Below, in pieces: positions 1 through 64,000 of a DNA stretch of 64,000 nucleotides. The stretch spans positions 1 to 64,000 of IMG/VR virus record IMGVR_UViG_3300032516_000007, one strand, 5' to 3'. The position numbers were made by a program, and so were the translations under genes. The notes under the pieces were generated by a model that was not told the origin of the DNA, searched no databases, and worked only from the letters and a program-made list of their open reading frames with translations. The first letter of the stretch is position 1; each line of letters begins with the position of its first letter. Source of the stretch: a virus.

Positions 1-1
1 G

Positions 2-1375
2 GCTCTCTGGGATCGCCTGGAGAAGGTGAAGGATTTGATCGAGGAAGCCAAGTCGCTTCCCGATTCGAAGGAGACGATCAAACAGGCCGAGAAGCTGATG
101 GTTAAGCTGGGAGAGGTGGAGGACCCCGAGCCCGAGGAGGAGCAGGGTCAGGAGCCCCAGAAGGAGCAGCGCAAGGGTGAGGCAGGGGAGGAAGATGAGG
201 AGGGGGATGAGGAAGAGGGAGTAGGGGGAGAGGGCGGGGACGAGGACGAGGAGGGGGAAACTGGTTCTGGAACCAGTGGGGATGGGGACGAGGAGGGGGA
301 GGAGGGTGAGCGGGAGGAGGGTGAGCCCAAGCGCACTTCGAAGCGTCCTACCAATGCCGACTTCGAGAATGTCAGCGAAGAGAGCATGAAGAAGGACGAG
401 CAGATCAGCTCACGCCACAACATGATTCGAACGGCGGCACGGGCAGAGTTTTCTTCTGAGGATCGATACCTCATCTACACGACCGAAGGTGACATGATCG
501 AGCGTATCACCAGCGGTGACAAGTTCGCGGCTCTCCAGTTCCTTCGGGAGAGCAGGGCGATGGTCAACGTGCTTCAGAAGAAGATGCGTCTCAATTTGCT
601 CAGCATCGCTCAGGCGAAGTGGGAGCCTGACAAGCGGCGAGGCAAACTCAACCCCAAGGCAATCTTTCGGGTTCCGCTGGGGACGAGCAAGAGAGTCTTC
701 CGGCAAAGGGTGGAGGCTCCTGGGTTCGATACGCGATGTTCTCTGTGGGTGGATCATTCGGGGAGCATGGCGGGTTACAAGATCGATCTTGCTGCCAAGG
801 CAGCCATGTTGTTCGGAGAGGTTCTGAACGAGTTGGGCATCCCGTTCGAGATTTGTGGGTACAGCACCCGTGATTACAGGACGGGGCAAACTCGATACGA
901 GAAAGCCACCTCAGAAGATCAGAAGATTTACTCGAGGTGGGGAGATCTGTGGGTGGGAATCTACAAGGCATTCGATGAGGATTGGAGACTGGTGAGACAT
1001 CGCTGCCATCAGATGTCTAGGAACCAGCGGGCCAATACCTACGATGGGGAGAGCATCAGGTTGGCGGCGGCACGGCTCAATCAGTACGAGGAGCGGCGTA
1101 GGATACTCTTTGTGTTCAACGATGGCTGCCCTTGTCCTAACGTGGGTTGCAAGATCGAGGAACACACTCGTTACTGCAAAGAGATGGCGAAAGAGGTAGA
1201 GAAGATCGTTGAGCTGTTCGCTGTCGGTATCTGCTCTCCGCAGGTCAAGGACTTCTACTCTAACAACGTGAATATCAACGCTGTGGAGGACTTGCCCAAG
1301 GTGATGCTGACTCAGCTCGACGCCATGCTTCGTGGTGGTAAGAACTTGATCCAGGGTAAGAAGAAGGCTTCATGA
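2..1375 (+). CDS. CobT-like VWA-domain protein (5' partial)
   Basis: The reading frame is open from the first bases, so the start may lie outside the window; the first internal start is GTG at 26. Counting from there, residues 30-105 are an extremely acidic Glu/Asp/Gly linker. A CobT-type C-terminal half follows: a conserved RGKLNP segment near 205, then a von Willebrand A fold with the metal site D243-x-S245-x-S247 (VDHSGSM) and a GYSTRDY segment near 278. CobT is the VWA subunit of cobaltochelatase-like MoxR/VWA machines. Phages often carry CobS/CobT-like pairs whose role is unknown, so an AAA+ CobS-like partner just upstream would be expected. The VWA call is firm; cobalt chelation is not implied. 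Confidence 0.85.
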   Translation, partial: ALWDRLEKVKDLIEEAKSLPDSKETIKQAEKLMVKLGEVEDPEPEEEQGQEPQKEQRKGEAGEEDEEGDEEEGVGGEGGDEDEEGETGSGTSGDGDEEGEEGEREEGEPKRTSKRPTNADFENVSEESMKKDEQISSRHNMIRTAARAEFSSEDRYLIYTTEGDMIERITSGDKFAALQFLRESRAMVNVLQKKMRLNLLSIAQAKWEPDKRRGKLNPKAIFRVPLGTSKRVFRQRVEAPGFDTRCSLWVDHSGSMAGYKIDLAAKAAMLFGEVLNELGIPFEICGYSTRDYRTGQTRYEKATSEDQKIYSRWGDLWVGIYKAFDEDWRLVRHRCHQMSRNQRANTYDGESIRLAAARLNQYEERRRILFVFNDGCPCPNVGCKIEEHTRYCKEMAKEVEKIVELFAVGICSPQVKDFYSNNVNINAVEDLPKVMLTQLDAMLRGGKNLIQGKKKAS

Positions 1376-1385
1376 AACGAGGTGC

Positions 1386-1934
1386 ATGGTGCTCTCGACG
1401 GCTGCCAGGATGGTCCAGTGGTTTACTCGGCGTACCGTGCGAGAGTGTCCCGGTTTGGATGCTGCGGAGGTCCAGGGTGAGATGTGGGTCGCCGCAGTAG
1501 AGGCGATGAAGTTCTGGAAACAGGATGGTGGAGCTGCATTTTCCACCATCCTGTTTCGGCGTCTCACGTGGTCAAAGGGGCACTTTCGAAGACGTTGGGT
1601 TCAAGACCACAGGATGAGGATAGCTCACTTCGAAGAGATGGTAGAGCAACCTGATCCGGGTTTTGAGGACCGATGGAAACGACTCGTTGGGAGGCTGAAG
1701 GAGGATGAGCAACAGGTTCTAGAACTGATGGTGAGCCCATCGCCTGTGTTCCTCCGCTATGTTCATCAGTGTTGGCATGAGCGGAGATCAAGGTGGCCGG
1801 GTAACAAGATCAGCTACACGGTGCAACAGGTTCACTACGCTCGCTTCCTTGGCCTATCAACGGTCAAGGTTGGCCGCACCATTCGTCACATTCAGCGGCT
1901 AACTCAGGAAGTGTTCAATGACAACGAAAGGTAA
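1386..1934 (+). CDS. Sigma-70-like transcription factor
   Basis: This 182-residue protein looks like a small ECF-type sigma factor. Residues about 24-60 (LDAAEVQGEMWVAAVEAM, then FSTILFRRL) match the helix pattern of sigma region 2. Residues about 98-115 (EDRWKRLVGRLKEDEQQVLEL) resemble the start of region 4, and the C-terminus (FLGLSTVKVGRTIRHIQRL) reads as a helix-turn-helix. It may direct host RNA polymerase to phage promoters. It follows the VWA gene by 10 bases and overlaps the next gene by 17. The match is to pattern, not to a named family, so a divergent HTH regulator is the alternative. Confidence 0.5.
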   Translation: MVLSTAARMVQWFTRRTVRECPGLDAAEVQGEMWVAAVEAMKFWKQDGGAAFSTILFRRLTWSKGHFRRRWVQDHRMRIAHFEEMVEQPDPGFEDRWKRLVGRLKEDEQQVLELMVSPSPVFLRYVHQCWHERRSRWPGNKISYTVQQVHYARFLGLSTVKVGRTIRHIQRLTQEVFNDNER

Positions 1935-2970
1935 TAGAAACATGCCTCGCGTTGAGGAGAACAAAGAGGAAGAGTTTGACCCAATGCCGATCATGCCAGC
2001 TCCCAGCAGAAGGTTGGGAGAGGCAGCGGTTGATGAAGACGGGGAGATTGACAGCACCTTTGTGACTGGTTCTAGAAAAGGATCTACGATCACTCTGGAT
2101 GATCTGGATGATGATGAGAAGTCTTCAGGCCCAGATCAGTTCGAGGTGCTTACGTCGAAGTTGTTGAAGACAATCAGTCCCGATGTTCGGGATGCAATCA
2201 AGGGCACGGAGTGCTTCGGTCGTGCTTGGAAAGACGATACTGATGTGTGCCCCGAGGTGGAATGTGAGCTGAGGGATTACTGCCGGAACGTCTACGAGCA
2301 AGTGACGGGGGATGTGGAGGGGGATGAGGTTGAGGAGATCGAGGAGCCCGTTGCCAGACAACAGAAGATCATAACCCACCGAGCAGCACAGGGGACCATT
2401 GCAGCCCCTGCTGAGAATCGGAAGCTTCAGAAGGGCAAGAAGAAAAAGAAGCGGAAGTTGGGGGAGGCTCCAGAAGGGAAGCCCGTCAAGCAACCATGGG
2501 AGATCGAGAAGTACAAGCGGAGACCCTATGTGACACAGGGTCGCCCAATCGATTTCATCGTGGATGCTCTGTGGAAGGAAGTGGGTGAGCCCCCATCTCT
2601 TCCGGAGAAGTGGAAGTACGTTAAGTCCATCTCTTTCGAAGATCGACAGTACGCTGCATCCCATTTCATGAACCACTATGGTAGGGGGTTGGTGGTGTGT
2701 CGCCGAGCCAGCTACCACCTCTACTACAACAACGGGATGCACGTGTGCCGTATCTGGGTCAATGGTGCGGGGGGTGGTTTGATCGATATGTGCCCCACGT
2801 TGGCATCGGCAATGGAGGATGAGGGTTTCGAGCTGCATTCAGTGCCCGAGAAGAACAAGAGGCACGTCTTTCAGTTCTTCACCTCTCGATGCTGGTTGGG
2901 CACCACGGAGCAGGCCAAGACGGCTGCTGTGTGCATCAAAGCAATCCTGAACAAGATGCAGGTTCGATAG
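1918..2970 (+). CDS. Unknown protein with CFG-type cysteine cluster
   Basis: A 350-residue protein I do not recognise. The N-terminal 60 residues are acidic and contain EEFDPMPIMPAP. A cysteine cluster lies near 98-122 (CFGR, then VCPEVEC, then DYC), spaced like the cluster in the phage single-strand-binding protein at 10856. A basic KGKKKKKRK stretch lies near 175. The last 130 residues look globular and may be a small DNA- or nucleotide-binding fold. The ATG at 1918 has AGGA eight bases upstream; ATG 1942 is an alternative start. Confidence 0.75.
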   Translation: MTTKGNRNMPRVEENKEEEFDPMPIMPAPSRRLGEAAVDEDGEIDSTFVTGSRKGSTITLDDLDDDEKSSGPDQFEVLTSKLLKTISPDVRDAIKGTECFGRAWKDDTDVCPEVECELRDYCRNVYEQVTGDVEGDEVEEIEEPVARQQKIITHRAAQGTIAAPAENRKLQKGKKKKKRKLGEAPEGKPVKQPWEIEKYKRRPYVTQGRPIDFIVDALWKEVGEPPSLPEKWKYVKSISFEDRQYAASHFMNHYGRGLVVCRRASYHLYYNNGMHVCRIWVNGAGGGLIDMCPTLASAMEDEGFELHSVPEKNKRHVFQFFTSRCWLGTTEQAKTAAVCIKAILNKMQVR

Positions 2971-2980
2971 GAGAGAAACG

Positions 2981-3331
2981 ATGCGAGTTGCAGATCTAGT
3001 TCAGGCCCACCAGGATGAGTGGTTGGCCAAAGTGATCTCCAATGGGGACTGTGAGGTCATGAGCTTGTTCCTCATTTACAATGATGGCAAGCTCACACAG
3101 ACACAGGCCCAGGAGATCTGGGACAAGGTGACGGGCGAGGACTTCGTGGCTGAGGAAAAGAGTGCTGTGCTCAGCAACGAACAGCTCATGAATGACAAGC
3201 AACGAGGGCATTGTCACCAAGCCCCCTCGGTTCCACAGGGAACGAATGAAACGCACCACTGGTGGGTCGAGTTGCTTCTCTTCGATACTGATCTTCAAGA
3301 TGTGGTAAAGATCAAGGACAAGTGCAAATGA
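2981..3331 (+). CDS. Hypothetical protein
   Basis: 116 residues, mixed helical, no recognised domain. Residues 25-40 (MSLFLIYNDGKLTQTQAQEI) resemble an EF-hand-like or helix-turn pattern but without a convincing metal loop. An AGGAGAG ribosome site lies just upstream of the ATG. The stop overlaps the ATG of the next gene (ATGA), so the two are probably translationally coupled. Its C-terminal part (QLMNDKQRG onward) carries no Cys pairs. Confidence 0.7.
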   Translation: MRVADLVQAHQDEWLAKVISNGDCEVMSLFLIYNDGKLTQTQAQEIWDKVTGEDFVAEEKSAVLSNEQLMNDKQRGHCHQAPSVPQGTNETHHWWVELLLFDTDLQDVVKIKDKCK

Positions 3332-3624
3332 AAGAGAAGCATCCAGATCAACCTCTAGTTTGGGTTGAGAATGTTGTCAGGTTCAAGCAAAACAAGGTGG
3401 TGGACTTTCTTCTTGGGCAAGCCAGTGCAGGTGTCAAGTGTGATCTCAACCAGATTTGGATTCTCTACCATAGGAAGCTCTTCTCCATCGAAGACATGGT
3501 ACAGCTATACCAGCTCATCGGTTATAGCGTGAGCGGATTTGGAGACATATCTAACTTCCCAAAGAAGACAATTCGAAAGTTTGACGAGTTGGCAGCCAAG
3601 ATGGTGGCAAAGAGGAAGCGATGA
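3328..3624 (+). CDS. Hypothetical protein
   Basis: 98 residues from the ATG that forms an ATGA junction with the preceding stop; a GTG two codons upstream (3322) is possible. The C-terminal half (FSIEDMVQLYQLIGYSVSGFGDIS) has the look of short phage proteins that repeat a helix followed by YSVSGF. Similar GYSVSGFGEI segments are common in phage small proteins of unknown function. No catalytic motif is seen. It is coupled to the next gene by a four-base overlap. Confidence 0.7.
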   Translation: MKEKHPDQPLVWVENVVRFKQNKVVDFLLGQASAGVKCDLNQIWILYHRKLFSIEDMVQLYQLIGYSVSGFGDISNFPKKTIRKFDELAAKMVAKRKR

Positions 3625-4010
3625 GTGACAAGGACTACGAGGTAAAGATCACTGAAGAGGAGCTGGAGATTCTCAATCAGGCTCTTGGTGACTACATCAT
3701 GGGTCTGGAAATGAAGGAGGGTCCCCAATCTGAGGTTGACAAGGTTGAGGCTCTCCAGGGGAAGCTTAACCGAGAGAAGAACATTCGCCAGGATCTCTTG
3801 GATGCCTCCGAGGATGATTCTTGCGAGCATTGTGATCTTGAGGATTGTCCTGCACAGTGTTTGGAGTCTCTGGGAGCTAGGCGAGCGAGTGACCGGGGGG
3901 ATTCCCCTGTTGAGTTCACGGAGTCCCACAGGGGGGAAGGGGCTCGAGATCAATGGGCTAGAGCCTATGACGACCTCAATGGGGCTCCGGAATCGGATGA
4001 CGACCGATGA
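3621..4010 (+). CDS. Hypothetical protein with C-terminal Cys cluster
   Basis: 129 residues. The first 60 are helical and charged (EEELEILNQALGDYIMGLEM). A cysteine/aspartate segment follows near 68-80 (SCEHCDLEDCPAQC), which could bind one zinc. The tail is polar and probably disordered. ATGA overlaps at both ends place it inside a tight run of small genes of unknown role. Confidence 0.7.
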   Translation: MSDKDYEVKITEEELEILNQALGDYIMGLEMKEGPQSEVDKVEALQGKLNREKNIRQDLLDASEDDSCEHCDLEDCPAQCLESLGARRASDRGDSPVEFTESHRGEGARDQWARAYDDLNGAPESDDDR

Positions 4011-4234
4011 AGCGTACATCTGATCTGAGTGCAGTCAGGAGGATGCTGATCCGAGCCAAGATCGAATACTCTGAGGAGGAGGAACTCCATTGTGATCGGG
4101 ACAGTCGGGACAGCCCTCACAATGGCAAGCCGGTCATCTGTCTTGATGTGGAGCGGGGTTACAGTGGATTCCATGTGGCGTTCGTCTTTCTGAAGGAGAC
4201 GGGAGAACTGTTGGACCTTGGAGCCTATGAATGA
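4007..4234 (+). CDS. Hypothetical small protein
   Basis: 75 residues with no recognised motif. The second half (VICLDVERGYSGFHVAFVFLKETGELLDLGAYE) reads as a small beta-rich domain, a pattern seen in several phage early proteins. Four-base overlaps with both neighbours indicate coupled translation. Confidence 0.65.
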   Translation: MKRTSDLSAVRRMLIRAKIEYSEEEELHCDRDSRDSPHNGKPVICLDVERGYSGFHVAFVFLKETGELLDLGAYE

Positions 4235-4635
4235 AAACTCCTGTCAAAAGAACGCCCGTCATCAGGACCCCGGTTCAGAGGCCCATCACTGTTGGTTCTA
4301 GAATCAAGCTAAAGGTGGGTGACAAGCAGCAGCTCAAGTGCTTGTTGGTGGGAAAGACGGGTAGGGTCTCAGAGATGTACCAGGATGGCACTTGCTACGT
4401 AATCCTGGATTGTGGTCACATGTGCGATGTGCCCCTGGCATCCATCGAGAAGAGCAACTTCAACAAATGTGTCAATTGCCATACATTGACGCATCGGTCA
4501 GAGCTGAAGATTCCATCGTTCTGGAATGGTAGTGGGGGTCTTTGCTCAGAGTGTTGGAAGGCTCTCAAGATTGACAAATACGAGAGGAAGGTAGATGAGG
4601 GATCAATTAGAGGTAAACGCAAATCTAGTTCGTGA
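4231..4635 (+). CDS. Zinc-finger protein with RTPV-rich N-terminus
   Basis: 134 residues. The N-terminus carries three tandem TPV units (KTPVKRTPVIRTPVQRP) that recur singly in other proteins of this phage. Residues about 25-75 form a likely beta-barrel (IKLKVGDKQQLKCLLVGKTGRVSEM), KOW- or SH3-like. A four-cysteine zinc site follows (CVNC near 88, CSEC near 112). It may bind nucleic acid. The end overlaps the next gene by 41 bases. Confidence 0.7.
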   Translation: MKTPVKRTPVIRTPVQRPITVGSRIKLKVGDKQQLKCLLVGKTGRVSEMYQDGTCYVILDCGHMCDVPLASIEKSNFNKCVNCHTLTHRSELKIPSFWNGSGGLCSECWKALKIDKYERKVDEGSIRGKRKSSS

Positions 4636-5254
4636 GCTGGGGGACCGATTGGTCCTAGGTCAAACGGAGTTCAGCTTCGCACTAGTTCAGGAGATGTTCA
4701 CTCGATCTTGGAACTTCAAACGGGAGCAGGGCCACTACTGGTTCACTGCCACGATCATTGGGAACAGTGACAACAAGATCTTTGCAGTTCACATCATGGG
4801 GGACTGCGGGATCGATACCTATCGAGCTGGCGAGCCAATGCCCATCGAGGCATTTGGGGACTGGTTGGGAAATAGCCACAGGGACTACATTCTCAGCAAG
4901 GGGGCTGAGCCAAAGGAGTTCCAGTGGAAGGCAGCCGTGGGGGATCTGAAGGGGTATCTGGAGCGTGAGAACGATGTAGACGCTTCCAAGATGCTGGACC
5001 GAATTGGGGGTGAGTTCGCGTACCCCGACTGTTCCGATCAGGTTAGTTTCCACAAGTTGGTTCTGGAAACAGCGGAAGAGGTTGGGTACGAGATTTACGA
5101 TGCTGTGAGTGATTGCAGGTGGGGACTTCGTTGGTCAGCCTGGGCCGAGTCTCGTCATTATCAGATCACCTACTTTGGGAACTGGCTTAAGAAGCAGGAA
5201 CGGGATGAGGGGCGCACCTCAGCGGAAATGATCATTTCACTTCCTGCTCTGTGA
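4595..5254 (+). CDS. Hypothetical protein
   Basis: 219 residues starting at an ATG preceded by GGAAGG. No known domain. The middle (residues 30-120) looks globular with several Trp/Tyr/Phe; the C-terminal part has DAVSDCRWGLRWSAWAESRHYQI. The 41-base overlap with the preceding frame is longer than usual here, so one of the two boundaries may be slightly off; codon use supports both frames as real. Confidence 0.65.
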   Translation: MRDQLEVNANLVRELGDRLVLGQTEFSFALVQEMFTRSWNFKREQGHYWFTATIIGNSDNKIFAVHIMGDCGIDTYRAGEPMPIEAFGDWLGNSHRDYILSKGAEPKEFQWKAAVGDLKGYLERENDVDASKMLDRIGGEFAYPDCSDQVSFHKLVLETAEEVGYEIYDAVSDCRWGLRWSAWAESRHYQITYFGNWLKKQERDEGRTSAEMIISLPAL

Positions 5255-5276
5255 ATCAGAGAGGGGAAAGAGGAAA

Positions 5277-5549
5277 ATGAATCGGTCAGTGAATCGAAGC
5301 AACACCAACTGGAAACAGGAGTGGGAGGAGGAGACAACTCTCACCCCAGCGGAGCAGAGAGAGACAGACTGCCTTCAGCGGGAGGAAGAGGCTCTCAACG
5401 CTCAGATCATGGACGACCTTCGGATGCTGGAGTTGGAGCGAGAATTGAACCCGAAGAGAGGGGTGTCTGGCTGGCAACATCAGGAAGAGTTGTATCGGAG
5501 ATTTGATCTAGATGATGGAGGGTGGTGTCTTGACGATCCTCTCCCTTGA
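5277..5549 (+). CDS. Hypothetical charged helical protein
   Basis: 90 residues, rich in Glu/Arg with a predicted coiled coil over residues about 20-65 (TPAEQRETDCLQREEEALNAQ). GGAAAGAGG lies before the ATG. It overlaps the next gene by up to 38 bases. No function can be assigned. Confidence 0.65.
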   Translation: MNRSVNRSNTNWKQEWEEETTLTPAEQRETDCLQREEEALNAQIMDDLRMLELERELNPKRGVSGWQHQEELYRRFDLDDGGWCLDDPLP

Positions 5550-6300
5550 TTGGGATTTCTTTTGTCCCTCAGATCCAATGTGGGACCTGGGGCATCGTGA
5601 GGCAGAATTCTTTGTCAGCGCAATTTGGAGGGCGCGTGGGGGTCTAATTTCACAGATGAATACCTCTGGAGCGGAGGATGAGTTCTGGACTTGGATCCAG
5701 AACTATTGGAAGCTTGATACAAATCGGCTTCATGTCTCGGAGTCGCATCTGGATGTTCATACTCTCATGGAATCCCACTCCAGGTTGATTCTGGTGGACG
5801 CACATCATGATTGTTGGTCTTCCACGAAGGTCAAAACTGGGTGGAATATTGACTGTGCAACTTGGGCAACTTCGTGGTTGCGTAGATCACCGTTTCATCG
5901 CATGCTCTGGATTCGTCCCGATTGGCAGACAGGTGGAAGCATTACCAGCAAGATTGCCAAGGACATCAGAAAGCAGATCACCATCGTAGCTATGTCCAAG
6001 GTTGGTAAGCTTTCCTCTGTGAAGAAATGGCTAGGTCGAAGGATCGACGATGCTCACATCTGTCGATCAGGTTGCTGGTCTCCTCCCTGGTTGGATGAGA
6101 AATTCCTTAGCCTGGTGAAGAGCTATCCGAATTTGTCAAAGATCATCAACATGGAGAGGAGTGGGCGTTCGGAGGTGTGGAACCCCATGAAGATCCGATG
6201 GAAGGAGGAGGATCGAAAGGCTGTGTTGAAGGGATATGAAGACATGAGGAGAATGGTCGATCTTCTACAGGATCCAGATCAAAAGTGCTTGACAACTTAG
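5512..6300 (+). CDS. UPF0489/arginase-like metal-binding protein
   Basis: 262 residues. Two metal-ligand-like clusters are visible: LSLDWDFF (D13, D15) and LVDAHHDCW (D96, H98, H99, D100). Together they resemble the ureohydrolase/UPF0489 fold (LDxDxFF and DxHHD). The enzyme activity is unknown; a hydrolase acting on a small amide or modified nucleotide is conceivable. The annotated ATG overlaps the preceding gene. A TTG at 5530 has GGAGG eight bases upstream and may be the true start, giving an N-terminus directly before LTILSLDWDFF. Confidence 0.6.
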   Translation: MMEGGVLTILSLDWDFFCPSDPMWDLGHREAEFFVSAIWRARGGLISQMNTSGAEDEFWTWIQNYWKLDTNRLHVSESHLDVHTLMESHSRLILVDAHHDCWSSTKVKTGWNIDCATWATSWLRRSPFHRMLWIRPDWQTGGSITSKIAKDIRKQITIVAMSKVGKLSSVKKWLGRRIDDAHICRSGCWSPPWLDEKFLSLVKSYPNLSKIINMERSGRSEVWNPMKIRWKEEDRKAVLKGYEDMRRMVDLLQDPDQKCLTT

Positions 6301-6354
6301 ATTAACTAGATCAACATCCATTAAGATCAACATGCAACGTGCCTGGAGGACACA

Positions 6355-7023
6355 ATGGCAAAGGTAGTGAAGGTCGAGGGGTTCAGCAGCAAGGAGCAGA
6401 AGATTCTCAATGCGCTTTCCAACGGGGAGCAACACAACATTCGGGAGCTGAAGAAGCTCTTCTGGGAGGCTGCCAAGGCACACTGTGCCGAGATCTACGA
6501 GAAGGGATGGGGCGAGCATGAGGTCAATGGGCAGGCCCAGAGTTACGTGCGAAACAGCGTGCGTCGCCTGATCCGTGACGGCTGGGTTGAGGGGCCACAC
6601 ATGAACGAGAACCTTCCCAGGGGCACCTACAAGCTCACCCGCTCCGGTCGTGATCGGGTTGCCAAGGGTGTGTCGATCACGCCCTCTCTCAAGGAGAGAG
6701 ACGCTCGTCGGGAGGGGCGCAAGGCCAACACGGCTGCCAAGAAGGCCAAGAAGGCTCCCGAGGCCAAGAAGGAGAAGAAGGTCAAGGTGAAGGCAGCTCC
6801 CAAGGCCAAGAAGGCTCCCAAGGCCAAGAAGGCTTCCAAGACAGCCGCCCCCAAGAAGGCCAAGGCCAAGGTGAAGGCCAAGCCCGCGAATGGGGCTCAG
6901 GCGAAGGCTCAGGCAGCCAAGGCGAAGGTTTCGAAGGAGGCAGCCAGGGAGAAGGCTCAGGATGCAGCTCGCCGAGCTGCTGAGGAGCCGAAGTCAGAAA
7001 CGTCCACGCCCACCGCGAACTGA
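6355..7023 (+). CDS. Winged-helix protein with histone H1-like tail
   Basis: 222 residues in two parts. Residues about 9-105 look like a winged helix-turn-helix (SSKEQKILNALSNGE; VRRLIRDGWVEG; GTYKLTRSGRDRVA). Residues about 115-215 are an almost pure Lys/Ala/Pro tail built on KAKKAPKAKKA-type repeats, as in eukaryotic linker histone H1 and bacterial H1-like proteins. Expected role: binding and compacting phage or host DNA. GGAGGACACA precedes the ATG. It is followed by another basic-tailed protein and then a strong terminator, so the pair ends a transcription unit. The tail is certain; the winged-helix call is by pattern. Confidence 0.75.
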   Translation: MAKVVKVEGFSSKEQKILNALSNGEQHNIRELKKLFWEAAKAHCAEIYEKGWGEHEVNGQAQSYVRNSVRRLIRDGWVEGPHMNENLPRGTYKLTRSGRDRVAKGVSITPSLKERDARREGRKANTAAKKAKKAPEAKKEKKVKVKAAPKAKKAPKAKKASKTAAPKKAKAKVKAKPANGAQAKAQAAKAKVSKEAAREKAQDAARRAAEEPKSETSTPTAN

Positions 7024-7034
7024 AGGAGTCTCAG

Positions 7035-7343
7035 ATGAAAAAAGAAGATAAGGAAAAGGTTGACGCTTTGACGGTTCGTTACCAGGCGAGGCTGGAGAAG
7101 CGTGTGGCTGAGGGGCTCGGTCTCCCTGGTGATGGGGGGAGGCAGGGTCGGCTTCCGGTGGGCATCACGGAGGAGAACCGGGAAGCCTACGTCGCTCTTC
7201 GCGATCAGCTCAGGCAGCTCAAGGATCTGCGGAAGAACTCGGTGGTCAAGCTGCGTGAGATCATCGATGGCATGGAGGCTCTGAAGGGGGCCAAGGCCAA
7301 GCCCGGGAAGAAGGCAGGGGCCAAGAAGAAGAAGGCATCCTGA
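7035..7343 (+). CDS. Small protein with basic Lys/Ala tail
   Basis: 102 residues. The first 80 are helical and charged (ALTVRYQARLEKRVAEG; YVALRDQLRQLKDLRKN) and probably form a coiled coil. The last 20 are a basic tail (GAKAKPGKKAGAKKKKAS) like that of its upstream neighbour. The shared tail and adjacency suggest both bind DNA. It is the last gene before the terminator at 7377. Confidence 0.65.
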   Translation: MKKEDKEKVDALTVRYQARLEKRVAEGLGLPGDGGRQGRLPVGITEENREAYVALRDQLRQLKDLRKNSVVKLREIIDGMEALKGAKAKPGKKAGAKKKKAS

Positions 7344-7354
7344 TTCTAGAATCA
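7341..7354. repeat. TGATTCTAGAATCA palindrome
   Basis: Perfect 14-bp palindrome spanning the stop codon of the basic-tailed gene, 22 bases before the terminator stem. It is one of at least 23 copies of the TTCTAGAA core in the window. Confidence 0.8.
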
Positions 7355-7376
7355 GGGTAGATCAAGTTTCAAGATA

Positions 7377-7413
7377 GGGGCAGCCCTGGGAAACCGGGGT
7401 TGCCCCTTTTTTT
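7377..7413 (+). terminator. Strong intrinsic terminator
   Basis: A 13-bp stem (GGGGCAGCCCTGG pairing with CCGGGGTTGCCCC, with two wobble pairs) closes on a GAAA tetraloop and is followed by seven T residues. It lies 34 bases after the stop of the basic-tailed gene and ends the first transcription unit. Confidence 0.92.
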
Positions 7414-7460
7414 GTGTCTCGATGGCTGATACTCTTTGTGGCCAACCGGAGGTGGCCACA

Positions 7461-7736
7461 ATGCCCCATAAAGCTCTCAAGCTTGTTGATCTTCATTGCG
7501 AATCCTGTGACCATATCTGGGAAGCGTTGCTTTCTCCCGATGAGGACTTGCAAGGCTGCCCTGAGTGTGGTTCTCTCAAGGTCTGTCAGGTGCCTGGTGG
7601 AAACCCGACAACCTTGCATGACCCAAACGTGAGAACCAATGCGTTGAAGAAACGCAGTGAGGATCACTCTCGGAGAACGTTTGGTGAGAACGTCGAGAGA
7701 TTGAAATCTGAAGGTAGACTCCCACTCAAGCATTAG
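7461..7736 (+). CDS. Small zinc-ribbon protein
   Basis: 91 residues from the ATG with GGAGG eight bases upstream; an in-frame ATG at 7422 lies within seven bases of the terminator T-run and is less likely. A four-cysteine zinc ribbon is clear (HCESC near 13, GCPEC near 33), like FmdB-type regulators. The C-terminal half is basic and polar (TNALKKRSEDHSRRTFGENV), also typical of that group. Role unknown; possibly nucleic-acid or protein binding. Confidence 0.7.
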   Translation: MPHKALKLVDLHCESCDHIWEALLSPDEDLQGCPECGSLKVCQVPGGNPTTLHDPNVRTNALKKRSEDHSRRTFGENVERLKSEGRLPLKH

Positions 7737-7746
7737 GAGGAAGAAG

Positions 7747-8058
7747 ATGCCCGAGCTGACAGAGAAACAGACGAAGGATCTCGAGAAGAAGAGGGAGAAG
7801 GCCACGAATGTCCAGCGTGCGTTGGACGATGACATTCCCTTTGAGGTCCTTGATGGGATGGAGAGCTTGCAGCACAGGGGCATCATCAAGAGGCTGAATC
7901 TCTGCTTCAAGCGTGGAGGGGTTGATGGGCTCGCCTTCCTGGGGTCTCTCGACAGCATGCTGCAAGAGTGGAAAGCACTCAGCAAGGTGATGGACGCCAC
8001 GAGGAAGATGGCTAGGAAGGAAGAGGAGAAGATCAGCAAGCTGCTCGGTACGGACTAG
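7747..8058 (+). CDS. Hypothetical helical protein
   Basis: 103 residues, almost entirely helical and highly charged, with AGGAGGAAG just before the ATG. No motif recognised. Immediate position before the DNA polymerase suggests it belongs to the replication block, perhaps as an accessory factor, but nothing in the sequence proves it. Confidence 0.65.
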   Translation: MPELTEKQTKDLEKKREKATNVQRALDDDIPFEVLDGMESLQHRGIIKRLNLCFKRGGVDGLAFLGSLDSMLQEWKALSKVMDATRKMARKEEEKISKLLGTD

Positions 8059-8107
8059 CAGGAGACTGCATCAACAAGAGCTGCTTTGCAGCCACTAGGA
8101 AGGTCAT

Positions 8108-10180
8108 ATGCAAAAACCAGCGACCTGGCCCCTACTGCCTGTTACAGCCAAAACCTGGGATGGGATTGCTGGTGGAAAATACCATCTCATCGATACGCTT
8201 CCTCTCTGGCATAGTTTCTATGAACAGTTGAAGATCAAGAAGCAAGTTGCTTGTGATTTGGAGGCAACTGGACTTTCCTATATTGATTCCAAGATTATTG
8301 GATTTAGTTTTAGTTGGGGAGCTGAGAATTCTTATTACGTCCCTGTTAGGCATGAGACGAATGAGAAGCAACTTGATATAGATGTTATTCGTCCAGATCT
8401 GGAAGAGTTCTTTTTTGATCCATCTCGCGTTACGATTTGGCACAATGCTAAGTTTGATTGTCACTTCCTAAAGATGGAGAATCTGACTCCTCGAGGAGTA
8501 GTGCATTGTACCCGCCTCATGCACTCTCTTATTCGTGAAGAACAGTCCACGACAGCATTGAAGAAGCTCGCTGAGGTAGAGATTCATCCAGATGCAGCAA
8601 AGTGGGAAGTTGCTATTGATGAGTTTCGTGCAACTTATGCTCGCAAGAATAAGATTCCCAAGAAGATGGTCCACTATGGATTGATCCCTCTTTCATTGAT
8701 GGTACCCTATGCTGCTTCTGACGGGCACTACGCATGGATTCTATACAAGAAGAAGTTGTCTCAAATAACCTCTGATCCTTCCCTGCAAGAGTTGTATCTT
8801 ATGGAGTCTCAGCTTCTTTGGGTTCTCCTCAATATTGAACACAATGGAGTTTTCATAGATCGTCCTTATCTTGAGAGGGTTGGTCCAGAGTTAGATATTG
8901 AGATAGAGAGATTAAGAGGGGAAATCAAGCAGGCACTAGGTGATGTGAACCCAGATAGTAACATGGCTTTGGCTGAACCACTTCAGAAGATGGGAGTGAA
9001 ACTAACCAAGAGAACCAAATCTGGGAATCGATTTTCTCTTGACTCTGAGGTTCTTGAGAAGTTGGCCAGCAAGTACAAAGTTTGTGCTGATCTCAAAGAG
9101 TACAGAGGTGTGGTAAAGATCAAGTCAACTTACATAGAAGGTATTATCAACAAACTTACTGATCTATGGCAACTTCATTGTGAATACAATCAGGTGGTCA
9201 GTACAGGTCGCATGTCTGGAAAATCTCCTAATCTCATGAATATCCCCGCCAAAAATAAATCCATCCGTCGTGCCTTTATCCCACCCAAAAGCGTCGTCTG
9301 CGTTAGTTGCAGTTACGAGAGAAAACATCTCGTGATACCGGCGAAATGTCCCATCTGCGGGGCTAAAGTGATCACGAAGGAGGACTACATTCTGGTCTTC
9401 ATGGATTACAACCAAATGGAGATCAGAATGACGGCTCACTACTCTCGGGATCCTGTTCTTCTGGATGTGTACAACGTCACCCACCAGGATGTTCACCTTC
9501 GGACGATGTGTGAGATCTGGGGGGAATATGGTTATGACGATGGATTGGCTATTTTACATGATGAATCTCATTCTGATCACATTCATGTAGTTGAGATGCG
9601 AAAGATTGCCAAGATCACTAACTTCCTCATCATCTACGGTGGTGGTCCCAGCAATCTGGCTTCCAACATCAGCACCCCAGATAAGCAATACACTGAAGCT
9701 GAGTGTCGTCGATTTATCCTGAGCTACTTTGAACGGTTGAAGGGGGTGCGGCGTTGGATTACACGTACAAAGATGTCCCTGAGAGAGACGGGGTGGGTCC
9801 AGAACTACTTTGGTCGCTACCGAAGGTTCCCGGAGCTGGCCAATTTGCTCAAGCGGGTTAGTAGAAATGCACAGTGGATGATAGAGCGTTGTGAGCGGCA
9901 GGCAACCAATTTTCTGATCCAAGGAACTTGTGCTGATTTATTCAAGATCGCTATGGTTCGTGCTAACTCAGTTTTGAAGGATGCAAGATCAGCGGTCATC
10001 ATGCCCATTCACGACGAGCTGGTGTTCTACTGGCATGTGGACGAGTTTAAGCACCTGGGTGAAGTCAAGGCCAAAATGGAAGACTTCAACTTTGAAGTGC
10101 CCATGACCGTGGACGTATCCTACTCCTCTTCTACTTGGGCCGAAAAGCATGAGCTGAAGCTGGCTCAAGCGATACGGTAG
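8108..10180 (+). CDS. DNA polymerase family A with 3'-5' exonuclease
   Basis: 690 residues. The proofreading domain has D50/E52 (DLEATG), N113/D117 (HNAKFD) and Y201/D205. The polymerase domain has TGRMSGKSPNLMNIP (366-380), motif A D433 (DYNQMEIR), motif B R498-K502-F506 (RKIAKITNF) and motif C H635-D636-E637. Phe at 506 is the Pol I-type residue that discriminates against dideoxynucleotides. An extra four-cysteine zinc knuckle (C398, C401, C414, C417) sits between RRAFIPP and motif A, which ordinary Pol I and T7 polymerases lack. There is no 5'-nuclease domain. It should be the replicative polymerase. The first two thirds is more AT-rich than the last third. Confidence 0.97.
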   Translation: MQKPATWPLLPVTAKTWDGIAGGKYHLIDTLPLWHSFYEQLKIKKQVACDLEATGLSYIDSKIIGFSFSWGAENSYYVPVRHETNEKQLDIDVIRPDLEEFFFDPSRVTIWHNAKFDCHFLKMENLTPRGVVHCTRLMHSLIREEQSTTALKKLAEVEIHPDAAKWEVAIDEFRATYARKNKIPKKMVHYGLIPLSLMVPYAASDGHYAWILYKKKLSQITSDPSLQELYLMESQLLWVLLNIEHNGVFIDRPYLERVGPELDIEIERLRGEIKQALGDVNPDSNMALAEPLQKMGVKLTKRTKSGNRFSLDSEVLEKLASKYKVCADLKEYRGVVKIKSTYIEGIINKLTDLWQLHCEYNQVVSTGRMSGKSPNLMNIPAKNKSIRRAFIPPKSVVCVSCSYERKHLVIPAKCPICGAKVITKEDYILVFMDYNQMEIRMTAHYSRDPVLLDVYNVTHQDVHLRTMCEIWGEYGYDDGLAILHDESHSDHIHVVEMRKIAKITNFLIIYGGGPSNLASNISTPDKQYTEAECRRFILSYFERLKGVRRWITRTKMSLRETGWVQNYFGRYRRFPELANLLKRVSRNAQWMIERCERQATNFLIQGTCADLFKIAMVRANSVLKDARSAVIMPIHDELVFYWHVDEFKHLGEVKAKMEDFNFEVPMTVDVSYSSSTWAEKHELKLAQAIR

Positions 10181-10250
10181 ACCCTCACCTGGTTATAACA
10201 AAGGATACAGGGCAAGCTCTGTGCCTTTGCTGTGGAAAGGATGATTCGGG

Positions 10251-10838
10251 ATGCCCAACAATTTCACTGGTTTAGAGGTGAATGTCACAATAGACGGGAT
10301 CAGCTATGAGGCAAGCCTTGAGGAAGACATCACAATTGACGGTCAGGACCTGGATGCAGAGTTCCTGACTCAGGCTCGCAAGTTCGCTTGGTGGGCTATG
10401 GTGTCAGAGCTGGCCAAGGATTTGATGAATCGTCGTAAGTACGATCTGGATCAACTATATGCTCGCCAAGATCACAGGGTTCGCATGGAAGCATCTTGCC
10501 CACCCTCTCCCGCCAAACCCGTCAAGCTCACTGAGAAGATGGTTGAGAACAGCGTGATCACTTCTCCTGAGTACAAAACTGCCTACGAATCTTACCTCGA
10601 TACCAAGAAGTATTACGGTATGCTTTCGGCTGGTCGAGAGGCATTTGTTCAAAGGAAGGAGATGTTGATTAGCTTAGGAGCCAATTATCGGGCTGAAGGA
10701 AATGCAGATCCAGTTCTTCTCCAAGAGAAGGCCAAGATCAAAGCGTCAGAGTTGGCTAGGCGTCGAGTTGTTGCATCAGTGACTAACCAACCCCCTCGTG
10801 ATTCTAGAAATACACGAACTCCAGTCCGTAAACCGTAA
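10251..10838 (+). CDS. Replication-block protein of unknown function
   Basis: 195 residues. The N-terminus (GLEVNVTIDGISYEASL) reads as beta strands. A helical segment with two Trp (FAWWAMVSELAKDLMNRRKYDLDQLYA) follows, and the tail is basic and ends RTPVRKP, the recurring RTPV motif. Its place between the polymerase and the single-strand-binding gene suggests a role in replication or recombination, for example a mediator or loader. I do not recognise the family. Confidence 0.6.
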   Translation: MPNNFTGLEVNVTIDGISYEASLEEDITIDGQDLDAEFLTQARKFAWWAMVSELAKDLMNRRKYDLDQLYARQDHRVRMEASCPPSPAKPVKLTEKMVENSVITSPEYKTAYESYLDTKKYYGMLSAGREAFVQRKEMLISLGANYRAEGNADPVLLQEKAKIKASELARRRVVASVTNQPPRDSRNTRTPVRKP

Positions 10839-10855
10839 CACAAGGGAGATCAGAC

Positions 10856-12160
10856 ATGGCAACGTTCAAGACCTCAGTTGAAAAAGCCAAAGCGAAAGCA
10901 GCCGAAGAGGCAGCCAAGGCTGAGAATCGTTTCCAGAGGACAGCACGGACTTTCTGGAAGCCCAAGCAGGGACAGAACCGCATTCGCATCCTCCCGGCTT
11001 GGACGGGTGAAGGCCCCAACGCCAATCAGTTCTGGCGTGAGATGTACGTGCATTGGGGGATTGGTCCTGACGAGGAGAATCAGGTCAACCTCACGTGCCC
11101 TCGGCTCACTCCTGGGAGCGAGACCAAGGAGTGTCCGGTTTGTGATGAGTATAACCGCCTGCGGGGAACAAAAGACCCCAACGATCTGGAGATGGCAAAG
11201 GAGCTTCGAGCGAAGCAGCGTGCCTACAGCAACATCATTGATCTGACTGACCCTACGTGGTCACAGGAGGATCTTGATGAGTTTAAGCTTCAAGGTGTCG
11301 AGGAGATTCCTGGGGTGGATTCCCCCAAGATCCAGGTTTTCAACTATGGGCCTACCATTCTGAAGGAACTGTTGGACATCTTCTGTGACGAGATTGATCT
11401 GACGGATCTTACGGAAGGCCACAACGTGGTCATCACTCGCACGGGAAAAGATCTCCAGACTCAGTACAGGGTTCGCATCGAGACCAAATCGACACCTGCT
11501 CCGGTCGATTCAGAGCCTGATCTTCATGATCTGGATGCTATCATGCCTTTCAAGGAGCCCTATGTGATGAAGGCTCTGCTTGAGGGGGTCGATCCAGAGG
11601 AGATGAAGAAGCTGTATCTAGCCGAGGGAAAAATCATTGAGGGTGGCAATGGGGAGAGTAAGCCTGCTGCTAAGGCTGCCTCTAAGCCTGCTGCTAAGGC
11701 TGTCGCCAAGAAGCCTGCTCCCAAGCCCGAGCCTGTTGAGGAAGAGGCTGTCGAAGAGGAAGAGGTTGCAGAGGAAGAGGTTGCAGAGGAGGAAGAGGCT
11801 GTCGAGGAAGAGGCTGTCGAGGAAGAGGCTGTTGCAGAGGAAGAAGGGGAGGGTCCTCCTCCATGTTTCGGTGCGGAGTTGGATGCTGGTGATACCCAGT
11901 GCTCTGAGGATTGCGGTCTATTCGAGGACTGCAAGGTTGTTACGGAGGCAAGGTTGGCCAAGGAAAAGAGGAAGCCAGTTGGGAAACCAGCTAGCAAGCC
12001 TGCTCCTGTTGCTGCCAAACCTGCTGGCAAGCCAGCGGCTCCCGTGGCGGGAAAGAAGCCTGCTTCTCCAGCAACAGGGAAGGCTGCGGGGAAGATGGAC
12101 ACGGGCGATGTGGACGATCTGGCCAAACGGATGCGTGCGGCTATCGACGGCAACCGTTAG
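10856..12160 (+). CDS. gp32-like single-stranded DNA-binding protein
   Basis: 434 residues. The core (RTFWKPKQGQNRIRILP; REMYVHWGIG; ECPVCDEYN with a CxxC zinc site) matches the T4 gp32/phage SSB fold that coats single-stranded DNA at forks. An Ala/Lys/Pro linker and a long Glu/Val/Ala acidic stretch (about residues 295-330) follow. Then comes a cysteine cluster (CFGAELDAGDTQCSEDC) and a basic KPAxKPAGKPA region. It is much longer than T4 gp32 (about 300 residues). Neighbours are the polymerase and RecA, as expected for replication-coupled recombination. Confidence 0.9.
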   Translation: MATFKTSVEKAKAKAAEEAAKAENRFQRTARTFWKPKQGQNRIRILPAWTGEGPNANQFWREMYVHWGIGPDEENQVNLTCPRLTPGSETKECPVCDEYNRLRGTKDPNDLEMAKELRAKQRAYSNIIDLTDPTWSQEDLDEFKLQGVEEIPGVDSPKIQVFNYGPTILKELLDIFCDEIDLTDLTEGHNVVITRTGKDLQTQYRVRIETKSTPAPVDSEPDLHDLDAIMPFKEPYVMKALLEGVDPEEMKKLYLAEGKIIEGGNGESKPAAKAASKPAAKAVAKKPAPKPEPVEEEAVEEEEVAEEEVAEEEEAVEEEAVEEEAVAEEEGEGPPPCFGAELDAGDTQCSEDCGLFEDCKVVTEARLAKEKRKPVGKPASKPAPVAAKPAGKPAAPVAGKKPASPATGKAAGKMDTGDVDDLAKRMRAAIDGNR

Positions 12161-12172
12161 ATCTCGTAGAGG

Positions 12173-12209
12173 CAGGGGCAGCTTTTCTTCTTAGGCAGAG
12201 CTGCCCCTG
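12173..12209 (+). terminator. Hairpin between SSB and recA genes
   Basis: An 11-bp perfect inverted repeat (CAGGGGCAGCT / AGCTGCCCCTG) with a 15-base loop lies between the two genes. There is no T-run after it, so it may be a weak terminator, an attenuator or an mRNA-stabilising hairpin. Confidence 0.5.
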
Positions 12210-12223
12210 TCCAGGAGGCAGTC

Positions 12224-13357
12224 ATGGCCAGGACCGCAGTCAAACGTAAGTCATCTACCCAGGCTGACGAAGATCAACTGGTTCATCTTGTCGTCAAGAA
12301 GATGGAGAACCAGTTTGGTTCCAGATCAGCTCTCATTCCTGATTCTGGAACCATTCTCTGCCAGATTGATCACTGGGTCAGCACACGCAACTTTCTCATC
12401 GATAGTGCCATTGCCGGTGGGCTTCCCATGCCCCGTCCCATCATTCCCTTTGGAAGGCTCACTGAGATTGCTGGGCTCAATGGAACAGGGAAGACAACGC
12501 TTCTGGGTCAGATCATCGCAGAGACACAGGCCACAGGTGGCATTGCTGCGGTCATTGACACAGAGCAGTCCATTGATCTTTCTTACTTCGAGAAGCTGGG
12601 AGTCAATCTAAGTCGGTTGATTGTGATCCAGTGTGAAACCATCGAAGATGTGTTCACACGTCTTGTTTCTCTCGTTGAAGCGATCAAGGAGTTCAGCACA
12701 GACCGTCTCATTTGCATGGGATGGGATTCACTAGGTGGAACCCCGACCAAGGCTCAGGCTACTGCTGAAGCTGATGATCATTTCTACGCTGAGGCAGCGA
12801 AGGTGGTGGGTAAGAACCTCCAACGTCTCATCCAGATGATCTCCCGAGAGCGTATTGCTCTTGTCTTCAACAACCACCTCTATCGGAAGATGAACGTGAA
12901 GTACGGGGACCCCTGGGAGACCTACGGAGGGGAGAAGGTCAAGTTCTACTCGACGTTGAGGATTCGCCTTGAGCGAGTGGGAGCTATCGGTGAGGGTATT
13001 AAGGACAAGGATGAGGAAAAAGTGATCATTGGGCATCGGGTCAAGGTGAAGGTGATCAAGAACAAGATGGCTCCAATGCTGAGATCTGTTGTGGTTCCTT
13101 GCATTGGGAATCATGGTTTCAGTCTCAACTACTCTGTTTTCGAGCATTCGATTCAGCAGGGGTTGATCACGGGAAAGACGTGGCGATCTTGGTCCACCTC
13201 ATCGGAAGAGGTGAAGTTCCTGGGTTGGAAAGGGTTTCAGGAGAAGGTCATGGTACATCCTGAGTATCCTGATCTGGTCCAGCAGGTGGTGTCAAATCAC
13301 TACCATAAGAATTCCGTTGCTGGGGAAGTAGAGACGGAAGTGGAGGATGAAGAGTGA
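12224..13357 (+). CDS. RecA/UvsX-like strand-exchange recombinase
   Basis: 377 residues. Walker A is GLNGTGKTT (84-92), the catalytic glutamate is in DTEQ (about 114), and Walker B is within LICMGWDSLGG. The DNA-binding loop region reads YGGEKVKFYSTLRIRLERVG. It should polymerise on single-stranded DNA and drive strand exchange for recombination-dependent replication and repair, together with the SSB upstream and the SbcCD pair downstream. The C-terminus is long and acidic. AGGAGG precedes the ATG. Confidence 0.95.
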   Translation: MARTAVKRKSSTQADEDQLVHLVVKKMENQFGSRSALIPDSGTILCQIDHWVSTRNFLIDSAIAGGLPMPRPIIPFGRLTEIAGLNGTGKTTLLGQIIAETQATGGIAAVIDTEQSIDLSYFEKLGVNLSRLIVIQCETIEDVFTRLVSLVEAIKEFSTDRLICMGWDSLGGTPTKAQATAEADDHFYAEAAKVVGKNLQRLIQMISRERIALVFNNHLYRKMNVKYGDPWETYGGEKVKFYSTLRIRLERVGAIGEGIKDKDEEKVIIGHRVKVKVIKNKMAPMLRSVVVPCIGNHGFSLNYSVFEHSIQQGLITGKTWRSWSTSSEEVKFLGWKGFQEKVMVHPEYPDLVQQVVSNHYHKNSVAGEVETEVEDEE

Positions 13358-13572
13358 GACGGGCACCCGCTGAGGGGAAGTGGCAAGGCACAGTGACAGT
13401 GCTTCATGCCACGGAGAAAGCTCTGAAGGTGGACTACGAAGGGGAAGAGATATGGATCCCCTATAGCCAGGTTGATGATGACTCTGAGATCTATAAGAAG
13501 GAACAAGTGGGGGAGACAGGTGAGCTTGTGATCTCAGAGTGGTTGGCCAAGGAGAAGGGTCTGATTACATGA
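13354..13572 (+). CDS. Hypothetical small protein between recA and sbcD
   Basis: 72 residues from a GTG overlapping the recA stop (GTGA). It reads as a small beta-barrel (KWQGTVTVLHATEKALKVDYEGEEIWIPYSQV) with an acidic helix at the end. Small OB- or SH3-like proteins of this type often sit among phage recombination genes. It overlaps the next ATG by four bases. Confidence 0.65.
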   Translation: MRRAPAEGKWQGTVTVLHATEKALKVDYEGEEIWIPYSQVDDDSEIYKKEQVGETGELVISEWLAKEKGLIT

Positions 13573-14648
13573 AGGTACTTCTCTTTAGTGATCTTCATGG
13601 CCACGCATTCAAACCCTACGCTCAGCTTCTACCCAACGGGATGAACTCCAGGCTTCGGGATGCTGTGGAAACACTGGATCAGATCAGAGCAGTGGCCAAA
13701 GAGGAGAAGGTTGATCTGATCCTCTTTGGTGGAGACATGTTCCACACTCGAGGTACTATTCACGTGCAAACATTCAATGCCATCTTCGAAGGAATCTCGA
13801 AGATGTCACTGGGAAGAATGGTGGGGTTGCTTGTGGGCAACCACGATCAGACCTCTCGGCGGGGGGATGTCCACAGTGTTTATGCTTTTGGAGCTGTGGC
13901 GACGGTGATGGACAAGCCAGGATGGGTCAAGTTCACAACCAAGGGTGAAGACCTTCACATTCTGGCTCTGCCTCACACTCCAGAAAAGGATGACATCCTT
14001 GTAGAGATCAATGAAGCACTCAAAAACCCTCCAGGTGATCCTGCAATACTTCTGGGACACTTTGGTGTTGATGGGGCTAGCATAGGATCAAATCTGGTTT
14101 TGATCGACAAGCATTGTCTGTCCATGAAGGACATCTCTCAATTCCAGCAAGCGTTTTCTCAGATCTTCCTAGGACACTATCACCATCCTCAGAAGCTCGC
14201 GAACAACGTGCGCTTCATTGGAGCCCCCCACCACCACAACTGGGGTGATGTGGGTTCACTTCGAGGGTGTTGGCTGTGGGTACCAGGGGAGACCCCTCGA
14301 TTCAAAGCATTGCCTGGTCCCACCTTCAAGAAATTCGATCTGCAAACCATTCGAGAGGGTGTTGGGCTCAAGGAGAGCGACATTAGGGGATGCTACATCA
14401 GGATCATGTGTGAGGAGTTTCCCACAGATCTCGAGCAGAGTGAGCTGCGGACCAACGTGATGGGCACCGGGGCCAGAGTAGTGGAGTTTGTGGTTCTAGA
14501 ACAGTCACAGGTCGCATCAGGACCGGTACCCATATTCCAGGTGGGAATGGACTTCGAGGAGATGCTAGAGTCCTACATTCACAGCCAAACTGATCCCCAG
14601 CTTGATGATGAGATGTTGTTCATGCTTGGGAAGGAATTGTTGGGATGA
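13569..14648 (+). CDS. SbcD/Mre11-like nuclease subunit (T4 gp47 type)
   Basis: 359 residues from the ATG in an ATGA junction; a longer in-frame start at 13539 lies inside the previous gene. Calcineurin-like phosphoesterase motifs are intact: D8/H10 (FSDLHGH), GGDMFH (54-59), GNHD (90-93), LLGHFG and LGHYHH. It forms the nuclease of the Mre11-Rad50-like complex with the SbcC homologue two genes downstream, processing DNA ends and recombination intermediates. Confidence 0.93.
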   Translation: MKVLLFSDLHGHAFKPYAQLLPNGMNSRLRDAVETLDQIRAVAKEEKVDLILFGGDMFHTRGTIHVQTFNAIFEGISKMSLGRMVGLLVGNHDQTSRRGDVHSVYAFGAVATVMDKPGWVKFTTKGEDLHILALPHTPEKDDILVEINEALKNPPGDPAILLGHFGVDGASIGSNLVLIDKHCLSMKDISQFQQAFSQIFLGHYHHPQKLANNVRFIGAPHHHNWGDVGSLRGCWLWVPGETPRFKALPGPTFKKFDLQTIREGVGLKESDIRGCYIRIMCEEFPTDLEQSELRTNVMGTGARVVEFVVLEQSQVASGPVPIFQVGMDFEEMLESYIHSQTDPQLDDEMLFMLGKELLG

Positions 14649-14947
14649 CCTACGAACAGATCGGGGCTGAGGTTGGAAAGTTGGTGACAGAGAAGCAAAA
14701 GCAGTACGGAGACAGCTTCACCAAGGCGGGACAGATCATGAGGATTCTCTATGAGAAGGGAATCCCTACTGAAGCGATGGCTGAAGCTTTGACTGTGGTG
14801 CGAGTGTTGGACAAGCTTAATCGTATTGCCACTGCCCGTGGTGGTCCTGATCTTGGTGGTGAGAGCCCTTGGCGTGACATCGCAGGATACTCCCTATTGG
14901 AGCTGGGCAAACATGAATGTCATCTTCAAGACCCTGAGCATTCGTAA
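14645..14947 (+). CDS. DUF6378-like protein
   Basis: 100 residues. The pattern KQKQYGDSFTKAG near the start and a C-terminal SPWRDIAGYSLLEL is characteristic of a small phage family (DUF6378-like) often found beside nucleotide-metabolism and replication genes. No activity is known; a distant link to MazG-type helical folds is possible. It is coupled to sbcD by ATGA and overlaps the sbcC-like gene by 35 bases. Confidence 0.65.
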   Translation: MTYEQIGAEVGKLVTEKQKQYGDSFTKAGQIMRILYEKGIPTEAMAEALTVVRVLDKLNRIATARGGPDLGGESPWRDIAGYSLLELGKHECHLQDPEHS

Positions 14948-16865
14948 CTTCCTCAGCATTGCTGAGGAGGTGTTGTGGCAACTGACTGGGAAGGGTTTGG
15001 TTCTTATTGAGGGTGAGAACCAAGACAGTCAAGTGGCAGACAGTAATGGGAGCGGTAAGAGCACATTATTTGAGGGGTTAGTGTGGTGCATTTGGGGCAA
15101 GATGGTTCGGGGCGGGTCTGGGGATGCTGTGATCAATCGGAAGGTGGGGAAGGACTGTTCTTGCTTCCTGGAATTCACTTACGGAGGTGTGGGGTACAGC
15201 ATTCTCCGGTGTAGGAAGCACGAGACAAAGAAAAACTCCCTCGAGTTGTGGTCTTTCGATCCACCCACCAATACCTCTTCTGATTTAACTCAGGCCACGA
15301 TGGCTCTGACCCAGGAGAAGATCGATGAGATTCTAGGGATCGACTACGATACTTTCATTCGTGGGCCGATGATGCCTCAGGGAAGCTTCAAACGGTTCAG
15401 CCAGATGACTGACATGGAAGTGAAGTCAGTTCTAGAACAAGCTCTTCAGATCGAGAAACTAGCCGAGGCTCGGGGACGAGTTCGTCAACTTCTTCGACAG
15501 GTGGAGATGAAGGAATCCACATTCAAGACAGCTTTGGATGGTGCAAAGACAAGTATCACACTATGTCGAGAGAGACTAAGCCAATACCAAACTGAAGGAC
15601 ATACATTTGAGAAGAATAGGATTCAGCGTGTTGCTGATTTGGAACAGCAGGTTGCTTCTGGTGAAGAGCAAAAGAAGGAAATCCTAAAACCCTGGGGTAC
15701 AATTGATCCCACTCTCATTGCTACGATTGGGGATGCGTTGAGGGACTCTAAGGAGAAGTCTGTCCAGATTGGTCAGATGATGCAGGAGCTTCGTCAGAAG
15801 TGGGTGGAGAAGGAGGATGCCCTGCGTCAGCATCTTAGTGGGAAGATCACTCTTCAGGCTACACTCGATCATGAGAAAGCAGATTTGGTCCATCGTCACG
15901 ATGCGATTGAAGAGCTGGTGGGCCAGTGCCCAACGTGTGAGAGGCCCATCACTCCGGATGGGGTGGCAGCATCTCTGGATGTGATTGACAGCATACTGAA
16001 GATGAACGTCAAGGCATTGAGGGAGGTTGTTGAGGAAGTGGGGGAGGCCAAGAGGGCATTGAAGGAACTGCAAGAGAAGCGGGATGAGTCTTTGGATGGG
16101 GCTGAGGTATTTGTGAGAGGGGCAGCAACGAAGATTCGGGCCTTCGAGAACCAGATCAATCATGTTCAACAGGCACAGCGAGAGCTTGAGCTAATTGACA
16201 AGCATATCCAATCTTTTCGAACTGCCGCAGTTGAAGCTACAAATGCTCAGTCACCGTTTGCCAATGTGATTGATCGTGAAAAGTTGACCATTTGTGACCA
16301 CCTTCGGAAGATTCAAGCACTGACAGCTCGTGTGGCTGCCTGTGAGAGGCAATTGCGTCATCTCAAGTTCTGGGAGGAGGGGTTCAGCAACCGGGGCATC
16401 AAGAGCTTGCTTCTAGAATCAGTGACCCCCTTCATGAACCAGCGGGCGGCACACTACAGCCAGGCTCTCTCTGATGGGGAAATCAAGATTGAGTTCTCTA
16501 CTCAGACTACCTTAAAGTCAGGCGAGGTCCGAGAGCAGTTCTCGGTGCAGGTGACTAATGAGAATGGAGCGGATACGTACGCTGGTAATTCAGGTGGAGA
16601 GAAGGGTCGAGCAGATTTGGCGATCAATTTCGTGCTGTCTGACCTGGTTGCTTCTCGGGCTCGGAAAGCTTTCCCTCAGCGTTTTTTCGATGAGCCCTTT
16701 GAGGGATTGGATGAATCTGGGGTTGATGCTGTCATGGCACTGCTTTCATCTATGGCAGTGGATGCAGGGTCCGTCTTTGTCATCACACATCAGCCTGGCA
16801 TGAAAGGACTCTTCGATGGAACACTGACGGTAGTAAAGGAGAGGGGGCGCAGTGTCATACGTTGA
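14913..16865 (+). CDS. SbcC/Rad50-like ATPase (T4 gp46 type)
   Basis: 650 residues from ATG 14913; upstream in-frame codons lie inside the previous gene. Walker A is NGSGKST (45-51). A long coiled coil flanks a zinc hook C339-P-T-C342. The ABC signature is NSGGEKGRADLAIN, and Walker B with the D-loop is RFFDEPFEGLDESG. It is the ATPase partner of the SbcD homologue and tethers and processes DNA ends. Shorter than E. coli SbcC, as is usual for phage gp46. Confidence 0.94.
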   Translation: MNVIFKTLSIRNFLSIAEEVLWQLTGKGLVLIEGENQDSQVADSNGSGKSTLFEGLVWCIWGKMVRGGSGDAVINRKVGKDCSCFLEFTYGGVGYSILRCRKHETKKNSLELWSFDPPTNTSSDLTQATMALTQEKIDEILGIDYDTFIRGPMMPQGSFKRFSQMTDMEVKSVLEQALQIEKLAEARGRVRQLLRQVEMKESTFKTALDGAKTSITLCRERLSQYQTEGHTFEKNRIQRVADLEQQVASGEEQKKEILKPWGTIDPTLIATIGDALRDSKEKSVQIGQMMQELRQKWVEKEDALRQHLSGKITLQATLDHEKADLVHRHDAIEELVGQCPTCERPITPDGVAASLDVIDSILKMNVKALREVVEEVGEAKRALKELQEKRDESLDGAEVFVRGAATKIRAFENQINHVQQAQRELELIDKHIQSFRTAAVEATNAQSPFANVIDREKLTICDHLRKIQALTARVAACERQLRHLKFWEEGFSNRGIKSLLLESVTPFMNQRAAHYSQALSDGEIKIEFSTQTTLKSGEVREQFSVQVTNENGADTYAGNSGGEKGRADLAINFVLSDLVASRARKAFPQRFFDEPFEGLDESGVDAVMALLSSMAVDAGSVFVITHQPGMKGLFDGTLTVVKERGRSVIR

Positions 16866-17589
16866 AGCAATGAATATCGACACTCTCCAGAAGATTATTG
16901 ATCGACTGATGCCATCACCGATTGCCATACCTTTGAAGGTACTGGAGATTAAGGAGTTATCTACGACGACTGACGCACACACATTCAGAGCAACGGCTCA
17001 GGTGGGACGGTCCCAGGAATATAAGAGTGAGTATTCGGTTTCTGAAATGGCTATTAGGGTTGTTTCGTTCGAGCGGAAGTACGAAGTGATCCTTCGGTGC
17101 TTCGAGACGCTGGGTCGTTCACTTCTCGATGATGCCTACATGGATTTGGTGGGTATGTACCTTTTTGATGTGTTGGATCGATACCATCGAGAGATGCACG
17201 AGGGATACGAGCGGGTTCTGAGAGCAATGCCCGCTGAGATTCAACTGGGTGGTTCTAACGGGGGTCTTCAGACTGTGACCATTGGTGGGATTCCCATCCA
17301 CGAGTCGCTTCCCATTACCATGATCATCAAGGGAGCAATGGAGAAGCAAAAACCTTCCTTCGACATGGAGTACCTTGGTTGTCCTGCTCCCATTACTCCA
17401 GCAGATCAGATTGATCAGGTTAGACGTTTTCATGATGCTGGGTTGATCTCCACGCTGAAAGCTACCGAATTGGTGGGCAAGATGTTTCCTGTGGTTAAGG
17501 ACATTGAAGCTTGTGCTCTACTGCCGGGTGCAAAGTTCAGGATGGCACGTGAGGCAAGACTTAGGATCGCTTTCTGGAGGAAGCTATGA
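16852..17589 (+). CDS. Hypothetical protein
   Basis: 245 residues from a GTG with GGAGAGGGG upstream; ATG 16870 is the alternative. It begins beta-rich (IPLKVLEIKELSTTTDAHTFRATAQVG), continues helical (YMDLVGMYLFDVLDRYHREMHEGYERVLRA) and ends FRMAREARLRIAFWRKL. No known domain. Its end overlaps the next ATG, so it belongs to the recombination run. Confidence 0.65.
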   Translation: MSYVEAMNIDTLQKIIDRLMPSPIAIPLKVLEIKELSTTTDAHTFRATAQVGRSQEYKSEYSVSEMAIRVVSFERKYEVILRCFETLGRSLLDDAYMDLVGMYLFDVLDRYHREMHEGYERVLRAMPAEIQLGGSNGGLQTVTIGGIPIHESLPITMIIKGAMEKQKPSFDMEYLGCPAPITPADQIDQVRRFHDAGLISTLKATELVGKMFPVVKDIEACALLPGAKFRMAREARLRIAFWRKL

Positions 17590-17954
17590 AGGACAAGCTT
17601 GAGTTAGCAATGATTCGAGAAGGACTACCCAACTATAATGATCCTTCGGTTCCTGTGTGTCTAGAATCAGGAAGGCGCATCGAGGTTGAGTTCTGGTGTG
17701 GAGACTGCCAGCACTACATCTACCTCAAGCTCAACATAGCTCTTGAAGGGAATCATGTGGTGGTTTGTCCCCAGTGTAGTCACAAGCATTATCGAGTGGT
17801 CAAGAACGGAATCATCATGGGTGACCGCTATGAAGAGGGGAAGATTATCGCTGATGAGATTGTGCCTATGAAGTCAGCCGCTACGAAGGAGCGAAGGCAG
17901 CGTGGCGGTATCGCATTGATCAGAGAGATGGAAGCTGTAGGCATTCTCAAGTAG
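17586..17954 (+). CDS. Zinc-ribbon protein
   Basis: 122 residues. A four-cysteine site (WCGDCQHY near 38, VCPQCSHKHYRV near 59) forms a clear zinc ribbon. The C-terminal 40 residues are helical and basic. Role unknown; it may be a small transcription or recombination factor. Confidence 0.7.
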   Translation: MKDKLELAMIREGLPNYNDPSVPVCLESGRRIEVEFWCGDCQHYIYLKLNIALEGNHVVVCPQCSHKHYRVVKNGIIMGDRYEEGKIIADEIVPMKSAATKERRQRGGIALIREMEAVGILK

Positions 17955-17965
17955 AGGAGATCATC

Positions 17966-18274
17966 ATGGCAAAGAAGAAGATCGAGCGTCAAACATTCAA
18001 AGTTGGGGACGAGGTGTTTTGGAATAGCCAAGCAGCAGGGACCTCAACAAGAAAGCAAGGTGTGGTGATTCGAGTGATTGGAAAGGGAGAGTATTGCCCC
18101 ATTGGTGGTGGTGATCTGATGAAGTATGCCGTGCAGCTTGGTTCTACGCATCCTCGGGATCATGAGAACTACCTCGTGGTGGTGCCAGGGAAATCGAAGA
18201 AGGCGAAAGAAATGCTCTACCGTCCTGTGGTGAGCAGTCTCAAGATGGTTGTAACCTACATCATAGGTGTGTGA
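17966..18274 (+). CDS. Hypothetical KOW/SH3-like protein
   Basis: 102 residues. A basic N-terminus (AKKKIERQ) leads into a likely beta-barrel (KVGDEVFWNSQAAG; KQGVVIRVIGKGEYCP). AGGAGATCATC precedes the ATG. The pattern suits a small RNA- or DNA-binding barrel, but no family is recognised. Confidence 0.6.
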   Translation: MAKKKIERQTFKVGDEVFWNSQAAGTSTRKQGVVIRVIGKGEYCPIGGGDLMKYAVQLGSTHPRDHENYLVVVPGKSKKAKEMLYRPVVSSLKMVVTYIIGV

Positions 18275-18277
18275 GAG

Positions 18278-18925
18278 ATGGGGGACCTGATCGGATGCTG
18301 GTGCAGGTATACCATGCCGAGAACAATTCGGCGAAAGAAGAGCCCTCTGCGTCAAACGGTACAGCAAAGATCACTTCCTCGAGTGGAAGTGATCGACTAC
18401 TTTCCACCTGAGCATGATCCTGAACGTGAGTTGATCAGGGACAAGCTTGGGCAGCCAAGGAGGAAGAAGATGGGCGAGGCAAAAGAGATTGTGGGGAAGC
18501 CCTATGACGATCACTTCCCGGCTCCTGTGGGTGTTGCTGCGGGGTCAGTCATCCAGCGCATGAGTCTGATGGTTGATGACATCGATAGGGCTATCCAAGT
18601 CAAAGAGCACGATCTGTCAGTGGAAGGCAAGAATAACTTCGCTGAGAACCATTACAAGATCGGAATCCTCAAGGGAGCTGACAGTCTCATCCGTCGGGCG
18701 CGTGCGATGCTTCAGGACTATGGAACTGATCTCGATCAGGATTTCGACCCAAGCGAGGACATCAAGGCTGCCTCGGGTGAAGACCTGGAGAATGGTGTGG
18801 TCATCCCTCTCAACAGTGACAAGAAGGAATATGACCCCATTCCCATCATGGAAAATGTTGAAGAGGAAGATGAGGAGGATGGGAAGGATGACAAGGGTGG
18901 GGATGGGGGCAGCTTCAAGTTCTAG
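18278..18925 (+). CDS. Hypothetical protein with acidic tail
   Basis: 215 residues; ATG 18314 (MPRTIRRKK) is a plausible later start. A basic N-terminus and a helical middle (VIQRMSLMVDDIDRAIQVKEHDL; YKIGILKGADSLIRRARAML) are followed by a strongly acidic tail containing EYDPIPIM, which echoes DPMPIM in the protein at 1918. No catalytic motif is seen. Confidence 0.65.
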   Translation: MGDLIGCWCRYTMPRTIRRKKSPLRQTVQQRSLPRVEVIDYFPPEHDPERELIRDKLGQPRRKKMGEAKEIVGKPYDDHFPAPVGVAAGSVIQRMSLMVDDIDRAIQVKEHDLSVEGKNNFAENHYKIGILKGADSLIRRARAMLQDYGTDLDQDFDPSEDIKAASGEDLENGVVIPLNSDKKEYDPIPIMENVEEEDEEDGKDDKGGDGGSFKF

Positions 18926-18938
18926 AAAGGAGATCACC

Positions 18939-19415
18939 ATGCCACTCTGTCTCAATGCCGACCCAGCAATGGATTTGAGGAAAAGGATCGTGTGGGACCC
19001 AGTGAAGTCAGAGGATGTTCTCGAAGCTCAACATCGCGTTGATGTCCTTCGCAACCAAGGGTTTACTGTGGTTGAGGGACCATTCCTTCCAGGGGAGATG
19101 GTTCTAGAACCACCGAAGCGAGCCGCTGACCTCTTCTTGCTGCGTATTCTGGATGATAGTGGGGACACACGCATTGTGTGGAGCCGCAAGAGCGAACAAG
19201 AAACCAAAGAGGCTCGCCAGAAGTTTGAAGAGCACATCAAGAAAGGATACAGAGCCTACGTGTGCCGGTTGGATGGTTCCAAGGGGCGGCGTATCGAGGA
19301 CTTCGATTCTCTGCTTGAAGAGATCGTGCTGACTCAAGGTAGGATGATTGGGGGGATGCAATATCCTAATCGACCAGCCGAAGCTGTGATGGTTCCCCCG
19401 ACTGCGCCTGGTTAG
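18939..19415 (+). CDS. Hypothetical protein
   Basis: 158 residues from ATG 18939, which has AAAGGAG eight bases upstream; the long in-frame extension lies over the previous gene in another frame and is rejected. The sequence has a SEQETKEARQKFEEHIKKGYRAYV helix and ends in a Pro/Ala tail. A pattern of helix then YRAYVCRLDGSKGRRIEDFD suggests an alpha/beta domain. In phages, small proteins with this kind of ending often accompany structural genes. Confidence 0.65.
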   Translation: MPLCLNADPAMDLRKRIVWDPVKSEDVLEAQHRVDVLRNQGFTVVEGPFLPGEMVLEPPKRAADLFLLRILDDSGDTRIVWSRKSEQETKEARQKFEEHIKKGYRAYVCRLDGSKGRRIEDFDSLLEEIVLTQGRMIGGMQYPNRPAEAVMVPPTAPG

Positions 19416-19424
19416 GAGGCTTCG

Positions 19425-20342
19425 ATGCTTGCCCCCACTATGGATCGTTGGCAACAGAACTGTATTAAGCGAAAGCATCCCGGATACACACTTCCAGGAT
19501 CGAAGCGAGCTGCATTTCTGGAGTCCATCAATCCTCATCCCAAACAAGTGAAGAGCATAGTTCCTGGGATGGCTGAGGTGATGAAGGAGATCTATGTGCC
19601 TTCATGCTGGGGTTATTCTCCAACGGAGGGAACTCACACCTGGGGGAATATCACAGCACAATGGGCAGACAATAGTGGCCCCTACATTACTTCCAACAAC
19701 TGTGACATTGATGCAACGGGCACAATTGTCTCCAACGTTATCTATGTCACACGGAAGTGGGATGGTTTAACTGCCAACAGTGGCACTGCAACGTCTAATA
19801 TCCTGTGGCCTAATGAGAATCCGATCTACACTTACATTCAATCGAATTACCCTTACACTGTTGATCCCAAGAAGATGAAGGAAGAGCAGTTTCGTCAGAA
19901 GATGAAACAACAGATCACTGGTAGTGTTCCTCTTAATCATCGTGGGGCTCAGCCTAGGTTTGCTCACAGACTGGCTGATTTCAGCCAGGTGAGCCCCTCT
20001 GAGATTGTTGCGCTTAGACTTCTCAGGAGCATGTTGGATGGGGAGGAGTGGAAGCGTTACTTACGCTACGGATTCATTATTGTGAGGGGTGAGAGTGGAC
20101 TGGTTTACCAGATCGTCAGGGGTCAGAGCCATGTAAGGGTCTTCCGAAGCGGGAAGAAGGTGGCAGAACTGTGCATTTACGTACAGGGGAACGTACCATC
20201 GACGGACTCTGTGATCGCAAAGAAGGTGATGGTGGAGTGTAGTGAGAAAGATCTGTGGCACAAGGCCAACATTCATGGTCAGTCTAAGTGGCCAATGAAG
20301 TATCAACCCACGGAAGAAGAACTGGTACAGTTGGCCGCATGA
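19425..20342 (+). CDS. Two-part protein of unknown function
   Basis: 305 residues. Residues 50-140 are Trp/Tyr/Thr/Asn-rich and low in charge, unlike the rest. Residues about 190-290 form a second domain (LRLLRSMLDGEEWKRYLRYGFIIV; YQIVRGQSHVRVF; ELCIYVQGNVPSTDSVIAKKVMVE; LWHKANIH). That pattern recurs in uncharacterised phage and bacterial proteins that end with SDxVIAxKLMLE and AN. Function unknown. Confidence 0.65.
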   Translation: MLAPTMDRWQQNCIKRKHPGYTLPGSKRAAFLESINPHPKQVKSIVPGMAEVMKEIYVPSCWGYSPTEGTHTWGNITAQWADNSGPYITSNNCDIDATGTIVSNVIYVTRKWDGLTANSGTATSNILWPNENPIYTYIQSNYPYTVDPKKMKEEQFRQKMKQQITGSVPLNHRGAQPRFAHRLADFSQVSPSEIVALRLLRSMLDGEEWKRYLRYGFIIVRGESGLVYQIVRGQSHVRVFRSGKKVAELCIYVQGNVPSTDSVIAKKVMVECSEKDLWHKANIHGQSKWPMKYQPTEEELVQLAA

Positions 20343-20872
20343 GCGAGAAACGCATAGAACCATTCTGGCAGCTTCCAGGCTGGGTGAAGAAGTTTGATGA
20401 TGGAGCGGAGCTTCGTGAGGAGAGCATTGGGGCAGACCATGTTTTGATCCATGTGACGGTCCCAAAAACAGTGGATTCGGAGCGTATGGCTGCCTTTGCG
20501 AGAAACTTCAGCAAGGAGCTGCCAAAGAATGCTCGTGCGATTTTTACTTGCGACGACATTCAGATCAAAGTGCATCGTCCTAGGTCCGTGTCCCTGTCAA
20601 TGGTGGGAAATAAGATTGAGGGTGATGCTTTAATAGATCAGATTAGGCAGCTTCTCGAAGACAGCAACATCACCAATATCAACCTGCACGTGCAGGACAA
20701 CATCATTGAGCAATCAGTGCCCAAGCCTCTTCCCATTCCGGTAGTGGAAGAGCCCAAGCTTAGAGGAAATAATGGCCACAGAGAAAGCAGGATTACTGGA
20801 CAGTCACAAGGTGAAAAAACTCGTCGAAGCCCACAAAAAAAAGGAGGAAACCGCAAAGTCAAGAGCACTTGA
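20339..20872 (+). CDS. Hypothetical protein with basic C-terminus
   Basis: 177 residues starting at the ATG that forms ATGA with the previous stop. Alpha/beta pattern (HVLIHVTVPKTVDSERMAAFARNF; NARAIFTCDDIQIKVHR). The tail is basic and low-complexity (RRSPQKKGGNRKVK) and overlaps the next gene by 101 bases, the longest real overlap in this block. The tail may be partly an artefact of the shared DNA. Confidence 0.55.
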   Translation: MSEKRIEPFWQLPGWVKKFDDGAELREESIGADHVLIHVTVPKTVDSERMAAFARNFSKELPKNARAIFTCDDIQIKVHRPRSVSLSMVGNKIEGDALIDQIRQLLEDSNITNINLHVQDNIIEQSVPKPLPIPVVEEPKLRGNNGHRESRITGQSQGEKTRRSPQKKGGNRKVKST

Positions 20873-21227
20873 GATCTTCATGCAGCTCATGCAGCTCAAG
20901 CCATTCAAGAAATGGCTTGAGAAGAACATCATCATCCGTGATGAGGTAGATCACCTCAAGAAGCAGATCAATACCTACGTGGTCTACAGGGGAGACCTAC
21001 CTGAAGAGGAACAGAAGCATCTCGAGGTTCTGCGCCGGTCTCAATACGACTGGTGGTGTGAGACCTGCGATCAAGGTTTTGGGCTCACAGAGATTGATGA
21101 AAACGACATTCACCAAGCTACTTGTACTCAGTGTGGGTCCCTATTGGTCACGCCTGAGAAGCCACTTGATGTTGAGTTTCCAGACAAACCCAAAGAGGAA
21201 GGAGAAGATGGTGACAAGCCCGCTTAG
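20772..21227 (+). CDS. Zinc-ribbon protein with helical N-terminus
   Basis: 151 residues. GAGGAAATA lies before the ATG. The first 80 residues are helical and basic; then a four-cysteine ribbon (WCETCDQGF near 95, TCTQCGSLL near 116) and an acidic tail. It overlaps the preceding gene by 101 bases and the next by 20. Confidence 0.65.
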   Translation: MATEKAGLLDSHKVKKLVEAHKKKEETAKSRALEIFMQLMQLKPFKKWLEKNIIIRDEVDHLKKQINTYVVYRGDLPEEEQKHLEVLRRSQYDWWCETCDQGFGLTEIDENDIHQATCTQCGSLLVTPEKPLDVEFPDKPKEEGEDGDKPA

Positions 21228-21585
21228 CATTATCGGATTCGAGGAAAATTCCAACCTGAGACATGTGACCTGGAACCAGAGGTATTTGGAAGAAGTGAAG
21301 GGAGAGTGGAAGCTCAAACATGGGCAGGCAGTGGTGTTTTGCAACAAAGCGCAGGATCGTTTCAGACTAGTAGCCGTGTTTTACGGCTTGGCGGTTCTTG
21401 TGCTTCCTCCAATCGATCCTGATGAAAGGCATAGTCTTTATCTCAAGATCAGCGAGTTCCTTCGCAAGTTTGAGCCACGTGACAATGTGGCAGCAAAGCT
21501 CGAGGAAGAGATTGAGCTGACCAAATCCAGGATCGAACGTCGTAGGAAGCTGGCTGCTGAGGCACAGCAGAGGAGGAAAGCATGA
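21208..21585 (+). CDS. Hypothetical protein
   Basis: 125 residues from ATG 21208, preceded by GAGGAAGGAG. The centre is hydrophobic (FRLVAVFYGLAVLVLPPIDPDERH) but too short for a sure membrane helix. The C-terminal third is a basic coiled coil (KLEEEIELTKSRIERRRKLAAE). Coupled to the next gene by ATGA. Confidence 0.65.
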   Translation: MVTSPLSIIGFEENSNLRHVTWNQRYLEEVKGEWKLKHGQAVVFCNKAQDRFRLVAVFYGLAVLVLPPIDPDERHSLYLKISEFLRKFEPRDNVAAKLEEEIELTKSRIERRRKLAAEAQQRRKA

Positions 21586-21920
21586 CCTCAAAAGCGAAGC
21601 TTAGTAAGTACAATCCTGCGAAGGCGATGAAGGTGCATCAACTTCGTGTCGCTGGATTGTCGTGGCGAGAGATTCACGAACAGGTGGGGATTGCTGTCTC
21701 CACAGCCTGTGCTTGGGACAAGATCGTGGTGGCTAATCCTGAGCTTCTGAGGAAAGCAGAATCGGAGAAGCATCCAGGAGGAAATGGGAAGTCCAACGTG
21801 GATAGGGAAGCACTTCAGAATATTCAAGACACTGTGCAGGAGGAGAACAAGTACCTGAGGTGGTGGAACCAGGGTGAGCGACAAGGCTGGGTGGATCGTC
21901 TATTGAGAGAAGTACAGTGA
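21582..21920 (+). CDS. Helix-turn-helix DNA-binding protein
   Basis: 112 residues. Residues about 15-45 (KVHQLRVAGLSWREIHEQVGIAVSTACAW) are a good homeodomain-like HTH, the type found in transposase N-termini, small terminase subunits and phage regulators. Because it lies 1.6 kb upstream of the large terminase it could be a regulator or a small terminase; the HTH protein at 29050 is a competing candidate. Confidence 0.6.
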   Translation: MTSKAKLSKYNPAKAMKVHQLRVAGLSWREIHEQVGIAVSTACAWDKIVVANPELLRKAESEKHPGGNGKSNVDREALQNIQDTVQEENKYLRWWNQGERQGWVDRLLREVQ

Positions 21921-21941
21921 TGGGATAGAGTGGAGATCGAA

Positions 21942-22553
21942 ATGCTAAGCTACATTTCCATAGGAATCGATGGTGGTCTCAGTGGTGCGATTGTGATCAT
22001 CGATCAGCGGTTCTCTGTGCTCTCGTGGTGGGATATGCCCACCATCTCGAGCACGAAGAAGACGACTCCACGCAAGGGTCCCAATGCTGGTAAAACCAAA
22101 ACCAGCATCAAGCGTAATTTTGATCTTCGATCTATCTTTACTTCTCTTCGAGACACGCTCAATGTGATTCGAAGTGATCCCGATCAGCTACAACAGCCAA
22201 TGGTCTTCTTTGAGAAGGCCCATGCAATGCCCCAGCAGGGGGTCTCCTCAACCTTCAAGACAGGTCAGGGTTTCGGGTTGATGGAGATGGCTCTAGTAGC
22301 ACTGGACGTTCCGTACCAGATCATCGATGCTAATGCTTGGACCAAGGAGATGCACAAGGGAGTGACTGGAGGAGAGCCCAAGGCCAAGTCCTTATTGCTG
22401 GCCAGTCGGTTGTTCCCGGCATTGCCCCTCAAGACGCCACGGGGCACCAAACTGACCATGGATGGGCGAGCAGATGCTGCCCTGATTGCTTACTACGGGC
22501 TCGTTCATGTCCTCAAGGCACAGTCACCCGAAGCAACAAGGGAGAAGCCATGA
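21942..22553 (+). CDS. RuvC-like Holliday junction resolvase
   Basis: 203 residues from ATG 21942 with GGAGATC upstream; GTG 21930 is possible. RNase H-fold motifs: SIGIDGGLSGAIVIID (first catalytic Asp), VFFEKAHAMPQQG (second acidic residue) and MDGRADAALIAYYGL (third and fourth). The AMPxQGVSSTFKxGxGFG segment is typical of phage and poxvirus-type RuvC proteins. Expected to cut branched DNA before packaging, which suits its place near the terminase. Confidence 0.9.
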   Translation: MLSYISIGIDGGLSGAIVIIDQRFSVLSWWDMPTISSTKKTTPRKGPNAGKTKTSIKRNFDLRSIFTSLRDTLNVIRSDPDQLQQPMVFFEKAHAMPQQGVSSTFKTGQGFGLMEMALVALDVPYQIIDANAWTKEMHKGVTGGEPKAKSLLLASRLFPALPLKTPRGTKLTMDGRADAALIAYYGLVHVLKAQSPEATREKP

Positions 22554-22960
22554 GGGCTTTCGAGAGAGGCCAGTCAAACGAGGCCATGCTCTATGCTGCG
22601 GAGGGAGGACAGGGCTTGCACGTCTATCCGGCGCTCGGGATGAATGCACCCTTGTGTTTCAAGCGTTCAAAACAGTGGGCGCACCTCTATGACATGGACA
22701 CAAAGCGACTGATCTCGACGGCTAAGCAGCTTGGCGTGCGAGTGATTGTGGTCCACTACCGTGGGCACCCAAATCAGCACATTGATCTCTGTGGGGGGCC
22801 GCTTAAGAAGGCTATGAACTCTATTCAGAAAGAAGATCACATGAAGAATCCGTCACAACCCAAGCCCCGACCCAAGCCTCCAGTGACAATTCCCACATGT
22901 ACTCAGTGTGGTAAGCCCCTCACTCAGTGTTTGTGCAAAGAGAACGATCTTCGTAAGTGA
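22550..22960 (+). CDS. DUF4031-like protein with zinc-binding tail
   Basis: 136 residues from the ATGA junction. The middle (WAHLYDMDTKRLISTAKQLGV; QHIDLCGGPLKKAMN) matches the DUF4031 pattern of a short domain found in phages and actinobacteria with no known activity. The end has CTQCGKPLTQCLC, a small zinc site. Confidence 0.6.
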   Translation: MRAFERGQSNEAMLYAAEGGQGLHVYPALGMNAPLCFKRSKQWAHLYDMDTKRLISTAKQLGVRVIVVHYRGHPNQHIDLCGGPLKKAMNSIQKEDHMKNPSQPKPRPKPPVTIPTCTQCGKPLTQCLCKENDLRK

Positions 22961-23532
22961 TGGCAGCTCACGAGAGAGTCTACCTAGCTGTAGACGTTAA
23001 CAACTTGTGGCACTCATGCCGTGAGGTGTACGGGATCACTGCACGTGTGAACTACGCTGGCTTGCTTGCCAAGATCAAGAAGGGTGGATTCACTCAGGTT
23101 CCAAGAGATGTGGTAGCAGTTGCCTATACCATCACTGCACCTCATCGAAGAGTGGCTGGTGATGGACGTGTGCGGGAGGAGGGTTCCAGAAACACTAGGT
23201 TCCTAAGCTCACTTGAACGCTTTGGCTACGAGGTTCGCACTCGGCATATGAAGTACGAAAAGGGGATTGAGAAGCCCTTTCACACAGACTGGGATGTGGG
23301 CATTGCTGTGGATGCACTCCAGCAGATTCACGCATTCGATACCTTTATCATTGCTAGTGGTGATGGGGACTATGCCCCACTTGTGGAGAAGATTCAAAGG
23401 GACGGAAAGCGAGTGGAGGTCTACACCTTCCGCAACTCAGCTTCAATGATCCTGTATCAGCAGGCAGATAGCATGGTTTTCCTGACTGAAGAGGATATCT
23501 ATCGAGAGTCAACATCAGGAACACAAGGATGA
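22960..23532 (+). CDS. NYN/LabA-like ribonuclease
   Basis: 190 residues; the ATG shares its A with the previous stop (TGATG). PIN-like NYN fold: D12 in LAVDVNNLWH, a KGIEKPFHTDWDVGIAVDAL segment, and IIASGDGDYAPLV with two further acidic residues, as in LabA/YfkH-type nucleases. Probably a metal-dependent RNase. Immediately upstream of the terminase gene, with a four-base overlap. Confidence 0.85.
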   Translation: MAAHERVYLAVDVNNLWHSCREVYGITARVNYAGLLAKIKKGGFTQVPRDVVAVAYTITAPHRRVAGDGRVREEGSRNTRFLSSLERFGYEVRTRHMKYEKGIEKPFHTDWDVGIAVDALQQIHAFDTFIIASGDGDYAPLVEKIQRDGKRVEVYTFRNSASMILYQQADSMVFLTEEDIYRESTSGTQG

Positions 23533-25388
23533 CCACACCAGCCCCCATCAAGAGGACTCCTGCTAAGCTTGGGGTCAAGATCCAACGTACTCCGGTCAAG
23601 GTGAAGAAGTCCATTTCCCCCCAGCAGCAATCCTTTCAGAGCATGTTCGGTTCATTGGCTCCACCTCAGCAACAAATCTTCAATGCCAACCTACAGGCAG
23701 TCAGTCCCAAGAATGTCACCCCTGACCAACTGAAAGCTCTCAGTGAGGCGAGCTTCCCACTGTGGGTTATCACTTCTGGCATCAGGGTTGATCATCGTGC
23801 CTTCGATTTTGATAAGCACAAGTATCTCATCCCGCTCTACATGGATCGTGCTCAAGAAGTGATCTTGATGAAGTCAGCTCAGATGGGTGCCACCATTTGG
23901 CTACTTCTCAGGTTGATTCATTTTTGTAAGACCAACTCTGCCAAGGCATGTTTGTTCTTTCCCACTGACGAAGGTGTGAAGCTTCTCTCAAAAGATCGGT
24001 TGGCTCCACTGATTGCTTCCAATGCAGAGCTGGCAGCTCTGATCAAGGACACAGATACGCTGGGGTATAAGCAAATTGGAGTGGACAGTTCTTTCTATCT
24101 TCGTCACCTAGGTGGTGTGGCCTCAAAGGACTCAACACCTTTTGACATGATTGCCTTTGATGAGGTTCGATTGCTTGACGCATCGGACATCTATCAAGCT
24201 CGAGAGCGTGTTAGTCATAGTAATTTCAAGAATGTTCTTCAAGTATCTACTGCCGGATATCCTAACCACGATATACATAGACAATTCTTAAGAGGTACAC
24301 AAAACTATTGGCACACACGATGCAATTGCTCAGATGGTGTTATTCTGAGTGAAGTCTTTCCTGATTGCATGGCAGTTGTGGGTAAGAAGGTTTACTATCG
24401 TTGCCCACGATGCAAGATGAGGATTGATGATCCTCAAAATGGTCAGTTCCTGCCCCACAGTCCAGGGGCTCCGGTTCAGAGCTATCACATTCATCAGATG
24501 TTATCGAAGTTCATCTCTCCTGCTGAAATCTGGGAGAACTACAAGACCACACAGAATATCAAAGAGTTCTTCAACGCCAAACTGGGTAAGCCTTATGTAG
24601 ATGAGGAGAACATTCCCATCACTGATGATGATCTTGAAGCTTGCACCAATACTGATGTGATGTGGATGGAGAAGACCCAGAAGGCAGCCGTGGCCATGGG
24701 CATTGATCAGATGGGTGGCCACAACTACATCATCATCGCCAAACGACTGCCAGGTGGAAAGAAGAGAGTCCTACACTTTGAGATCGTGGATGACCAGAAT
24801 CCAATCTACTGGGAGGCCGGAAAGAGGGTTACCCCTTTCAAACGTGGCTACCAACTGATGAAGGAGTACGATGTTGATCTGTGCATCATAGATGCGATGC
24901 CCAATGCCAACGAGGCAATGGAGTTCGCTCGTGCATTCCCCAAGAGAGTTTTTGTGGCCTGGTACGTTGAACAGCAACGTGAGATCGTCCATTGGGGAGA
25001 TCGCCCCAAGTACAAGATGCTCGTGAGGAAGGGTGGGCCTCAGGTCAAGTTCAAGTACACCTGCCTGCTGAGTCGATACCTCAGCATTGATCTGGCAATG
25101 CGGTCAATTGCAGAGCGTGAGGTGGAGTGGCCCAGTCCTCGGGCTCTGGTTCAAGAGTGTCGTCACCCTAAGACGGGATACTTCGAGCCTTTGTACATCT
25201 TCGAGACTCACTTTTACGAGCACATGAAAAGCATTGTGCGTCAGAAGACGGTTGTCAATGAGGCCACAGGGGCTTTCAAAATGGAGTGGGTTAACCTCGG
25301 TCTAGATCCACACTCTGTTCATTGTTGGAACTACTGTAACATAGCTTTGGAAAGATTGAGAAGAACCCCACTCATGACTTTTGCATAG
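23529..25388 (+). CDS. Terminase large subunit (GpA-like)
   Basis: 619 residues. ATPase: Walker A-like MKSAQMGAT (114-122), Walker B MIAFDEV with D211/E212. A zinc site (C265, C267, C292, C295) separates it from an RNase H-fold nuclease with D393 (MGIDQMGG) and D455 (LCIIDAMPN). It packages phage DNA into proheads and cuts it. The N-terminal 30 residues are basic and carry KRTP and RTPVK, the recurring RTPV motif. Codon use in the middle (about 24,200-24,400) is somewhat more AT-rich. Confidence 0.92.
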   Translation: MTTPAPIKRTPAKLGVKIQRTPVKVKKSISPQQQSFQSMFGSLAPPQQQIFNANLQAVSPKNVTPDQLKALSEASFPLWVITSGIRVDHRAFDFDKHKYLIPLYMDRAQEVILMKSAQMGATIWLLLRLIHFCKTNSAKACLFFPTDEGVKLLSKDRLAPLIASNAELAALIKDTDTLGYKQIGVDSSFYLRHLGGVASKDSTPFDMIAFDEVRLLDASDIYQARERVSHSNFKNVLQVSTAGYPNHDIHRQFLRGTQNYWHTRCNCSDGVILSEVFPDCMAVVGKKVYYRCPRCKMRIDDPQNGQFLPHSPGAPVQSYHIHQMLSKFISPAEIWENYKTTQNIKEFFNAKLGKPYVDEENIPITDDDLEACTNTDVMWMEKTQKAAVAMGIDQMGGHNYIIIAKRLPGGKKRVLHFEIVDDQNPIYWEAGKRVTPFKRGYQLMKEYDVDLCIIDAMPNANEAMEFARAFPKRVFVAWYVEQQREIVHWGDRPKYKMLVRKGGPQVKFKYTCLLSRYLSIDLAMRSIAEREVEWPSPRALVQECRHPKTGYFEPLYIFETHFYEHMKSIVRQKTVVNEATGAFKMEWVNLGLDPHSVHCWNYCNIALERLRRTPLMTFA

Positions 25389-25395
25389 GTGATAA

Positions 25396-25620
25396 ATGTT
25401 AGAGATGACTTTGAACGATTGGCATCAGTTGGCTGAGTTCATTCACGCAGCCAACGGTGTTCATTCAACGATACGAAGCGCATTCAAGCAAGGAAAGGCA
25501 CAGGTGAATATCAAAGATCAATCCATTGAATGCATTGCCCAGATGGATATTGACCCAGAGTTCTGGCTTCGAGTCGGAGCGTTTATTGGTAGCAAGCTTG
25601 GGACCAAGGAGGAAGGTTGA
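25396..25620 (+). CDS. Hypothetical small protein
   Basis: 74 residues starting ATG-TTA-GAG-ATG; AGGTGAT lies upstream. Helix-rich, no motif. It sits between the terminase and the deoxynucleoside kinase. Confidence 0.6.
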   Translation: MLEMTLNDWHQLAEFIHAANGVHSTIRSAFKQGKAQVNIKDQSIECIAQMDIDPEFWLRVGAFIGSKLGTKEEG

Positions 25621-25621
25621 C

Positions 25622-26281
25622 ATGAAGCCACTGATTTGGGTTGAAGGCATCATTGGTTGCGGGAAGACTACATTTGCTCGCGAAGTTGGGAAACGTCTTG
25701 GGTTCTTGGTTCTAGAGGAGCCTGTGGAGGACAACCCATACCTGGGTCCGTTCTACCAGAACCCAGCCAAGTACGCCTTCGGCTTTCAGATCTTTATGCT
25801 CCATCGTCGATATGCCATGCAGCGAGCGGCTGCCTGTGTGTCCATTGGTGCTTTTGCTGGTGCTGGTGCGATTCTTGATCGTTCCATTGCTGGTGATTGT
25901 GTGTTCGCCAAGATGCACATGCAGTTGGGCAACATCGATCCTATCGATTGGAAGACCTATGAGATGGCTTACGAGATCATGTGCAACACGTTGCTCCCAC
26001 CCACGCTGTTGGTCTACCTGGATGCCCAGCCTGAAACAGCATTCAAGAGGATGCAGATGAGGAACCGAGAGGCAGAGTCCAAGGTCCCTCTCTCTTACCT
26101 GAAAGAGCTACGAGCTGGGTATACCAAGCTGATTGAAGAGGCAGAGCGTGGTCTCAGACCTTGGGGCCATGCTGTGAAGGTGCGCCAGCTCGTGTGGGAC
26201 CCAGTGAGTGCAATCCCCGATTGGGATGCAGTGGCTTCAACCATTGGTGATGCTTGTGGTGTGGAAAGGATCAAATCATGA
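25622..26281 (+). CDS. Deoxynucleoside kinase
   Basis: 219 residues from ATG 25622 with GGAAGG upstream. P-loop GIIGCGKTT (9-17), EEPVEDNPYLGPFYQ (substrate-binding Glu), ILDRSIAGD (DRS motif) and an LYLDA-like LVYLDAQPETAFKRM lid region. It should phosphorylate deoxynucleosides to feed phage DNA synthesis. The next gene overlaps by ATGA. Confidence 0.92.
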   Translation: MKPLIWVEGIIGCGKTTFAREVGKRLGFLVLEEPVEDNPYLGPFYQNPAKYAFGFQIFMLHRRYAMQRAAACVSIGAFAGAGAILDRSIAGDCVFAKMHMQLGNIDPIDWKTYEMAYEIMCNTLLPPTLLVYLDAQPETAFKRMQMRNREAESKVPLSYLKELRAGYTKLIEEAERGLRPWGHAVKVRQLVWDPVSAIPDWDAVASTIGDACGVERIKS

Positions 26282-26526
26282 ACATCTCTTACGAGACTTT
26301 GAAGAGGATCGAAGCTCAACTAGATCGACTGGAAGGAAGACTAGCTCAAGAAAGAGATTATTGTTTTAGGTCTGATGTGGAACATCGAGAAGCTTGGCTC
26401 ATTGCGGGATTTAGACCATGCCAAGGTGACCAATGGATGCACTCAGATGGTCGTCATGTTACCTACACGTTGGTTATCACCACTATGCCTGATGAATACA
26501 TTGCTGCACAACGAAGTTTGGGATAA
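26278..26526 (+). CDS. Hypothetical protein
   Basis: 82 residues from the ATGA junction with the kinase gene. A short helix (YETLKRIEAQLDRLEGRL) is followed by a small domain (WLIAGFRPCQGDQW). No family recognised; position suggests a link to nucleotide metabolism. Confidence 0.65.
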   Translation: MNISYETLKRIEAQLDRLEGRLAQERDYCFRSDVEHREAWLIAGFRPCQGDQWMHSDGRHVTYTLVITTMPDEYIAAQRSLG

Positions 26527-26534
26527 TAGTTACC

Positions 26535-26876
26535 ATGAAGATCGTTTATATTGCAGGTCCATACCGCGGTGAAACTCCATGGGATGTGGAGTGCAACGTT
26601 CGTCATGCTGAAGAGCTGGCGTTGCGTGTTGCTAAAGCAGGAGCAATCCCGCTTTGCCCTCACACGATGTTCCGTTTCTTCAACAAGCAATGTGATGATC
26701 CATTCTGGCTAAATGGAACGTTGGAGTTACTACGTCGTTGTGATGCAATCATTATGACTGATGATTGGATTCAATCTGAGGGTGCGGTCGGAGAATATGA
26801 TGAGGCTAAGAAGTTGGGCATGCCTACTTTCATAGAGATTGGTGATCTCAAGATATGGCTTCATCAATGTACATAG
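26535..26876 (+). CDS. DUF4406 nucleoside 2-deoxyribosyltransferase-like protein
   Basis: 113 residues. IYIAGPYRG-type start (YIAGPYRGETPW), CPHTMF, CDAIIMTDDWIQSEGAVGEYDEA and GMPTF match DUF4406, a compact relative of nucleoside deoxyribosyltransferases. The serine-x-glycine and GEYDEA segments are where substrate and catalytic residues lie in the wider family. Likely nucleotide salvage or base exchange, beside the kinase. Confidence 0.82.
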   Translation: MKIVYIAGPYRGETPWDVECNVRHAEELALRVAKAGAIPLCPHTMFRFFNKQCDDPFWLNGTLELLRRCDAIIMTDDWIQSEGAVGEYDEAKKLGMPTFIEIGDLKIWLHQCT

Positions 26877-27361
26877 TGAACACAGATTGTAGTATAGAAC
26901 CTGTTAACCCAGGTGGCATTCTTGCTTGGGCTTTCATTGTCAAGAGACCAGGCAAGGGCATCGTTTACCAGGCAGCCTCTATCTCAATTCGGGGAGGATT
27001 ACTGGCAACCAACAACGTGGGTGAATACCAAGCGGTGGTCGCTGCAATGCTCTGGCTCATTGGACTGCCAGAGCATGAGCGAGAGCCTGTGATCTTGCAG
27101 TCAGATTCTCAGCTTATTGTTAATCAGGTCAATGGGCAGTGGCAGTGCAATGACCTCAAGCTTGTTCCTCTGAGGGACATGGTTCTAGAGGCACGAGATC
27201 AATACTCCAAGTCAATCACCTTCAAGTGGATTCCAAGAGCCAAGAACACTGAGGTAGATAACCTATCTCGCAGCGTCTACGATCAAGATGAACTGGCTCG
27301 CATGCGTGAGGGACTTTGCTCTCCAAAGACGACCTTTGGAGATGACGATCTTCCATTTTGA
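26855..27361 (+). CDS. Ribonuclease HI-like protein
   Basis: 168 residues. Catalytic set D11 (NTDCSI), E58 (NNVGEYQAV), D85 (LQSDSQLIVNQVNG) and D136 (NTEVDNLSR) is complete. Lacks the eukaryotic hybrid-binding domain. It should remove RNA from RNA-DNA hybrids, for example primers during phage replication. Overlaps the preceding gene by 22 bases. Confidence 0.9.
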   Translation: MASSMYIVNTDCSIEPVNPGGILAWAFIVKRPGKGIVYQAASISIRGGLLATNNVGEYQAVVAAMLWLIGLPEHEREPVILQSDSQLIVNQVNGQWQCNDLKLVPLRDMVLEARDQYSKSITFKWIPRAKNTEVDNLSRSVYDQDELARMREGLCSPKTTFGDDDLPF

Positions 27362-27375
27362 AAAGGAGAAAAGGA

Positions 27376-27573
27376 ATGTCAGAGGATACGAAGTGTGGCC
27401 ATTCGGATTTGGAAGTTGATACGGATGGTGAGGGCATTGTGCAGATCCATTGTCACCAGTGTGGGGCAACAGGATCTCTTACGGCTGATATGATCTTCAG
27501 TTTGGGTGGGGATAGTGAGGATGATGAAGAAGATGGAGAAGACAGCAGTGACCAGGAAGAAACCAGAGCCTAG
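27376..27573 (+). CDS. Small zinc-finger protein with acidic tail
   Basis: 65 residues from ATG 27376, which has AAAAGGAG upstream; an in-frame TTG at 27358 is rejected. Cysteines at KCGH and HCHQCGATG form a possible zinc site, and the last 20 residues are Asp/Glu. Function unknown. Confidence 0.6.
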   Translation: MSEDTKCGHSDLEVDTDGEGIVQIHCHQCGATGSLTADMIFSLGGDSEDDEEDGEDSSDQEETRA

Positions 27574-27823
27574 AGCTATTGATCTGATATTCATGCCAGA
27601 TGAGGCCAAGGTGCAGGAGGCTCTACGACTGCACGACAGTTGCTCAATCTGCAAAGGAGCAGGTGGCAATACTTGCTACGACCCTGAGTGTGAGTGTGGG
27701 GGGTGCGGCTTCACAGTCTTTGACTCAGCACACGCTGAGGACATTCCTCGAGTACGCCATAACGAGAAAGGCACCCTGGTTGGGGTGCTTGCTTCGCCAT
27801 GGAACATCTACAAGAGAGGATGA
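27521..27823 (+). CDS. Cysteine-rich protein
   Basis: About 100 residues; the start is uncertain (ATG 27521 or 27524, or GTG 27548 with GGAG upstream). Six or more cysteines in CSICKGAGGNTCYDPECECGGCGF form one or two zinc sites. Its first 50 bases overlap the end of the previous gene. Confidence 0.55.
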   Translation: MMKKMEKTAVTRKKPEPRAIDLIFMPDEAKVQEALRLHDSCSICKGAGGNTCYDPECECGGCGFTVFDSAHAEDIPRVRHNEKGTLVGVLASPWNIYKRG

Positions 27824-28515
27824 GAGCAATGCGAGACAAGACAGAGGTGGTGTGCATTCTAGATCGGTCGGGCTCCATGGAGAACATCCCATGGAGTTTC
27901 ACCATTGGGGGTTACAACAGCTTCCTTGAGCAGCAGAAGCGGGAGCCAGGCGAGGCCAATCTCACGGTGGTGATGTTTGACACTGAGTACGAGATCAGGT
28001 ACTCAGGGGACATTCGTCGTGCCTCACTGATGGACAAGAGTACCTATGTTCCTCGAGGTGGAACAGCTCTCCTGGATGCAATGGGTCGCACCATTGATGA
28101 AGTGGGGCGCAGATTGGCGTCAACACCTGAACATGAGAGAGCCAACAAGATCATCGTGGTGATTGTCACAGATGGCGAGGAGAATTCAAGCAAGGAGTAC
28201 AACAAGGATCGAATCTTCAACATGATCACCCACCAACGTACCAAATACAACTGGGAGTTTATCTTCCTTGCTGCCAATCAGGATGCAATTGCTGAGGCAA
28301 CCAAGTACGGTATTGCTCCTCAATTGGCGATCAACTTTGTGGCCAATGCCATGGGTGCTCAGGCCAGCTATGCGGTGGCCAGTAGCCACATTTCCCACTA
28401 CAGACACAGAGGGATTGTAGATCAGAATCTCTGCAACGTAGATGTGGATGCCAACGGTGCAATTATCAATCGCGTTGTTGGCAGCTCAACATCAGGTAAG
28501 CCTGACGGGAACTGA
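27820..28515 (+). CDS. VWA-domain protein
   Basis: 231 residues from the ATG in an ATGA junction; ATG 27829 is an alternative. Complete MIDAS: D15-x-S17-x-S19 (LDRSGSM), the Thr in PRGGTALLDAMG, and VTDGEENSS. No membrane segment is visible. VWA proteins of this short type usually mediate metal-dependent protein contacts. The second VWA gene of the window, unrelated in length and context to the CobT-like one. Confidence 0.85.
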   Translation: MRAMRDKTEVVCILDRSGSMENIPWSFTIGGYNSFLEQQKREPGEANLTVVMFDTEYEIRYSGDIRRASLMDKSTYVPRGGTALLDAMGRTIDEVGRRLASTPEHERANKIIVVIVTDGEENSSKEYNKDRIFNMITHQRTKYNWEFIFLAANQDAIAEATKYGIAPQLAINFVANAMGAQASYAVASSHISHYRHRGIVDQNLCNVDVDANGAIINRVVGSSTSGKPDGN

Positions 28516-28736
28516 TGATCATTGCCAACAAATACGAGGTGCCTGACAAGTGTCCTGAGAGCTGCCCTGACTTTGGCAAGCCCTTCGACATGTGCTCACC
28601 ATGCTTCAGGTGTCCGATCTTGAATTGCTCACCTGTGTTTGATGAGGATGGAAACAACATGACACCGTTGGCACCTGAAGACTTCTGTGAAGATTTAGCT
28701 CAGGAGTGGTTTGAGTTCTTCAAAGAGTTGAAATGA
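28515..28736 (+). CDS. Cysteine-rich small protein
   Basis: 73 residues starting at an ATG that overlaps the previous stop. Seven cysteines in the first 40 residues (CPESC, MCSPCFRC, NC) suggest two zinc sites or an iron-sulfur-like cluster. Acidic C-terminal helix. Four-base overlap with the next gene. Confidence 0.65.
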   Translation: MIIANKYEVPDKCPESCPDFGKPFDMCSPCFRCPILNCSPVFDEDGNNMTPLAPEDFCEDLAQEWFEFFKELK

Positions 28737-28978
28737 TCATGTCTCGGGCTAATGGTAAAGGAAAAGGATACAGACCTCTGGTTTCTGGAGCAGAGCACAA
28801 GTTTCGAGCCAAGCTCGAGAAGGCAGCCAGGGAAATACGTGCTGAAGCAAGTGGTCATACATGTGGTGAATGTTTTCACTTCTGCGGTTCGTTCTGTGTG
28901 AGACCAGCTCTTGGTGAGGAGCACGTTGAGATCCATACCCCCAATGCAGTGGCATGCAACAGGTTCGAGCCCAAGTAA
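28733..28978 (+). CDS. Cysteine-containing small protein
   Basis: 81 residues. Basic first half; then HTCGECFHFCGSFCVRPALG and ACNRFEPK, a spacing resembling short phage zinc-binding proteins of the CGxCxxF type. Function unknown. Confidence 0.65.
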   Translation: MIMSRANGKGKGYRPLVSGAEHKFRAKLEKAAREIRAEASGHTCGECFHFCGSFCVRPALGEEHVEIHTPNAVACNRFEPK

Positions 28979-28980
28979 CC

Positions 28981-29046
28981 ATGAGTGGTTGCACAAATCC
29001 TCCCCCCAATGCTAAGGTTACACCTGAGACATACTTGAGAGGGTAA
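28981..29046 (+). CDS. Possible micro-ORF
   Basis: 21 codons (MSGCTNPPPNAKVTPETYLRG) filling the gap between two genes with no room for anything else. No clear ribosome site. Coding status is doubtful. Confidence 0.25.
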   Translation: MSGCTNPPPNAKVTPETYLRG

Positions 29047-29049
29047 CCC

Positions 29050-29718
29050 ATGGCACGTACACCAGTTCAGAAGCCAAGTGGTTCTGCTGCTATAGCTGTG
29101 GCGGCCCCAGCCGCCACAAAGAGTATCGGCAAGCCTAGAACCAAGAAACCAGTGAAGGGTTCGCAGAATGAAATGGAAGACCGGCGCAAGCATGTGGTGC
29201 GGCTTCGCATGCGAGGGCTGGGTTACCGCTCAATTGGCAAGATCTTGGGCATTGGTTTCATGACCGTGAAGCGGGACCTTGAGGCAATCAGAGCTGCAAA
29301 CCAAAAGAGGGTTACGCAATTCGAACATGAGCAAACTATCGGTGAGTCTCTCTCAGTTTTCGAAGAAGTGGAGTTGAAGTCCTGGGAGCAATTTGATGCA
29401 ATGCCCCTCGGTTCACAGCATGGTGCAAAGTATCTTGAGCAGATTCAGGATGCACGCAACAATCAGATCAAGTTGCTCACAGATGTTGGCCTCATACGCA
29501 AGGAGCCTGCAAAGGTTGACCTGAGGGTGAGCACAGCAGCAATCTCCCATTGGACAATCGAGGCTCAAGACCTCGTAGCCATGGCAATCATCAAAGCCAA
29601 GCTTTCACCCCCGAGAGAACCAAGACCAGATAGGATCATTGAAGCTCATGCCGAATCAGAACCAACAGAGCCAGCTACCGCTGGTCAGCTCAACAAGGCT
29701 GTTGCCATGGGTCAGTGA
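29050..29718 (+). CDS. HTH protein, small-terminase-like
   Basis: 222 residues. An Ala/Pro/Lys N-terminus (ARTPVQKPSG, again an RTPV motif) precedes an HTH (VVRLRMRGLGYRSIGKILGIGFMTVKRDLEAIR). A helical middle (FEEVELKSWEQFDAMPLGSQHGAKYLEQIQDARNN) follows, a layout typical of phage small terminase subunits and related DNA-binding proteins. It lies 3.7 kb downstream of the large terminase. GAGAGGG is eight bases before the ATG. Confidence 0.55.
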   Translation: MARTPVQKPSGSAAIAVAAPAATKSIGKPRTKKPVKGSQNEMEDRRKHVVRLRMRGLGYRSIGKILGIGFMTVKRDLEAIRAANQKRVTQFEHEQTIGESLSVFEEVELKSWEQFDAMPLGSQHGAKYLEQIQDARNNQIKLLTDVGLIRKEPAKVDLRVSTAAISHWTIEAQDLVAMAIIKAKLSPPREPRPDRIIEAHAESEPTEPATAGQLNKAVAMGQ

Positions 29719-30202
29719 TCTGGTTACAGAGCTGAAGCTCGATACCTTTGGCCTGGTGGACATACAGGTATCCGAGTCAGCCCCAACATCAGTGACCTAC
29801 ATGGGAAGTCATGAGCCTGTGCATCAGGTTTGTGGGTTCCGACAGCGCATTGTGTTGACTGTGATCTGTGCTTCATGGCACCTGAATCCAGGAAGCAAAG
29901 CACCCATTGGTTCTTTGACTCATTGGCTACATACGATGGTTCTCGTGCGTAACAGCGCACGGATGGGCATGACAGTGATACTTCCAGATCAGTCACAATG
30001 GGCTGTGCAGAGCTATGATATCACCATGGATTCAACTCAAATCCCACGCATACATCTTGAACTTGTGGGATTGCGAATACCTAAGATCAAAGATATCGAT
30101 AAGTGGATGCCAACTAAGATTCAATTAGATAAGCATCAGCAACAAACAGTAGGTGAGTCCAAGAAGAAGATTGGACGCAAGGATGCCTTCTGGAGGAAAT
30201 GA
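29702..30202 (+). CDS. Hypothetical protein
   Basis: About 166 residues; the start is uncertain. TTG 29702 keeps the overlap with the previous gene short; ATG 29648 gives a longer overlap. Beta-rich and serine/threonine-rich (GLVDIQVSESAPTSVTYMG; MTVILPDQSQWAVQSYDITM), with a basic end. No family recognised. Confidence 0.5.
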   Translation: MPWVSDLVTELKLDTFGLVDIQVSESAPTSVTYMGSHEPVHQVCGFRQRIVLTVICASWHLNPGSKAPIGSLTHWLHTMVLVRNSARMGMTVILPDQSQWAVQSYDITMDSTQIPRIHLELVGLRIPKIKDIDKWMPTKIQLDKHQQQTVGESKKKIGRKDAFWRK

Positions 30203-30205
30203 ATC

Positions 30206-30385
30206 ATGATCAAGATTGAAACAGAGATGATGGAGTTGAGTTTCAACAAACCAAAGAATGCAGAGACCATACAAAGCAAGGTGCAAAATAGAGCTAAGGA
30301 TGGGTGGACTCTACGCTCTGCATTCGAGGGTTCTGATGCTTGCATATACATGATCTTCGCAAAGAAGGTCAAAGCTACTAAGTAG
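30206..30385 (+). CDS. Small DUF4177-like protein
   Basis: 59 residues (starts MIKIETEMMEL, ends IYMIFAKKVKATK). GGAGGAA lies before the ATG. The layout of a strand, a helix ending in DGWTLRSAF, and a final strand resembles the small DUF4177 fold. Good codon use supports it as real although very short. Confidence 0.55.
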   Translation: MIKIETEMMELSFNKPKNAETIQSKVQNRAKDGWTLRSAFEGSDACIYMIFAKKVKATK

Positions 30386-30399
30386 GGTTCATACATACA

Positions 30400-30876
30400 A
30401 TGCCTGTACTCAAATCAGATTGCATTAGCAAAGGAGACACCATAAAGGTGTTAGGGGGAACAGCTTTTGCTGGTCAGTCAGGCATTGCTATGGAGGACAA
30501 TTTTGGTCGCCACGGAATGGTCTCGGTTCAATTCGAAGGATACCCCAATCCAAGGCGCATTGATGCCAACCGCTTGAAGGTGACCAGACACGATCCAAAC
30601 TCTCCACAGGTAGTGTCGAGGCATGTGCCCCCTACATACATTGGTCCTGTGGGAAAGCCTCCTCTTGGGAAGGTGCCTGCACACATCAACGAAGTAAGGA
30701 AGATCATCAGGGGCATCAAGACTAGCAAGGACAAAGCAATAGCCACAAGGCAAACTCTCGTGCAAAGCTTCCCAACACAAGAAGATCGGGACCAAGAGGA
30801 AGCCCTCATACATACAAGAGCCCATCGCTTCACTGAGCTTCGCAGGGCAAGGCTCACAGTCGCTTACTGGAAATGA
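30400..30876 (+). CDS. Hypothetical protein with barrel-like N-terminus
   Basis: 158 residues. The N-terminal half (GDTIKVLGGTAFAGQSGIAMEDNFGRHGMVSVQFEG) is a KOW-like barrel; the end is basic and helical. The ATG follows CATACATACA directly and has no good ribosome site, an arrangement seen again near 30979. Confidence 0.6.
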   Translation: MPVLKSDCISKGDTIKVLGGTAFAGQSGIAMEDNFGRHGMVSVQFEGYPNPRRIDANRLKVTRHDPNSPQVVSRHVPPTYIGPVGKPPLGKVPAHINEVRKIIRGIKTSKDKAIATRQTLVQSFPTQEDRDQEEALIHTRAHRFTELRRARLTVAYWK

Positions 30877-30907
30877 GCATGGTCACTCATCCCAGTGACC
30901 ATGCTCA
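30874..30907 (+). terminator. Perfect 14-bp hairpin after the 30400 gene
   Basis: TGAGCATGGTCACT pairs exactly with AGTGACCATGCTCA around a six-base loop; the stop codon forms part of the stem. No T-run follows, so it may act as a weak terminator, a processing site or a protein-binding site. A second 7-bp hairpin follows at 30930-30949. Confidence 0.6.
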
Positions 30908-30913
30908 TACTCT

Positions 30914-30927
30914 TGATTCTAGAACCA
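30914..30927. repeat. TGATTCTAGAACCA near-palindrome
   Basis: Copy of the recurring TTCTAGAA element, here extended to a near-perfect 20-bp palindrome (TCTTGATTCTAGAACCAAGA) between two hairpins. Confidence 0.8.
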
Positions 30928-30978
30928 AGAGCTATCGCCTAGGATAGCTTCACTAACCACTAGGAGCCGGGACCATAC

Positions 30979-31530
30979 ATGCTTGTAATCAAATCGCTTT
31001 TGGAGCCCATACCTGAACAGATGAGCGACCATGTTGCCCCGGTCTACTGGGATGGCAAAGCCTGGGGCAAGGGGCTCGAGTGGGCAGCCACATACACAAG
31101 CCTAGATGATCTTCCAATAAAGATAGGATCATCTTTATTGGACCGCAATAGCAACCCGCTTTGCTACCGCATACAAGGGAAGGAAGCAATGGGGGAAGCA
31201 ATTGCTTTGGTCGAGATTATCAGGACCAAGGAGGAGCTTCCGGCTAACCTACCCTGCTACTACATACATGCTGATCTTCACATTGCTACGCAATTAGAGA
31301 AGATCCAAATCCTTACCCTGGTCAACCAAGCTTTGAATGCCGTTATCTGTCCTGCTATGGAAGTCTTGAGCCTACATGTAGATGTGATCCCAGATAACAG
31401 AGCAAGAGTGAAGCCAAGATCATTGCAAGCTAGCTCAATTACAAGAACCCCCTTGATTCTAGAACCAAGAACCATGACCGACGTTATCGACCAAGCTAAG
31501 GACCCTACCCTACCCAAGAAGCCTAAGTGA
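30979..31530 (+). CDS. Hypothetical protein
   Basis: 183 residues, alpha/beta pattern (MLVIKSLLEPIPEQMSDHV; KEAMGEAIALVEIIRTKEEL; LEKIQILTLVNQALNAVI). No known domain. The DNA is peppered with ACATACA motifs and one TTCTAGAA element near the end, as in the non-coding region that follows. It is the last gene before the 1.4 kb gap. Confidence 0.55.
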   Translation: MLVIKSLLEPIPEQMSDHVAPVYWDGKAWGKGLEWAATYTSLDDLPIKIGSSLLDRNSNPLCYRIQGKEAMGEAIALVEIIRTKEELPANLPCYYIHADLHIATQLEKIQILTLVNQALNAVICPAMEVLSLHVDVIPDNRARVKPRSLQASSITRTPLILEPRTMTDVIDQAKDPTLPKKPK

Positions 31531-31887
31531 TCTTTAATATCTAAGAAGATCATCAAAGCAGCTCCCCAACCCCTCATACATACAAGCCCAAGCTAAGGAC
31601 CCTACCCTGCCCCTCATACATACATACAAGCCCTGCTCTCGCCAGGCCCTACCCTGCCCTGGGGATGCTTCTTGGAGCCCTCTGGCTTCGCTATGCTTCG
31701 GGCTCATACATACACATACATCAAGGATAATCGATCTTCAATTCCATTGCCTAAGCCCTTGGGATCACTCTTTCCCCTAGCTTCGCTACAATCAAGATGA
31801 TTGGGTATCAATGAGCCAATGAATGATCTTGCCTCTCATGATCATTTCTATCTATCTGAATATATAAACCTTTCACTCATTATATCC

Positions 31888-31901
31888 TGATTCTAGAATC
31901 A
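31888..31901. repeat. TGATTCTAGAATCA palindrome
   Basis: Perfect copy of the recurring element, inside the AT-rich part of the non-coding region. Confidence 0.85.
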
Positions 31902-31953
31902 CATCACTCTTGAATTATCTAAGTGATCTTAGCATGTTGAATCGTTGTAACCG

Positions 31954-31967
31954 TGATTCTAGAACCA
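31954..31967. repeat. TGATTCTAGAACCA near-palindrome
   Basis: Second copy 66 bases after the previous one, flanking the AT-rich segment on its right side. Confidence 0.85.
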
Positions 31968-32147
31968 TGAGTGATCCCGAGTATCCTACCCTACCCTAGA
32001 CTGGGGTAACCATGGGGTAATCCAGCCATTCAATCCAAAGCTAAAGCCACTCATACATACACATACATACATGAGAGAAAAACCCTACCCTACCCTGGGC
32101 TACCCCACCCTAGGGTATCTCCCTCGGCAAAAGAAAAGATCAATGCT

Positions 32148-32181
32148 CATACATACATACATACATACATACATACATACA
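32148..32181. repeat. (CATA)8.5 microsatellite
   Basis: 34 bases of uninterrupted CATA tetranucleotide repeat. Shorter versions of the same repeat occur at about 31,575, 31,612, 31,700 and 32,049. Confidence 0.95.
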
Positions 32182-32837
32182 ATCAAGATGGGAATGACAA
32201 AGGGGTAGGGTAGCCAAGGGCAGGGATGGCTTGCTTTGCTTTGCTTTGGTTGCTTTGCTTTGGTTGCTTTGTTTTGGGCCTGTGGTCATGAGAGATGAGA
32301 GTCTAGAGTCAAGGTCGAGAGGATAGGGATAGGGGGGATGATTGATAGGCCCTGTGATGATTGATGTCCTGTGGGGAGATGGATAGAGAGGGTGGATGGT
32401 AGAGGGAATGACAGGGTAGGGCCTAGACCCTAGAATCAAGCTCCCTAGGAGCCCCCAGCCCTTGCCTAGGCCCTGCCCTATAGGGACAAGGACTAGACTC
32501 AACCTAGTGAAGATGGGGCTCACCACAGAGCAGCCTACCTTGACCACAGAGCAGCCAGCGAGAGCCCCCCTTGAACAAGCAGGTAGACGACCGTGGGACC
32601 CCTTAGGAATAGGACTTCCCTAGGGCTTATGGATTTTATACTAGCCAAAGAGAAACCTAGTGAAGATGGGGGCCACCCCCTTGAAGATGGGGAGGGGTAA
32701 AATGGAGATGGGACCCCTTTAGGATTGGCGGGGGAGGAATGATAAAGGAGAGCACATGGAGGCCATCCTTTAGGACCACCAGGGGTAGTGGTCAAGAGAT
32801 CCTAAGACCACAAGCTCTGATGCTAGAACCAAGAGCA

Positions 32838-32921
32838 GGGCAAGATTGAGCATGCTGGGGTGGTATCAAGGCATGCTGGGGGCAAGATTGAGGATGCTGG
32901 GGGCAAGATTGAGGATGCTGG
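32838..32921. repeat. 21-bp tandem repeat, four units
   Basis: Units start at 32838, 32859, 32880 and 32901. Units 3 and 4 are identical, unit 1 differs by one base, and unit 2 is diverged but ends in the same GCATGCTGG-like segment. Each unit contains CAAGATTGAG and ATGCTGG. It resembles an iteron array. Confidence 0.85.
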
Positions 32922-32980
32922 GGTGAAGCTATGATAGGGTAGAGGGGCTTTGGGTTAGAACATTGAGGAGAGGGAAGCCA

Positions 32981-33178
32981 GTGAAGAAGACACGAATACA
33001 GAAGATCAAGGAGAGCGCACCGGCTGAGGCTGTTGAGCACATCACGTGCTCCTATTGTGGGGCACCGATGGCTCCGGACGATCCAAGGCTGACCTGCCCT
33101 GAGTGTGGCAGGGACGGCTGCGCTGAGTGCATTCCGGCTGAATGTGGCTGCATCTGCCCTGAGTGTGAGGGGGCCTGA
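32981..33178 (+). CDS. Cysteine-rich zinc-finger protein
   Basis: 65 residues from GTG 32981, which has GGAGAGGG eight bases upstream. Ten cysteines (CSYCGAP, CPECGRDGCAEC, CGCICPEC) suggest a double-zinc RING- or treble-clef-like fold. A basic N-terminus (KKTRIQKIKE) precedes it. Confidence 0.65.
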   Translation: MKKTRIQKIKESAPAEAVEHITCSYCGAPMAPDDPRLTCPECGRDGCAECIPAECGCICPECEGA

Positions 33179-33193
33179 CGGAGGGAAGCGATC

Positions 33194-33415
33194 ATGATTC
33201 CAGTGAATCGAAGTAGCGACCGGCCAATCAAGCCCGTGAGGGGCGAGCGAGCCAGCCTGCTGCTGTCCACGGCTGCGGGGATGAGGGGTTGGTTCTACGC
33301 CTGGCAGATCCAGGCCGAGGTTGGTGAAGCGATCTGGTTGTCCCAGCTTCCTGGTTCACCTCTTGATGGGAAAAGAGAGTGGAGCAAGATTTTCTGTTTC
33401 AAGTGGGTCGGATGA
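33194..33415 (+). CDS. Hypothetical small protein
   Basis: 73 residues with GGAGGGAAG upstream of the ATG. Basic N-terminus and Trp-rich second half (GWFYAWQIQAEVGEAIWL). No motif. Confidence 0.55.
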   Translation: MIPVNRSSDRPIKPVRGERASLLLSTAAGMRGWFYAWQIQAEVGEAIWLSQLPGSPLDGKREWSKIFCFKWVG

Positions 33416-33588
33416 GGAGAATTGGACCCCATTTAAGGGCGTGAGGGGTAGGGGCTGAGGCAGCCATTTTCAGCCCAAAATGGGCGGGAGGATAGGGGGG
33501 AGGGACTGGGGATTGAAGGGATCGGTATTGATGGTCTCTGTTCTGATAACTGTTCTGGAAAGTGGGATGGATTCAACAGGTGCGTGAG
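33416..33588. other. Short intergenic gap
   Basis: 173 bases with no gene. It holds an imperfect inverted repeat (GCCATTTT / AAAATGGGC) near 33,465-33,490 and G-rich runs. No T-run follows the repeat. Confidence 0.4.
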
Positions 33589-33592
33589 ATGA
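33573..33592. repeat. 20-bp direct repeat, copy 1
   Basis: TCAACAGGTGCGTGAGATGA, identical to 33789-33808; each copy ends on an ATG. Here the ATG starts the next gene. Confidence 0.85.
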
Positions 33593-33780
33593 AGAGCAGG
33601 CACAATCCAGACAAGCCTCCCAACAGCTCCCAGATGTACGGGTCTGGGGAATGGTCCTGTCGGTACTTCGACGGTGAGTGCTGTGAGATGCTGATGGTAC
33701 ACAAAAGATATTTGACAAGTTGCAAGGGCATTTACTTCAACTGTCAGAAGCAGATGATACGTCATGTCAGAGACAAGTAA
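33589..33780 (+). CDS. Cysteine-rich small protein
   Basis: 63 residues from the ATG at the end of the 20-bp repeat; an in-frame ATG at 33562 is upstream. Five cysteines (SCRYFDGECCEML, SCKGIYFNCQ) suggest a small metal site. Basic C-terminus. Confidence 0.5.
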   Translation: MKSRHNPDKPPNSSQMYGSGEWSCRYFDGECCEMLMVHKRYLTSCKGIYFNCQKQMIRHVRDK

Positions 33781-33788
33781 CAAGTCAA

Positions 33789-33808
33789 TCAACAGGTGCG
33801 TGAGATGA
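33789..33808. repeat. 20-bp direct repeat, copy 2
   Basis: Exact copy of 33573-33592. The ATG it ends on opens a frame that overlaps the next gene and is not convincing as a gene of its own. Confidence 0.85.
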
Positions 33809-33857
33809 GCAGCGTCAACGATGAGATGGCCAGGCGGCGTCAAGAAGAGGTAAGTTT

Positions 33858-34028
33858 GTGGTGCGGAAGTGGCGTGTGTCTGGGTTGGGCTCCATTGAGG
33901 CGGTTGTTGGTCCCTTTGCTGTGGTGGATACCCTCAAACAGGCGCGGGCATCTCTTGCCTCATTTCACTTGGTGAGGATGGGTGCGACCCCTGGTGATGA
34001 TCCTGTGATCAAGGAGGTGTGGTTGTGA
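33858..34028 (+). CDS. Hypothetical small protein
   Basis: 56 residues from GTG 33858 (or GTG 33861), with AAGAGGTAAG upstream. Sequence begins VVRKWRVSGLGSIEAVVG and ends PVIKEVWL, a plausible beta-alpha-beta mini-domain with normal codon use. It overlaps the next start by GTGA. Confidence 0.5.
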   Translation: MVRKWRVSGLGSIEAVVGPFAVVDTLKQARASLASFHLVRMGATPGDDPVIKEVWL

Positions 34029-34414
34029 CAGTGCCACGTAAGACTTCAATCCAAGCCTACCAACAGATCAAGAATAGTGGTCTGTTGGCGAAGCGACGGC
34101 TGGAAGTCTATTCTTGGCTTTTCGATCATGGTCCAGCTACGGCTAGTGAGATTGAAAATGGAATGAAGAGAAGGCACGCTAACAAGAGACTTTCCGAACT
34201 TCGGGATCAAGGGGTTGTTGAAGAGGTAGGACAGAAAATCTGTATGGTGTCAGGTTATGAAGTCATCCTCTGGGATGTGACAGGTCTACTCCCCAAGCCC
34301 TTCAAGAAGTCTTCACAAACCAAGTCTTCTCGGCTGGAAGCTGAGAACAGGAGATTGAAGGGCTTGCTCCAACAGGCACTTGATTTGATAGAACATTTGA
34401 AGAGGACAGCATGA
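34025..34414 (+). CDS. Winged-helix DNA-binding protein
   Basis: 129 residues from GTG 34025 in a GTGA junction, with AAGGAG eight bases upstream. Residues about 22-68 (RRLEVYSWLFDHGPATASEI; NKRLSELRDQGVVEEVG) are a MarR/ArsR-like winged helix. The C-terminal 30 residues form a coiled coil likely to dimerise. A probable transcription regulator of the accessory block; the TTCTAGAA palindromes are candidate sites for it. Confidence 0.7.
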   Translation: MTVPRKTSIQAYQQIKNSGLLAKRRLEVYSWLFDHGPATASEIENGMKRRHANKRLSELRDQGVVEEVGQKICMVSGYEVILWDVTGLLPKPFKKSSQTKSSRLEAENRRLKGLLQQALDLIEHLKRTA

Positions 34415-34635
34415 TAGATAATAGACGTGAGGCAGTGCGGCTTCTTATGAGAAAAGAGAAAGGTCTTGAGCCAAGGGTTCTCAAGCCCGAAGAGCTGAAG
34501 GATGGTGATCCTAGAATTGAGCCAGATTGGGAGAAGCCCTGCGAGGTTTGCGGAGCAGTCCCCACTATGCCCCTGACCGGCATGTGTGGACCCTGCACCT
34601 TTGGGGAAGCAGACACCAAGGACGGGAATTGGTGA
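34411..34635 (+). CDS. Small zinc-site protein
   Basis: 74 residues from an ATGA junction. A charged N-terminal helix, then CEVCGAVPTMPLTGMCGPC, a four-cysteine zinc knuckle. Coupled to the winged-helix gene. Confidence 0.65.
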   Translation: MIDNRREAVRLLMRKEKGLEPRVLKPEELKDGDPRIEPDWEKPCEVCGAVPTMPLTGMCGPCTFGEADTKDGNW

Positions 34636-34676
34636 TGAGTATCAGGAGGTTTCCGGTCAAGAAGGGTTAGCAGTCC

Positions 34677-34690
34677 TTGTTCTAGAATCA
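34677..34690. repeat. TTGTTCTAGAATCA palindrome variant
   Basis: Copy of the recurring element in the gap between the zinc-site gene and the lipoprotein gene, extended as CTTGTTCTAGAATCAAG. Confidence 0.8.
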
Positions 34691-34726
34691 AGGAGGCAGC
34701 AGGTGCGGCGTGACAGGCGGGAGTGC

Positions 34727-34740
34727 CTACTGGCCAGTAG
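34727..34740. promoter_or_regulatory. CTACTGGCCAGTAG perfect palindrome
   Basis: Perfect 14-bp inverted repeat 75 bases before the lipoprotein start. Its size and place suit an operator, but no binding protein is identified. Confidence 0.3.
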
Positions 34741-34814
34741 TCCTACCAGTCAGTCTTCCCCTATCTGGCTGAAACTGTTACGCTGCACCTGGTGCCTCTT
34801 CAAGGAGATCAACC

Positions 34815-35045
34815 ATGAGAGCGGTCTTAGTGGTATTGGTTTTGTGTGCTGGCTGCGGATCCCCCTGTCAGCAGATCAAAGCTACTCGTTGCAACGTGCA
34901 GATCGTGGAGCTGTGTGGATCAAACAACAAGTGGCAGCGTGTTCTTGATTGTACTCAAGTGAAGTCGATCTCCAATCCCAATGCACCTAAGGACTGGGTG
35001 TGCGGGGAGACCACGACGGGTCACACTTGTGTACCCAAGAAGTGA
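34815..35045 (+). CDS. Putative small lipoprotein
   Basis: 76 residues. Hydrophobic signal (MRAVLVVLVLCAGC) with a lipobox-like CAGC ending at C14, although Cys replaces the usual Leu at position -3. The mature part has six more cysteines. Phage lipoproteins of this size can be outer spanins, superinfection-exclusion proteins or surface modifiers. The membrane transporter gene follows five bases later. Confidence 0.6.
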   Translation: MRAVLVVLVLCAGCGSPCQQIKATRCNVQIVELCGSNNKWQRVLDCTQVKSISNPNAPKDWVCGETTTGHTCVPKK

Positions 35046-35049
35046 TGCG

Positions 35050-35382
35050 ATGAGTGCTGTGGCCTGGGCACTTTTTGGTTCGATGTGTATATTCGAGTTG
35101 ATAGCTGATGTGCTTGGCAAGCAGTATGCGCTCTCCGGCACCCCCTTGTTGGGATGGTCAGCCTTGGGCGGCTACATGGCAGCCAATAGTTCGTGGGTGG
35201 TTGCCCTGCGCAAGGGGTTCCTGCTCAGCTTGGGTGGTGTCTACTTTGGTGTTATTACCGGAACATTCTGCGTAGTGATTGGGTGTGTTTTCTACAAGGA
35301 GCCCGTGTCTAGGTTGCAGATGCTGGGCATGACGCTAGGTATAGTAAGCAGTGGGCTGTTAGCAATGGGCGGAAAGACGTGA
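35050..35382 (+). CDS. SMR/EmrE-like small multidrug transporter
   Basis: 110 residues from ATG 35050, with four hydrophobic segments (about 4-27, 34-50, 56-78, 86-106). E16 in the first helix (FGSMCIFELIADVLGKQYA) matches the essential E14 of EmrE. VYFGVITGTFCVVIGCVFYKEP matches the third and fourth helix pattern, and the length equals the family norm. Expected: proton-coupled export of small cations or lipophilic compounds from the host membrane, probably as an antiparallel dimer. Rare cargo for a lytic phage. Confidence 0.75.
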   Translation: MSAVAWALFGSMCIFELIADVLGKQYALSGTPLLGWSALGGYMAANSSWVVALRKGFLLSLGGVYFGVITGTFCVVIGCVFYKEPVSRLQMLGMTLGIVSSGLLAMGGKT

Positions 35383-35429
35383 CCGCTGTATGGACTTGCA
35401 GTCCAACGCTGAAGCTGGGAGGTGAAGCG

Positions 35430-35687
35430 ATGAGAGATGATCCCATCAAAAGGATCGTTATGGACAAGATCATCGGGCAGCACGTTGTGGCGGATGGGTA
35501 TCCTCTCTATGATGCTCCAGATTCGATTATGCTGGCCAGGTATATCGAGCATCAGCTTCGTCGATCTGAGGAGTCTGGACGAACCAGTTTCTGGGCTTCG
35601 CAGGTTGCTGTTCCTTGTTTGAACAGTGCAGCCGTTAAGATTCGCGAGTTGCAGAAGCAAATCGATGAACTGAAGTCTAGAAGTTAG
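35430..35687 (+). CDS. Hypothetical small protein
   Basis: 85 residues from ATG 35430, which has GGGAGG seven bases upstream; a GTG at 35379 overlapping the transporter stop is the alternative. Helical with a C-terminal coiled coil (VKIRELQKQIDELKSRS). No function visible. Confidence 0.55.
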   Translation: MRDDPIKRIVMDKIIGQHVVADGYPLYDAPDSIMLARYIEHQLRRSEESGRTSFWASQVAVPCLNSAAVKIRELQKQIDELKSRS

Positions 35688-35690
35688 ATA

Positions 35691-35748
35691 TGAAAATGCC
35701 CGCCAAGCACCATTGCCTGACGGGCCGTAGTGTATGAACCTGACTCGA
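35691..35748. repeat. 58-nt direct repeat, copy A
   Basis: First copy of a repeat that returns at 35953. Its first 36 bases are identical apart from one base; the rest is about 75% matched. The core can fold through GCCCG and CGGGC. Intergenic here. Confidence 0.85.
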
Positions 35749-35767
35749 CGATAACGTGCAGACACAC

Positions 35768-36268
35768 ATGCGTTCCCAAGAAGTGAGACTAGCATGGATC
35801 AGAGATCGTCTGAATGATATTTGGTTCAGCGGAAAAGGTCCTGCTGGAGGGGAGATTCTCGATAAGTATAAAGAAGAGTTTGAAGCTCTTTTGCAAGAAG
35901 AGTTGAACTTGCAATCCGAATACCAGAGGGGGTCATGGAGAATAGGCAGAAATGAAAATGCCCGCCAAGCACTATTGCCTGACGGGCCAGTAGAGTGTGG
36001 ACTTGACTCGAAGGTAGCTCTCCCGGAGGAGGGATGCAAGATGCGCCGTTGGCGATATCGTGCGTGGCGTCTTCCCAATGGATCGAAAGTGGTCTGTGTG
36101 CTAGATCGCGAATTTCCGCCATCGCCTGATTACGATATTCAATGGGAGCATCAAACAAGTAATGGAAGATTTGGAGTTGATGTGATCTCACGTGAACAAG
36201 CTAAGATCTTGTTACGTGGCCCACGAACTCCATGCGAATGGGATGTTGATACGTTGAAAGGGGAATGA
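35768..36268 (+). CDS. Hypothetical protein, possibly two genes read as one
   Basis: 166 residues from ATG 35768 (GTG 35756 also possible). Residues 1-60 are a charged helix (LDKYKEEFEALLQEELNLQ). Residues about 63-80 are encoded by repeat copy B. From residue 92 the frame has an internal ATG (36041) with GGAGGAGGG seven bases upstream, the best ribosome site nearby, beginning MRRWRYRAWRLPNG. The C-terminal 75 residues may therefore be a separate or additional product. Confidence 0.5.
   Translation: MRSQEVRLAWIRDRLNDIWFSGKGPAGGEILDKYKEEFEALLQEELNLQSEYQRGSWRIGRNENARQALLPDGPVECGLDSKVALPEEGCKMRRWRYRAWRLPNGSKVVCVLDREFPPSPDYDIQWEHQTSNGRFGVDVISREQAKILLRGPRTPCEWDVDTLKGE
35953..36011. repeat. 58-nt direct repeat, copy B
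   Basis: Second copy of the 35691 repeat, here inside an open frame and 30 bases before a strong internal ribosome site. Confidence 0.85.
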
Positions 36269-36912
36269 TCATGCTGACTCCAGAACTGACACGCGACTTC
36301 TGGGACCACATGCTGAAGGAGTTCGGCGCCGTGGCAACGCAGAAGGGTGATGCCGAGCTGATGAAGGTCGTGGCCACGGTCCTGGATGCGTTTGGTGTGC
36401 AGGACAAAGAGCAGTTCATGAAGGACTTCGTGACCACCCTGGGCCGTACCATCTACATCCCCTTCGAAGTAGGGATTGAGAGTGACAAGTGGCCTACTTG
36501 GACTGTCTGGGCTCAAGTTCGCGTGTGCGTCCACGAATGTGGTCATGTCGTGCAAGGCAACCGCGAGGGCTGGGCCACCTTCGATTCACGCTACGTGACT
36601 TCATCCTCCTTCCGCGCAGGTTACGAGGCCGAGTGCTACGGCTGCGATATGGAGATGGAGTTCTGGCGGCTGGGCTCGTCTGGCTTCGATCCGTTTCGGT
36701 TCGCTCAGGAGCGTCCGTTGAGTCTCAAGAACTATGGCTGCAAGGAAGCTGAGATCGAACAGGCTCAGCAGATGCTCACCATCCGTGCGGGGCTCGTGGC
36801 TCAAGGTGTGGTTGAGACCAGAGCCGCTCAGGTGGCAATTCCGTGGTTGGAGGCGAACGTGCCGGACCTTCGCCTCCTGGCTCGAGGCGTGTCAGGGCTG
36901 AGGGAGGTGTGA
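36265..36912 (+). CDS. HExxH zinc-metalloprotease-like protein
   Basis: 215 residues from the ATGA junction. H90-E91-x-x-H94 (VCVHECGHVVQG) is followed by a Glu at 121 or 123 (AGYEAECYG) as third ligand, the gluzincin arrangement. The core is compact, as in minimal peptidases. No signal peptide, so it should act in the host cytoplasm or in the virion. The DNA is clearly more GC-rich with C-ending codons than its neighbours, suggesting recent transfer. Confidence 0.7.
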   Translation: MIMLTPELTRDFWDHMLKEFGAVATQKGDAELMKVVATVLDAFGVQDKEQFMKDFVTTLGRTIYIPFEVGIESDKWPTWTVWAQVRVCVHECGHVVQGNREGWATFDSRYVTSSSFRAGYEAECYGCDMEMEFWRLGSSGFDPFRFAQERPLSLKNYGCKEAEIEQAQQMLTIRAGLVAQGVVETRAAQVAIPWLEANVPDLRLLARGVSGLREV

Positions 36913-36914
36913 GA

Positions 36915-37142
36915 TTGAAGATCGAGTTTCCGGATAAGATGGTTTTAGAGGTAGTGTCAGAGTTGAATAAGATCAGAAACAAGGTGGGGGAGCTGGACAT
37001 GGGCCATAGCAAGGGAAGATATGCCATGGTCAAGTCGGTGGCTGAGGCCAGTAGGCAAGCTGAAGCGAGGCAGAAGGAGTGGGATCTGTCTCCGCTGGGC
37101 CAACTTCTCCAGGTTCTTCAGGATGCCCAGAGAGACTCCTGA
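36915..37142 (+). CDS. Hypothetical helical protein
   Basis: 75 residues from TTG 36915 with GGGAGG seven bases upstream; GTG 36909 (GTGA junction) is the alternative. Helical and basic, no motif. It overlaps the next gene by 20 bases. Confidence 0.5.
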   Translation: MKIEFPDKMVLEVVSELNKIRNKVGELDMGHSKGRYAMVKSVAEASRQAEARQKEWDLSPLGQLLQVLQDAQRDS

Positions 37143-37527
37143 TTGTCGTGCCTGTGGTCTTTGTTGTGTGTGTAATTGGGATCAGGATTCCTTTTGTGAT
37201 CTTTTAGAGGAGGATGAGAAGAGGCTTGGTTCCAGAATTCTCAGAGGGAAAGTTGTTCGCCCCACTCCCTTCGAACAGCTCGCGGCTGAGTTAGATGGGA
37301 AGTACGTTCCGGCTTCGATCAAGACTCATTGGGTGGAGCAGACTTCAGGTCCCTTGAAGGGAATCAGCATTTGCTCCTGTGTTTTCCTTCGGGGATCGTT
37401 GTTGAAGAAAGTGTCCTGCCAGGTGTACGAGAAGAGGCCCAGAGTTTGTCGTGTTGCTGTGAATCCAGGAGATCGGACATGCAAGATCATAAGGAAGATG
37501 ACGGAGAATTTGTTGAGAGACTCCTGA
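37123..37527 (+). CDS. YkgJ-like Zn/Fe-chelating protein
   Basis: 134 residues from ATG 37123. CRACGLCCVCNWD near the start and CQVYEKRPRVCR near 100 match the YkgJ/UPF0153 pattern of a CxxCGxCC cluster with later cysteines that together bind zinc or iron. Role in phages unknown. A second member lies at 39070. Confidence 0.75.
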   Translation: MPRETPDCRACGLCCVCNWDQDSFCDLLEEDEKRLGSRILRGKVVRPTPFEQLAAELDGKYVPASIKTHWVEQTSGPLKGISICSCVFLRGSLLKKVSCQVYEKRPRVCRVAVNPGDRTCKIIRKMTENLLRDS

Positions 37528-37667
37528 AGGAGTTTGGTCATTCCTGGTTCACTGCGGGTCAGGCCAAGATGACCAAGAGTCAGTTGAAGGAGCTGGAGGC
37601 GAAGGGTTATTTGGACTCATCGAAGTCCACTGGACCGACCAACTTTCGAGTCAAGATTGGGGGGTGA
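37479..37667 (+). CDS. Hypothetical small protein
   Basis: 62 residues from ATG 37479 with AGGAG upstream, overlapping the YkgJ-like gene by 49 bases. Pattern (ERLLKEFGHSWFTAGQAKM; LKELEAKGYLDSS) suggests a small winged-helix or helical DNA-binding domain. Confidence 0.5.
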   Translation: MQDHKEDDGEFVERLLKEFGHSWFTAGQAKMTKSQLKELEAKGYLDSSKSTGPTNFRVKIGG

Positions 37668-37681
37668 TCTACCTCCGACAG

Positions 37682-37795
37682 ATGACTCGACGTAGAGCTG
37701 GCCACCTTTGGGATTTCTTGGTTCTAGAATCACCGTATACAACACCGTGGAAGAAGCTGGATGAGTTCTTTTCCTATGGGTTCCCACGAACTTAA
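37682..37795 (+). CDS. Possible 37-residue protein
   Basis: Short frame (MTRRRAGHLWDFLVLES to YGFPRT) with reasonable codon use, containing a TTCTAGAA element. No good ribosome site. Low certainty. Confidence 0.25.
   Translation: MTRRRAGHLWDFLVLESPYTTPWKKLDEFFSYGFPRT
37719..37732. repeat. TGGTTCTAGAATCA near-palindrome
   Basis: Copy of the recurring element, 190 bases upstream of the histone-fold gene. Confidence 0.8.
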
Positions 37796-37912
37796 CTCAA
37801 CCTGGTTAAGATGGGGAGCGATATAGTAGACGCTATCTTGGCTATAACGTAGATGGGGAGAACCCCCATGCCATTGACTACCATGCCAACAAGATCGAAA
37901 GGGAGAAAGTAA
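37796..37912. other. Intergenic leader before the histone-fold gene
   Basis: 117 bases with AACCTGGTTAAGATGGGG at the left, which repeats a motif of the 32.5 kb non-coding region, and a TATAAC that could be a -10 box without a clear -35. It probably carries regulatory signals for the downstream run. Confidence 0.4.
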
Positions 37913-38119
37913 ATGGCACAGATGCTAGTTGTTGTGTCCAAGGTCAAGGCAATGGGGAAGGCAGTTGATTTTCGTATCTCGCTGGAGTTTTGTGAGAGGC
38001 TGAGTGAGAAGCTGGGGGACATTGTGATTGCGGCTGTCAAGATTGCACATGCTGATGGGAGGGGGACCGTGAAGGCACGGGACATGCCTATCATCACTTT
38101 GGAGTCCAAGGAGGAGTGA
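37913..38119 (+). CDS. Bacterial/archaeal-type histone-fold protein
   Basis: 68 residues, a full histone-fold length. It begins LVVVSKVKAMGK, the signature start of DUF1931-type bacterial histones, continues with a long central helix (SLEFCERLSEKLGDIVIAAVKIAHADG) and ends with R50-x-T52-xxxx-D57 (GRGTVKARDM). That is the RxTxxxxD clamp of archaeal and eukaryotic histones. Expected to dimerise and bind, bend or coat DNA. AAAGGGAG precedes the ATG. It heads a run of small genes and has no fused domain. Confidence 0.85.
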   Translation: MAQMLVVVSKVKAMGKAVDFRISLEFCERLSEKLGDIVIAAVKIAHADGRGTVKARDMPIITLESKEE

Positions 38120-38120
38120 C

Positions 38121-38615
38121 ATGACCAAGCCCAAGGCTAAGTCCAAGAAGTTGAATCCCTGGAAATCCTTCGATAAGGCTCTCGAGATCAAGAAGGAGCC
38201 TGAGAAGGTGCTGACTAAGGAGGAGAAGGTTGAGGTCAAGAGGTTGGAAGTAGAGATCAAGATCCTGGTAAAGGAGAGGAAGAAGATCGTGAAACAGGAG
38301 GATGATCTGTGCTCTAGGTCATACCAACTGGAGGAGGAAGGTCCCAACTATGAAATATCGGATGCGATCATCAATGACATGAGAGAGATTCCCAGGGTGA
38401 GCAAGCAGGTAGGAATTGATCCCCGTCGATATATCGAGGCGTGCAAGCTCTACCTCAAAGCCTGGAAGGATCTGGACAAGAAGTTCGCTGCGGCGAAGAA
38501 GAAGGTAGACGAAGAAATAGAGAAGGTTCAGGAAAAGAAAGATAGTCAAGATGCCGTGATCGATGATCTCAAGGAGAAGCGTCAAGAGCTGAAGCCGAGT
38601 CCGTCCTTTTTCTAG
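38121..38615 (+). CDS. Coiled-coil protein
   Basis: 164 residues, two bases after the histone-fold gene and with GGAGTGAC before the ATG. Basic N-terminus (TKPKAKSKKLNPWKSF) and two long coiled coils (about 35-70 and 110-158). Adjacency and a basic start make a joint role with the histone possible but unproved. Confidence 0.65.
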   Translation: MTKPKAKSKKLNPWKSFDKALEIKKEPEKVLTKEEKVEVKRLEVEIKILVKERKKIVKQEDDLCSRSYQLEEEGPNYEISDAIINDMREIPRVSKQVGIDPRRYIEACKLYLKAWKDLDKKFAAAKKKVDEEIEKVQEKKDSQDAVIDDLKEKRQELKPSPSFF

Positions 38616-38637
38616 GATCGGAGAAGAAGGAAAAGCA

Positions 38638-38901
38638 ATGGCTCTGAAAGTCTACTTTGCCTACTTGAAGCATGTGAGAAATCCTACGAAGGATGACGTG
38701 ATCAAGATCAAGTCTAAGTCGAGGACTCAGGCTGAGGAAATTGCAGAGCGAGAGGCCCATAAGAGGGAGTGGCAATTCATTGGTGCTCCCAAGGAGTACA
38801 CGATAGAGAGGATCATGAATCGAAAGCAACTCATGAGGTTTGATCTTAGGTGGCATAAATACTTGTGGCAAGCTCATGCGTACACATCTTTGGGGAGGTA
38901 G
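38638..38901 (+). CDS. Hypothetical protein
   Basis: 87 residues, basic, with a strand-helix start (KVYFAYLKHVRNPTKDDVIKIKSKSRTQAEEIAEREA) like small phage proteins that place a TQAEEIA-type helix after a strand. GGAAAAGCA precedes the ATG. Confidence 0.6.
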   Translation: MALKVYFAYLKHVRNPTKDDVIKIKSKSRTQAEEIAEREAHKREWQFIGAPKEYTIERIMNRKQLMRFDLRWHKYLWQAHAYTSLGR

Positions 38902-38902
38902 A

Positions 38903-39073
38903 ATGGAACAAAATCACATTGAATATCTGGATGAGTTTGAGGATGGGGGGAGAGCGGGGTGGAGGGGCCTCGGGTGGTATTTCTGGGATGAGACTGAAGC
39001 TTATTGCTATGGTCCATTTCAGGATCGAGTTCTAGCGGAAGAAGCTTTGAAGAAGTACATTGAGACTCTATGA
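38903..39073 (+). CDS. Hypothetical small protein
   Basis: 56 residues from ATG 38903 with GGGAGG upstream. Trp/Gly-rich middle (GWRGLGWYFWDETEAYCYGPF) then a helix (LAEEALKKYIETL); this matches small phage proteins with a GPF-DxxAEEA ending. ATGA junction with the next gene. Confidence 0.6.
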   Translation: MEQNHIEYLDEFEDGGRAGWRGLGWYFWDETEAYCYGPFQDRVLAEEALKKYIETL

Positions 39074-39408
39074 TCTGCCTTCGATGTGGGTACTGTTGTC
39101 AGAATTTGGCAGTGGTTCTTCCCGATGGGACGATCCATATGGGAGGGGGAGAAGACTGCAAGTTCCTGGAGTGGAAAGATGGCAAGGCAATTTGCACAGT
39201 TCATGGGAAGACATCGGTGATCAAAGATGAAGAAGGATTCGTCCATAGAACATCCTGGAAAAGGACTCCTTGTGGAAGTCATGGCCAGATCGAGCATCGA
39301 AACACCCACTGCCGAATGGGAGTCTATGTCCGAAAGAGGAGAGAAAGGGAGGGCAGCGATGTTCAACATGGTGAAGGTTTTCTCAGTGACCAAAGCAAGG
39401 GATCGTGA
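39070..39408 (+). CDS. YkgJ-like Cys cluster protein
   Basis: 112 residues. Starts CLRCGYCCQN (CxxCGxCC) and continues with DCKFLEW, AICTVHG and PCGSHGQIEHRNTHCRMG, the set of cysteines expected for a Zn/Fe-chelating YkgJ domain. A second copy-type gene after 37123, but the two are only distantly alike. The last 50 bases overlap the next gene. Confidence 0.72.
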   Translation: MICLRCGYCCQNLAVVLPDGTIHMGGGEDCKFLEWKDGKAICTVHGKTSVIKDEEGFVHRTSWKRTPCGSHGQIEHRNTHCRMGVYVRKRREREGSDVQHGEGFLSDQSKGS

Positions 39409-39535
39409 GGGTCTTGGTGAGAGGGTCACTGAGTTCCTTCAGTCATTCGAGGGTACATTGGTGAATCATGAGGTCAGACAGTCGTCTGATAACGAGTTTC
39501 ATTGTCTTACCATCATTCTTTTTTTGAAGGTGTGA
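39359..39535 (+). CDS. Cse60-like small protein
   Basis: 58 residues from ATG 39359. KVFSVTKARDREGLGERVTEFLQSF and ending TIILFLKV resemble the small Cse60/DUF2758 domain (strand, helix ending in F, two strands) found in sporulation and phage proteins. Function unknown. Confidence 0.5.
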   Translation: MFNMVKVFSVTKARDREGLGERVTEFLQSFEGTLVNHEVRQSSDNEFHCLTIILFLKV

Positions 39536-39538
39536 GTC

Positions 39539-39781
39539 ATGGTCAATCCCTACGATGCGAAACGGTGGCATGAGATCACTGACTCTTCAATGATCAAGTC
39601 TGTTGGTTCTAGAGGTAAGGACTTGATCGTGGAGTTTCACTCTGGTGACTTCTATGCTTATCCAGGGTTGGCTGATGAAGTAGACTCCTTGCTTGCTGCT
39701 GAATCGGTGGGTAAGTATTTCCATCAGCAGATTCGACATCAACCATGTCTGAAGTTGGGATTGGAGTGGCCCGATGAGTAA
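39539..39781 (+). CDS. KTSC-domain protein
   Basis: 80 residues. SSMIKSVGSRGKDLIVEFHSGDFYAYPG and SVGKYFHQQIR match the KTSC domain: a KS motif, a central strand pair and a YFxxxIR ending. These proteins are common in phages and some are thought to bind RNA polymerase or nucleic acid. Overlaps the next gene by eight bases. Confidence 0.82.
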   Translation: MVNPYDAKRWHEITDSSMIKSVGSRGKDLIVEFHSGDFYAYPGLADEVDSLLAAESVGKYFHQQIRHQPCLKLGLEWPDE

Positions 39782-40058
39782 CGGAAACGGTGCGGGTCAG
39801 AGGTTGGTAGAAGATCAGAATCCCTTTATGATGGTGGATGAGTTACTTCAGGAGATCAGTCAGAAATTTCCTAGAATGGACTATTCTGATGTGGTGATGG
39901 CTTTGATGGCTGGGGCTGCCCGTCTCTCACTTCAGTTTGGTGACTCCCTGGAGTTGTTCAAGGCTCAGAGTGTTGTTGCCTATGAGAAGATGGGCAAGAT
40001 CATCTGTCATTCTGCGACAATTGCTGAGATGCCAGAGATCAAAATAGATGAGGAGTAG
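39774..40058 (+). CDS. Hypothetical helical protein
   Basis: 94 residues, mainly two or three helices (FMMVDELLQEISQKF; YSDVVMALMAGAARLSLQFG), no motif. Acidic end. Confidence 0.6.
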   Translation: MSNGNGAGQRLVEDQNPFMMVDELLQEISQKFPRMDYSDVVMALMAGAARLSLQFGDSLELFKAQSVVAYEKMGKIICHSATIAEMPEIKIDEE

Positions 40059-40060
40059 CA

Positions 40061-40285
40061 ATGGGATCGATTGAGTTCATTGATCTGACCAATGTGGATG
40101 GGAAAAATCGGGCGCTCCTCCGGGCAGCACGACAGGTGTTCGACACTGCCTACGCTGTGACAACTTCAGTTGATGGATTCCCGAGTCAGATCTTTGATAT
40201 GATAGGGAGACCCATTGCAATGGGTTGGTTCGATCAGCGGGGTAATGTTTGTTTCCGTACCCTCTCCAACGAGCCCCTCAACTAG
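40061..40285 (+). CDS. Hypothetical protein
   Basis: 74 residues, small alpha/beta domain (RALLRAARQVFDTAYAVTT; IGRPIAMGWFDQRGNVCFR). No known family. Confidence 0.6.
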   Translation: MGSIEFIDLTNVDGKNRALLRAARQVFDTAYAVTTSVDGFPSQIFDMIGRPIAMGWFDQRGNVCFRTLSNEPLN

Positions 40286-40293
40286 GTTGCATT

Positions 40294-40307
40294 CTGTTCT
40301 AGAACCC
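40294..40307. repeat. CTGTTCTAGAACCC palindrome variant
   Basis: Copy of the recurring element between two genes, 18 bases before the start of the membrane protein gene. Confidence 0.75.
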
Positions 40308-40324
40308 TGGTATTCTTGCCGATC

Positions 40325-40828
40325 ATGGCCAAGAGCACTGATCAAGAAAATGGCAGGAAGTCTGGGATCATCAGAGTAGCACAAGCCGTTGCGATCATCT
40401 TAGGTGCCGTTGGGACTGCGGTTGCTGCGGTTTACGGAGCCACCAAACCAACGGGCATCGAGGCTGAGGCGGTCTACCATGCCCAGAGCAAAGAGATTGT
40501 AGCTCTCCAGGAGTATGCCAAGTCTAGTTCAATTGTGATTCAGAAGGCTCGTGAAGAGTGCCTCCAGCAGTCCTCTCGAGCTGAGGCAGAAGTAGCTGCG
40601 GTGAAGACCTACGTGGCAGGTTACCTGCTGGGTCTTCAGGCTGGCACAACGAGGATTCAGGGTGAGAAGAGGGAACAAAAGGCTCTGGACGCTCTCATCG
40701 ATGCAATGGTGGTCAAGAAGAGGAGGGAGGGGAAGGAGAAAGTCCTCCCGGCTCCAGTTCCTCCTGATGTGTCTAAGTTGAAGCGTCCCTCCGACTATCA
40801 ATCGGTTATTCAGCAGAGTAAGAACTGA
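40325..40828 (+). CDS. Single-pass membrane protein with coiled coil
   Basis: 167 residues from ATG 40325; TTG 40316 is weaker. One membrane helix near the N-terminus (VAQAVAIILGAVGTAVAAVYGA) follows a short basic-polar head; a long helix with coiled-coil pattern follows (QEYAKSSSIVIQKAREECLQQSS). The layout fits an inner-membrane spanin-type or anchor protein, but there is no lysis context. Confidence 0.6.
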   Translation: MAKSTDQENGRKSGIIRVAQAVAIILGAVGTAVAAVYGATKPTGIEAEAVYHAQSKEIVALQEYAKSSSIVIQKAREECLQQSSRAEAEVAAVKTYVAGYLLGLQAGTTRIQGEKREQKALDALIDAMVVKKRREGKEKVLPAPVPPDVSKLKRPSDYQSVIQQSKN

Positions 40829-40829
40829 G

Positions 40830-41069
40830 ATGTTGTTTCCGTTCGATGATCCTATTGTTGATATCTCATTCACATGTAAACACTGTGGTCATGTTTGCTT
40901 CAACACGAATGGTCAGGTTCAAGCCTGCATGTGTTCTGGGGCTGAGCAAGGAAGAGTTGAGGACAAGGAACGGCAGAGAGCTTTCAGTCGTCAGCAGGAA
41001 TTCACTCAACCATCCTCGGTTGAGATCAGAGAGCAACGGAAATTGAGGACTGGAAAGAATCGTCACTAG
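40830..41069 (+). CDS. Small Cys-rich protein
   Basis: 79 residues. FTCKHCGHVCFNTNGQVQACMC carries five cysteines and a His, a likely zinc finger; the rest is a charged tail. Two bases after the membrane protein gene. Confidence 0.65.
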   Translation: MLFPFDDPIVDISFTCKHCGHVCFNTNGQVQACMCSGAEQGRVEDKERQRAFSRQQEFTQPSSVEIREQRKLRTGKNRH

Positions 41070-41096
41070 TAGCATGGCCTGGTAAAGGAGACAGTC

Positions 41097-41906
41097 ATGA
41101 AAGTGGACGGGCTGCGGTACTTGGACAAGGATGTTGAAGAGGAGATGGAGAAGGAGAAACCGTCCAATGATCCTGCTTATTGGGCGAAGAAATCCTGCAA
41201 GCATTGCTGTGGTAGGGGAGTTATCGGAACGCAGACCACTACGATGAAGGGTAACAATACCATCTCTCAGAATATGATCTGCGTTTGCTGTAGGAAGAAC
41301 TATCGGAAGTGGCGGGAGGATTGGTTGGCGAAGAAGGATCAAGAGAAGATAGCTGCCAAGGGGACAAACGGGAGTGACAAGCCCAAGGAGCCTAGCACAG
41401 CACTGGTTGAGAGGTTGGAAAGGATTGGAGATCACATAGCTATTATGAATGCTGAGATCATTGGGTGCGATACCAGGATGAATGAGTTGCCTCAGCATTC
41501 TCAAATTGCTGCCTTCAATGAGACGATTCAACTTCTCCAGAACGAGATCATGACGACCCATGAGTCAATCAATGCCATGGTTGACAAGTGTATTGATCTG
41601 CACAATCAGGCTCAGGGTCTTCTGGAAGAGTCTCGGATGAAGACCAAGGAGGCTGTTCGAATTGAGTTAGAGGTCAAGGGAAGAAGGGACATGGAGATCC
41701 CCAAGATTCACGAGAAGATTCAGGGGATGGAACAGGCCAAGGGGGTAGCGGAGGCAGGTCTCAGTCGGGCAGAGCATCAGATTCGTCGTCGGAGGCGAGT
41801 AGCCCAGGACAAGCTGGATCGCCTGGAAGACCGCAAGTATCGACTTTTGAGGGAAGGTCAGGTAGAATCCACGCCGGATTCAGAGGACTTGTCTGAGACA
41901 GTTTGA
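41097..41906 (+). CDS. Zinc finger plus long coiled-coil protein
   Basis: 269 residues. A DnaJ-like zinc site (CKHCCGRGVIGTQ near 34, CVCC near 62) is followed by a basic linker and a long coiled coil (about 100-255) with an RRRRR stretch. It may scaffold or tether. Last gene before the putative promoter at 41908. Confidence 0.65.
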   Translation: MKVDGLRYLDKDVEEEMEKEKPSNDPAYWAKKSCKHCCGRGVIGTQTTTMKGNNTISQNMICVCCRKNYRKWREDWLAKKDQEKIAAKGTNGSDKPKEPSTALVERLERIGDHIAIMNAEIIGCDTRMNELPQHSQIAAFNETIQLLQNEIMTTHESINAMVDKCIDLHNQAQGLLEESRMKTKEAVRIELEVKGRRDMEIPKIHEKIQGMEQAKGVAEAGLSRAEHQIRRRRRVAQDKLDRLEDRKYRLLREGQVESTPDSEDLSETV

Positions 41907-41907
41907 A

Positions 41908-41936
41908 TTGACAGTTGCTTATCTACCTGTGATTCT
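41908..41936 (+). promoter_or_regulatory. Possible promoter for the virion block
   Basis: TTGACA (41908-41913) is a perfect -35 box; 17 bases later lies GATTCT, a poor -10 that is part of a TTCTAGAA palindrome. The gap it occupies separates the accessory and virion blocks. Confidence 0.25.
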
Positions 41937-41943
41937 AGAACCA
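41930..41943. repeat. TGATTCTAGAACCA near-palindrome
   Basis: Copy of the recurring element in the gap before the virion block, overlapping the possible -10 region. Confidence 0.85.
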
Positions 41944-41977
41944 ACCTGATCCCTGGTGGACGATAGGAGGAAGTGTC

Positions 41978-42676
41978 ATGTCCTATAACCCCGCGCGAGC
42001 AAACGGTAGGCCAGTAGCAGCAAGTCTGAAAGCACGTCAACGACTCCCAATTCTTGGGAGTGGCATCAAACACAGTCAGATTGCCCAGAGAGAGGGTCCT
42101 CGTGGGATCAATGTGGCTGACATCCGAAACCGAGAGGAAACTGCTCGAGGTTGGAGGGTGTTGACCTTCAAGGGTGATGAGTTCGAGATGGTCTACGAGT
42201 ACATCTGTGCTCGGAATCACACAGGGCTGATCAAGAATGAAACCCAGGATCGATGTTTCCGGGTGTTGGCGGGTGTGGTTTTCGTGACCATCGGTGAGGA
42301 CACAGATCAGATTCAGACGGGGCAGGGATTCTCCATTCTCAAGGGAACGGAGTATGCTCTGGCTACAGCTGGGACGACAGATGCAGAGGTTCTGCTCTGT
42401 CAAGGTACCGACTATGATCAGAAGGTGATTCAGGTTTCTGATCCCCAGAAGGTCAGTGCCATTGCAGTTGTTTCAGAACCAGTGGCCGCTCCTCAGCGTG
42501 AGTCTCGTTCATCCAAGTCGGCAGAGCAGGCAGCCAAGATCGAATCTGACAGAACTGCACGAGAAAAGGTCAGAAGGACTCCAGTGGGTAGGAAAGAACG
42601 TGCTCCGCTAGCGTCACAGACTGTGACCGGCGTGAACCCGCGCCCAGTTGGTGCGGCTGGCTATAGTGAAGACTAA
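41978..42676 (+). CDS. Cupin-like virion-block protein
   Basis: 232 residues. A central double-stranded beta-helix pattern (CFRVLAGVVFVTIGEDTDQIQTGQGFSIL; EYALATAGTTDAEVLLCQG) resembles a cupin, without the usual histidine ligands. The last 80 residues are basic and disordered, with RRTPVGRK (RTPV motif). GGAGGAAGTGTC lies before the ATG. It opens the virion gene run. Confidence 0.6.
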   Translation: MSYNPARANGRPVAASLKARQRLPILGSGIKHSQIAQREGPRGINVADIRNREETARGWRVLTFKGDEFEMVYEYICARNHTGLIKNETQDRCFRVLAGVVFVTIGEDTDQIQTGQGFSILKGTEYALATAGTTDAEVLLCQGTDYDQKVIQVSDPQKVSAIAVVSEPVAAPQRESRSSKSAEQAAKIESDRTAREKVRRTPVGRKERAPLASQTVTGVNPRPVGAAGYSED

Positions 42677-42694
42677 CACCCACGGGGGTACAGC

Positions 42695-45103
42695 GTGGAC
42701 CCACGGATCTCCCGTCAGGTTGATCAGGGGCAACTCAAAAAGGGATTAGATCTCATTGGTCAGTTGATGAGGTTGTCCCTCATCAAAGCTGATGAGACCA
42801 AGGGACCCCTGCCTGGGCAGGCCAAGCTACCAGGAACAAGTCAGGAACCATTTACTTTTAAGCAGCCTGGCGGCGTTCGTCTGACTACTCGTCCGTCTTC
42901 ACCAACCAGGCCAGTAGCATCTGGACCTCAACTCAAGCTGCCAGGGCATGAACCCCATCAGTCAAATCTTCCTCAGACAGAGAAGATCACTCCCAAAGTT
43001 CTACCTGAGCCTCATGCTCCTGAGAAACGTGAGCATGAGGCTGGTCCGCTTCTGATCGGTGGTGGACAATCAAAGCAAGCAGATTGGGGAGGTCTCGAGG
43101 CAGCAGCAAAAAGGGCTCAGGCTGCTGGTCCTGCATTTAAGCAAGAATCTGGATCAAAGATTTTCACTCCTGAGGGTCGAATAGTTGATCCTTCAGGGAA
43201 AACTCCATCTCGTCAACGTTTGGGTCAAGAGACGATGATGGCTGCACCCAGATCTGCCACACCTAAGATTGTGGTTCCGGGTGCGGAAAAGCCATCGGCT
43301 GAGATCATAACTCCTGGACCTCAATCAAAACCAGGAGCGGAGATCATTAAGCCTGCTCCAACTGTTGAGCCTTCAATTGGAACAGAGGGGCGTCGTAAGG
43401 AGATGATTGGTGAGGGGCTCGAGGCTGTCAGTTCAAAGCCAGGAGAAGAACGGACAGCAGCGATGAAAAGGACAGCAGCTCTTCTTGGTTCTAGAGGAAG
43501 AGAACGAGCTGCTGAAGCCCCAGTTTCGACGGAAGCTCGTCTGGCAACTCCTCAAAGTTACTGGATGCCAGGTAAGCCAGGTAAAGATCAACCTGCTGAA
43601 GCGAAAGTTCTTGGTAAACCAGAGGGTGAGGGTGATCTTACTACTGGGGAGGGTGGTAAGGAGCCATCTGGTAAGAAGGGTGGGAAGGAACCATCCGGGC
43701 TTCCTCCTTCGGGTTGGGATCCCTTCAAGAAGCTCAGTCGGAGAAGCAAAAGAAGAGGACCAAATCTTATAGGAGGATATGGGTTTGGTCATGCTATGGG
43801 GGCTACAGCAGCGTCACCGGGAGGGGGAGCTGCCCAGCTTGGAATGTTGACTGGGAGGGCGGTTTCAACGGTTCATGGATTGCTCAATCGTCAGGGCTCT
43901 CGTTACGGATCTCGTTATGAGATGGCTCGGCTTGGTCGGGAAGGTGAGCTGACTCGTCGAGCCCAACTTGGAAGAATGCAGGGTGAGGCTGGGGGTGTCA
44001 TGACCCAAGGTTCCATGGTAAGATCATTGTTCATTAGGGTTGATGATGGAGGGAATGAGCTGGTAAAATCTAGGATCAAACCTAAGAAACCAAAGTCTCG
44101 TCTTTTTGTTTCTCTCTATTCCAATTCTGCTTTGTTTGGGCGTGGAAAGAAGGAGAAGGAAAAGGAGCCAACGGTTCAGCTTCCGACTCTCATGCCTAAG
44201 ACTTCAAAACCTCGCACCGTCACTCTTTTTGGAAAAGCCAAGGATGAGTTCATTCCTGATCCTCAGAATGAGGATATCCAGCCAGATGAGGAAGATGGTG
44301 TGGCATCTGTGTTGGTGGGCGATAGTGATCTGGTGAGCAAGGCAGCTCGAGGACCCCGACCCCGACGGAGGACCCGGCGCTTGATCTTACATCATGAGAA
44401 GAAGATGGTGGAGCATCAGAATCTCATGGTCACGAGTCCCACTGCGGAGGGTGCGAATCTTCACGCTAAGGCAATGGGCCTACACCTTCAAGCTAGGGGT
44501 AGGCATATGAGAGGGGATGCCAGAGCAGAAAAGACTAGCATAGAAGCAAATGTTGCTAGTGAGTCTGCACATAGTGGGATCAACAAGGCTGGGGCAGCTC
44601 AAGAATCAACTGGAAGGTGGACCCTCGAAGATCCAGTACAGGCCAAGCGGGAGCAAGAGCATGGTCTGTATCGTCAACCCACAGGTGTGAGTGGTGGGCC
44701 AACTCCTGATCTTCCGGAGAGAGGTAAGGATTGGCATGGTACGGTTCCTGGGGTTCCCGACGAACCTCAGGATGATGATGAGGAAGAGATTGAGGAAACT
44801 TGGGCGGCTCCAAAGCCAATTCTGGAATCAGAAAAGAAGAAGACTTCAGAGGTGAGTAAAGCACTTGCCTCCTACTGTAGAACTCAGCAAAGAGCACGGG
44901 ATGTATTGAAGTCTCTCCCTGATCTCCATATTGGCCCAGATCTCTCTCCTCGTGAGTTGGAGTTTTTGAAATCACAGGGTGTTGATGATGACGCTATCAT
45001 ACGAGGTAATCTCAGGATCACTCCTCGCATGAGAGTTGAGTTTCGACAGTTCATGACGGACAGAGTGTTCAAGTCTCTGTCTGGGTTGAGGAATCAGACA
45101 TGA
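42695..45103 (+). CDS. Large low-complexity virion protein
   Basis: 802 residues from a GTG. Long Pro/Gly/Lys/Glu stretches (about 40-360) with no folded domain are followed by a basic Arg/Gly part and a helical C-terminus (LDKSLPDLHIGPDLSPRELEFLKSQGV-like). Coupled to the portal gene by ATGA. Its place and composition suit a structural or injected protein made with the portal. Function unknown. Confidence 0.6.
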   Translation: MDPRISRQVDQGQLKKGLDLIGQLMRLSLIKADETKGPLPGQAKLPGTSQEPFTFKQPGGVRLTTRPSSPTRPVASGPQLKLPGHEPHQSNLPQTEKITPKVLPEPHAPEKREHEAGPLLIGGGQSKQADWGGLEAAAKRAQAAGPAFKQESGSKIFTPEGRIVDPSGKTPSRQRLGQETMMAAPRSATPKIVVPGAEKPSAEIITPGPQSKPGAEIIKPAPTVEPSIGTEGRRKEMIGEGLEAVSSKPGEERTAAMKRTAALLGSRGRERAAEAPVSTEARLATPQSYWMPGKPGKDQPAEAKVLGKPEGEGDLTTGEGGKEPSGKKGGKEPSGLPPSGWDPFKKLSRRSKRRGPNLIGGYGFGHAMGATAASPGGGAAQLGMLTGRAVSTVHGLLNRQGSRYGSRYEMARLGREGELTRRAQLGRMQGEAGGVMTQGSMVRSLFIRVDDGGNELVKSRIKPKKPKSRLFVSLYSNSALFGRGKKEKEKEPTVQLPTLMPKTSKPRTVTLFGKAKDEFIPDPQNEDIQPDEEDGVASVLVGDSDLVSKAARGPRPRRRTRRLILHHEKKMVEHQNLMVTSPTAEGANLHAKAMGLHLQARGRHMRGDARAEKTSIEANVASESAHSGINKAGAAQESTGRWTLEDPVQAKREQEHGLYRQPTGVSGGPTPDLPERGKDWHGTVPGVPDEPQDDDEEEIEETWAAPKPILESEKKKTSEVSKALASYCRTQQRARDVLKSLPDLHIGPDLSPRELEFLKSQGVDDDAIIRGNLRITPRMRVEFRQFMTDRVFKSLSGLRNQT

Positions 45104-47052
45104 TGCCCGGTGTTGACTATTCTGCAATTCAGAAGTCCATCGCAGACAGCACTCGTCTTGAGGACATCTATTCTGATGCCCAGCAGCTCAAGGCGATGAC
45201 CTCTCATGTTCCTGTGGTTACCAAGCAAGATCCAGAAGCTCTCCAGAAGGCGTGGCGCACCATGTCTATGGAGAAGCCTGTAAAGGGTCCTAAGTCTGTC
45301 TTCTTTGATCCTTTATCTCTTCAGTATGCGATGGGGTACAAGGATCGTCGATATTCCTTGACCTATGATACGTTGAAAAGAATCGTCAACCAGCTCAGCA
45401 TTGTGGCTGCGATTGTTAACACACGTATCGCTCAAATTGCTGCCTTTGCAATGCCTTATAGAACTACCAAGTCTCTTGGCTTCATGGTTAAGCACAAGAG
45501 TCCAGAGCACATGACCACTCAGAGTGAGCGACGTTTCATTCAGATGCTTGAAGCGTTTGTCTCAAGTTGTGGTGAGCCTGGGCGGCGAAATCCGTACAGT
45601 AGGTTTGATCGAGACGACTTCGAGGCGTTTTTGAAGAAGATCGTCAGGGATACGATGACCTATGACCAGATCGGAATTGAGATTGTTCCCAGGAACAATA
45701 CCATTCCCTTTGAGTTTCTGGCAGTGGATGGTTCTACACTTCGTCTGGCATCGGCTGACCGATTTCCTGGAAGCGGGAGTGAGTACAGTTACCATGCTCG
45801 AAATGTGGTGGGAGGTTTTACACCTTATCGTTTCCAAGGACTCTACACGGGATCCTATGGCTTAAACAATCCGCGACAAACTGATCCCGAGTCCATTCAG
45901 TATGTGCAGGTTGTCAATGGTCAGATCGAGAATGTTTACACTCGAGATGAGTTGGCTTTTGGCGTTCGGAATCCTCGAACAGATATCTACATTCAGGGAT
46001 ATGGTTTCGGAGAGATTGAGCAGCTCATTACCATCATCACTTCTCTTCTTTATGCCGAGGAGTACAACAAAAGATATTTCACCCAGGGATCCCATCCTAA
46101 GGGAGTTCTCAACTTTAAGGGAGATAACTGGACTCCAGACCAGCTCGAAGCATTCAAGCGTCAATGGATTGCTCAAGTAGCTGGAACAGAGAACAGTTGG
46201 AAGACTCCTATCACTCAGTCAGAGGGGATTGAGTGGATCAACCTCCAGATGTCCAACAAAGAGATGGAGTTTGGACGTTGGATTGAATACTTGATCAAGA
46301 TCGTTTGTGGTGTGTTTCTCATTGATCCCGCTGAGATCAACTTTGACCTTCATGGTGGTGTTCAACAGACACCCCTTTTCGAATCAAGTCAGGAATGGAA
46401 GCTCAAGGCTTCTCGGGATCGAGGGCTCAAGCCTCTTCTTCGCTTCATTGCCAAACTGATCAATACTCATATCATCGACAAGATCGATGACCACTTTGTT
46501 TTTGAGTTTGTGGGTCTGGATGAGCTTTCAGAGCAAGAGAAGCATGAGATGCTCAAGGAGCAGACCGCAAGCTACATGACTCTCAATGAGGGACGACGGT
46601 CGCTGGATCTTCCTGATCTTCCCTACGGGGATGTTCCGATGAATCAAGCTTACCTCCAGGTTCTTCAGTTGAAGATGCAGGAGAATCAGCAGGCAGAACA
46701 GAAGGAGCAGCAGGAACAGCAGATGGCAGCCCAGCAGCAACAGGCAGCGGCTCAACAACCTGGCCAACCACCCTCGGGTCAAGAGGGAGCCCCACCTCAA
46801 GGCCCTGTGGGAGCCCCACCTCAAGGCCCTGTGGGAGCCTCACCTCAAGGAGTTCCTGGGGTGAATCCTGGTGGTCCTGAGGCTGCTGCTGGTGTTGGGG
46901 CGGTTCCAGAACCAACGGGAGAGCCCACACCAGAGGAAGCTGCTGCTGTGAATCCTCCTCCTCAGTACGCTGCCAATTTTGGCAAGTCAATGAAGGGTAG
47001 TAGGGAGATTGTTATTACCCTTGATCATTGGAAAGACATGAAGCGAGGCTAA
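45100..47052 (+). CDS. Portal protein
   Basis: 650 residues. Typical HK97-type portal features: YDTLKRIVNQLSIVAAIVNTRIAQIA near 95, MTYDQIGIEIVPRN near 190, GYGFGEIEQLITIITSLLYAEEYNKRYF near 300, and KGVLNFKGDNWTPDQLEAFKRQW near 340. The C-terminal 120 residues are Gln-rich and then carry GAPPQGPV repeats, probably a flexible tail. It forms the 12-fold ring at the head vertex through which DNA is packaged. Confidence 0.88.
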   Translation: MMPGVDYSAIQKSIADSTRLEDIYSDAQQLKAMTSHVPVVTKQDPEALQKAWRTMSMEKPVKGPKSVFFDPLSLQYAMGYKDRRYSLTYDTLKRIVNQLSIVAAIVNTRIAQIAAFAMPYRTTKSLGFMVKHKSPEHMTTQSERRFIQMLEAFVSSCGEPGRRNPYSRFDRDDFEAFLKKIVRDTMTYDQIGIEIVPRNNTIPFEFLAVDGSTLRLASADRFPGSGSEYSYHARNVVGGFTPYRFQGLYTGSYGLNNPRQTDPESIQYVQVVNGQIENVYTRDELAFGVRNPRTDIYIQGYGFGEIEQLITIITSLLYAEEYNKRYFTQGSHPKGVLNFKGDNWTPDQLEAFKRQWIAQVAGTENSWKTPITQSEGIEWINLQMSNKEMEFGRWIEYLIKIVCGVFLIDPAEINFDLHGGVQQTPLFESSQEWKLKASRDRGLKPLLRFIAKLINTHIIDKIDDHFVFEFVGLDELSEQEKHEMLKEQTASYMTLNEGRRSLDLPDLPYGDVPMNQAYLQVLQLKMQENQQAEQKEQQEQQMAAQQQQAAAQQPGQPPSGQEGAPPQGPVGAPPQGPVGASPQGVPGVNPGGPEAAAGVGAVPEPTGEPTPEEAAAVNPPPQYAANFGKSMKGSREIVITLDHWKDMKRG

Positions 47053-47054
47053 CT

Positions 47055-49388
47055 GTGTTGAAGAAATCCATAGATAAGAAGTCTACGATGTTTGAGTTTG
47101 GTTCCAAAGACCAGCAGGAAGCTGAGCTGAAGAAACCTCGTGATCTTCCTCTTCTGATCAGCAAGGAACGTCTCCCCAAAAAGACAATTCCAGAACCACG
47201 ACTCTCAAAGGAGACGTGGGCCGAGGCCAAGCATCAGTCAGACACAGAAAAGGCAATGGAGGAGTTGGCTCAAAGGGCCAGGATGAAGAAGCCTTCGGAA
47301 CATGCTCTTCGGGTGAGGTCTGAGCGAAAAGCACGTCTTGCTGAACCTTCACAGCGTACTGTCAAAGTTCATCTTGGGAAGACAACGCGCTCCCCAAAAG
47401 CAAAGATCGAGAAGGCTGGGAAAGAGAAGCATTACGGGACCCATTATGGAACAAAGGACCCTAAAGGATCGACAAAGCGAATTGCTGAGTATAAGACAAA
47501 GGGCGGAAAGATCAAGTCACCTCCTGACAGCCCAAAGGGTCGTGAGGAGATGGCTTCAGAGATGATTGCTCACCACCAACATCATCTTGGTCGTCATCCA
47601 GGCGGGAGGGCTCAGGCTATTGCCATTGGGCTTAATCAAGCTGGGATGAGTCAAGATCAGACGAGGAAAGCCATGGGAAACGCATTCATTCAAGAGTCTG
47701 CTGAAGCTCGGCTTGGGGAGATGTTTGGTGTTGAGCTGGATCTGAGTCCTGTTGATCTGATGAAGTCCATGACGCTTGCAAGCGAAGCAGATGTCATCGA
47801 ATCGCTGCGGGGGATTGGGAAGGCGATAGGGGATGGCAACACAGTGAAGGCTTACGTTGACTTCAAGAATCTGACTCAGAAGATTGCTACACGGGGAGGT
47901 GTGGACAACCCGACTGCGGTGGCAACCACCCTCTTGAAGAAAGGAAATCCCGGTGGCATGTCTGGCTATGAGAAGGGTGTGGCCATGTACGGAACCGATG
48001 GGATGAAGAAGATGGCTCAGGGTCATCTCACTTCTGAAGAGATGAAGACCCAGAAGGCGTATCCTCTTGGCGAGGGTCCCAAAAAGGTAGGTGGATCAGA
48101 GTTGTGGCTTGATCCTATTAAATCGAAAAAAGAAAGTGGGGATAAGAAGATCGATCTTGGTACAGCTCCACCACATCTTGGGAAGTACACAGAAGCATCT
48201 CGAGCAGAGAAGGCTATGGGGAAGCAAGAAGAAGAGGAGTTCGTTCCCAAGGACAAGCCCGACATCTCCAAGATGGGTCCTGGTCCGTCAGTCGGTGCTG
48301 GGATTGGTGGAGCTTCTGGGGGTCGTCCTTCTGTTGGAACTGGTCTTGGAAAGGGTGTGGGGGAGCAGAAGAAAGGATACAAAGGGGAGTGGAAAACCGA
48401 GGGTGGTGTCGATACTTTTAGTGGTGGGGAGAAAGACAAGCCCCTTGGTACTCTGCCCCATGAGCAGCCGGGTTTTAAGGCTCCCTCCCTGGGAGGATCA
48501 AAGCCTCCTCCCATGCCTCATGAGATCAAGGTTGGAACCTCTGGTGGGTTCAAAACGGGTCAAGGAGAGGGCGGCCCCCACATGATCACGTCGGCGAAAC
48601 CAGAAGTTCCAGCAATGCCCAAAGTCAAGGAACCATCGATGGAGCCTGGATCAACCCTTTCGTTGACCTCACTGAAGGAACCTGGGAGCAAGAGCGTGAA
48701 GAAAGCGATGCGTGAACTGATGGAGATGAGCAAGGGACATGGTGGGAAGGGTCCCGCCAAGACAGGTGGTGGTGAGTGGCATTGTCCCAATGCTGGGCCA
48801 GCCTATCGTGGTGTGATCGAGTGGGATGAGGAAGAGAATCAGGCTGGTTCTGGTCGGGCTCAGACGGGAGCTGGAACACCACATCCCCCCAACAGGGGAC
48901 CGGCGAAGACTGGTGCTGGTGAGACTCACCACCCAAATGCTGGGCCAGCACAGACCGGTGTTGGTGAGAGGCATTGGGAGGGTCGCGAGGTGAGCAAGGC
49001 CATGAAGGCTTCATCTGTCCCAAGACTGCCTCGTGGGATGGCCGCAAGCATGGACACCTGGAGATCAGCAACCAGCGTTCTGACACGGACCAATGCACTG
49101 CTGCGTCCTCAGATTGCTCTCATCCCCGATTCTCTGGCAGATGGGAGTGGGAGACCATCTACGCACACCGAGTTCTACAAGTCAGATCTGATGTCTTGTG
49201 AGAACTGTGGGAGAACATTTGCCAAGAGTCACGGTGAGTGTCCCACATGCATCATGAGTAAGGCTTTGACTTGCAAGTCTTGTGGTTCTGCCATGCACAA
49301 GGGTCGGGACGGTGATCTTCGTTGTTCAGCCTGTGGGCAGGGTACCATGAAGGCGTTGGATCAGAAGTCAGACGGATCAATCGGCTAG
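47055..49388 (+). CDS. Large virion-block protein with repeats and zinc ribbon
   Basis: 777 residues from GTG 47055; an in-frame TTG at 47028 is unlikely. A basic, disordered first third, a helical middle (about 200-250), a Gly/Pro-rich section, then four imperfect repeats ending in PNxGPAxTGxGExH near 565-640. The end has paired zinc sites (CENCGRTF, CPTC, CKSCGSAM, CSACGQG). Unknown role; position between portal and head-morphogenesis genes suggests a virion component. Confidence 0.55.
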   Translation: MLKKSIDKKSTMFEFGSKDQQEAELKKPRDLPLLISKERLPKKTIPEPRLSKETWAEAKHQSDTEKAMEELAQRARMKKPSEHALRVRSERKARLAEPSQRTVKVHLGKTTRSPKAKIEKAGKEKHYGTHYGTKDPKGSTKRIAEYKTKGGKIKSPPDSPKGREEMASEMIAHHQHHLGRHPGGRAQAIAIGLNQAGMSQDQTRKAMGNAFIQESAEARLGEMFGVELDLSPVDLMKSMTLASEADVIESLRGIGKAIGDGNTVKAYVDFKNLTQKIATRGGVDNPTAVATTLLKKGNPGGMSGYEKGVAMYGTDGMKKMAQGHLTSEEMKTQKAYPLGEGPKKVGGSELWLDPIKSKKESGDKKIDLGTAPPHLGKYTEASRAEKAMGKQEEEEFVPKDKPDISKMGPGPSVGAGIGGASGGRPSVGTGLGKGVGEQKKGYKGEWKTEGGVDTFSGGEKDKPLGTLPHEQPGFKAPSLGGSKPPPMPHEIKVGTSGGFKTGQGEGGPHMITSAKPEVPAMPKVKEPSMEPGSTLSLTSLKEPGSKSVKKAMRELMEMSKGHGGKGPAKTGGGEWHCPNAGPAYRGVIEWDEEENQAGSGRAQTGAGTPHPPNRGPAKTGAGETHHPNAGPAQTGVGERHWEGREVSKAMKASSVPRLPRGMAASMDTWRSATSVLTRTNALLRPQIALIPDSLADGSGRPSTHTEFYKSDLMSCENCGRTFAKSHGECPTCIMSKALTCKSCGSAMHKGRDGDLRCSACGQGTMKALDQKSDGSIG

Positions 49389-49393
49389 CCATC

Positions 49394-51400
49394 ATGTTTC
49401 TCACGTCTGGACAACTATATGATCTGCTGAGCAAGGCCAAGAAGAAGGCCACTCAGACAGGTTCTCGTGGGGGACGTTACTACGTCAGCACTGAGGGCTC
49501 CAAGATCTACACTGGGGAGCCCTCAGTTCCTGCCCCCTCAACTCGACCTCTCCCAACGCTTCATCATTTCGTCTCCATGGCTCCTCACTCTTCTCAGAAG
49601 ACACAGAGCCCAGTGAGTGTTGAGGCAGAGGTTGAGGTCACGAAGTTGCCCATGCGCCAGCGGGTGGTTCCGGCTGAGCAAAGATTTAGACCAAAGGCTA
49701 AGATCACTACTTCGAGTCGTGCATCTGTTCAGGAGGCCATGAAGAGATGGCCTGCCTACGTTTGTCGATCTTGTCGAGCAGTGATTCTTCCAACTTTTGC
49801 AAAGGATACGAAGCGGAATCAGGTTGATAAGATCGAATCAGAGGTTGATGAGAAGGGGGTGCCTAAGTCATGGCACGTGGTGACAGAGGAAGAGGGGGTC
49901 AAGGAGCGTTATCGTGCCGCTTCGAAGGCTGAAGCCACCCAGCTATCAGAGGATCTCAGGCAGCACTTTAGGGGAGAAGAACCCTGGCAGAGAAGGGATG
50001 ATCTGATCGCTGTTCATCAGACCAAGATCGAGGGAGAACAAAAGCATTCCACGCTTCTAGAACCAGGAGTTGTCCAACCCGAGATGGTTGGTCAGAAGCT
50101 TTGTCCTGATTGCTTTGGGAAGCATGAGGTGATCTCTCGGGAAGTGACGGGTCGGACTAAGATCAAGCATACAGCAGAGACAAGGCGGGTTGCTCATCAG
50201 AAGGAGAAGGAGCAGAAGCAAAAGGAAAGATCAATTCAGATTGCCCTGAAGAAGTTCCCTGGGAAGCGTACACAAGCTGAGAAGCAACTTGTGGATGAGC
50301 ATGAGGCAATCCAACGGACTCGTCAGCGAGCGGAGGACGAGAAGCGGAAGAAGGAAGATAGTTGGGGAAAGAAGATGGCGGGGGAAGTCTGGATCGAAGG
50401 TCAGGAGCAGGCTGCTTTGATGAAGCTTCGTCATCAGTATTGTGACAAGCTGATCCGTGAGGGAAAGGATCGATCTGAGGCTGGCCGCGAGGCAGCCAAC
50501 CTCACGAATGAAGAGCTGAGCAAGTTTCAGCAAGAGCAGGTTCGGGCTCATGGAAAACGTCGTGAGGATACGATCAAGGAGGTCGAAGCTGAGAGTGGTA
50601 GCCGTCATGTGATTCCAGTGTTCTATGGTCATGAGATTGAAGAGCACATGGAGCGACGGAGACATGAAGCTCCAGGGGGTGAGGAGCGGGGGGTGTACAG
50701 AGAGACAGTTAACCCTGTTCAGGCCAAAATAGCTGAACTTCTTCGTACCGCTCGAATGAGGGAGCGGATAGAGGAGAAGGAATCCCCAAAGGGGAGGAAG
50801 AGGAAGATCAAGAAGGGGCTATGTCTCTTTCTGAACAAGAGCATCTATCAGAGTGCCAAATCCCCTGAGGAAGCTGCTCAGCATAGGCAGTGGGCCAAGG
50901 AAGACTTTAGTGCTCCTTCTCCAGAAATTGAGAAGCCCAGGGAGCCTAAGGTTGAGAAGCCCAAGGAGCCTGAGAGAGACATTCATATGGAGGCGGCTCA
51001 CCACCTCACCCATGTGTTTCATCACGTAGATCAAGCTCGTCACTTTCAGGGTCATGAATTATCTTTTCATAAGCACTGGGAAGCAGCTCGTCAGTTGATC
51101 AAGCAGGGTGCTGATCCAAAATCTGAGCATTTTGATAAGGTTGGTAGGCACTACTATGGTAAGTACGTGGGCCTGAGACTTCGGGGGACCCGCAGGCTAG
51201 CAAGTCATGGTGAGAGGTATCCGGGCCGCCTGCCACTCCCAGGGTCTGATGGCTCTGGGGGTCAGAGGTTGCTGGGTAGGCTATCCTCCATGGCTGATCA
51301 TCTGTACCACACACCATCAGCAGTGAGGAGACTGAGAAACCGAATTGCAAACTCTTCTGGTACTCCCAATTTCAGAAGAGAACGTGGTGCTTGGGAGTAG
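49394..51400 (+). CDS. Large virion-block protein with zinc site
   Basis: 668 residues from ATG 49394; earlier in-frame codons overlap the previous gene. The start (SRGGRYYVSTEGSKIYTG) is the GGRYYY-type segment found in phage minor virion proteins. A zinc site (YVCRSCRAVI near 115, KLCPDCFGKHE near 235) and long basic coiled coils follow. His-rich C-terminus. No enzyme motif. Confidence 0.55.
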   Translation: MFLTSGQLYDLLSKAKKKATQTGSRGGRYYVSTEGSKIYTGEPSVPAPSTRPLPTLHHFVSMAPHSSQKTQSPVSVEAEVEVTKLPMRQRVVPAEQRFRPKAKITTSSRASVQEAMKRWPAYVCRSCRAVILPTFAKDTKRNQVDKIESEVDEKGVPKSWHVVTEEEGVKERYRAASKAEATQLSEDLRQHFRGEEPWQRRDDLIAVHQTKIEGEQKHSTLLEPGVVQPEMVGQKLCPDCFGKHEVISREVTGRTKIKHTAETRRVAHQKEKEQKQKERSIQIALKKFPGKRTQAEKQLVDEHEAIQRTRQRAEDEKRKKEDSWGKKMAGEVWIEGQEQAALMKLRHQYCDKLIREGKDRSEAGREAANLTNEELSKFQQEQVRAHGKRREDTIKEVEAESGSRHVIPVFYGHEIEEHMERRRHEAPGGEERGVYRETVNPVQAKIAELLRTARMRERIEEKESPKGRKRKIKKGLCLFLNKSIYQSAKSPEEAAQHRQWAKEDFSAPSPEIEKPREPKVEKPKEPERDIHMEAAHHLTHVFHHVDQARHFQGHELSFHKHWEAARQLIKQGADPKSEHFDKVGRHYYGKYVGLRLRGTRRLASHGERYPGRLPLPGSDGSGGQRLLGRLSSMADHLYHTPSAVRRLRNRIANSSGTPNFRRERGAWE

Positions 51401-51422
51401 ATAGAGAAGGAGTCTGATCAAC

Positions 51423-51893
51423 ATGGCAAACAATCCATACGCTGGTGCAGTTCCCCTCAATCTTCGTCCTGAGGAGACAAGTGAGGTGGTGGCCAAGTCC
51501 ACCAGTTATCGTCCTGGGGAGGTCCATCCGATGACCTATCGCCATCCTGCCCAGAATCCATCTTTGGGTCGAGAGGATGGGAACACTCCTCTTCGTCGCT
51601 ACCCAAATGGTCTGCTGGATGTGGGCTATGTGGCGAGCTTCATCATTGAAGTGATCCACAAAGCTGAGTTGGGTGGCAATCTGACCAACTTCGAGAAGGC
51701 ACTGCTGACCCTCATCCTGCCTGGTCATTTCCAGTTGATCGATGCTCAGATTGCTGCATCCTTCGCTCACCTGACTGATGAGGAGAAGCTTCTTCTGTCA
51801 GTCAAGGTCATGCGGCACTTCAATGAGGAGCTGAATTACAACGCTGGAGCGGGAGGCGGTAGTGTGCCCTTCCGTCATGTCACAAAAAGTTAG
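51423..51893 (+). CDS. Hypothetical structural-block protein
   Basis: 156 residues. A polar N-terminus is followed by a helical domain (YVASFIIEVIHKAELGGNLTNFEKALLTLILPG; EEKLLLSVKVMRHFNEELNY). No family recognised; probably a virion component. AAGGAG lies upstream. Confidence 0.6.
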   Translation: MANNPYAGAVPLNLRPEETSEVVAKSTSYRPGEVHPMTYRHPAQNPSLGREDGNTPLRRYPNGLLDVGYVASFIIEVIHKAELGGNLTNFEKALLTLILPGHFQLIDAQIAASFAHLTDEEKLLLSVKVMRHFNEELNYNAGAGGGSVPFRHVTKS

Positions 51894-52107
51894 GCTTCAG
51901 ATCCCTGACGATGTTCCTCTTGAGGAAGTCGTCAAGGCTCTAGAGTCTGCCGCACGGGGGCTTCGCCAGGAACAGGAGGCGAAGCCCCTGTCAGGTATTG
52001 AAGATCGGAATCCAGCATCCAAGCACATGATGGAGTTCATCGATAGTTCCTACTTGACCATGGTGGATAGCTTGGCAAAGGAGATTGGGAAGGTTCTAGA
52101 ATCATGA
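51862..52107 (+). CDS. Hypothetical protein
   Basis: 81 residues from GTG 51862, which has GGGAGG five bases upstream; ATG 51877 is the alternative. VRLQIPDDVPLEEVVKALESAARGL is a strand then helix. Overlaps both neighbours. Confidence 0.55.
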   Translation: MCPSVMSQKVRLQIPDDVPLEEVVKALESAARGLRQEQEAKPLSGIEDRNPASKHMMEFIDSSYLTMVDSLAKEIGKVLES

Positions 52108-52277
52108 TCAGGAAGTTGCCATTGCGTCCCATCATGAAGTCCAAGCTCACCTCTGATGGTGAGCGGGTACTTCAGATTCTCCAGAGGGAATATCAGATGG
52201 AGCGTGAGGCGGCGGTTCGTTTGATGAGAGATGGCGGGGCCATGTTGGCCCTGGCTATTGTGACTCGGAGTCGATGA
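52104..52277 (+). CDS. Small basic protein
   Basis: 57 residues (starts MIRKLPLRPIMKSK). ATGA junctions at both ends make it a likely real gene. Its start lies directly after a TTCTAGAATCA element. No motif. Confidence 0.55.
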   Translation: MIRKLPLRPIMKSKLTSDGERVLQILQREYQMEREAAVRLMRDGGAMLALAIVTRSR

Positions 52278-52999
52278 TGTTTCTTTTCGTAGCTATTCAC
52301 AAAAGTATCTATCCTGAGAGTTTGTTCATCAGGAAGGGAGAAGAGGAGGGAACTCTTAACCTGCGTGTTTCCAAACCTCAGAAGGTAGCCACACCCCCAA
52401 AGGTTAAGCAGCCTCGTGCTCCGACTGTGGGTGTTCCCTCTCAGGAAGTTCAGAAGCCATCAGCATCCCATCTGGAGAAGGTGTCAACGCCTCACCATCA
52501 GGCTGCCCAAGCTGAAGCTCTCATGAGGATGTCAACTCATGAGTACCAACGAACGGGACGTATGCAACATGCTTTGAAGGCACAGCGTTCCCAGGCGACT
52601 CTAGATCATTTTGCTTCCCAAGGTGTTGTACCAACACCCCAGCATCATGCTGATTGGGTTGATCACTATGGGGAGCATTCAGATAAATATGCAGGATCAA
52701 AAGTTCCTGTTATGTCCCGGTCCCGGTGGCACAAGATTTCTGGTGGGATTGAGTTTTCAGGACATGAACACGAACAGAAGCCAGCTTGGACAGAAGCTCA
52801 GCTACAGGCGGCTACTGCTCCTAAGCCTGAACCCCTACCCGCTTCTGATATTGGATTTGAGAGACCTGAGAAGGTATCTCGTCCGGAGGTTCAGGAAACC
52901 ATTGGGTACATGAAGAAGATTCACAGTTTCAAGAAGAGTCTCATCAATGCTTTGCTGTTAAAGGCATTGAACCTGAGAAGGAGCATTTTGAGTTATTGA
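52274..52999 (+). CDS. Hypothetical polar protein
   Basis: 241 residues, Pro/Lys/His/Gln-rich, with basic ends and no clear domain; a short helical section (QAAQAEALMRMSTHEYQRTGRM) resembles segments of neighbouring effectors. Probably an injected or minor virion protein. Confidence 0.5.
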   Translation: MMFLFVAIHKSIYPESLFIRKGEEEGTLNLRVSKPQKVATPPKVKQPRAPTVGVPSQEVQKPSASHLEKVSTPHHQAAQAEALMRMSTHEYQRTGRMQHALKAQRSQATLDHFASQGVVPTPQHHADWVDHYGEHSDKYAGSKVPVMSRSRWHKISGGIEFSGHEHEQKPAWTEAQLQAATAPKPEPLPASDIGFERPEKVSRPEVQETIGYMKKIHSFKKSLINALLLKALNLRRSILSY

Positions 53000-53012
53000 A
53001 CAGGAGTGGAAC

Positions 53013-53648
53013 ATGAGACCCGACATGATTAGCCCCCGACGGCTTCGTCCTGCTAGTGACGGTTCACACAGTGAGCCCTTGTTTCGGATGACCAGGGAAG
53101 ATCCCCATCGAGTGCTCAAAGGGATTGTGATTCCCCAGACAGTGCGTGGTCAGGTCAATGGAGTGATGCCTGGGGCGTCGGCTCCCCCGAAACCTCAGCC
53201 CTCTCTGTGGGTGATGAGGAAAGCGGATCCATCTCAACAGGAGATGATCCCTGGGGGTCTGGCTTCTGGGAAGGCTGATACAGCTTTCGATCCTGAAGCT
53301 CTCAAGGTGGGGATGAAGGTTGAGCTGGAGCATTCAGGCAACGCCAAGCTGGCTCGGGAGATTGCCAAAGATCATCTGACCGAGGACCCTGATTACTACA
53401 AGAAGCTGGCCAAGATGGAAGCCAAGAAGGCTATGGGTGGGTTGGTGACGAAGTCCAAGGAAATGGAGGGCAAGAAGAGAAGTTGGATGCCCCCCACCGA
53501 GTACAGTCCCGAAGCCTATGGGAAGCCTCCTCATCCAGAGGGTCATGGGTTCATCAGTGGTGAGCCAATCGAGAAGATCAAGGAAAGGTTGGCAAAGTTG
53601 CAACCTCACCGTCCGAAGGGTACAGGGCAATTCAACCTCGACGATTAG
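53013..53648 (+). CDS. DUF5661-domain protein
   Basis: 211 residues. GLASGKADTAFDPEALKVGMKVELEHSG and AREIAKDHLTEDPDYYKKLAKME match DUF5661: an acidic loop, a VELEHT-like core and a DHLxExPDYYxxLxxME helix. Common in large phage virion proteins; no activity known. Flanking parts are polar and basic. Confidence 0.75.
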   Translation: MRPDMISPRRLRPASDGSHSEPLFRMTREDPHRVLKGIVIPQTVRGQVNGVMPGASAPPKPQPSLWVMRKADPSQQEMIPGGLASGKADTAFDPEALKVGMKVELEHSGNAKLAREIAKDHLTEDPDYYKKLAKMEAKKAMGGLVTKSKEMEGKKRSWMPPTEYSPEAYGKPPHPEGHGFISGEPIEKIKERLAKLQPHRPKGTGQFNLDD

Positions 53649-53653
53649 GATGT

Positions 53654-53667
53654 TGGTTCTAGAACAT
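53654..53667. repeat. TGGTTCTAGAACAT palindrome variant
   Basis: Copy of the recurring element immediately before and into the start codon region of the head-morphogenesis gene. Confidence 0.8.
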
Positions 53668-54574
53668 GCCGATTCTGACGAGGCAGCAAGTTGAGAAGCT
53701 TGCTGAGATCATTGACCAGCACACCACCTGGTTCGTCTGGCGAGCTTTCGGTTCCCAGTACGTCAAGAAAGAAGATCTAGACAAGCTGAAGGCTAGTGGA
53801 CTCCTGCCTATGGATGTGCAGGTGTCCACGATCAAGAATGCCTACGTTTTGGGTCGGCTGGAATCTCTGCTCAAGGAAAACGATTTCAGGAAGTTGACCT
53901 GGGTTCAGCTCCAAGAGGCAGCCAAGGGTCGCTTTACCTCTGTTGACAAGTTCCAGATCGAAGCGGCTGAGATGAGTGCCTTTACGAAGTTTCGTGGATT
54001 GGCTGACGACATCAAGAGTCGTCTCTACGATCGTTTGGCTCAGGCGACGAACAGCACTGTGACTGAAGCTCATGTGCGAGGGACGATCAAGGACATTGTT
54101 AAGGTTGGGGTTGAACTCAGCCAATCCTTCCAGAAGGTGGCCAGAGAGTTGGTGGAGGAGCTGAAGGAACCAACTCGAAATTGGACTCGTGTGGCTGCCA
54201 CGGAGCTTCACACAGCGTGGCAACGGGGTGTGGTCAACACGATCATTCAGAAGGTAGATCTGTACGAGGATTCTGAGGGCATTGATAGCAACGTCTTTGT
54301 TGATCATGACGATGATGCCTGTGAGGACTGCAAGAGGATCTACAACGATCCCAAGACTGGTCATCCCAAGATCATGAAGTTGAGAGACCTTCTCGAGAAC
54401 GAGGGATCCAACTATCAACGGCCATGGCGTCAGAATGCTAAGCCGGTTGTCCCTCCTCTGCATCCCCACTGCTATGGGCGTGTGATCTATGTTCCCCCAG
54501 GTTGGGGGTTCAAGGATGATGGTACGTTCACTCTGATCGATCCCAAGGAAGCTTACCCGGAGCTGAACGAATGA
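53666..54574 (+). CDS. MuF/SPP1 gp7-like head morphogenesis protein
   Basis: 302 residues. The C-terminal CEDCKRIYNDPKTG and PPLHPHCYGRVIYVPPG are diagnostic of the MuF (SPP1 gp7-like) minor head protein. The N-terminus (VEKLAEIIDQHTTWFVWRAFG) and helical middle fit too. It is placed inside the head and assists assembly or ejection. In many phages MuF-type genes are followed by or fused to toxin domains, as seems to happen here. Confidence 0.88.
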   Translation: MPILTRQQVEKLAEIIDQHTTWFVWRAFGSQYVKKEDLDKLKASGLLPMDVQVSTIKNAYVLGRLESLLKENDFRKLTWVQLQEAAKGRFTSVDKFQIEAAEMSAFTKFRGLADDIKSRLYDRLAQATNSTVTEAHVRGTIKDIVKVGVELSQSFQKVARELVEELKEPTRNWTRVAATELHTAWQRGVVNTIIQKVDLYEDSEGIDSNVFVDHDDDACEDCKRIYNDPKTGHPKIMKLRDLLENEGSNYQRPWRQNAKPVVPPLHPHCYGRVIYVPPGWGFKDDGTFTLIDPKEAYPELNE

Positions 54575-57387
54575 ATCACTTCATCAGCAAGACTATTAGG
54601 TACTATCATCCTTACTTACCAACTCACACCCTTCGTAAGGCTGAAGAGCCCGGTGAGTTCCGTGGTGGGGACCCCGAGGAGATGCGTCTGAAGAAGGAAG
54701 AAAAGCAAACTGAGCTAGGTGAATCTGGGGATGCTGGAGAAGATCAGGGTGGGGAAGAGCCAGATCCTGCCGATGTGGAGGAGGCTCAGCAGGCAGATCA
54801 GGATAAGTCAGAAGGGAAATCTGTCAGTATTGGGAAAGCGATTACCACAGCCATGGGTGCGGTTGAGGCTTCTCCATGGCCACCCAACACAACGGATTAT
54901 CCTTCCAAGGATCGGAATGGTAATCCAGTTCATGACAATGTGGACTTTCACTTTCGTGGGGTCAAACAGCCCTGGATTGAAGTGGGTCCCCCTCGTCAGG
55001 GTCCCAATCAGAAGAAGCCCTGGTCAGAGGTTCTGGGTCTTCCCCCATTGATGGCTCCTTCTGGACCTCCCTATTGGCGTCAGAAGCTTCTACAGGAACG
55101 AAGGGATGAGCTTGGGATGAGTCCCAGACCCAGGCTCATCGAACCTACTGATATGTACGCTATGCAGTCTGTGGCAAAGGCTTTCGATGATCTTCTAGAG
55201 AAGGCAAAGGCGACGCTTGGCGGGGAGTCTGCTGAACACCACCCATATATTCCTGGATATAAGGATAAGATCAAAACACCTGTTTCTTTGAATGTTGATA
55301 GCTTAGATCATGTTCCTGAGCATATAAATAAACATGTCTCTAAGATTGTTGGTCCTCATTGGAAAGATCATATTCATAGATATGTCAAAGAAGTTAACAG
55401 TGGGGAGGGTTTAAGTTTTACTCCTTCTCCTGTTCTTCGAGCTATGGAAGATTGGATGGGAGGTGGTGGTAAGTTTCCACATAAACGAGGGGCAGGGCAG
55501 GCTATTGTGTCCAATGATGTAAAAGCTTTGAATCATCTGACACAACGTGCAGGTCATGCTGGGTGGCATCGGTCTGGTGTAGTTGCTGGAGTTTTATCCA
55601 GGATGCCTTTGAATCATGAAGCTATCAAACATCAAACTGGTGGTAGTATTCCAACGCATCTTTATCGTGGTAGTATGTATGTTCCCCATGCGGCAAAGGT
55701 TGGTGATGTTTTTCATCTTTCTCCATCTTCATTTAGTTCCGGTAAACTTGTGGAGCCATTCAAAGACTATCCAGGGCTTATGAAGATGAGGTTACCGTCC
55801 AGAGGATTTAGTTTGGGTAATCACAGTTTGTGGCCAGAACGGGAGGTACTTGTTTCTGGTCATTATAGAATCCATAATATATCTTATCCTCGTGGTCGTA
55901 CTATGTTTCATGTTGAAGAGATTCCTCATGGTGAAGTTAATAAAGCTATTGAGAATCAATCTCAGCATGAAATGAACCAATTTATAGCTTCTCATCCTTC
56001 TGAGATGGTGTCTGCTAAAGGAGCAGAGGATATTGAGCATGTGGGGAGGGGACTTGGAAAGAGAATGGCTCCCTGTCCCTACGGAGGGGGAATCGAATGC
56101 CTTCGGCATGGTGGAGATGGTGCTGATGCTCATTACCCATCATTCCACCATAAACATGAAGATCAATCCCTGAGTCACGAAGATGTTCTCCATCAGGAAG
56201 CTGGAAAAGATCCTGGGGAACGAACACATAGCCTTAACCAGATGCAGAAGAAGGCTCTTGTTGGGCATGTGATGTCCAGGTACGAAAGTGAAGGTACAGA
56301 TCTAGATAACCCTGATACAAGATCGAAGTACATGAAGACACTTCGGCATATTCACGGTTATTTGGGTAAAGACGCAGAGTCAAACGCATGGAGAAAGAAA
56401 GCCATTTCGGAGTGGAAGTCCAAGATTAGTCAGTATCATGGTTCAGAGGATCAAAAGCCAGAGGGTCACCTGGCCATGGAAGCTGCTGAGAAGCAGATCG
56501 ATGTGACTTGTGATTTTTCAAGGGAAGTCGGTTGGGGTTCTACAGATAGTAAAGAGTCAGATCTTCCAGAGAAGATGTTGGAGCAAGCATTTGGTAGGCA
56601 AATGAGGATTAGTGACTTTGAGAGGGCGTATACTGTCGATGATGATAATCTAAAACTTCCAACTCCTGATGGTGGATATGGGGCAAATATTCATCACATC
56701 AACATTGTCGAAAAGGAACAGGGCCAGTACGAGATCAATGTGATGGGGTCTATTGATTATAGTTATGGTGAGGGTAGTGAGCGGGCAGCTACATTCGTTC
56801 GAGTGATTCACTGTTCTGTTGGTGGTAAGAAGAAGCAAGATCGTTTCATTATGGTTCACCATGACAAGATATTTGTGCTAGATGCTGATCATAGTAAGGT
56901 TGGTGGGCATCAGAACTCTGGATTGAGTACGGATTTTCTCAAGCATAGTGTTATTGAATACCAGAAATGGGGGGTTAATCAGATCACAACAAGTCCGCAC
57001 TGGGTGGGTAAGTACACTTGGGCTCGAATGGGATTCCAGTGGAATGAGGAGGCTGCTGCCACTGTGGGTCGCCATATGACCAAATTTTTGATCAGTCATT
57101 ATGGGATGGAGAAGAAGGCTGCTGCAAAATTGGCGGCTAAATTTGCTGATATGCCATCCAGATTTGCTGTCAAGACGCTTTCTAATCCTCAATTGACTGA
57201 AGATGGTCAGGCATTGTTTAGATCTTTCGAGAAGAGCGAGTACAGATGCAAGCCAGAGGAGGTTGGGAAGGCATTCCTTCTTAGTGATGGTGGTAACCAA
57301 GTTTGGATGAATGGGGGCATGGTGGACATGTCTCGGAAAACCAGTCCTAGTTACCGTCAATTGAGGAAGTATCTGGGTTTGAAGTAG
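54571..57387 (+). CDS. Virion effector: ADP-ribosyltransferase-like plus GNAT-like domain
   Basis: 938 residues, ATGA-coupled to the MuF gene. An acidic, Gly/Glu-rich head (1-100). Around residues 340-430 there is an R-S-E type ADP-ribosyltransferase pattern: R366 (HLYRGSM), S384-P-S-S-F-S-S (FHLSPSSFSS) and E423-x-E425 (WPEREVLVSG). Near 790-830 lies a GNAT-like ending (WGVNQITTSPHWVGKYTWARMGFQW). The C-terminus matches that of the next protein. The segment around 55,240-56,050 is much more AT-rich than its surroundings. Likely injected with DNA to modify host proteins, as T4 Alt does. Confidence 0.65.
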   Translation: MNHFISKTIRYYHPYLPTHTLRKAEEPGEFRGGDPEEMRLKKEEKQTELGESGDAGEDQGGEEPDPADVEEAQQADQDKSEGKSVSIGKAITTAMGAVEASPWPPNTTDYPSKDRNGNPVHDNVDFHFRGVKQPWIEVGPPRQGPNQKKPWSEVLGLPPLMAPSGPPYWRQKLLQERRDELGMSPRPRLIEPTDMYAMQSVAKAFDDLLEKAKATLGGESAEHHPYIPGYKDKIKTPVSLNVDSLDHVPEHINKHVSKIVGPHWKDHIHRYVKEVNSGEGLSFTPSPVLRAMEDWMGGGGKFPHKRGAGQAIVSNDVKALNHLTQRAGHAGWHRSGVVAGVLSRMPLNHEAIKHQTGGSIPTHLYRGSMYVPHAAKVGDVFHLSPSSFSSGKLVEPFKDYPGLMKMRLPSRGFSLGNHSLWPEREVLVSGHYRIHNISYPRGRTMFHVEEIPHGEVNKAIENQSQHEMNQFIASHPSEMVSAKGAEDIEHVGRGLGKRMAPCPYGGGIECLRHGGDGADAHYPSFHHKHEDQSLSHEDVLHQEAGKDPGERTHSLNQMQKKALVGHVMSRYESEGTDLDNPDTRSKYMKTLRHIHGYLGKDAESNAWRKKAISEWKSKISQYHGSEDQKPEGHLAMEAAEKQIDVTCDFSREVGWGSTDSKESDLPEKMLEQAFGRQMRISDFERAYTVDDDNLKLPTPDGGYGANIHHINIVEKEQGQYEINVMGSIDYSYGEGSERAATFVRVIHCSVGGKKKQDRFIMVHHDKIFVLDADHSKVGGHQNSGLSTDFLKHSVIEYQKWGVNQITTSPHWVGKYTWARMGFQWNEEAAATVGRHMTKFLISHYGMEKKAAAKLAAKFADMPSRFAVKTLSNPQLTEDGQALFRSFEKSEYRCKPEEVGKAFLLSDGGNQVWMNGGMVDMSRKTSPSYRQLRKYLGLK

Positions 57388-57395
57388 GGTGATCT

Positions 57396-58688
57396 ATGCT
57401 TAATTTGTTCGATGATCTAATGAAGGCGGCCCGTCGGGTATCTCCATTCCCCGTTCCTCAAGGAATGACCCATGGAGATGTGCTTCGTCATCAAGCAATA
57501 CATGTTCACCGTGCCGGGGGTCTTCCATCCTCCAGGGAGCATCGATTAGCTCTACAGGCGAAACCATCACCTCTTACATCGGAGCATGTGGCAGAAACAG
57601 TATCAAAGAATAAACTTCTTCATCCTAAACATGTAACAGCATTGATTGATCATGCTCATGATCATTTTAGTAGATTGTTGAGGACGCCTGGAAGGATGAA
57701 TGAAGAATCTTACCATAAGGTAATGGAAACTCTTGGTGATGCTGTTAATGTTGCTCATGAGACTAAGCACCCAAAAAGAAATTCATTAAGGAACTTGCAG
57801 GCCAAAGCAATTAGGAATCATGTTGGTTCTTATTCTTATCCAGTAGTAAATACTAGATTCAAAAATATGGAAGGTGTTGTTTCGCATGTTACTCCAAATG
57901 GTTGGGCAGAAGCTAGAGAGAATACTCCAGCACACAAGTCAACTCTTGGTCATTACACTTTGCATAATGTATTCAAAGATAAAGTAAATGATGCTGATCA
58001 TTATTTACATGATTCTTTTAAGATGGATCATCCAGACTATACGTCTAAGGTTAACGATTCTGCTTTGGAATTTGAATCAGATATTAGTTCAAAAGAACAT
58101 CAAAGACGGAGTATTCAAAGTACACATTCTTGGCCACATAGGGTAACTGTATCGGGGGATATCGTTCACCATAGTGGAGGTTTGATTGGTCAATTTAGTA
58201 GAACTTTTGGAAGAGATGTCAATGGTGATCTTCGTGTAAATCATGATGGTCTGAGCTTAGATAAAGAACATCAGGGATATGGTATTTCTAAGGCTCTTAT
58301 GAAATCATCATTGGAGCACTATAGACAGATGGGAGTTAAGACTGTTCACGTTGGGCCAGCCGATGTTGGAAGATACACGTGGGCCAAGATGGGATTCCAT
58401 TGGGGTGAAGATGGGACAAGGCATGTCAAAAGGACGTTACCAAAGTTCTTAGTGGAGCATGGAGAGGATCCCAAGTCTGCTCAAGAGATTACTGATAGGC
58501 ATGCTGACAAGCCATGGGAGATAGCTTCTCTTCATATCGGCGGGAGGCATGTTGGGAAGAAGTATTTGTTAAGAGGAGATGTTTCTGGGCAGAGTGGACC
58601 ATGGGGGTACACTGGAGGTTCTTTGGAGTTGCATCCCGATAACCCTGGATACCAACATATCAGCAAATACGTTGGATTGAATAGGTGA
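57396..58688 (+). CDS. GNAT-like virion effector
   Basis: 430 residues. The C-terminal half has a GNAT-type pattern: VNHDGLSLDKEHQGYGISKALMKSS, HYRQMGVKTVHVGPADVGRYTWAKMGF. A helical N-terminal domain precedes it. Final residues (KKYLLRG to HISKYVGLNR) mirror those of the previous protein, so the two are paralogous. DNA from about 57,580 to 58,340 is AT-rich. Likely an injected acetyltransferase-like effector. Confidence 0.6.
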   Translation: MLNLFDDLMKAARRVSPFPVPQGMTHGDVLRHQAIHVHRAGGLPSSREHRLALQAKPSPLTSEHVAETVSKNKLLHPKHVTALIDHAHDHFSRLLRTPGRMNEESYHKVMETLGDAVNVAHETKHPKRNSLRNLQAKAIRNHVGSYSYPVVNTRFKNMEGVVSHVTPNGWAEARENTPAHKSTLGHYTLHNVFKDKVNDADHYLHDSFKMDHPDYTSKVNDSALEFESDISSKEHQRRSIQSTHSWPHRVTVSGDIVHHSGGLIGQFSRTFGRDVNGDLRVNHDGLSLDKEHQGYGISKALMKSSLEHYRQMGVKTVHVGPADVGRYTWAKMGFHWGEDGTRHVKRTLPKFLVEHGEDPKSAQEITDRHADKPWEIASLHIGGRHVGKKYLLRGDVSGQSGPWGYTGGSLELHPDNPGYQHISKYVGLNR

Positions 58689-58693
58689 ATTGA

Positions 58694-59449
58694 ATGAAAC
58701 GTCCAATGAAAGAATCGGCTTACGATTTAACTGATCTTGTTGATCAGGATAAATCTGGTGATATTCACTATTCTACTGATGGTACTAGAACCATGAATCA
58801 TGAAGGGATGATTGATTGGGATCAAAGTACCGAAGCGATGGACCTTGGTGACAGTCATCCAGAGGACAAAGTTGTTTTCGATTACGATGGCAATGTGATT
58901 CATGATCCTGAAATGGAGGGTCAGGTAGATGGTGGAGACGAGGAGCCGGAAGCTTCACCAGAAGAGGAGCTTCCTGGTGATTCTAGAACCACGGGAGAAC
59001 CCACCAAGGAGCCTGCCATGGGAACTGAATCTCCAAATCCCCAGCCTACTCAACCGTTAATGGGGATAGCCGCTCAGGGGGGCCAAGAGGAGCCTCAGGA
59101 AGCTCAGGGGGAGCCCCAAGGGGGCCAGGAGACAACTCAGGGGGCTCAGGAAGAAGAGCAGACCCAGGAGGGTCAGGAGCCATCCCAGGAGGGTTCTGAG
59201 GAGCAGGGAGACCTTCTCTCAGTGGATGACCCTGCCCAGGCCCAGCAGCTCCTCCAGAACGCCGATAAGATGGACCGGCCTCACATGCTTCAGGTGGCTA
59301 AACTCATCTGGGGGGATGACTACGAGTTTGAGGACTGGATGACGGACGATTACGTGCGAGCAGACCTGAAGGGGTCACTCGAGGATGTTCTCGAGAGCCA
59401 TGAAGAGGGAGTTGCTCCTGTCGAAGGGGAAGACGAGGAAGAGGAGTAG
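58694..59449 (+). CDS. Acidic Gln/Glu-rich protein
   Basis: 251 residues. Low-complexity centre (about 95-175) with Gln-Glu-Gly-Pro repeats; very acidic end. A small helical domain (LQVAKLIWGDDYEFEDWM) lies near 205. Could be a virion linker or an acidic chaperone for the basic effectors around it. Contains a TTCTAGAACC element. Confidence 0.55.
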   Translation: MKRPMKESAYDLTDLVDQDKSGDIHYSTDGTRTMNHEGMIDWDQSTEAMDLGDSHPEDKVVFDYDGNVIHDPEMEGQVDGGDEEPEASPEEELPGDSRTTGEPTKEPAMGTESPNPQPTQPLMGIAAQGGQEEPQEAQGEPQGGQETTQGAQEEEQTQEGQEPSQEGSEEQGDLLSVDDPAQAQQLLQNADKMDRPHMLQVAKLIWGDDYEFEDWMTDDYVRADLKGSLEDVLESHEEGVAPVEGEDEEEE

Positions 59450-59456
59450 ACCGAAG

Positions 59457-62400
59457 ATGATGCTTCCTCTGTGGATCGATCTTGTCAAGGCACGCAAAGG
59501 TGAGCGTGTTGGGGGAAAGTATATCCACAGATGGTGGAACTCTGGTCAGAACAAGTGGAACTACAAGTATTCTGATAAGCCTCACCCCCAGCATGGAATT
59601 CCCTATGTGGCTACTTCCAGCCACACGATTGAGGTTCACCCATCAGTGAAATCTGAAGCCTCACCAGAAGAGGCGTTCCACCAGTCGGCCAGGGCAGAGC
59701 TGAAGCATGGGGAGGAGCAGAAGGCCACATTCAAAAACCCCAGTGGGGAGGTTCTGTTCACGGTCCACGTCAAGCCTGGGCTCGACAATCCTATCCATGT
59801 TGCCCCTCCTGGAACCCAATCAGCTCGGGGGGCTCAGAGGATGGGCAGTTTGCGCCGATTCGAGAATTGGTTTCGTCGGCGTATGACCACACAGACAGTT
59901 TATGATGCTCATGGTGATCCTTGGTTTGATGTGCGGCTTCGTGGTCAGAGTGGTGAGTATCATCGTGAGGGTAAGATTCTGAATCCCAGCGATCGTTTGT
60001 CAGTTCGCTACTACCCTGACAGTCCCTACAATCCCTATCCGAAAGAAGAGACAGCCTGGGTTCCAGGCCCATTTCGTCAGGGCAGCATGAATGAGTGGGT
60101 CAGAGGGGAACATCGAAAACAAAGAGTATCTGGGCAGCGTGTGAAACCTGCCAAAGTTTTTTCAAAGGATGCAAAGCGGCCAGCCACCACGATGCTGGAG
60201 CAGGGGACCATCACTTGGAAGCAGGTTTTTCAACCTAAGAAGGGAAGGGGTGGAAAGTGGTGGAAACGAGTTGCGACGAATCTTAGGAGTAAAGATCAAT
60301 TCTATTCTCGCATTATTCAGGAGCACTTTGGGTTGATTGTGAATCAGGCTATTCGTCAGTTGAAGATCTACTACATCACTGACAAAGATGGTCATCCAGA
60401 TCGAAGAGCAGTGGCTCAGCTACTTGGATACTATGGGGGACCTGGACGCAAGATGAAGGTTCAGGTTGATTCGGATTCTCCTACTCATCGGGCTGTTGAG
60501 AGAGCAGTCAATTCTTATGATCCTGAGAAGGGATGGAGATTCAATACCTACTTGGGTCACTGTGTGTGGTGGGAGCAATTCAAAGAGACCAAGAGGATTC
60601 TGGATCAGATAACTGCCCATAGAAAGCTGATCTCTAGAACTTCAGACAATGCTGGAAACATTCTGGATGAGATTAGTCTGACCCAGGCTGCTCCCGGTCA
60701 TGAAGCGATCATTGGGGCTGGGGTTCATTACCAGACAGCCGAGGAGCACGTATCCCAAGATCAGGAAGTAGTTCAGAATTGGTTGAATCGGCAAGAGGAT
60801 AAGTTGTCACGCTACGTTGTGGCTGAAGATGATCCTGATCGTCAGATGATAGCGTTCAATGCACTTCAGCATCTTGATGCAGTCAAGAACATCCAGCAGG
60901 CCATGGCTTTTGTGGTTCACTATCAGTCCTCGGGTGGTGATGGGTTCGCAGAGCCATTAGAGTCTCCTGAGGATCGCTCAGTGGAGATTGCAACGCCTAG
61001 GCTGACCAAGCAGGAGAAGCTTAACTGGGTGAATCTTGTCACTGAGCACCCAACTCTCACGAATCGAGAGAGGCATGCCCTCCTGGTGCTGGCTCCTACT
61101 GGTGATCTAACTGACATGGTTCCGTTCGATGAAGTTGCATCGAAACTAAACAAAGATCATCCAAAGGAGTTCCCGAGGGAGCCTAGGGTGAATGAGGTGG
61201 TGGACCTTTTCTTGGATGCCTACACGAAACTGGTTGGCTCACCGGAGTTTGAAGCCATGCAGAGGAAGCTGTTCGCTGTTGCCAAGGCTATTGGTATCCT
61301 GAGCAAGGGGATCAAACGGGGAGGGAAGGCTCAGGACTATGAGTACCTTCGCAGAGAGGGCCTGCCTGGTGGCTACAAGTATTTCTACAAGGAGCCTGGA
61401 ACCGAAAACATCATTCGGGGCACAAATGCTCCAGTGGATCATCCTCACCACGATGCGTCCCTTGGGGTGTCTCAAAAGCATCCTCGTGAGCCTGACCCCG
61501 TGAAAGACCCTCAGTATTTTGATCCTCGTAATGGCAGAAAACTCCACCGAGCTGCCCCTGAACATGCTGAGTGGAACAAGAACTACGGTCTGGAGCGTCC
61601 CCTTTCTGCGTGGGTAGCAAAGTGGCCCAAGGCAGATCCGAACAATCCTGATCCCGAATACGCCTACTACCATTCAGATCAGGAAGGTAGAGGGGATCTG
61701 AAGTTCCACGTTAGCAATCGTCATTTCGCTGTGCAGTTGCCCAAGGTGAGGAAACTCTATAGTACCTTGATGAAGAGTAAGGAATTCTCAAGTCGAGTTC
61801 TGGGATTGATGATCTCTCTTCTGGATCAGGTGTATATGCGTCCTGGTAAGAAACAGCATGAGGAGAAGACTGGACATGTTGGGCTGGTTACATTGAAAGT
61901 ATCCAACGTTGTGATGAAGGGTAATGTAGCTACTTTCTCTTATGTGGGTAAGAGGGGAGTGAACATTGTTCACAGTATCACTCTAGATCATCCAACTGCA
62001 AAGATCATGAAGGATCTGATCAAAGCTCCCGGTAAATCACCCAAGGACTATTTGTTCTCTGTTCCGGTCCAAGTTGGTAGGAGAGTCAAATTCCGGGATG
62101 TTGGTTACAACAAGTTGTCCAGGACCCTTGATGAGGCGGTTGGTGTCACTCCCAAGCAATTCAGGATCTATCATGGGACAGAGGCGTTCTCGAGGACGTT
62201 TGAGCAGCTCCTCGAGGGGGTCAAGGGAAGAGTAACCCCCAAGGTTCTAGAAGCACTCACTGAGCAGTCGGCCCTCGAGGTGGCAAGGATGCTGGATCAT
62301 TATGTTGGCAAGGGGGCAGAACAGAAACTTCACAGTCAGACGGCTTTGAAGAGCTATATTGATCCTGTAGTGGTGAGGTCTCTTTATCTCAATGCCCTTA

Positions 62401-62873
62401 CTCCAGATGTGAGCAAGGCATTCAAGCTTCAGGGAACTACAGAATTCCAGGGTCTCCCCATCAGCATTGAAAACAAGAAAGGATCAATTCGTAGGTGGTA
62501 TGATCCCCACGAGAAGAGGAATGGGGTTACTCCCATGCACTTTGATTATGGGTACATTCGTAGGACAGAGGGCATGGATGGAGATCATGTGGATGTCTAT
62601 ATTGGCCCCCACCCTGAGTCCACAATAGCGTTTGTGGTGCATCAGATGAAGGGTCCAGATTTCTTCGAGTTTGATGAAGATAAGGTGATGTTGGGATTCT
62701 CCTCTGCTGATGAGGCCCGATTGGCATACCTCAAACAGTACGACAAGCCTGGGTTCTTTGGTGGGATCACTGCTATTCCGATGGATCAATTCAAGGAGAA
62801 GCTGGCTCAAACCAAAGATCATCCGATGATGCTGAAATCGTTTGTGTGGTTTGGGAATGAGGTGCTTCAGTGA
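59457..62873 (+). CDS. Polyvalent virion protein: sigma-like, TopoIB-like and pyrophosphatase-like domains
   Basis: 1138 residues from ATG 59457 (ATG 59460 also possible); the upstream frame is rejected. Residues about 350-380 (AVNSYDPEKGWRFNTYLGHCVWW) resemble sigma-70 region 2. Residues about 780-970 contain a topoisomerase IB active-site set: R795, K832, R903, H948 and Y967. The R-to-K spacing of 37 equals that of poxvirus topoisomerase. From about 1005 to 1125 there is a phage InPase-like domain (GSIRRWYDPH, HFDYGYIRRTEGMDGDHVDVYIGPH, DEDKVMLGF). Probably injected with the genome. Confidence 0.7.
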   Translation: MMLPLWIDLVKARKGERVGGKYIHRWWNSGQNKWNYKYSDKPHPQHGIPYVATSSHTIEVHPSVKSEASPEEAFHQSARAELKHGEEQKATFKNPSGEVLFTVHVKPGLDNPIHVAPPGTQSARGAQRMGSLRRFENWFRRRMTTQTVYDAHGDPWFDVRLRGQSGEYHREGKILNPSDRLSVRYYPDSPYNPYPKEETAWVPGPFRQGSMNEWVRGEHRKQRVSGQRVKPAKVFSKDAKRPATTMLEQGTITWKQVFQPKKGRGGKWWKRVATNLRSKDQFYSRIIQEHFGLIVNQAIRQLKIYYITDKDGHPDRRAVAQLLGYYGGPGRKMKVQVDSDSPTHRAVERAVNSYDPEKGWRFNTYLGHCVWWEQFKETKRILDQITAHRKLISRTSDNAGNILDEISLTQAAPGHEAIIGAGVHYQTAEEHVSQDQEVVQNWLNRQEDKLSRYVVAEDDPDRQMIAFNALQHLDAVKNIQQAMAFVVHYQSSGGDGFAEPLESPEDRSVEIATPRLTKQEKLNWVNLVTEHPTLTNRERHALLVLAPTGDLTDMVPFDEVASKLNKDHPKEFPREPRVNEVVDLFLDAYTKLVGSPEFEAMQRKLFAVAKAIGILSKGIKRGGKAQDYEYLRREGLPGGYKYFYKEPGTENIIRGTNAPVDHPHHDASLGVSQKHPREPDPVKDPQYFDPRNGRKLHRAAPEHAEWNKNYGLERPLSAWVAKWPKADPNNPDPEYAYYHSDQEGRGDLKFHVSNRHFAVQLPKVRKLYSTLMKSKEFSSRVLGLMISLLDQVYMRPGKKQHEEKTGHVGLVTLKVSNVVMKGNVATFSYVGKRGVNIVHSITLDHPTAKIMKDLIKAPGKSPKDYLFSVPVQVGRRVKFRDVGYNKLSRTLDEAVGVTPKQFRIYHGTEAFSRTFEQLLEGVKGRVTPKVLEALTEQSALEVARMLDHYVGKGAEQKLHSQTALKSYIDPVVVRSLYLNALTPDVSKAFKLQGTTEFQGLPISIENKKGSIRRWYDPHEKRNGVTPMHFDYGYIRRTEGMDGDHVDVYIGPHPESTIAFVVHQMKGPDFFEFDEDKVMLGFSSADEARLAYLKQYDKPGFFGGITAIPMDQFKEKLAQTKDHPMMLKSFVWFGNEVLQ

Positions 62874-63865
62874 TCACCACAACTTCAGTTGGAGAGAAGT
62901 TTCAGAAGCCAATCCGAAGATTTGGCAGGTACGTTGCTCTGACTCCAAGTCATCTACATCGGAAGTTGAAGAATGGCCACTACTCAATCATCTCTGCTGG
63001 TGCGAATAGATCTGATCCCAAAGAGAAAGATTTGCCCTGGGATCATCCCATGTTCAAGGAGCGACACGAGAAGCTGAGGCAAGATTTGATCCATCATGGG
63101 CTTGATCACACAGAAGGGATGGGTCACTACGAGGGGAAAGAGCATTCGTTTGTTGTGTACCATGGTCCAGGTGGGAGGACTCCACCGGATGTTTCTGGAA
63201 CCAAATCCTTTATGGTGCATCACGAACATCCCAGTGAGCATGCAACAGTCAGGGACCTTGGGAAAAAGTACAATCAGCAGAGTGTGATTCATTCCTTGGG
63301 TGGTAAGCATGAACTTCATTTTGTGACAGGTGATCATGCAGGGACTCACCACAAGGGAGTGGGCCACGAGATCAAGCCCCATGCCGAAGACTACTATACT
63401 GAGATCAAACACAAGGAACCTCGCTCAACTAAGTTCTCTCTGAACTTAAATTGGGGTACCCATCATCCAGAGCATGAGGCAGTGCTGAAGGCTATGGTTC
63501 CAGAATCAGGAGAGGAAGGGGATGGGGAAGAAGAAGGGAGTTCTCACATCCACCACGTGACTGCTGATCCTCCCGATCAGTTCCCTCATGAGATAGAGTT
63601 TAACCGATGGTTGCACTCTCATCCAATCCATGAGAGTGATCATGAGTGGAATTCAGTCAAGACAATGGGGGGCTTCAAAGATCTCCACATCCCAAGTCCC
63701 GAAGGGGAAGATGATGAGCAATCGTCTGCCGAGTCTGATCGTGCTGGATTCCAAGGTGGTGAACCTGATCAAGGGTCTGATGGGGAGCCCGAGTCCGCAG
63801 AGCCTGAGGACTACTCCTACCTCGACTCTTACCAGCATGGAGATCGAAAGCCTGCTGAAAAGTGA
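62870..63865 (+). CDS. DUF3293-like virion protein
   Basis: 331 residues. Near 35-130: HYSIISAGANRSD, RHEKLRQDLIHHGLDHTEGMG, EHSFVVYHG, and later GKKYNQQSVIHSLGGKHELHF. This order (SIISA, helix, SFVV, YxQxSVI) matches DUF3293-type domains in phage polyvalent proteins. The rest is His/Glu/Ser-rich. Coupled to the previous gene by ATGA. Confidence 0.6.
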   Translation: MITTTSVGEKFQKPIRRFGRYVALTPSHLHRKLKNGHYSIISAGANRSDPKEKDLPWDHPMFKERHEKLRQDLIHHGLDHTEGMGHYEGKEHSFVVYHGPGGRTPPDVSGTKSFMVHHEHPSEHATVRDLGKKYNQQSVIHSLGGKHELHFVTGDHAGTHHKGVGHEIKPHAEDYYTEIKHKEPRSTKFSLNLNWGTHHPEHEAVLKAMVPESGEEGDGEEEGSSHIHHVTADPPDQFPHEIEFNRWLHSHPIHESDHEWNSVKTMGGFKDLHIPSPEGEDDEQSSAESDRAGFQGGEPDQGSDGEPESAEPEDYSYLDSYQHGDRKPAEK

Positions 63866-64000
63866 CCAGCTTGGTTTTGACTACCCCATCCCTGTAGGGG
63901 ATGAGCTGATCAAGGGAAGTCGGCATTCCAAGACTCAACAGCATGCTTGGCAGAAACTTGTTCAAGCTGTGGCCAATATAAAAGGTGCTCCCAATATCGT
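63837..64000 (+). CDS. Unknown gene, 3' partial
   Basis: Frame from ATG 63837 (MEIESLLKSDQLGFDYPIPV) runs past the window end. It overlaps the previous gene by 29 bases. Too little is visible for a function; a virion protein is likely from context. Confidence 0.6.
   Translation, partial: MEIESLLKSDQLGFDYPIPVGDELIKGSRHSKTQQHAWQKLVQAVANIKGAPNI

Follow-up and report, generated by a model that had tools for sequence, protein, structure and literature searches.

The open reading frame at 37913 is a real gene and encodes a single-domain histone of the alpha3 (HBb/Bd0055) type, and such a bacterial-dimer-type histone in phages is a new variant beside the phage histones already published. The window, the whole stretch of 64,000 nucleotides analysed here, is the first part (positions 1-64000) of a virus record, G000, that is 115,041 bases long and has genes for a phage DNA polymerase, SSB, UvsX, SbcC/SbcD, a terminase, a portal and an SPO1-like major capsid protein. 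By this gene set G000 is a tailed phage. No tRNA was found in the 115-kb record. The window also encodes, at 26-1375, a CobT-like protein with an acidic linker, which matches PHROG families named cobaltochelatase CobT and here lies in a phage.

Table 1. Features of the window, with the evidence for each or its relation to other genes
Feature	Position	Strand	Evidence or relation
Winged-helix domain (~residues 1-105) with K/A-rich tail, H1-like layout	6355..7023	+	AF2, Foldseek, orthologues
Small protein with K/A-rich end	7035..7343	+	G012 homologue fills the SSB-UvsX slot (histone in G058)
Phage ssDNA-binding protein (SSB)	10856..12160	+	G058 homologue directly 5' of histone gene
UvsX-like recombinase	12224..13357	+	G058 homologue directly 3' of histone gene
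Shine-Dalgarno-like AAGGGAG	37899..37905	+	7 nt ahead of histone ATG; sequence
HBb-type (alpha3, bacterial-dimer) single-domain histone, 68 aa	37913..38119	+	ORF, phmmer, AF2, Foldseek, HMM
Next gene, 164 aa, lysine-rich, probably coiled coil	38121..38615	+	No match in any relative fetched

The product reads MAQMLVVVSKVKAMGKAVDFRISLEFCERLSEKLGDIVIAAVKIAHADGRGTVKARDMPIITLESKEE, and its translation agrees with what an earlier note on this DNA had said of it: 68 residues, a VVSKVKA start, an intact RxTxxxxD clamp (R50, T52 and D57) and no fused domain. Because orthologues in related phages begin at the equivalent of M4, the true start may be this methionine, at 37922. The protein carries a net charge of +1 and has an acidic C-terminal tail. 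Its gene belongs to a group of small accessory genes outside the replication module, about 4.6 kb ahead of the portal-adjacent structural genes (42695 onward). Inside the final codons lies AAGGAGGAG (38108-38116), the Shine-Dalgarno of the gene at 38121; that gene was considered as a conserved partner of the histone and dropped because the relatives examined yielded no homologue.

Homology to bacterial histones is strong. A profile HMM built from 49 bacterial histone relatives and searched against the 1463 stop-to-stop ORFs of the 115-kb record finds the histone ORF at E=8.5e-21, with the runner-up at 1.7 and the best reversed ORF at 2.3; membership of the HBb-type class by sequence thus follows from this 49-member model rather than from the CLANS clustering of the defining paper. 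Among PDB chains, phmmer places HBb first (8e-6), followed by the face-to-face histone HTkC (9f2c; 3.7e-5), HLp (0.009) and HMfB (0.04). Identity to bacterial HBb-type members is 38-49%, the upper value being the maximum with any cellular sequence found, and the bacterial relatives come from Bdellovibrionota, Planctomycetota, Elusimicrobiota, Auribacterota, Nitrospirota and others. An NCBIfam archaeal histone model matches at 4e-4, beneath its curated cut-off. The DUF1931-type label proposed in the earlier note does not hold: Pfam DUF1931 (PF09123; Aquifex, Thermus) is matched at E 0.002 with 18.7 bits against a cut-off of 21.8, and over model positions 22-55 of 138 only, a distant histone-fold homology. 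DUF1931 proteins are pseudodimers without DNA-binding signature residues (PMC12701072), whereas the phage histone is a single 68-residue domain of the HBb-type alpha3 kind.

The predicted structure agrees with this placement. An AlphaFold2 (AF2) monomer model, built with 55 natural relatives, shows a histone fold at pLDDT 91, in which two helices (residues 8-17 and 24-47) are followed by a third of a single turn (55-57); helix 2 is shortened and helix 3 reduced to the 3-4 residues that define alpha3 histones. In a Foldseek search of the PDB, the four best matches (E<=0.001) are all HBb chains (TM 0.80-0.82; 9ezz at E 1.3e-4), and HLp and then HTkC follow at TM 0.72-0.76, an HBb-led ranking that makes this a histone of the alpha3, bacterial-dimer kind. 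Profile, model and structural matches together bear out the stand-alone, phage-encoded histone fold that the earlier note had read from the letters. The viral structure library BFVD gave a weaker match (TM 0.75/0.79) to A0A6J5QYV5, a 64-residue protein; this entry and A0A6J5MS37 are unnamed proteins of uncultured Caudovirales phages whose predicted folds are histone-like.

Most of the residues through which HBb touches DNA are kept. The HBb contacts N22, R57, S9, T53, T8, S24, K10, K12, K52 and K16 (PMC11317129) align with phage R21, R56, S9, T52, V8, S23, K10, K12, G51 and K16, so that seven of ten are identical (S9, K10, K12, K16, S23, T52 and R56). One is replaced by arginine (N22 to R21) and two are lost (T8 to V8, and K52 of the L2 loop to G51). 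Helix 1 thus retains the S9-K10 pair and the lysines K12 and K16, with alanine in place of HBb K13. Six positions that map to HBb DNA contacts (S9, K10, K12, K16, R21 and T52) are invariant across the phage alignment A8. The residues of face-to-face tetramers, R49 and N53 in HLp (PMC12701072; R48/N52 in FtF numbering), correspond to I44 and D48 in the phage protein, and their absence indicates a dimer-type histone. The chain ends 11 residues past helix 3 and has no C-terminal tetramerisation domain.

Set beside known classes, the protein resembles HBb/Bd0055 of Bdellovibrio bacteriovorus (PMC11317129, PMC10627809, PMC11390915) in its single domain of 60-68 residues, short helix 2, one-turn helix 3, VVxSKVK start, RxTxxxxD motif, most DNA-contact residues and lack of face-to-face tetramer residues. 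It differs in being phage-encoded, in its 41-44% identity, in the loss of the T8 and K52 contacts, in its acidic C-terminal tail and in the loss of the clamp from two orthologues. HLp and HTkC (face-to-face alpha3 histones) share its superfamily, but their R49/N53-type residues are missing. The 'phage histones' of Schwab et al. 2024 (e.g. A0A2E7QIQ9) also have an alpha3 histone fold and occur in tailed phages; by contrast, they carry a C-terminal helical tetramerisation domain and no RxTxxxD motif (PMC11390915). Because the G000 histone has the motif and no extra domain, it is a different variant. The same authors describe bacterial dimers as restricted to bacteria (PMC11390915), and the present gene lies in a tailed phage, a departure that concerns the distribution of the class and not the protein. 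A search of the open-access literature found no report of HBb-type phage histones.

Orthologues occur in two contigs that share the G000 capsid, G012 and G044, and in the pair G058/G059. The G044 histone is 64% identical to that of G000 over 56 residues, with dN of 0.30, dS of about 2.0 (near saturation) and dN/dS of about 0.15, and 34 of the 59 nucleotide differences fall at third codon positions; the low ratio and the excess of third-position changes indicate purifying selection. The G058 histone is 54% identical to that of G000. In both G044 and G058 the two clamp residues have changed together (R to M, D to H), with S9, K10, K12, K16, R21 and T52 kept. Because two orthologues have replaced both residues, the clamp is optional within the lineage, and it is not the key feature of this histone. 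Orthologous histones with both residues so replaced lie at 5007-5204 of L164 and 1504-1698 of L158.

The gene has moved within the genome yet been retained. In G058 the DNA polymerase gene is followed, after one intervening gene, by those for SSB, the histone and UvsX, and SSB and UvsX flank the histone in G059 too. In G012 the histone gene is followed by a homologue of the G000 gene at 39536, and in G044 it stands on the opposite strand to the structural genes.

Scanning with the capsid protein of G000 retrieved 62 contigs, of which 50 were searched for the histone and two (G012 and G044) carry it; a terminase scan of viral contigs gave no match. Among 36 capsid relatives tested, the neighbouring gene at 36265-36912 is held only by G012, G044 and G011, the last of which is cut at its edge. 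Since the other contigs lack this neighbour, absence of the histone there mostly means that the region lies off the contig. In the larger contigs of three distant relatives of the same capsid family (G036, G040 and G041), the histone was not detectable, so it is not a core part of replication. In L088, a major capsid protein (7850-9295) about 40% identical to that of SPO1-type phages is found with a terminase resembling those of Thermus, Aeromonas and Pseudomonas phages, a mix that apparently marks an undescribed lineage with 62 IMG/VR relatives.

We favour, at about an even chance, a small homodimeric HBb-type histone that bends the phage's own replicating or recombining DNA without sequence specificity. 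The histone would form a homodimer and, like HBb, most likely contact the minor-groove backbone of DNA of any sequence and bend it. In this role it would be a nucleoid-associated protein that the phage supplies for its own DNA, most likely during replication or recombination. The computation establishes the homology, the fold, the conserved DNA-contact positions, the purifying selection and the replication-module location in a relative, while dimerisation, DNA binding, bending and the stage of infection are inferred. Counting against this reading are the lost T8 and K52 contacts, the low net charge, the location of the G000 gene outside the replication module and the lack of a detectable histone in G036, G040 and G041.

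A rather unlikely alternative is that the protein mimics host chromatin, heterodimerising with or replacing an HBb-type histone of the host and loosening its chromatin or steering transcription. Its close cellular relatives are indeed HBb-type histones (of Bdellovibrionota, Elusimicrobiota, Planctomycetota, Nitrospirota and others), and histones are present in several phage lineages. Further, helix 2, the dimer-forming element of HBb, is conserved (I37, V38 and I39 are invariant in alignment A7) while L2 and the clamp drift, as expected if the phage protein pairs with another histone. However, no sign of a histone in a host, nor the host itself, was found, and the phage sequence does not exceed the 49% identity to cellular sequences given above.

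It is improbable that the protein is a histone-fold regulator or protein-protein adaptor that has lost DNA binding. The loss of the RD clamp from G044 and G058, glycine at the HBb K52 position in G000, G044 and L007, and the acidic tail would suit an adaptor, but the six residues invariant in set A8 argue for retained DNA contacts. Nor do we think it probable, by a slightly lower estimate again, that this is a virion protein aiding condensation or packaging of the phage genome. Such a role would have a precedent in Marseilleviridae, where DNA in virions is packaged by viral nucleosomes according to work cited in PMC11390915. The position of the G000 gene ahead of the portal-adjacent structural genes would also fit; against this stand the replication-module location in G058 and the opposite-strand gene in G044. 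Tailed phages, moreover, pack naked DNA by a motor. Although the gene is short and the contig metagenomic, a chance ORF or a bacterial gene misassembled into the contig as a contaminant is refuted to near certainty by the presence of orthologues on independent phage contigs whose capsid, portal or replication genes are homologous, and the bacterial-profile score stands against a chance level above 1.

The dimeric DNA bender that we favour may have a companion in the product of the gene at 6355, which the earlier note had called H1-like. The layout holds, a winged helix followed by a 117-residue tail of 26.5% lysine and 28% alanine with a net charge of +27; homology to linker histones does not, as neither a linker histone GH5 domain nor an H1 Pfam match was found in the product. 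The winged helix is modelled by AF2 at pLDDT 82, its Foldseek neighbours are MarR/PadR-like (none at E<=0.001), and profile matches are weak and confined to Mrr_N/PadR. Lysine-richness is common to this product, chlamydial Hc1 and the moraphage H1-like proteins (PF07432; PMC12619734), the last of which are also phage-borne, but in the 6355 product a MarR/PadR/Mrr_N-like winged helix precedes the tail, and PF07432 is not matched. Orthologues occur in G012 (63%) and G058/G059 (57%), all of which also carry the histone, a co-occurrence that makes the pairing more interesting. The proteins at 6355-7023 of the window and in L163 and L168 share the winged helix with a lysine/alanine-rich tail and are possible linker-like partners of the histone. 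A doubtful extension is a minimal two-part chromatin kit in a lineage of tailed phages with SPO1-like capsids: an HBb-type core histone, evolving away from the RD clamp, and a linker-like partner with a winged helix and lysine tail would together coat or bend phage DNA where it replicates or recombines. The phage may build or disturb chromatin-like structures, as the earlier note had proposed.

Further stand-alone histones came from pattern scans of IMG/VR, in L003/L004, L005, L006, L007, L091/L092 and L164/L165. At least five other phage lineages carry them; L006 is taken as a phage mainly from its IMG/VR listing and gene layout. Several of these histones lie beside phage genes (ThyX, Sak4, primase, exonuclease, dNMP phosphatase, portal). 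Histones on unrelated phage contigs include those at 7980-8183 of L005, 8001-8180 of L006 and 4986-5180 of L091, and the 87-kb histone-bearing phage contig L007 encodes a tmRNA and several tRNAs (3836-5272) near its histone gene. No isolate phage was found to carry a recognisable histone. A tblastn search of 50,697 phage records returned just 3 weak matches for query P0001, all at E 5-10 and judged to be chance, and none at E<=1 for five other histone queries, in keeping with the rarity of phage histones that the earlier note had asserted. Weak matches of this kind lay in Caulobacter phage CcrPW, antisense to an annotated gene, and in a phage of Erwinia.

In the tree the G000 and G044 histones group together (99/92), and a test of all phage histones as a single clade gave an AU p of 0.05-0.09, on about 60 columns with long branches. 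The nearest cellular branches are Elusimicrobiota-like sequences; because branch lengths are large, we claim no host from them.

That at least six phage lineages have a stand-alone histone of the HBb type suggests movement of these proteins between cells and viruses, and carriage by phages offers a route to the scattered distribution of histones among bacteria. The natural loss of the clamp in orthologues is a test of what this conserved motif does, and the gene order SSB-histone-UvsX points to a specific function that can be probed. Together, the several relatives and unrelated phages with a histone suggest that these phages organise or remodel DNA by means of histones.
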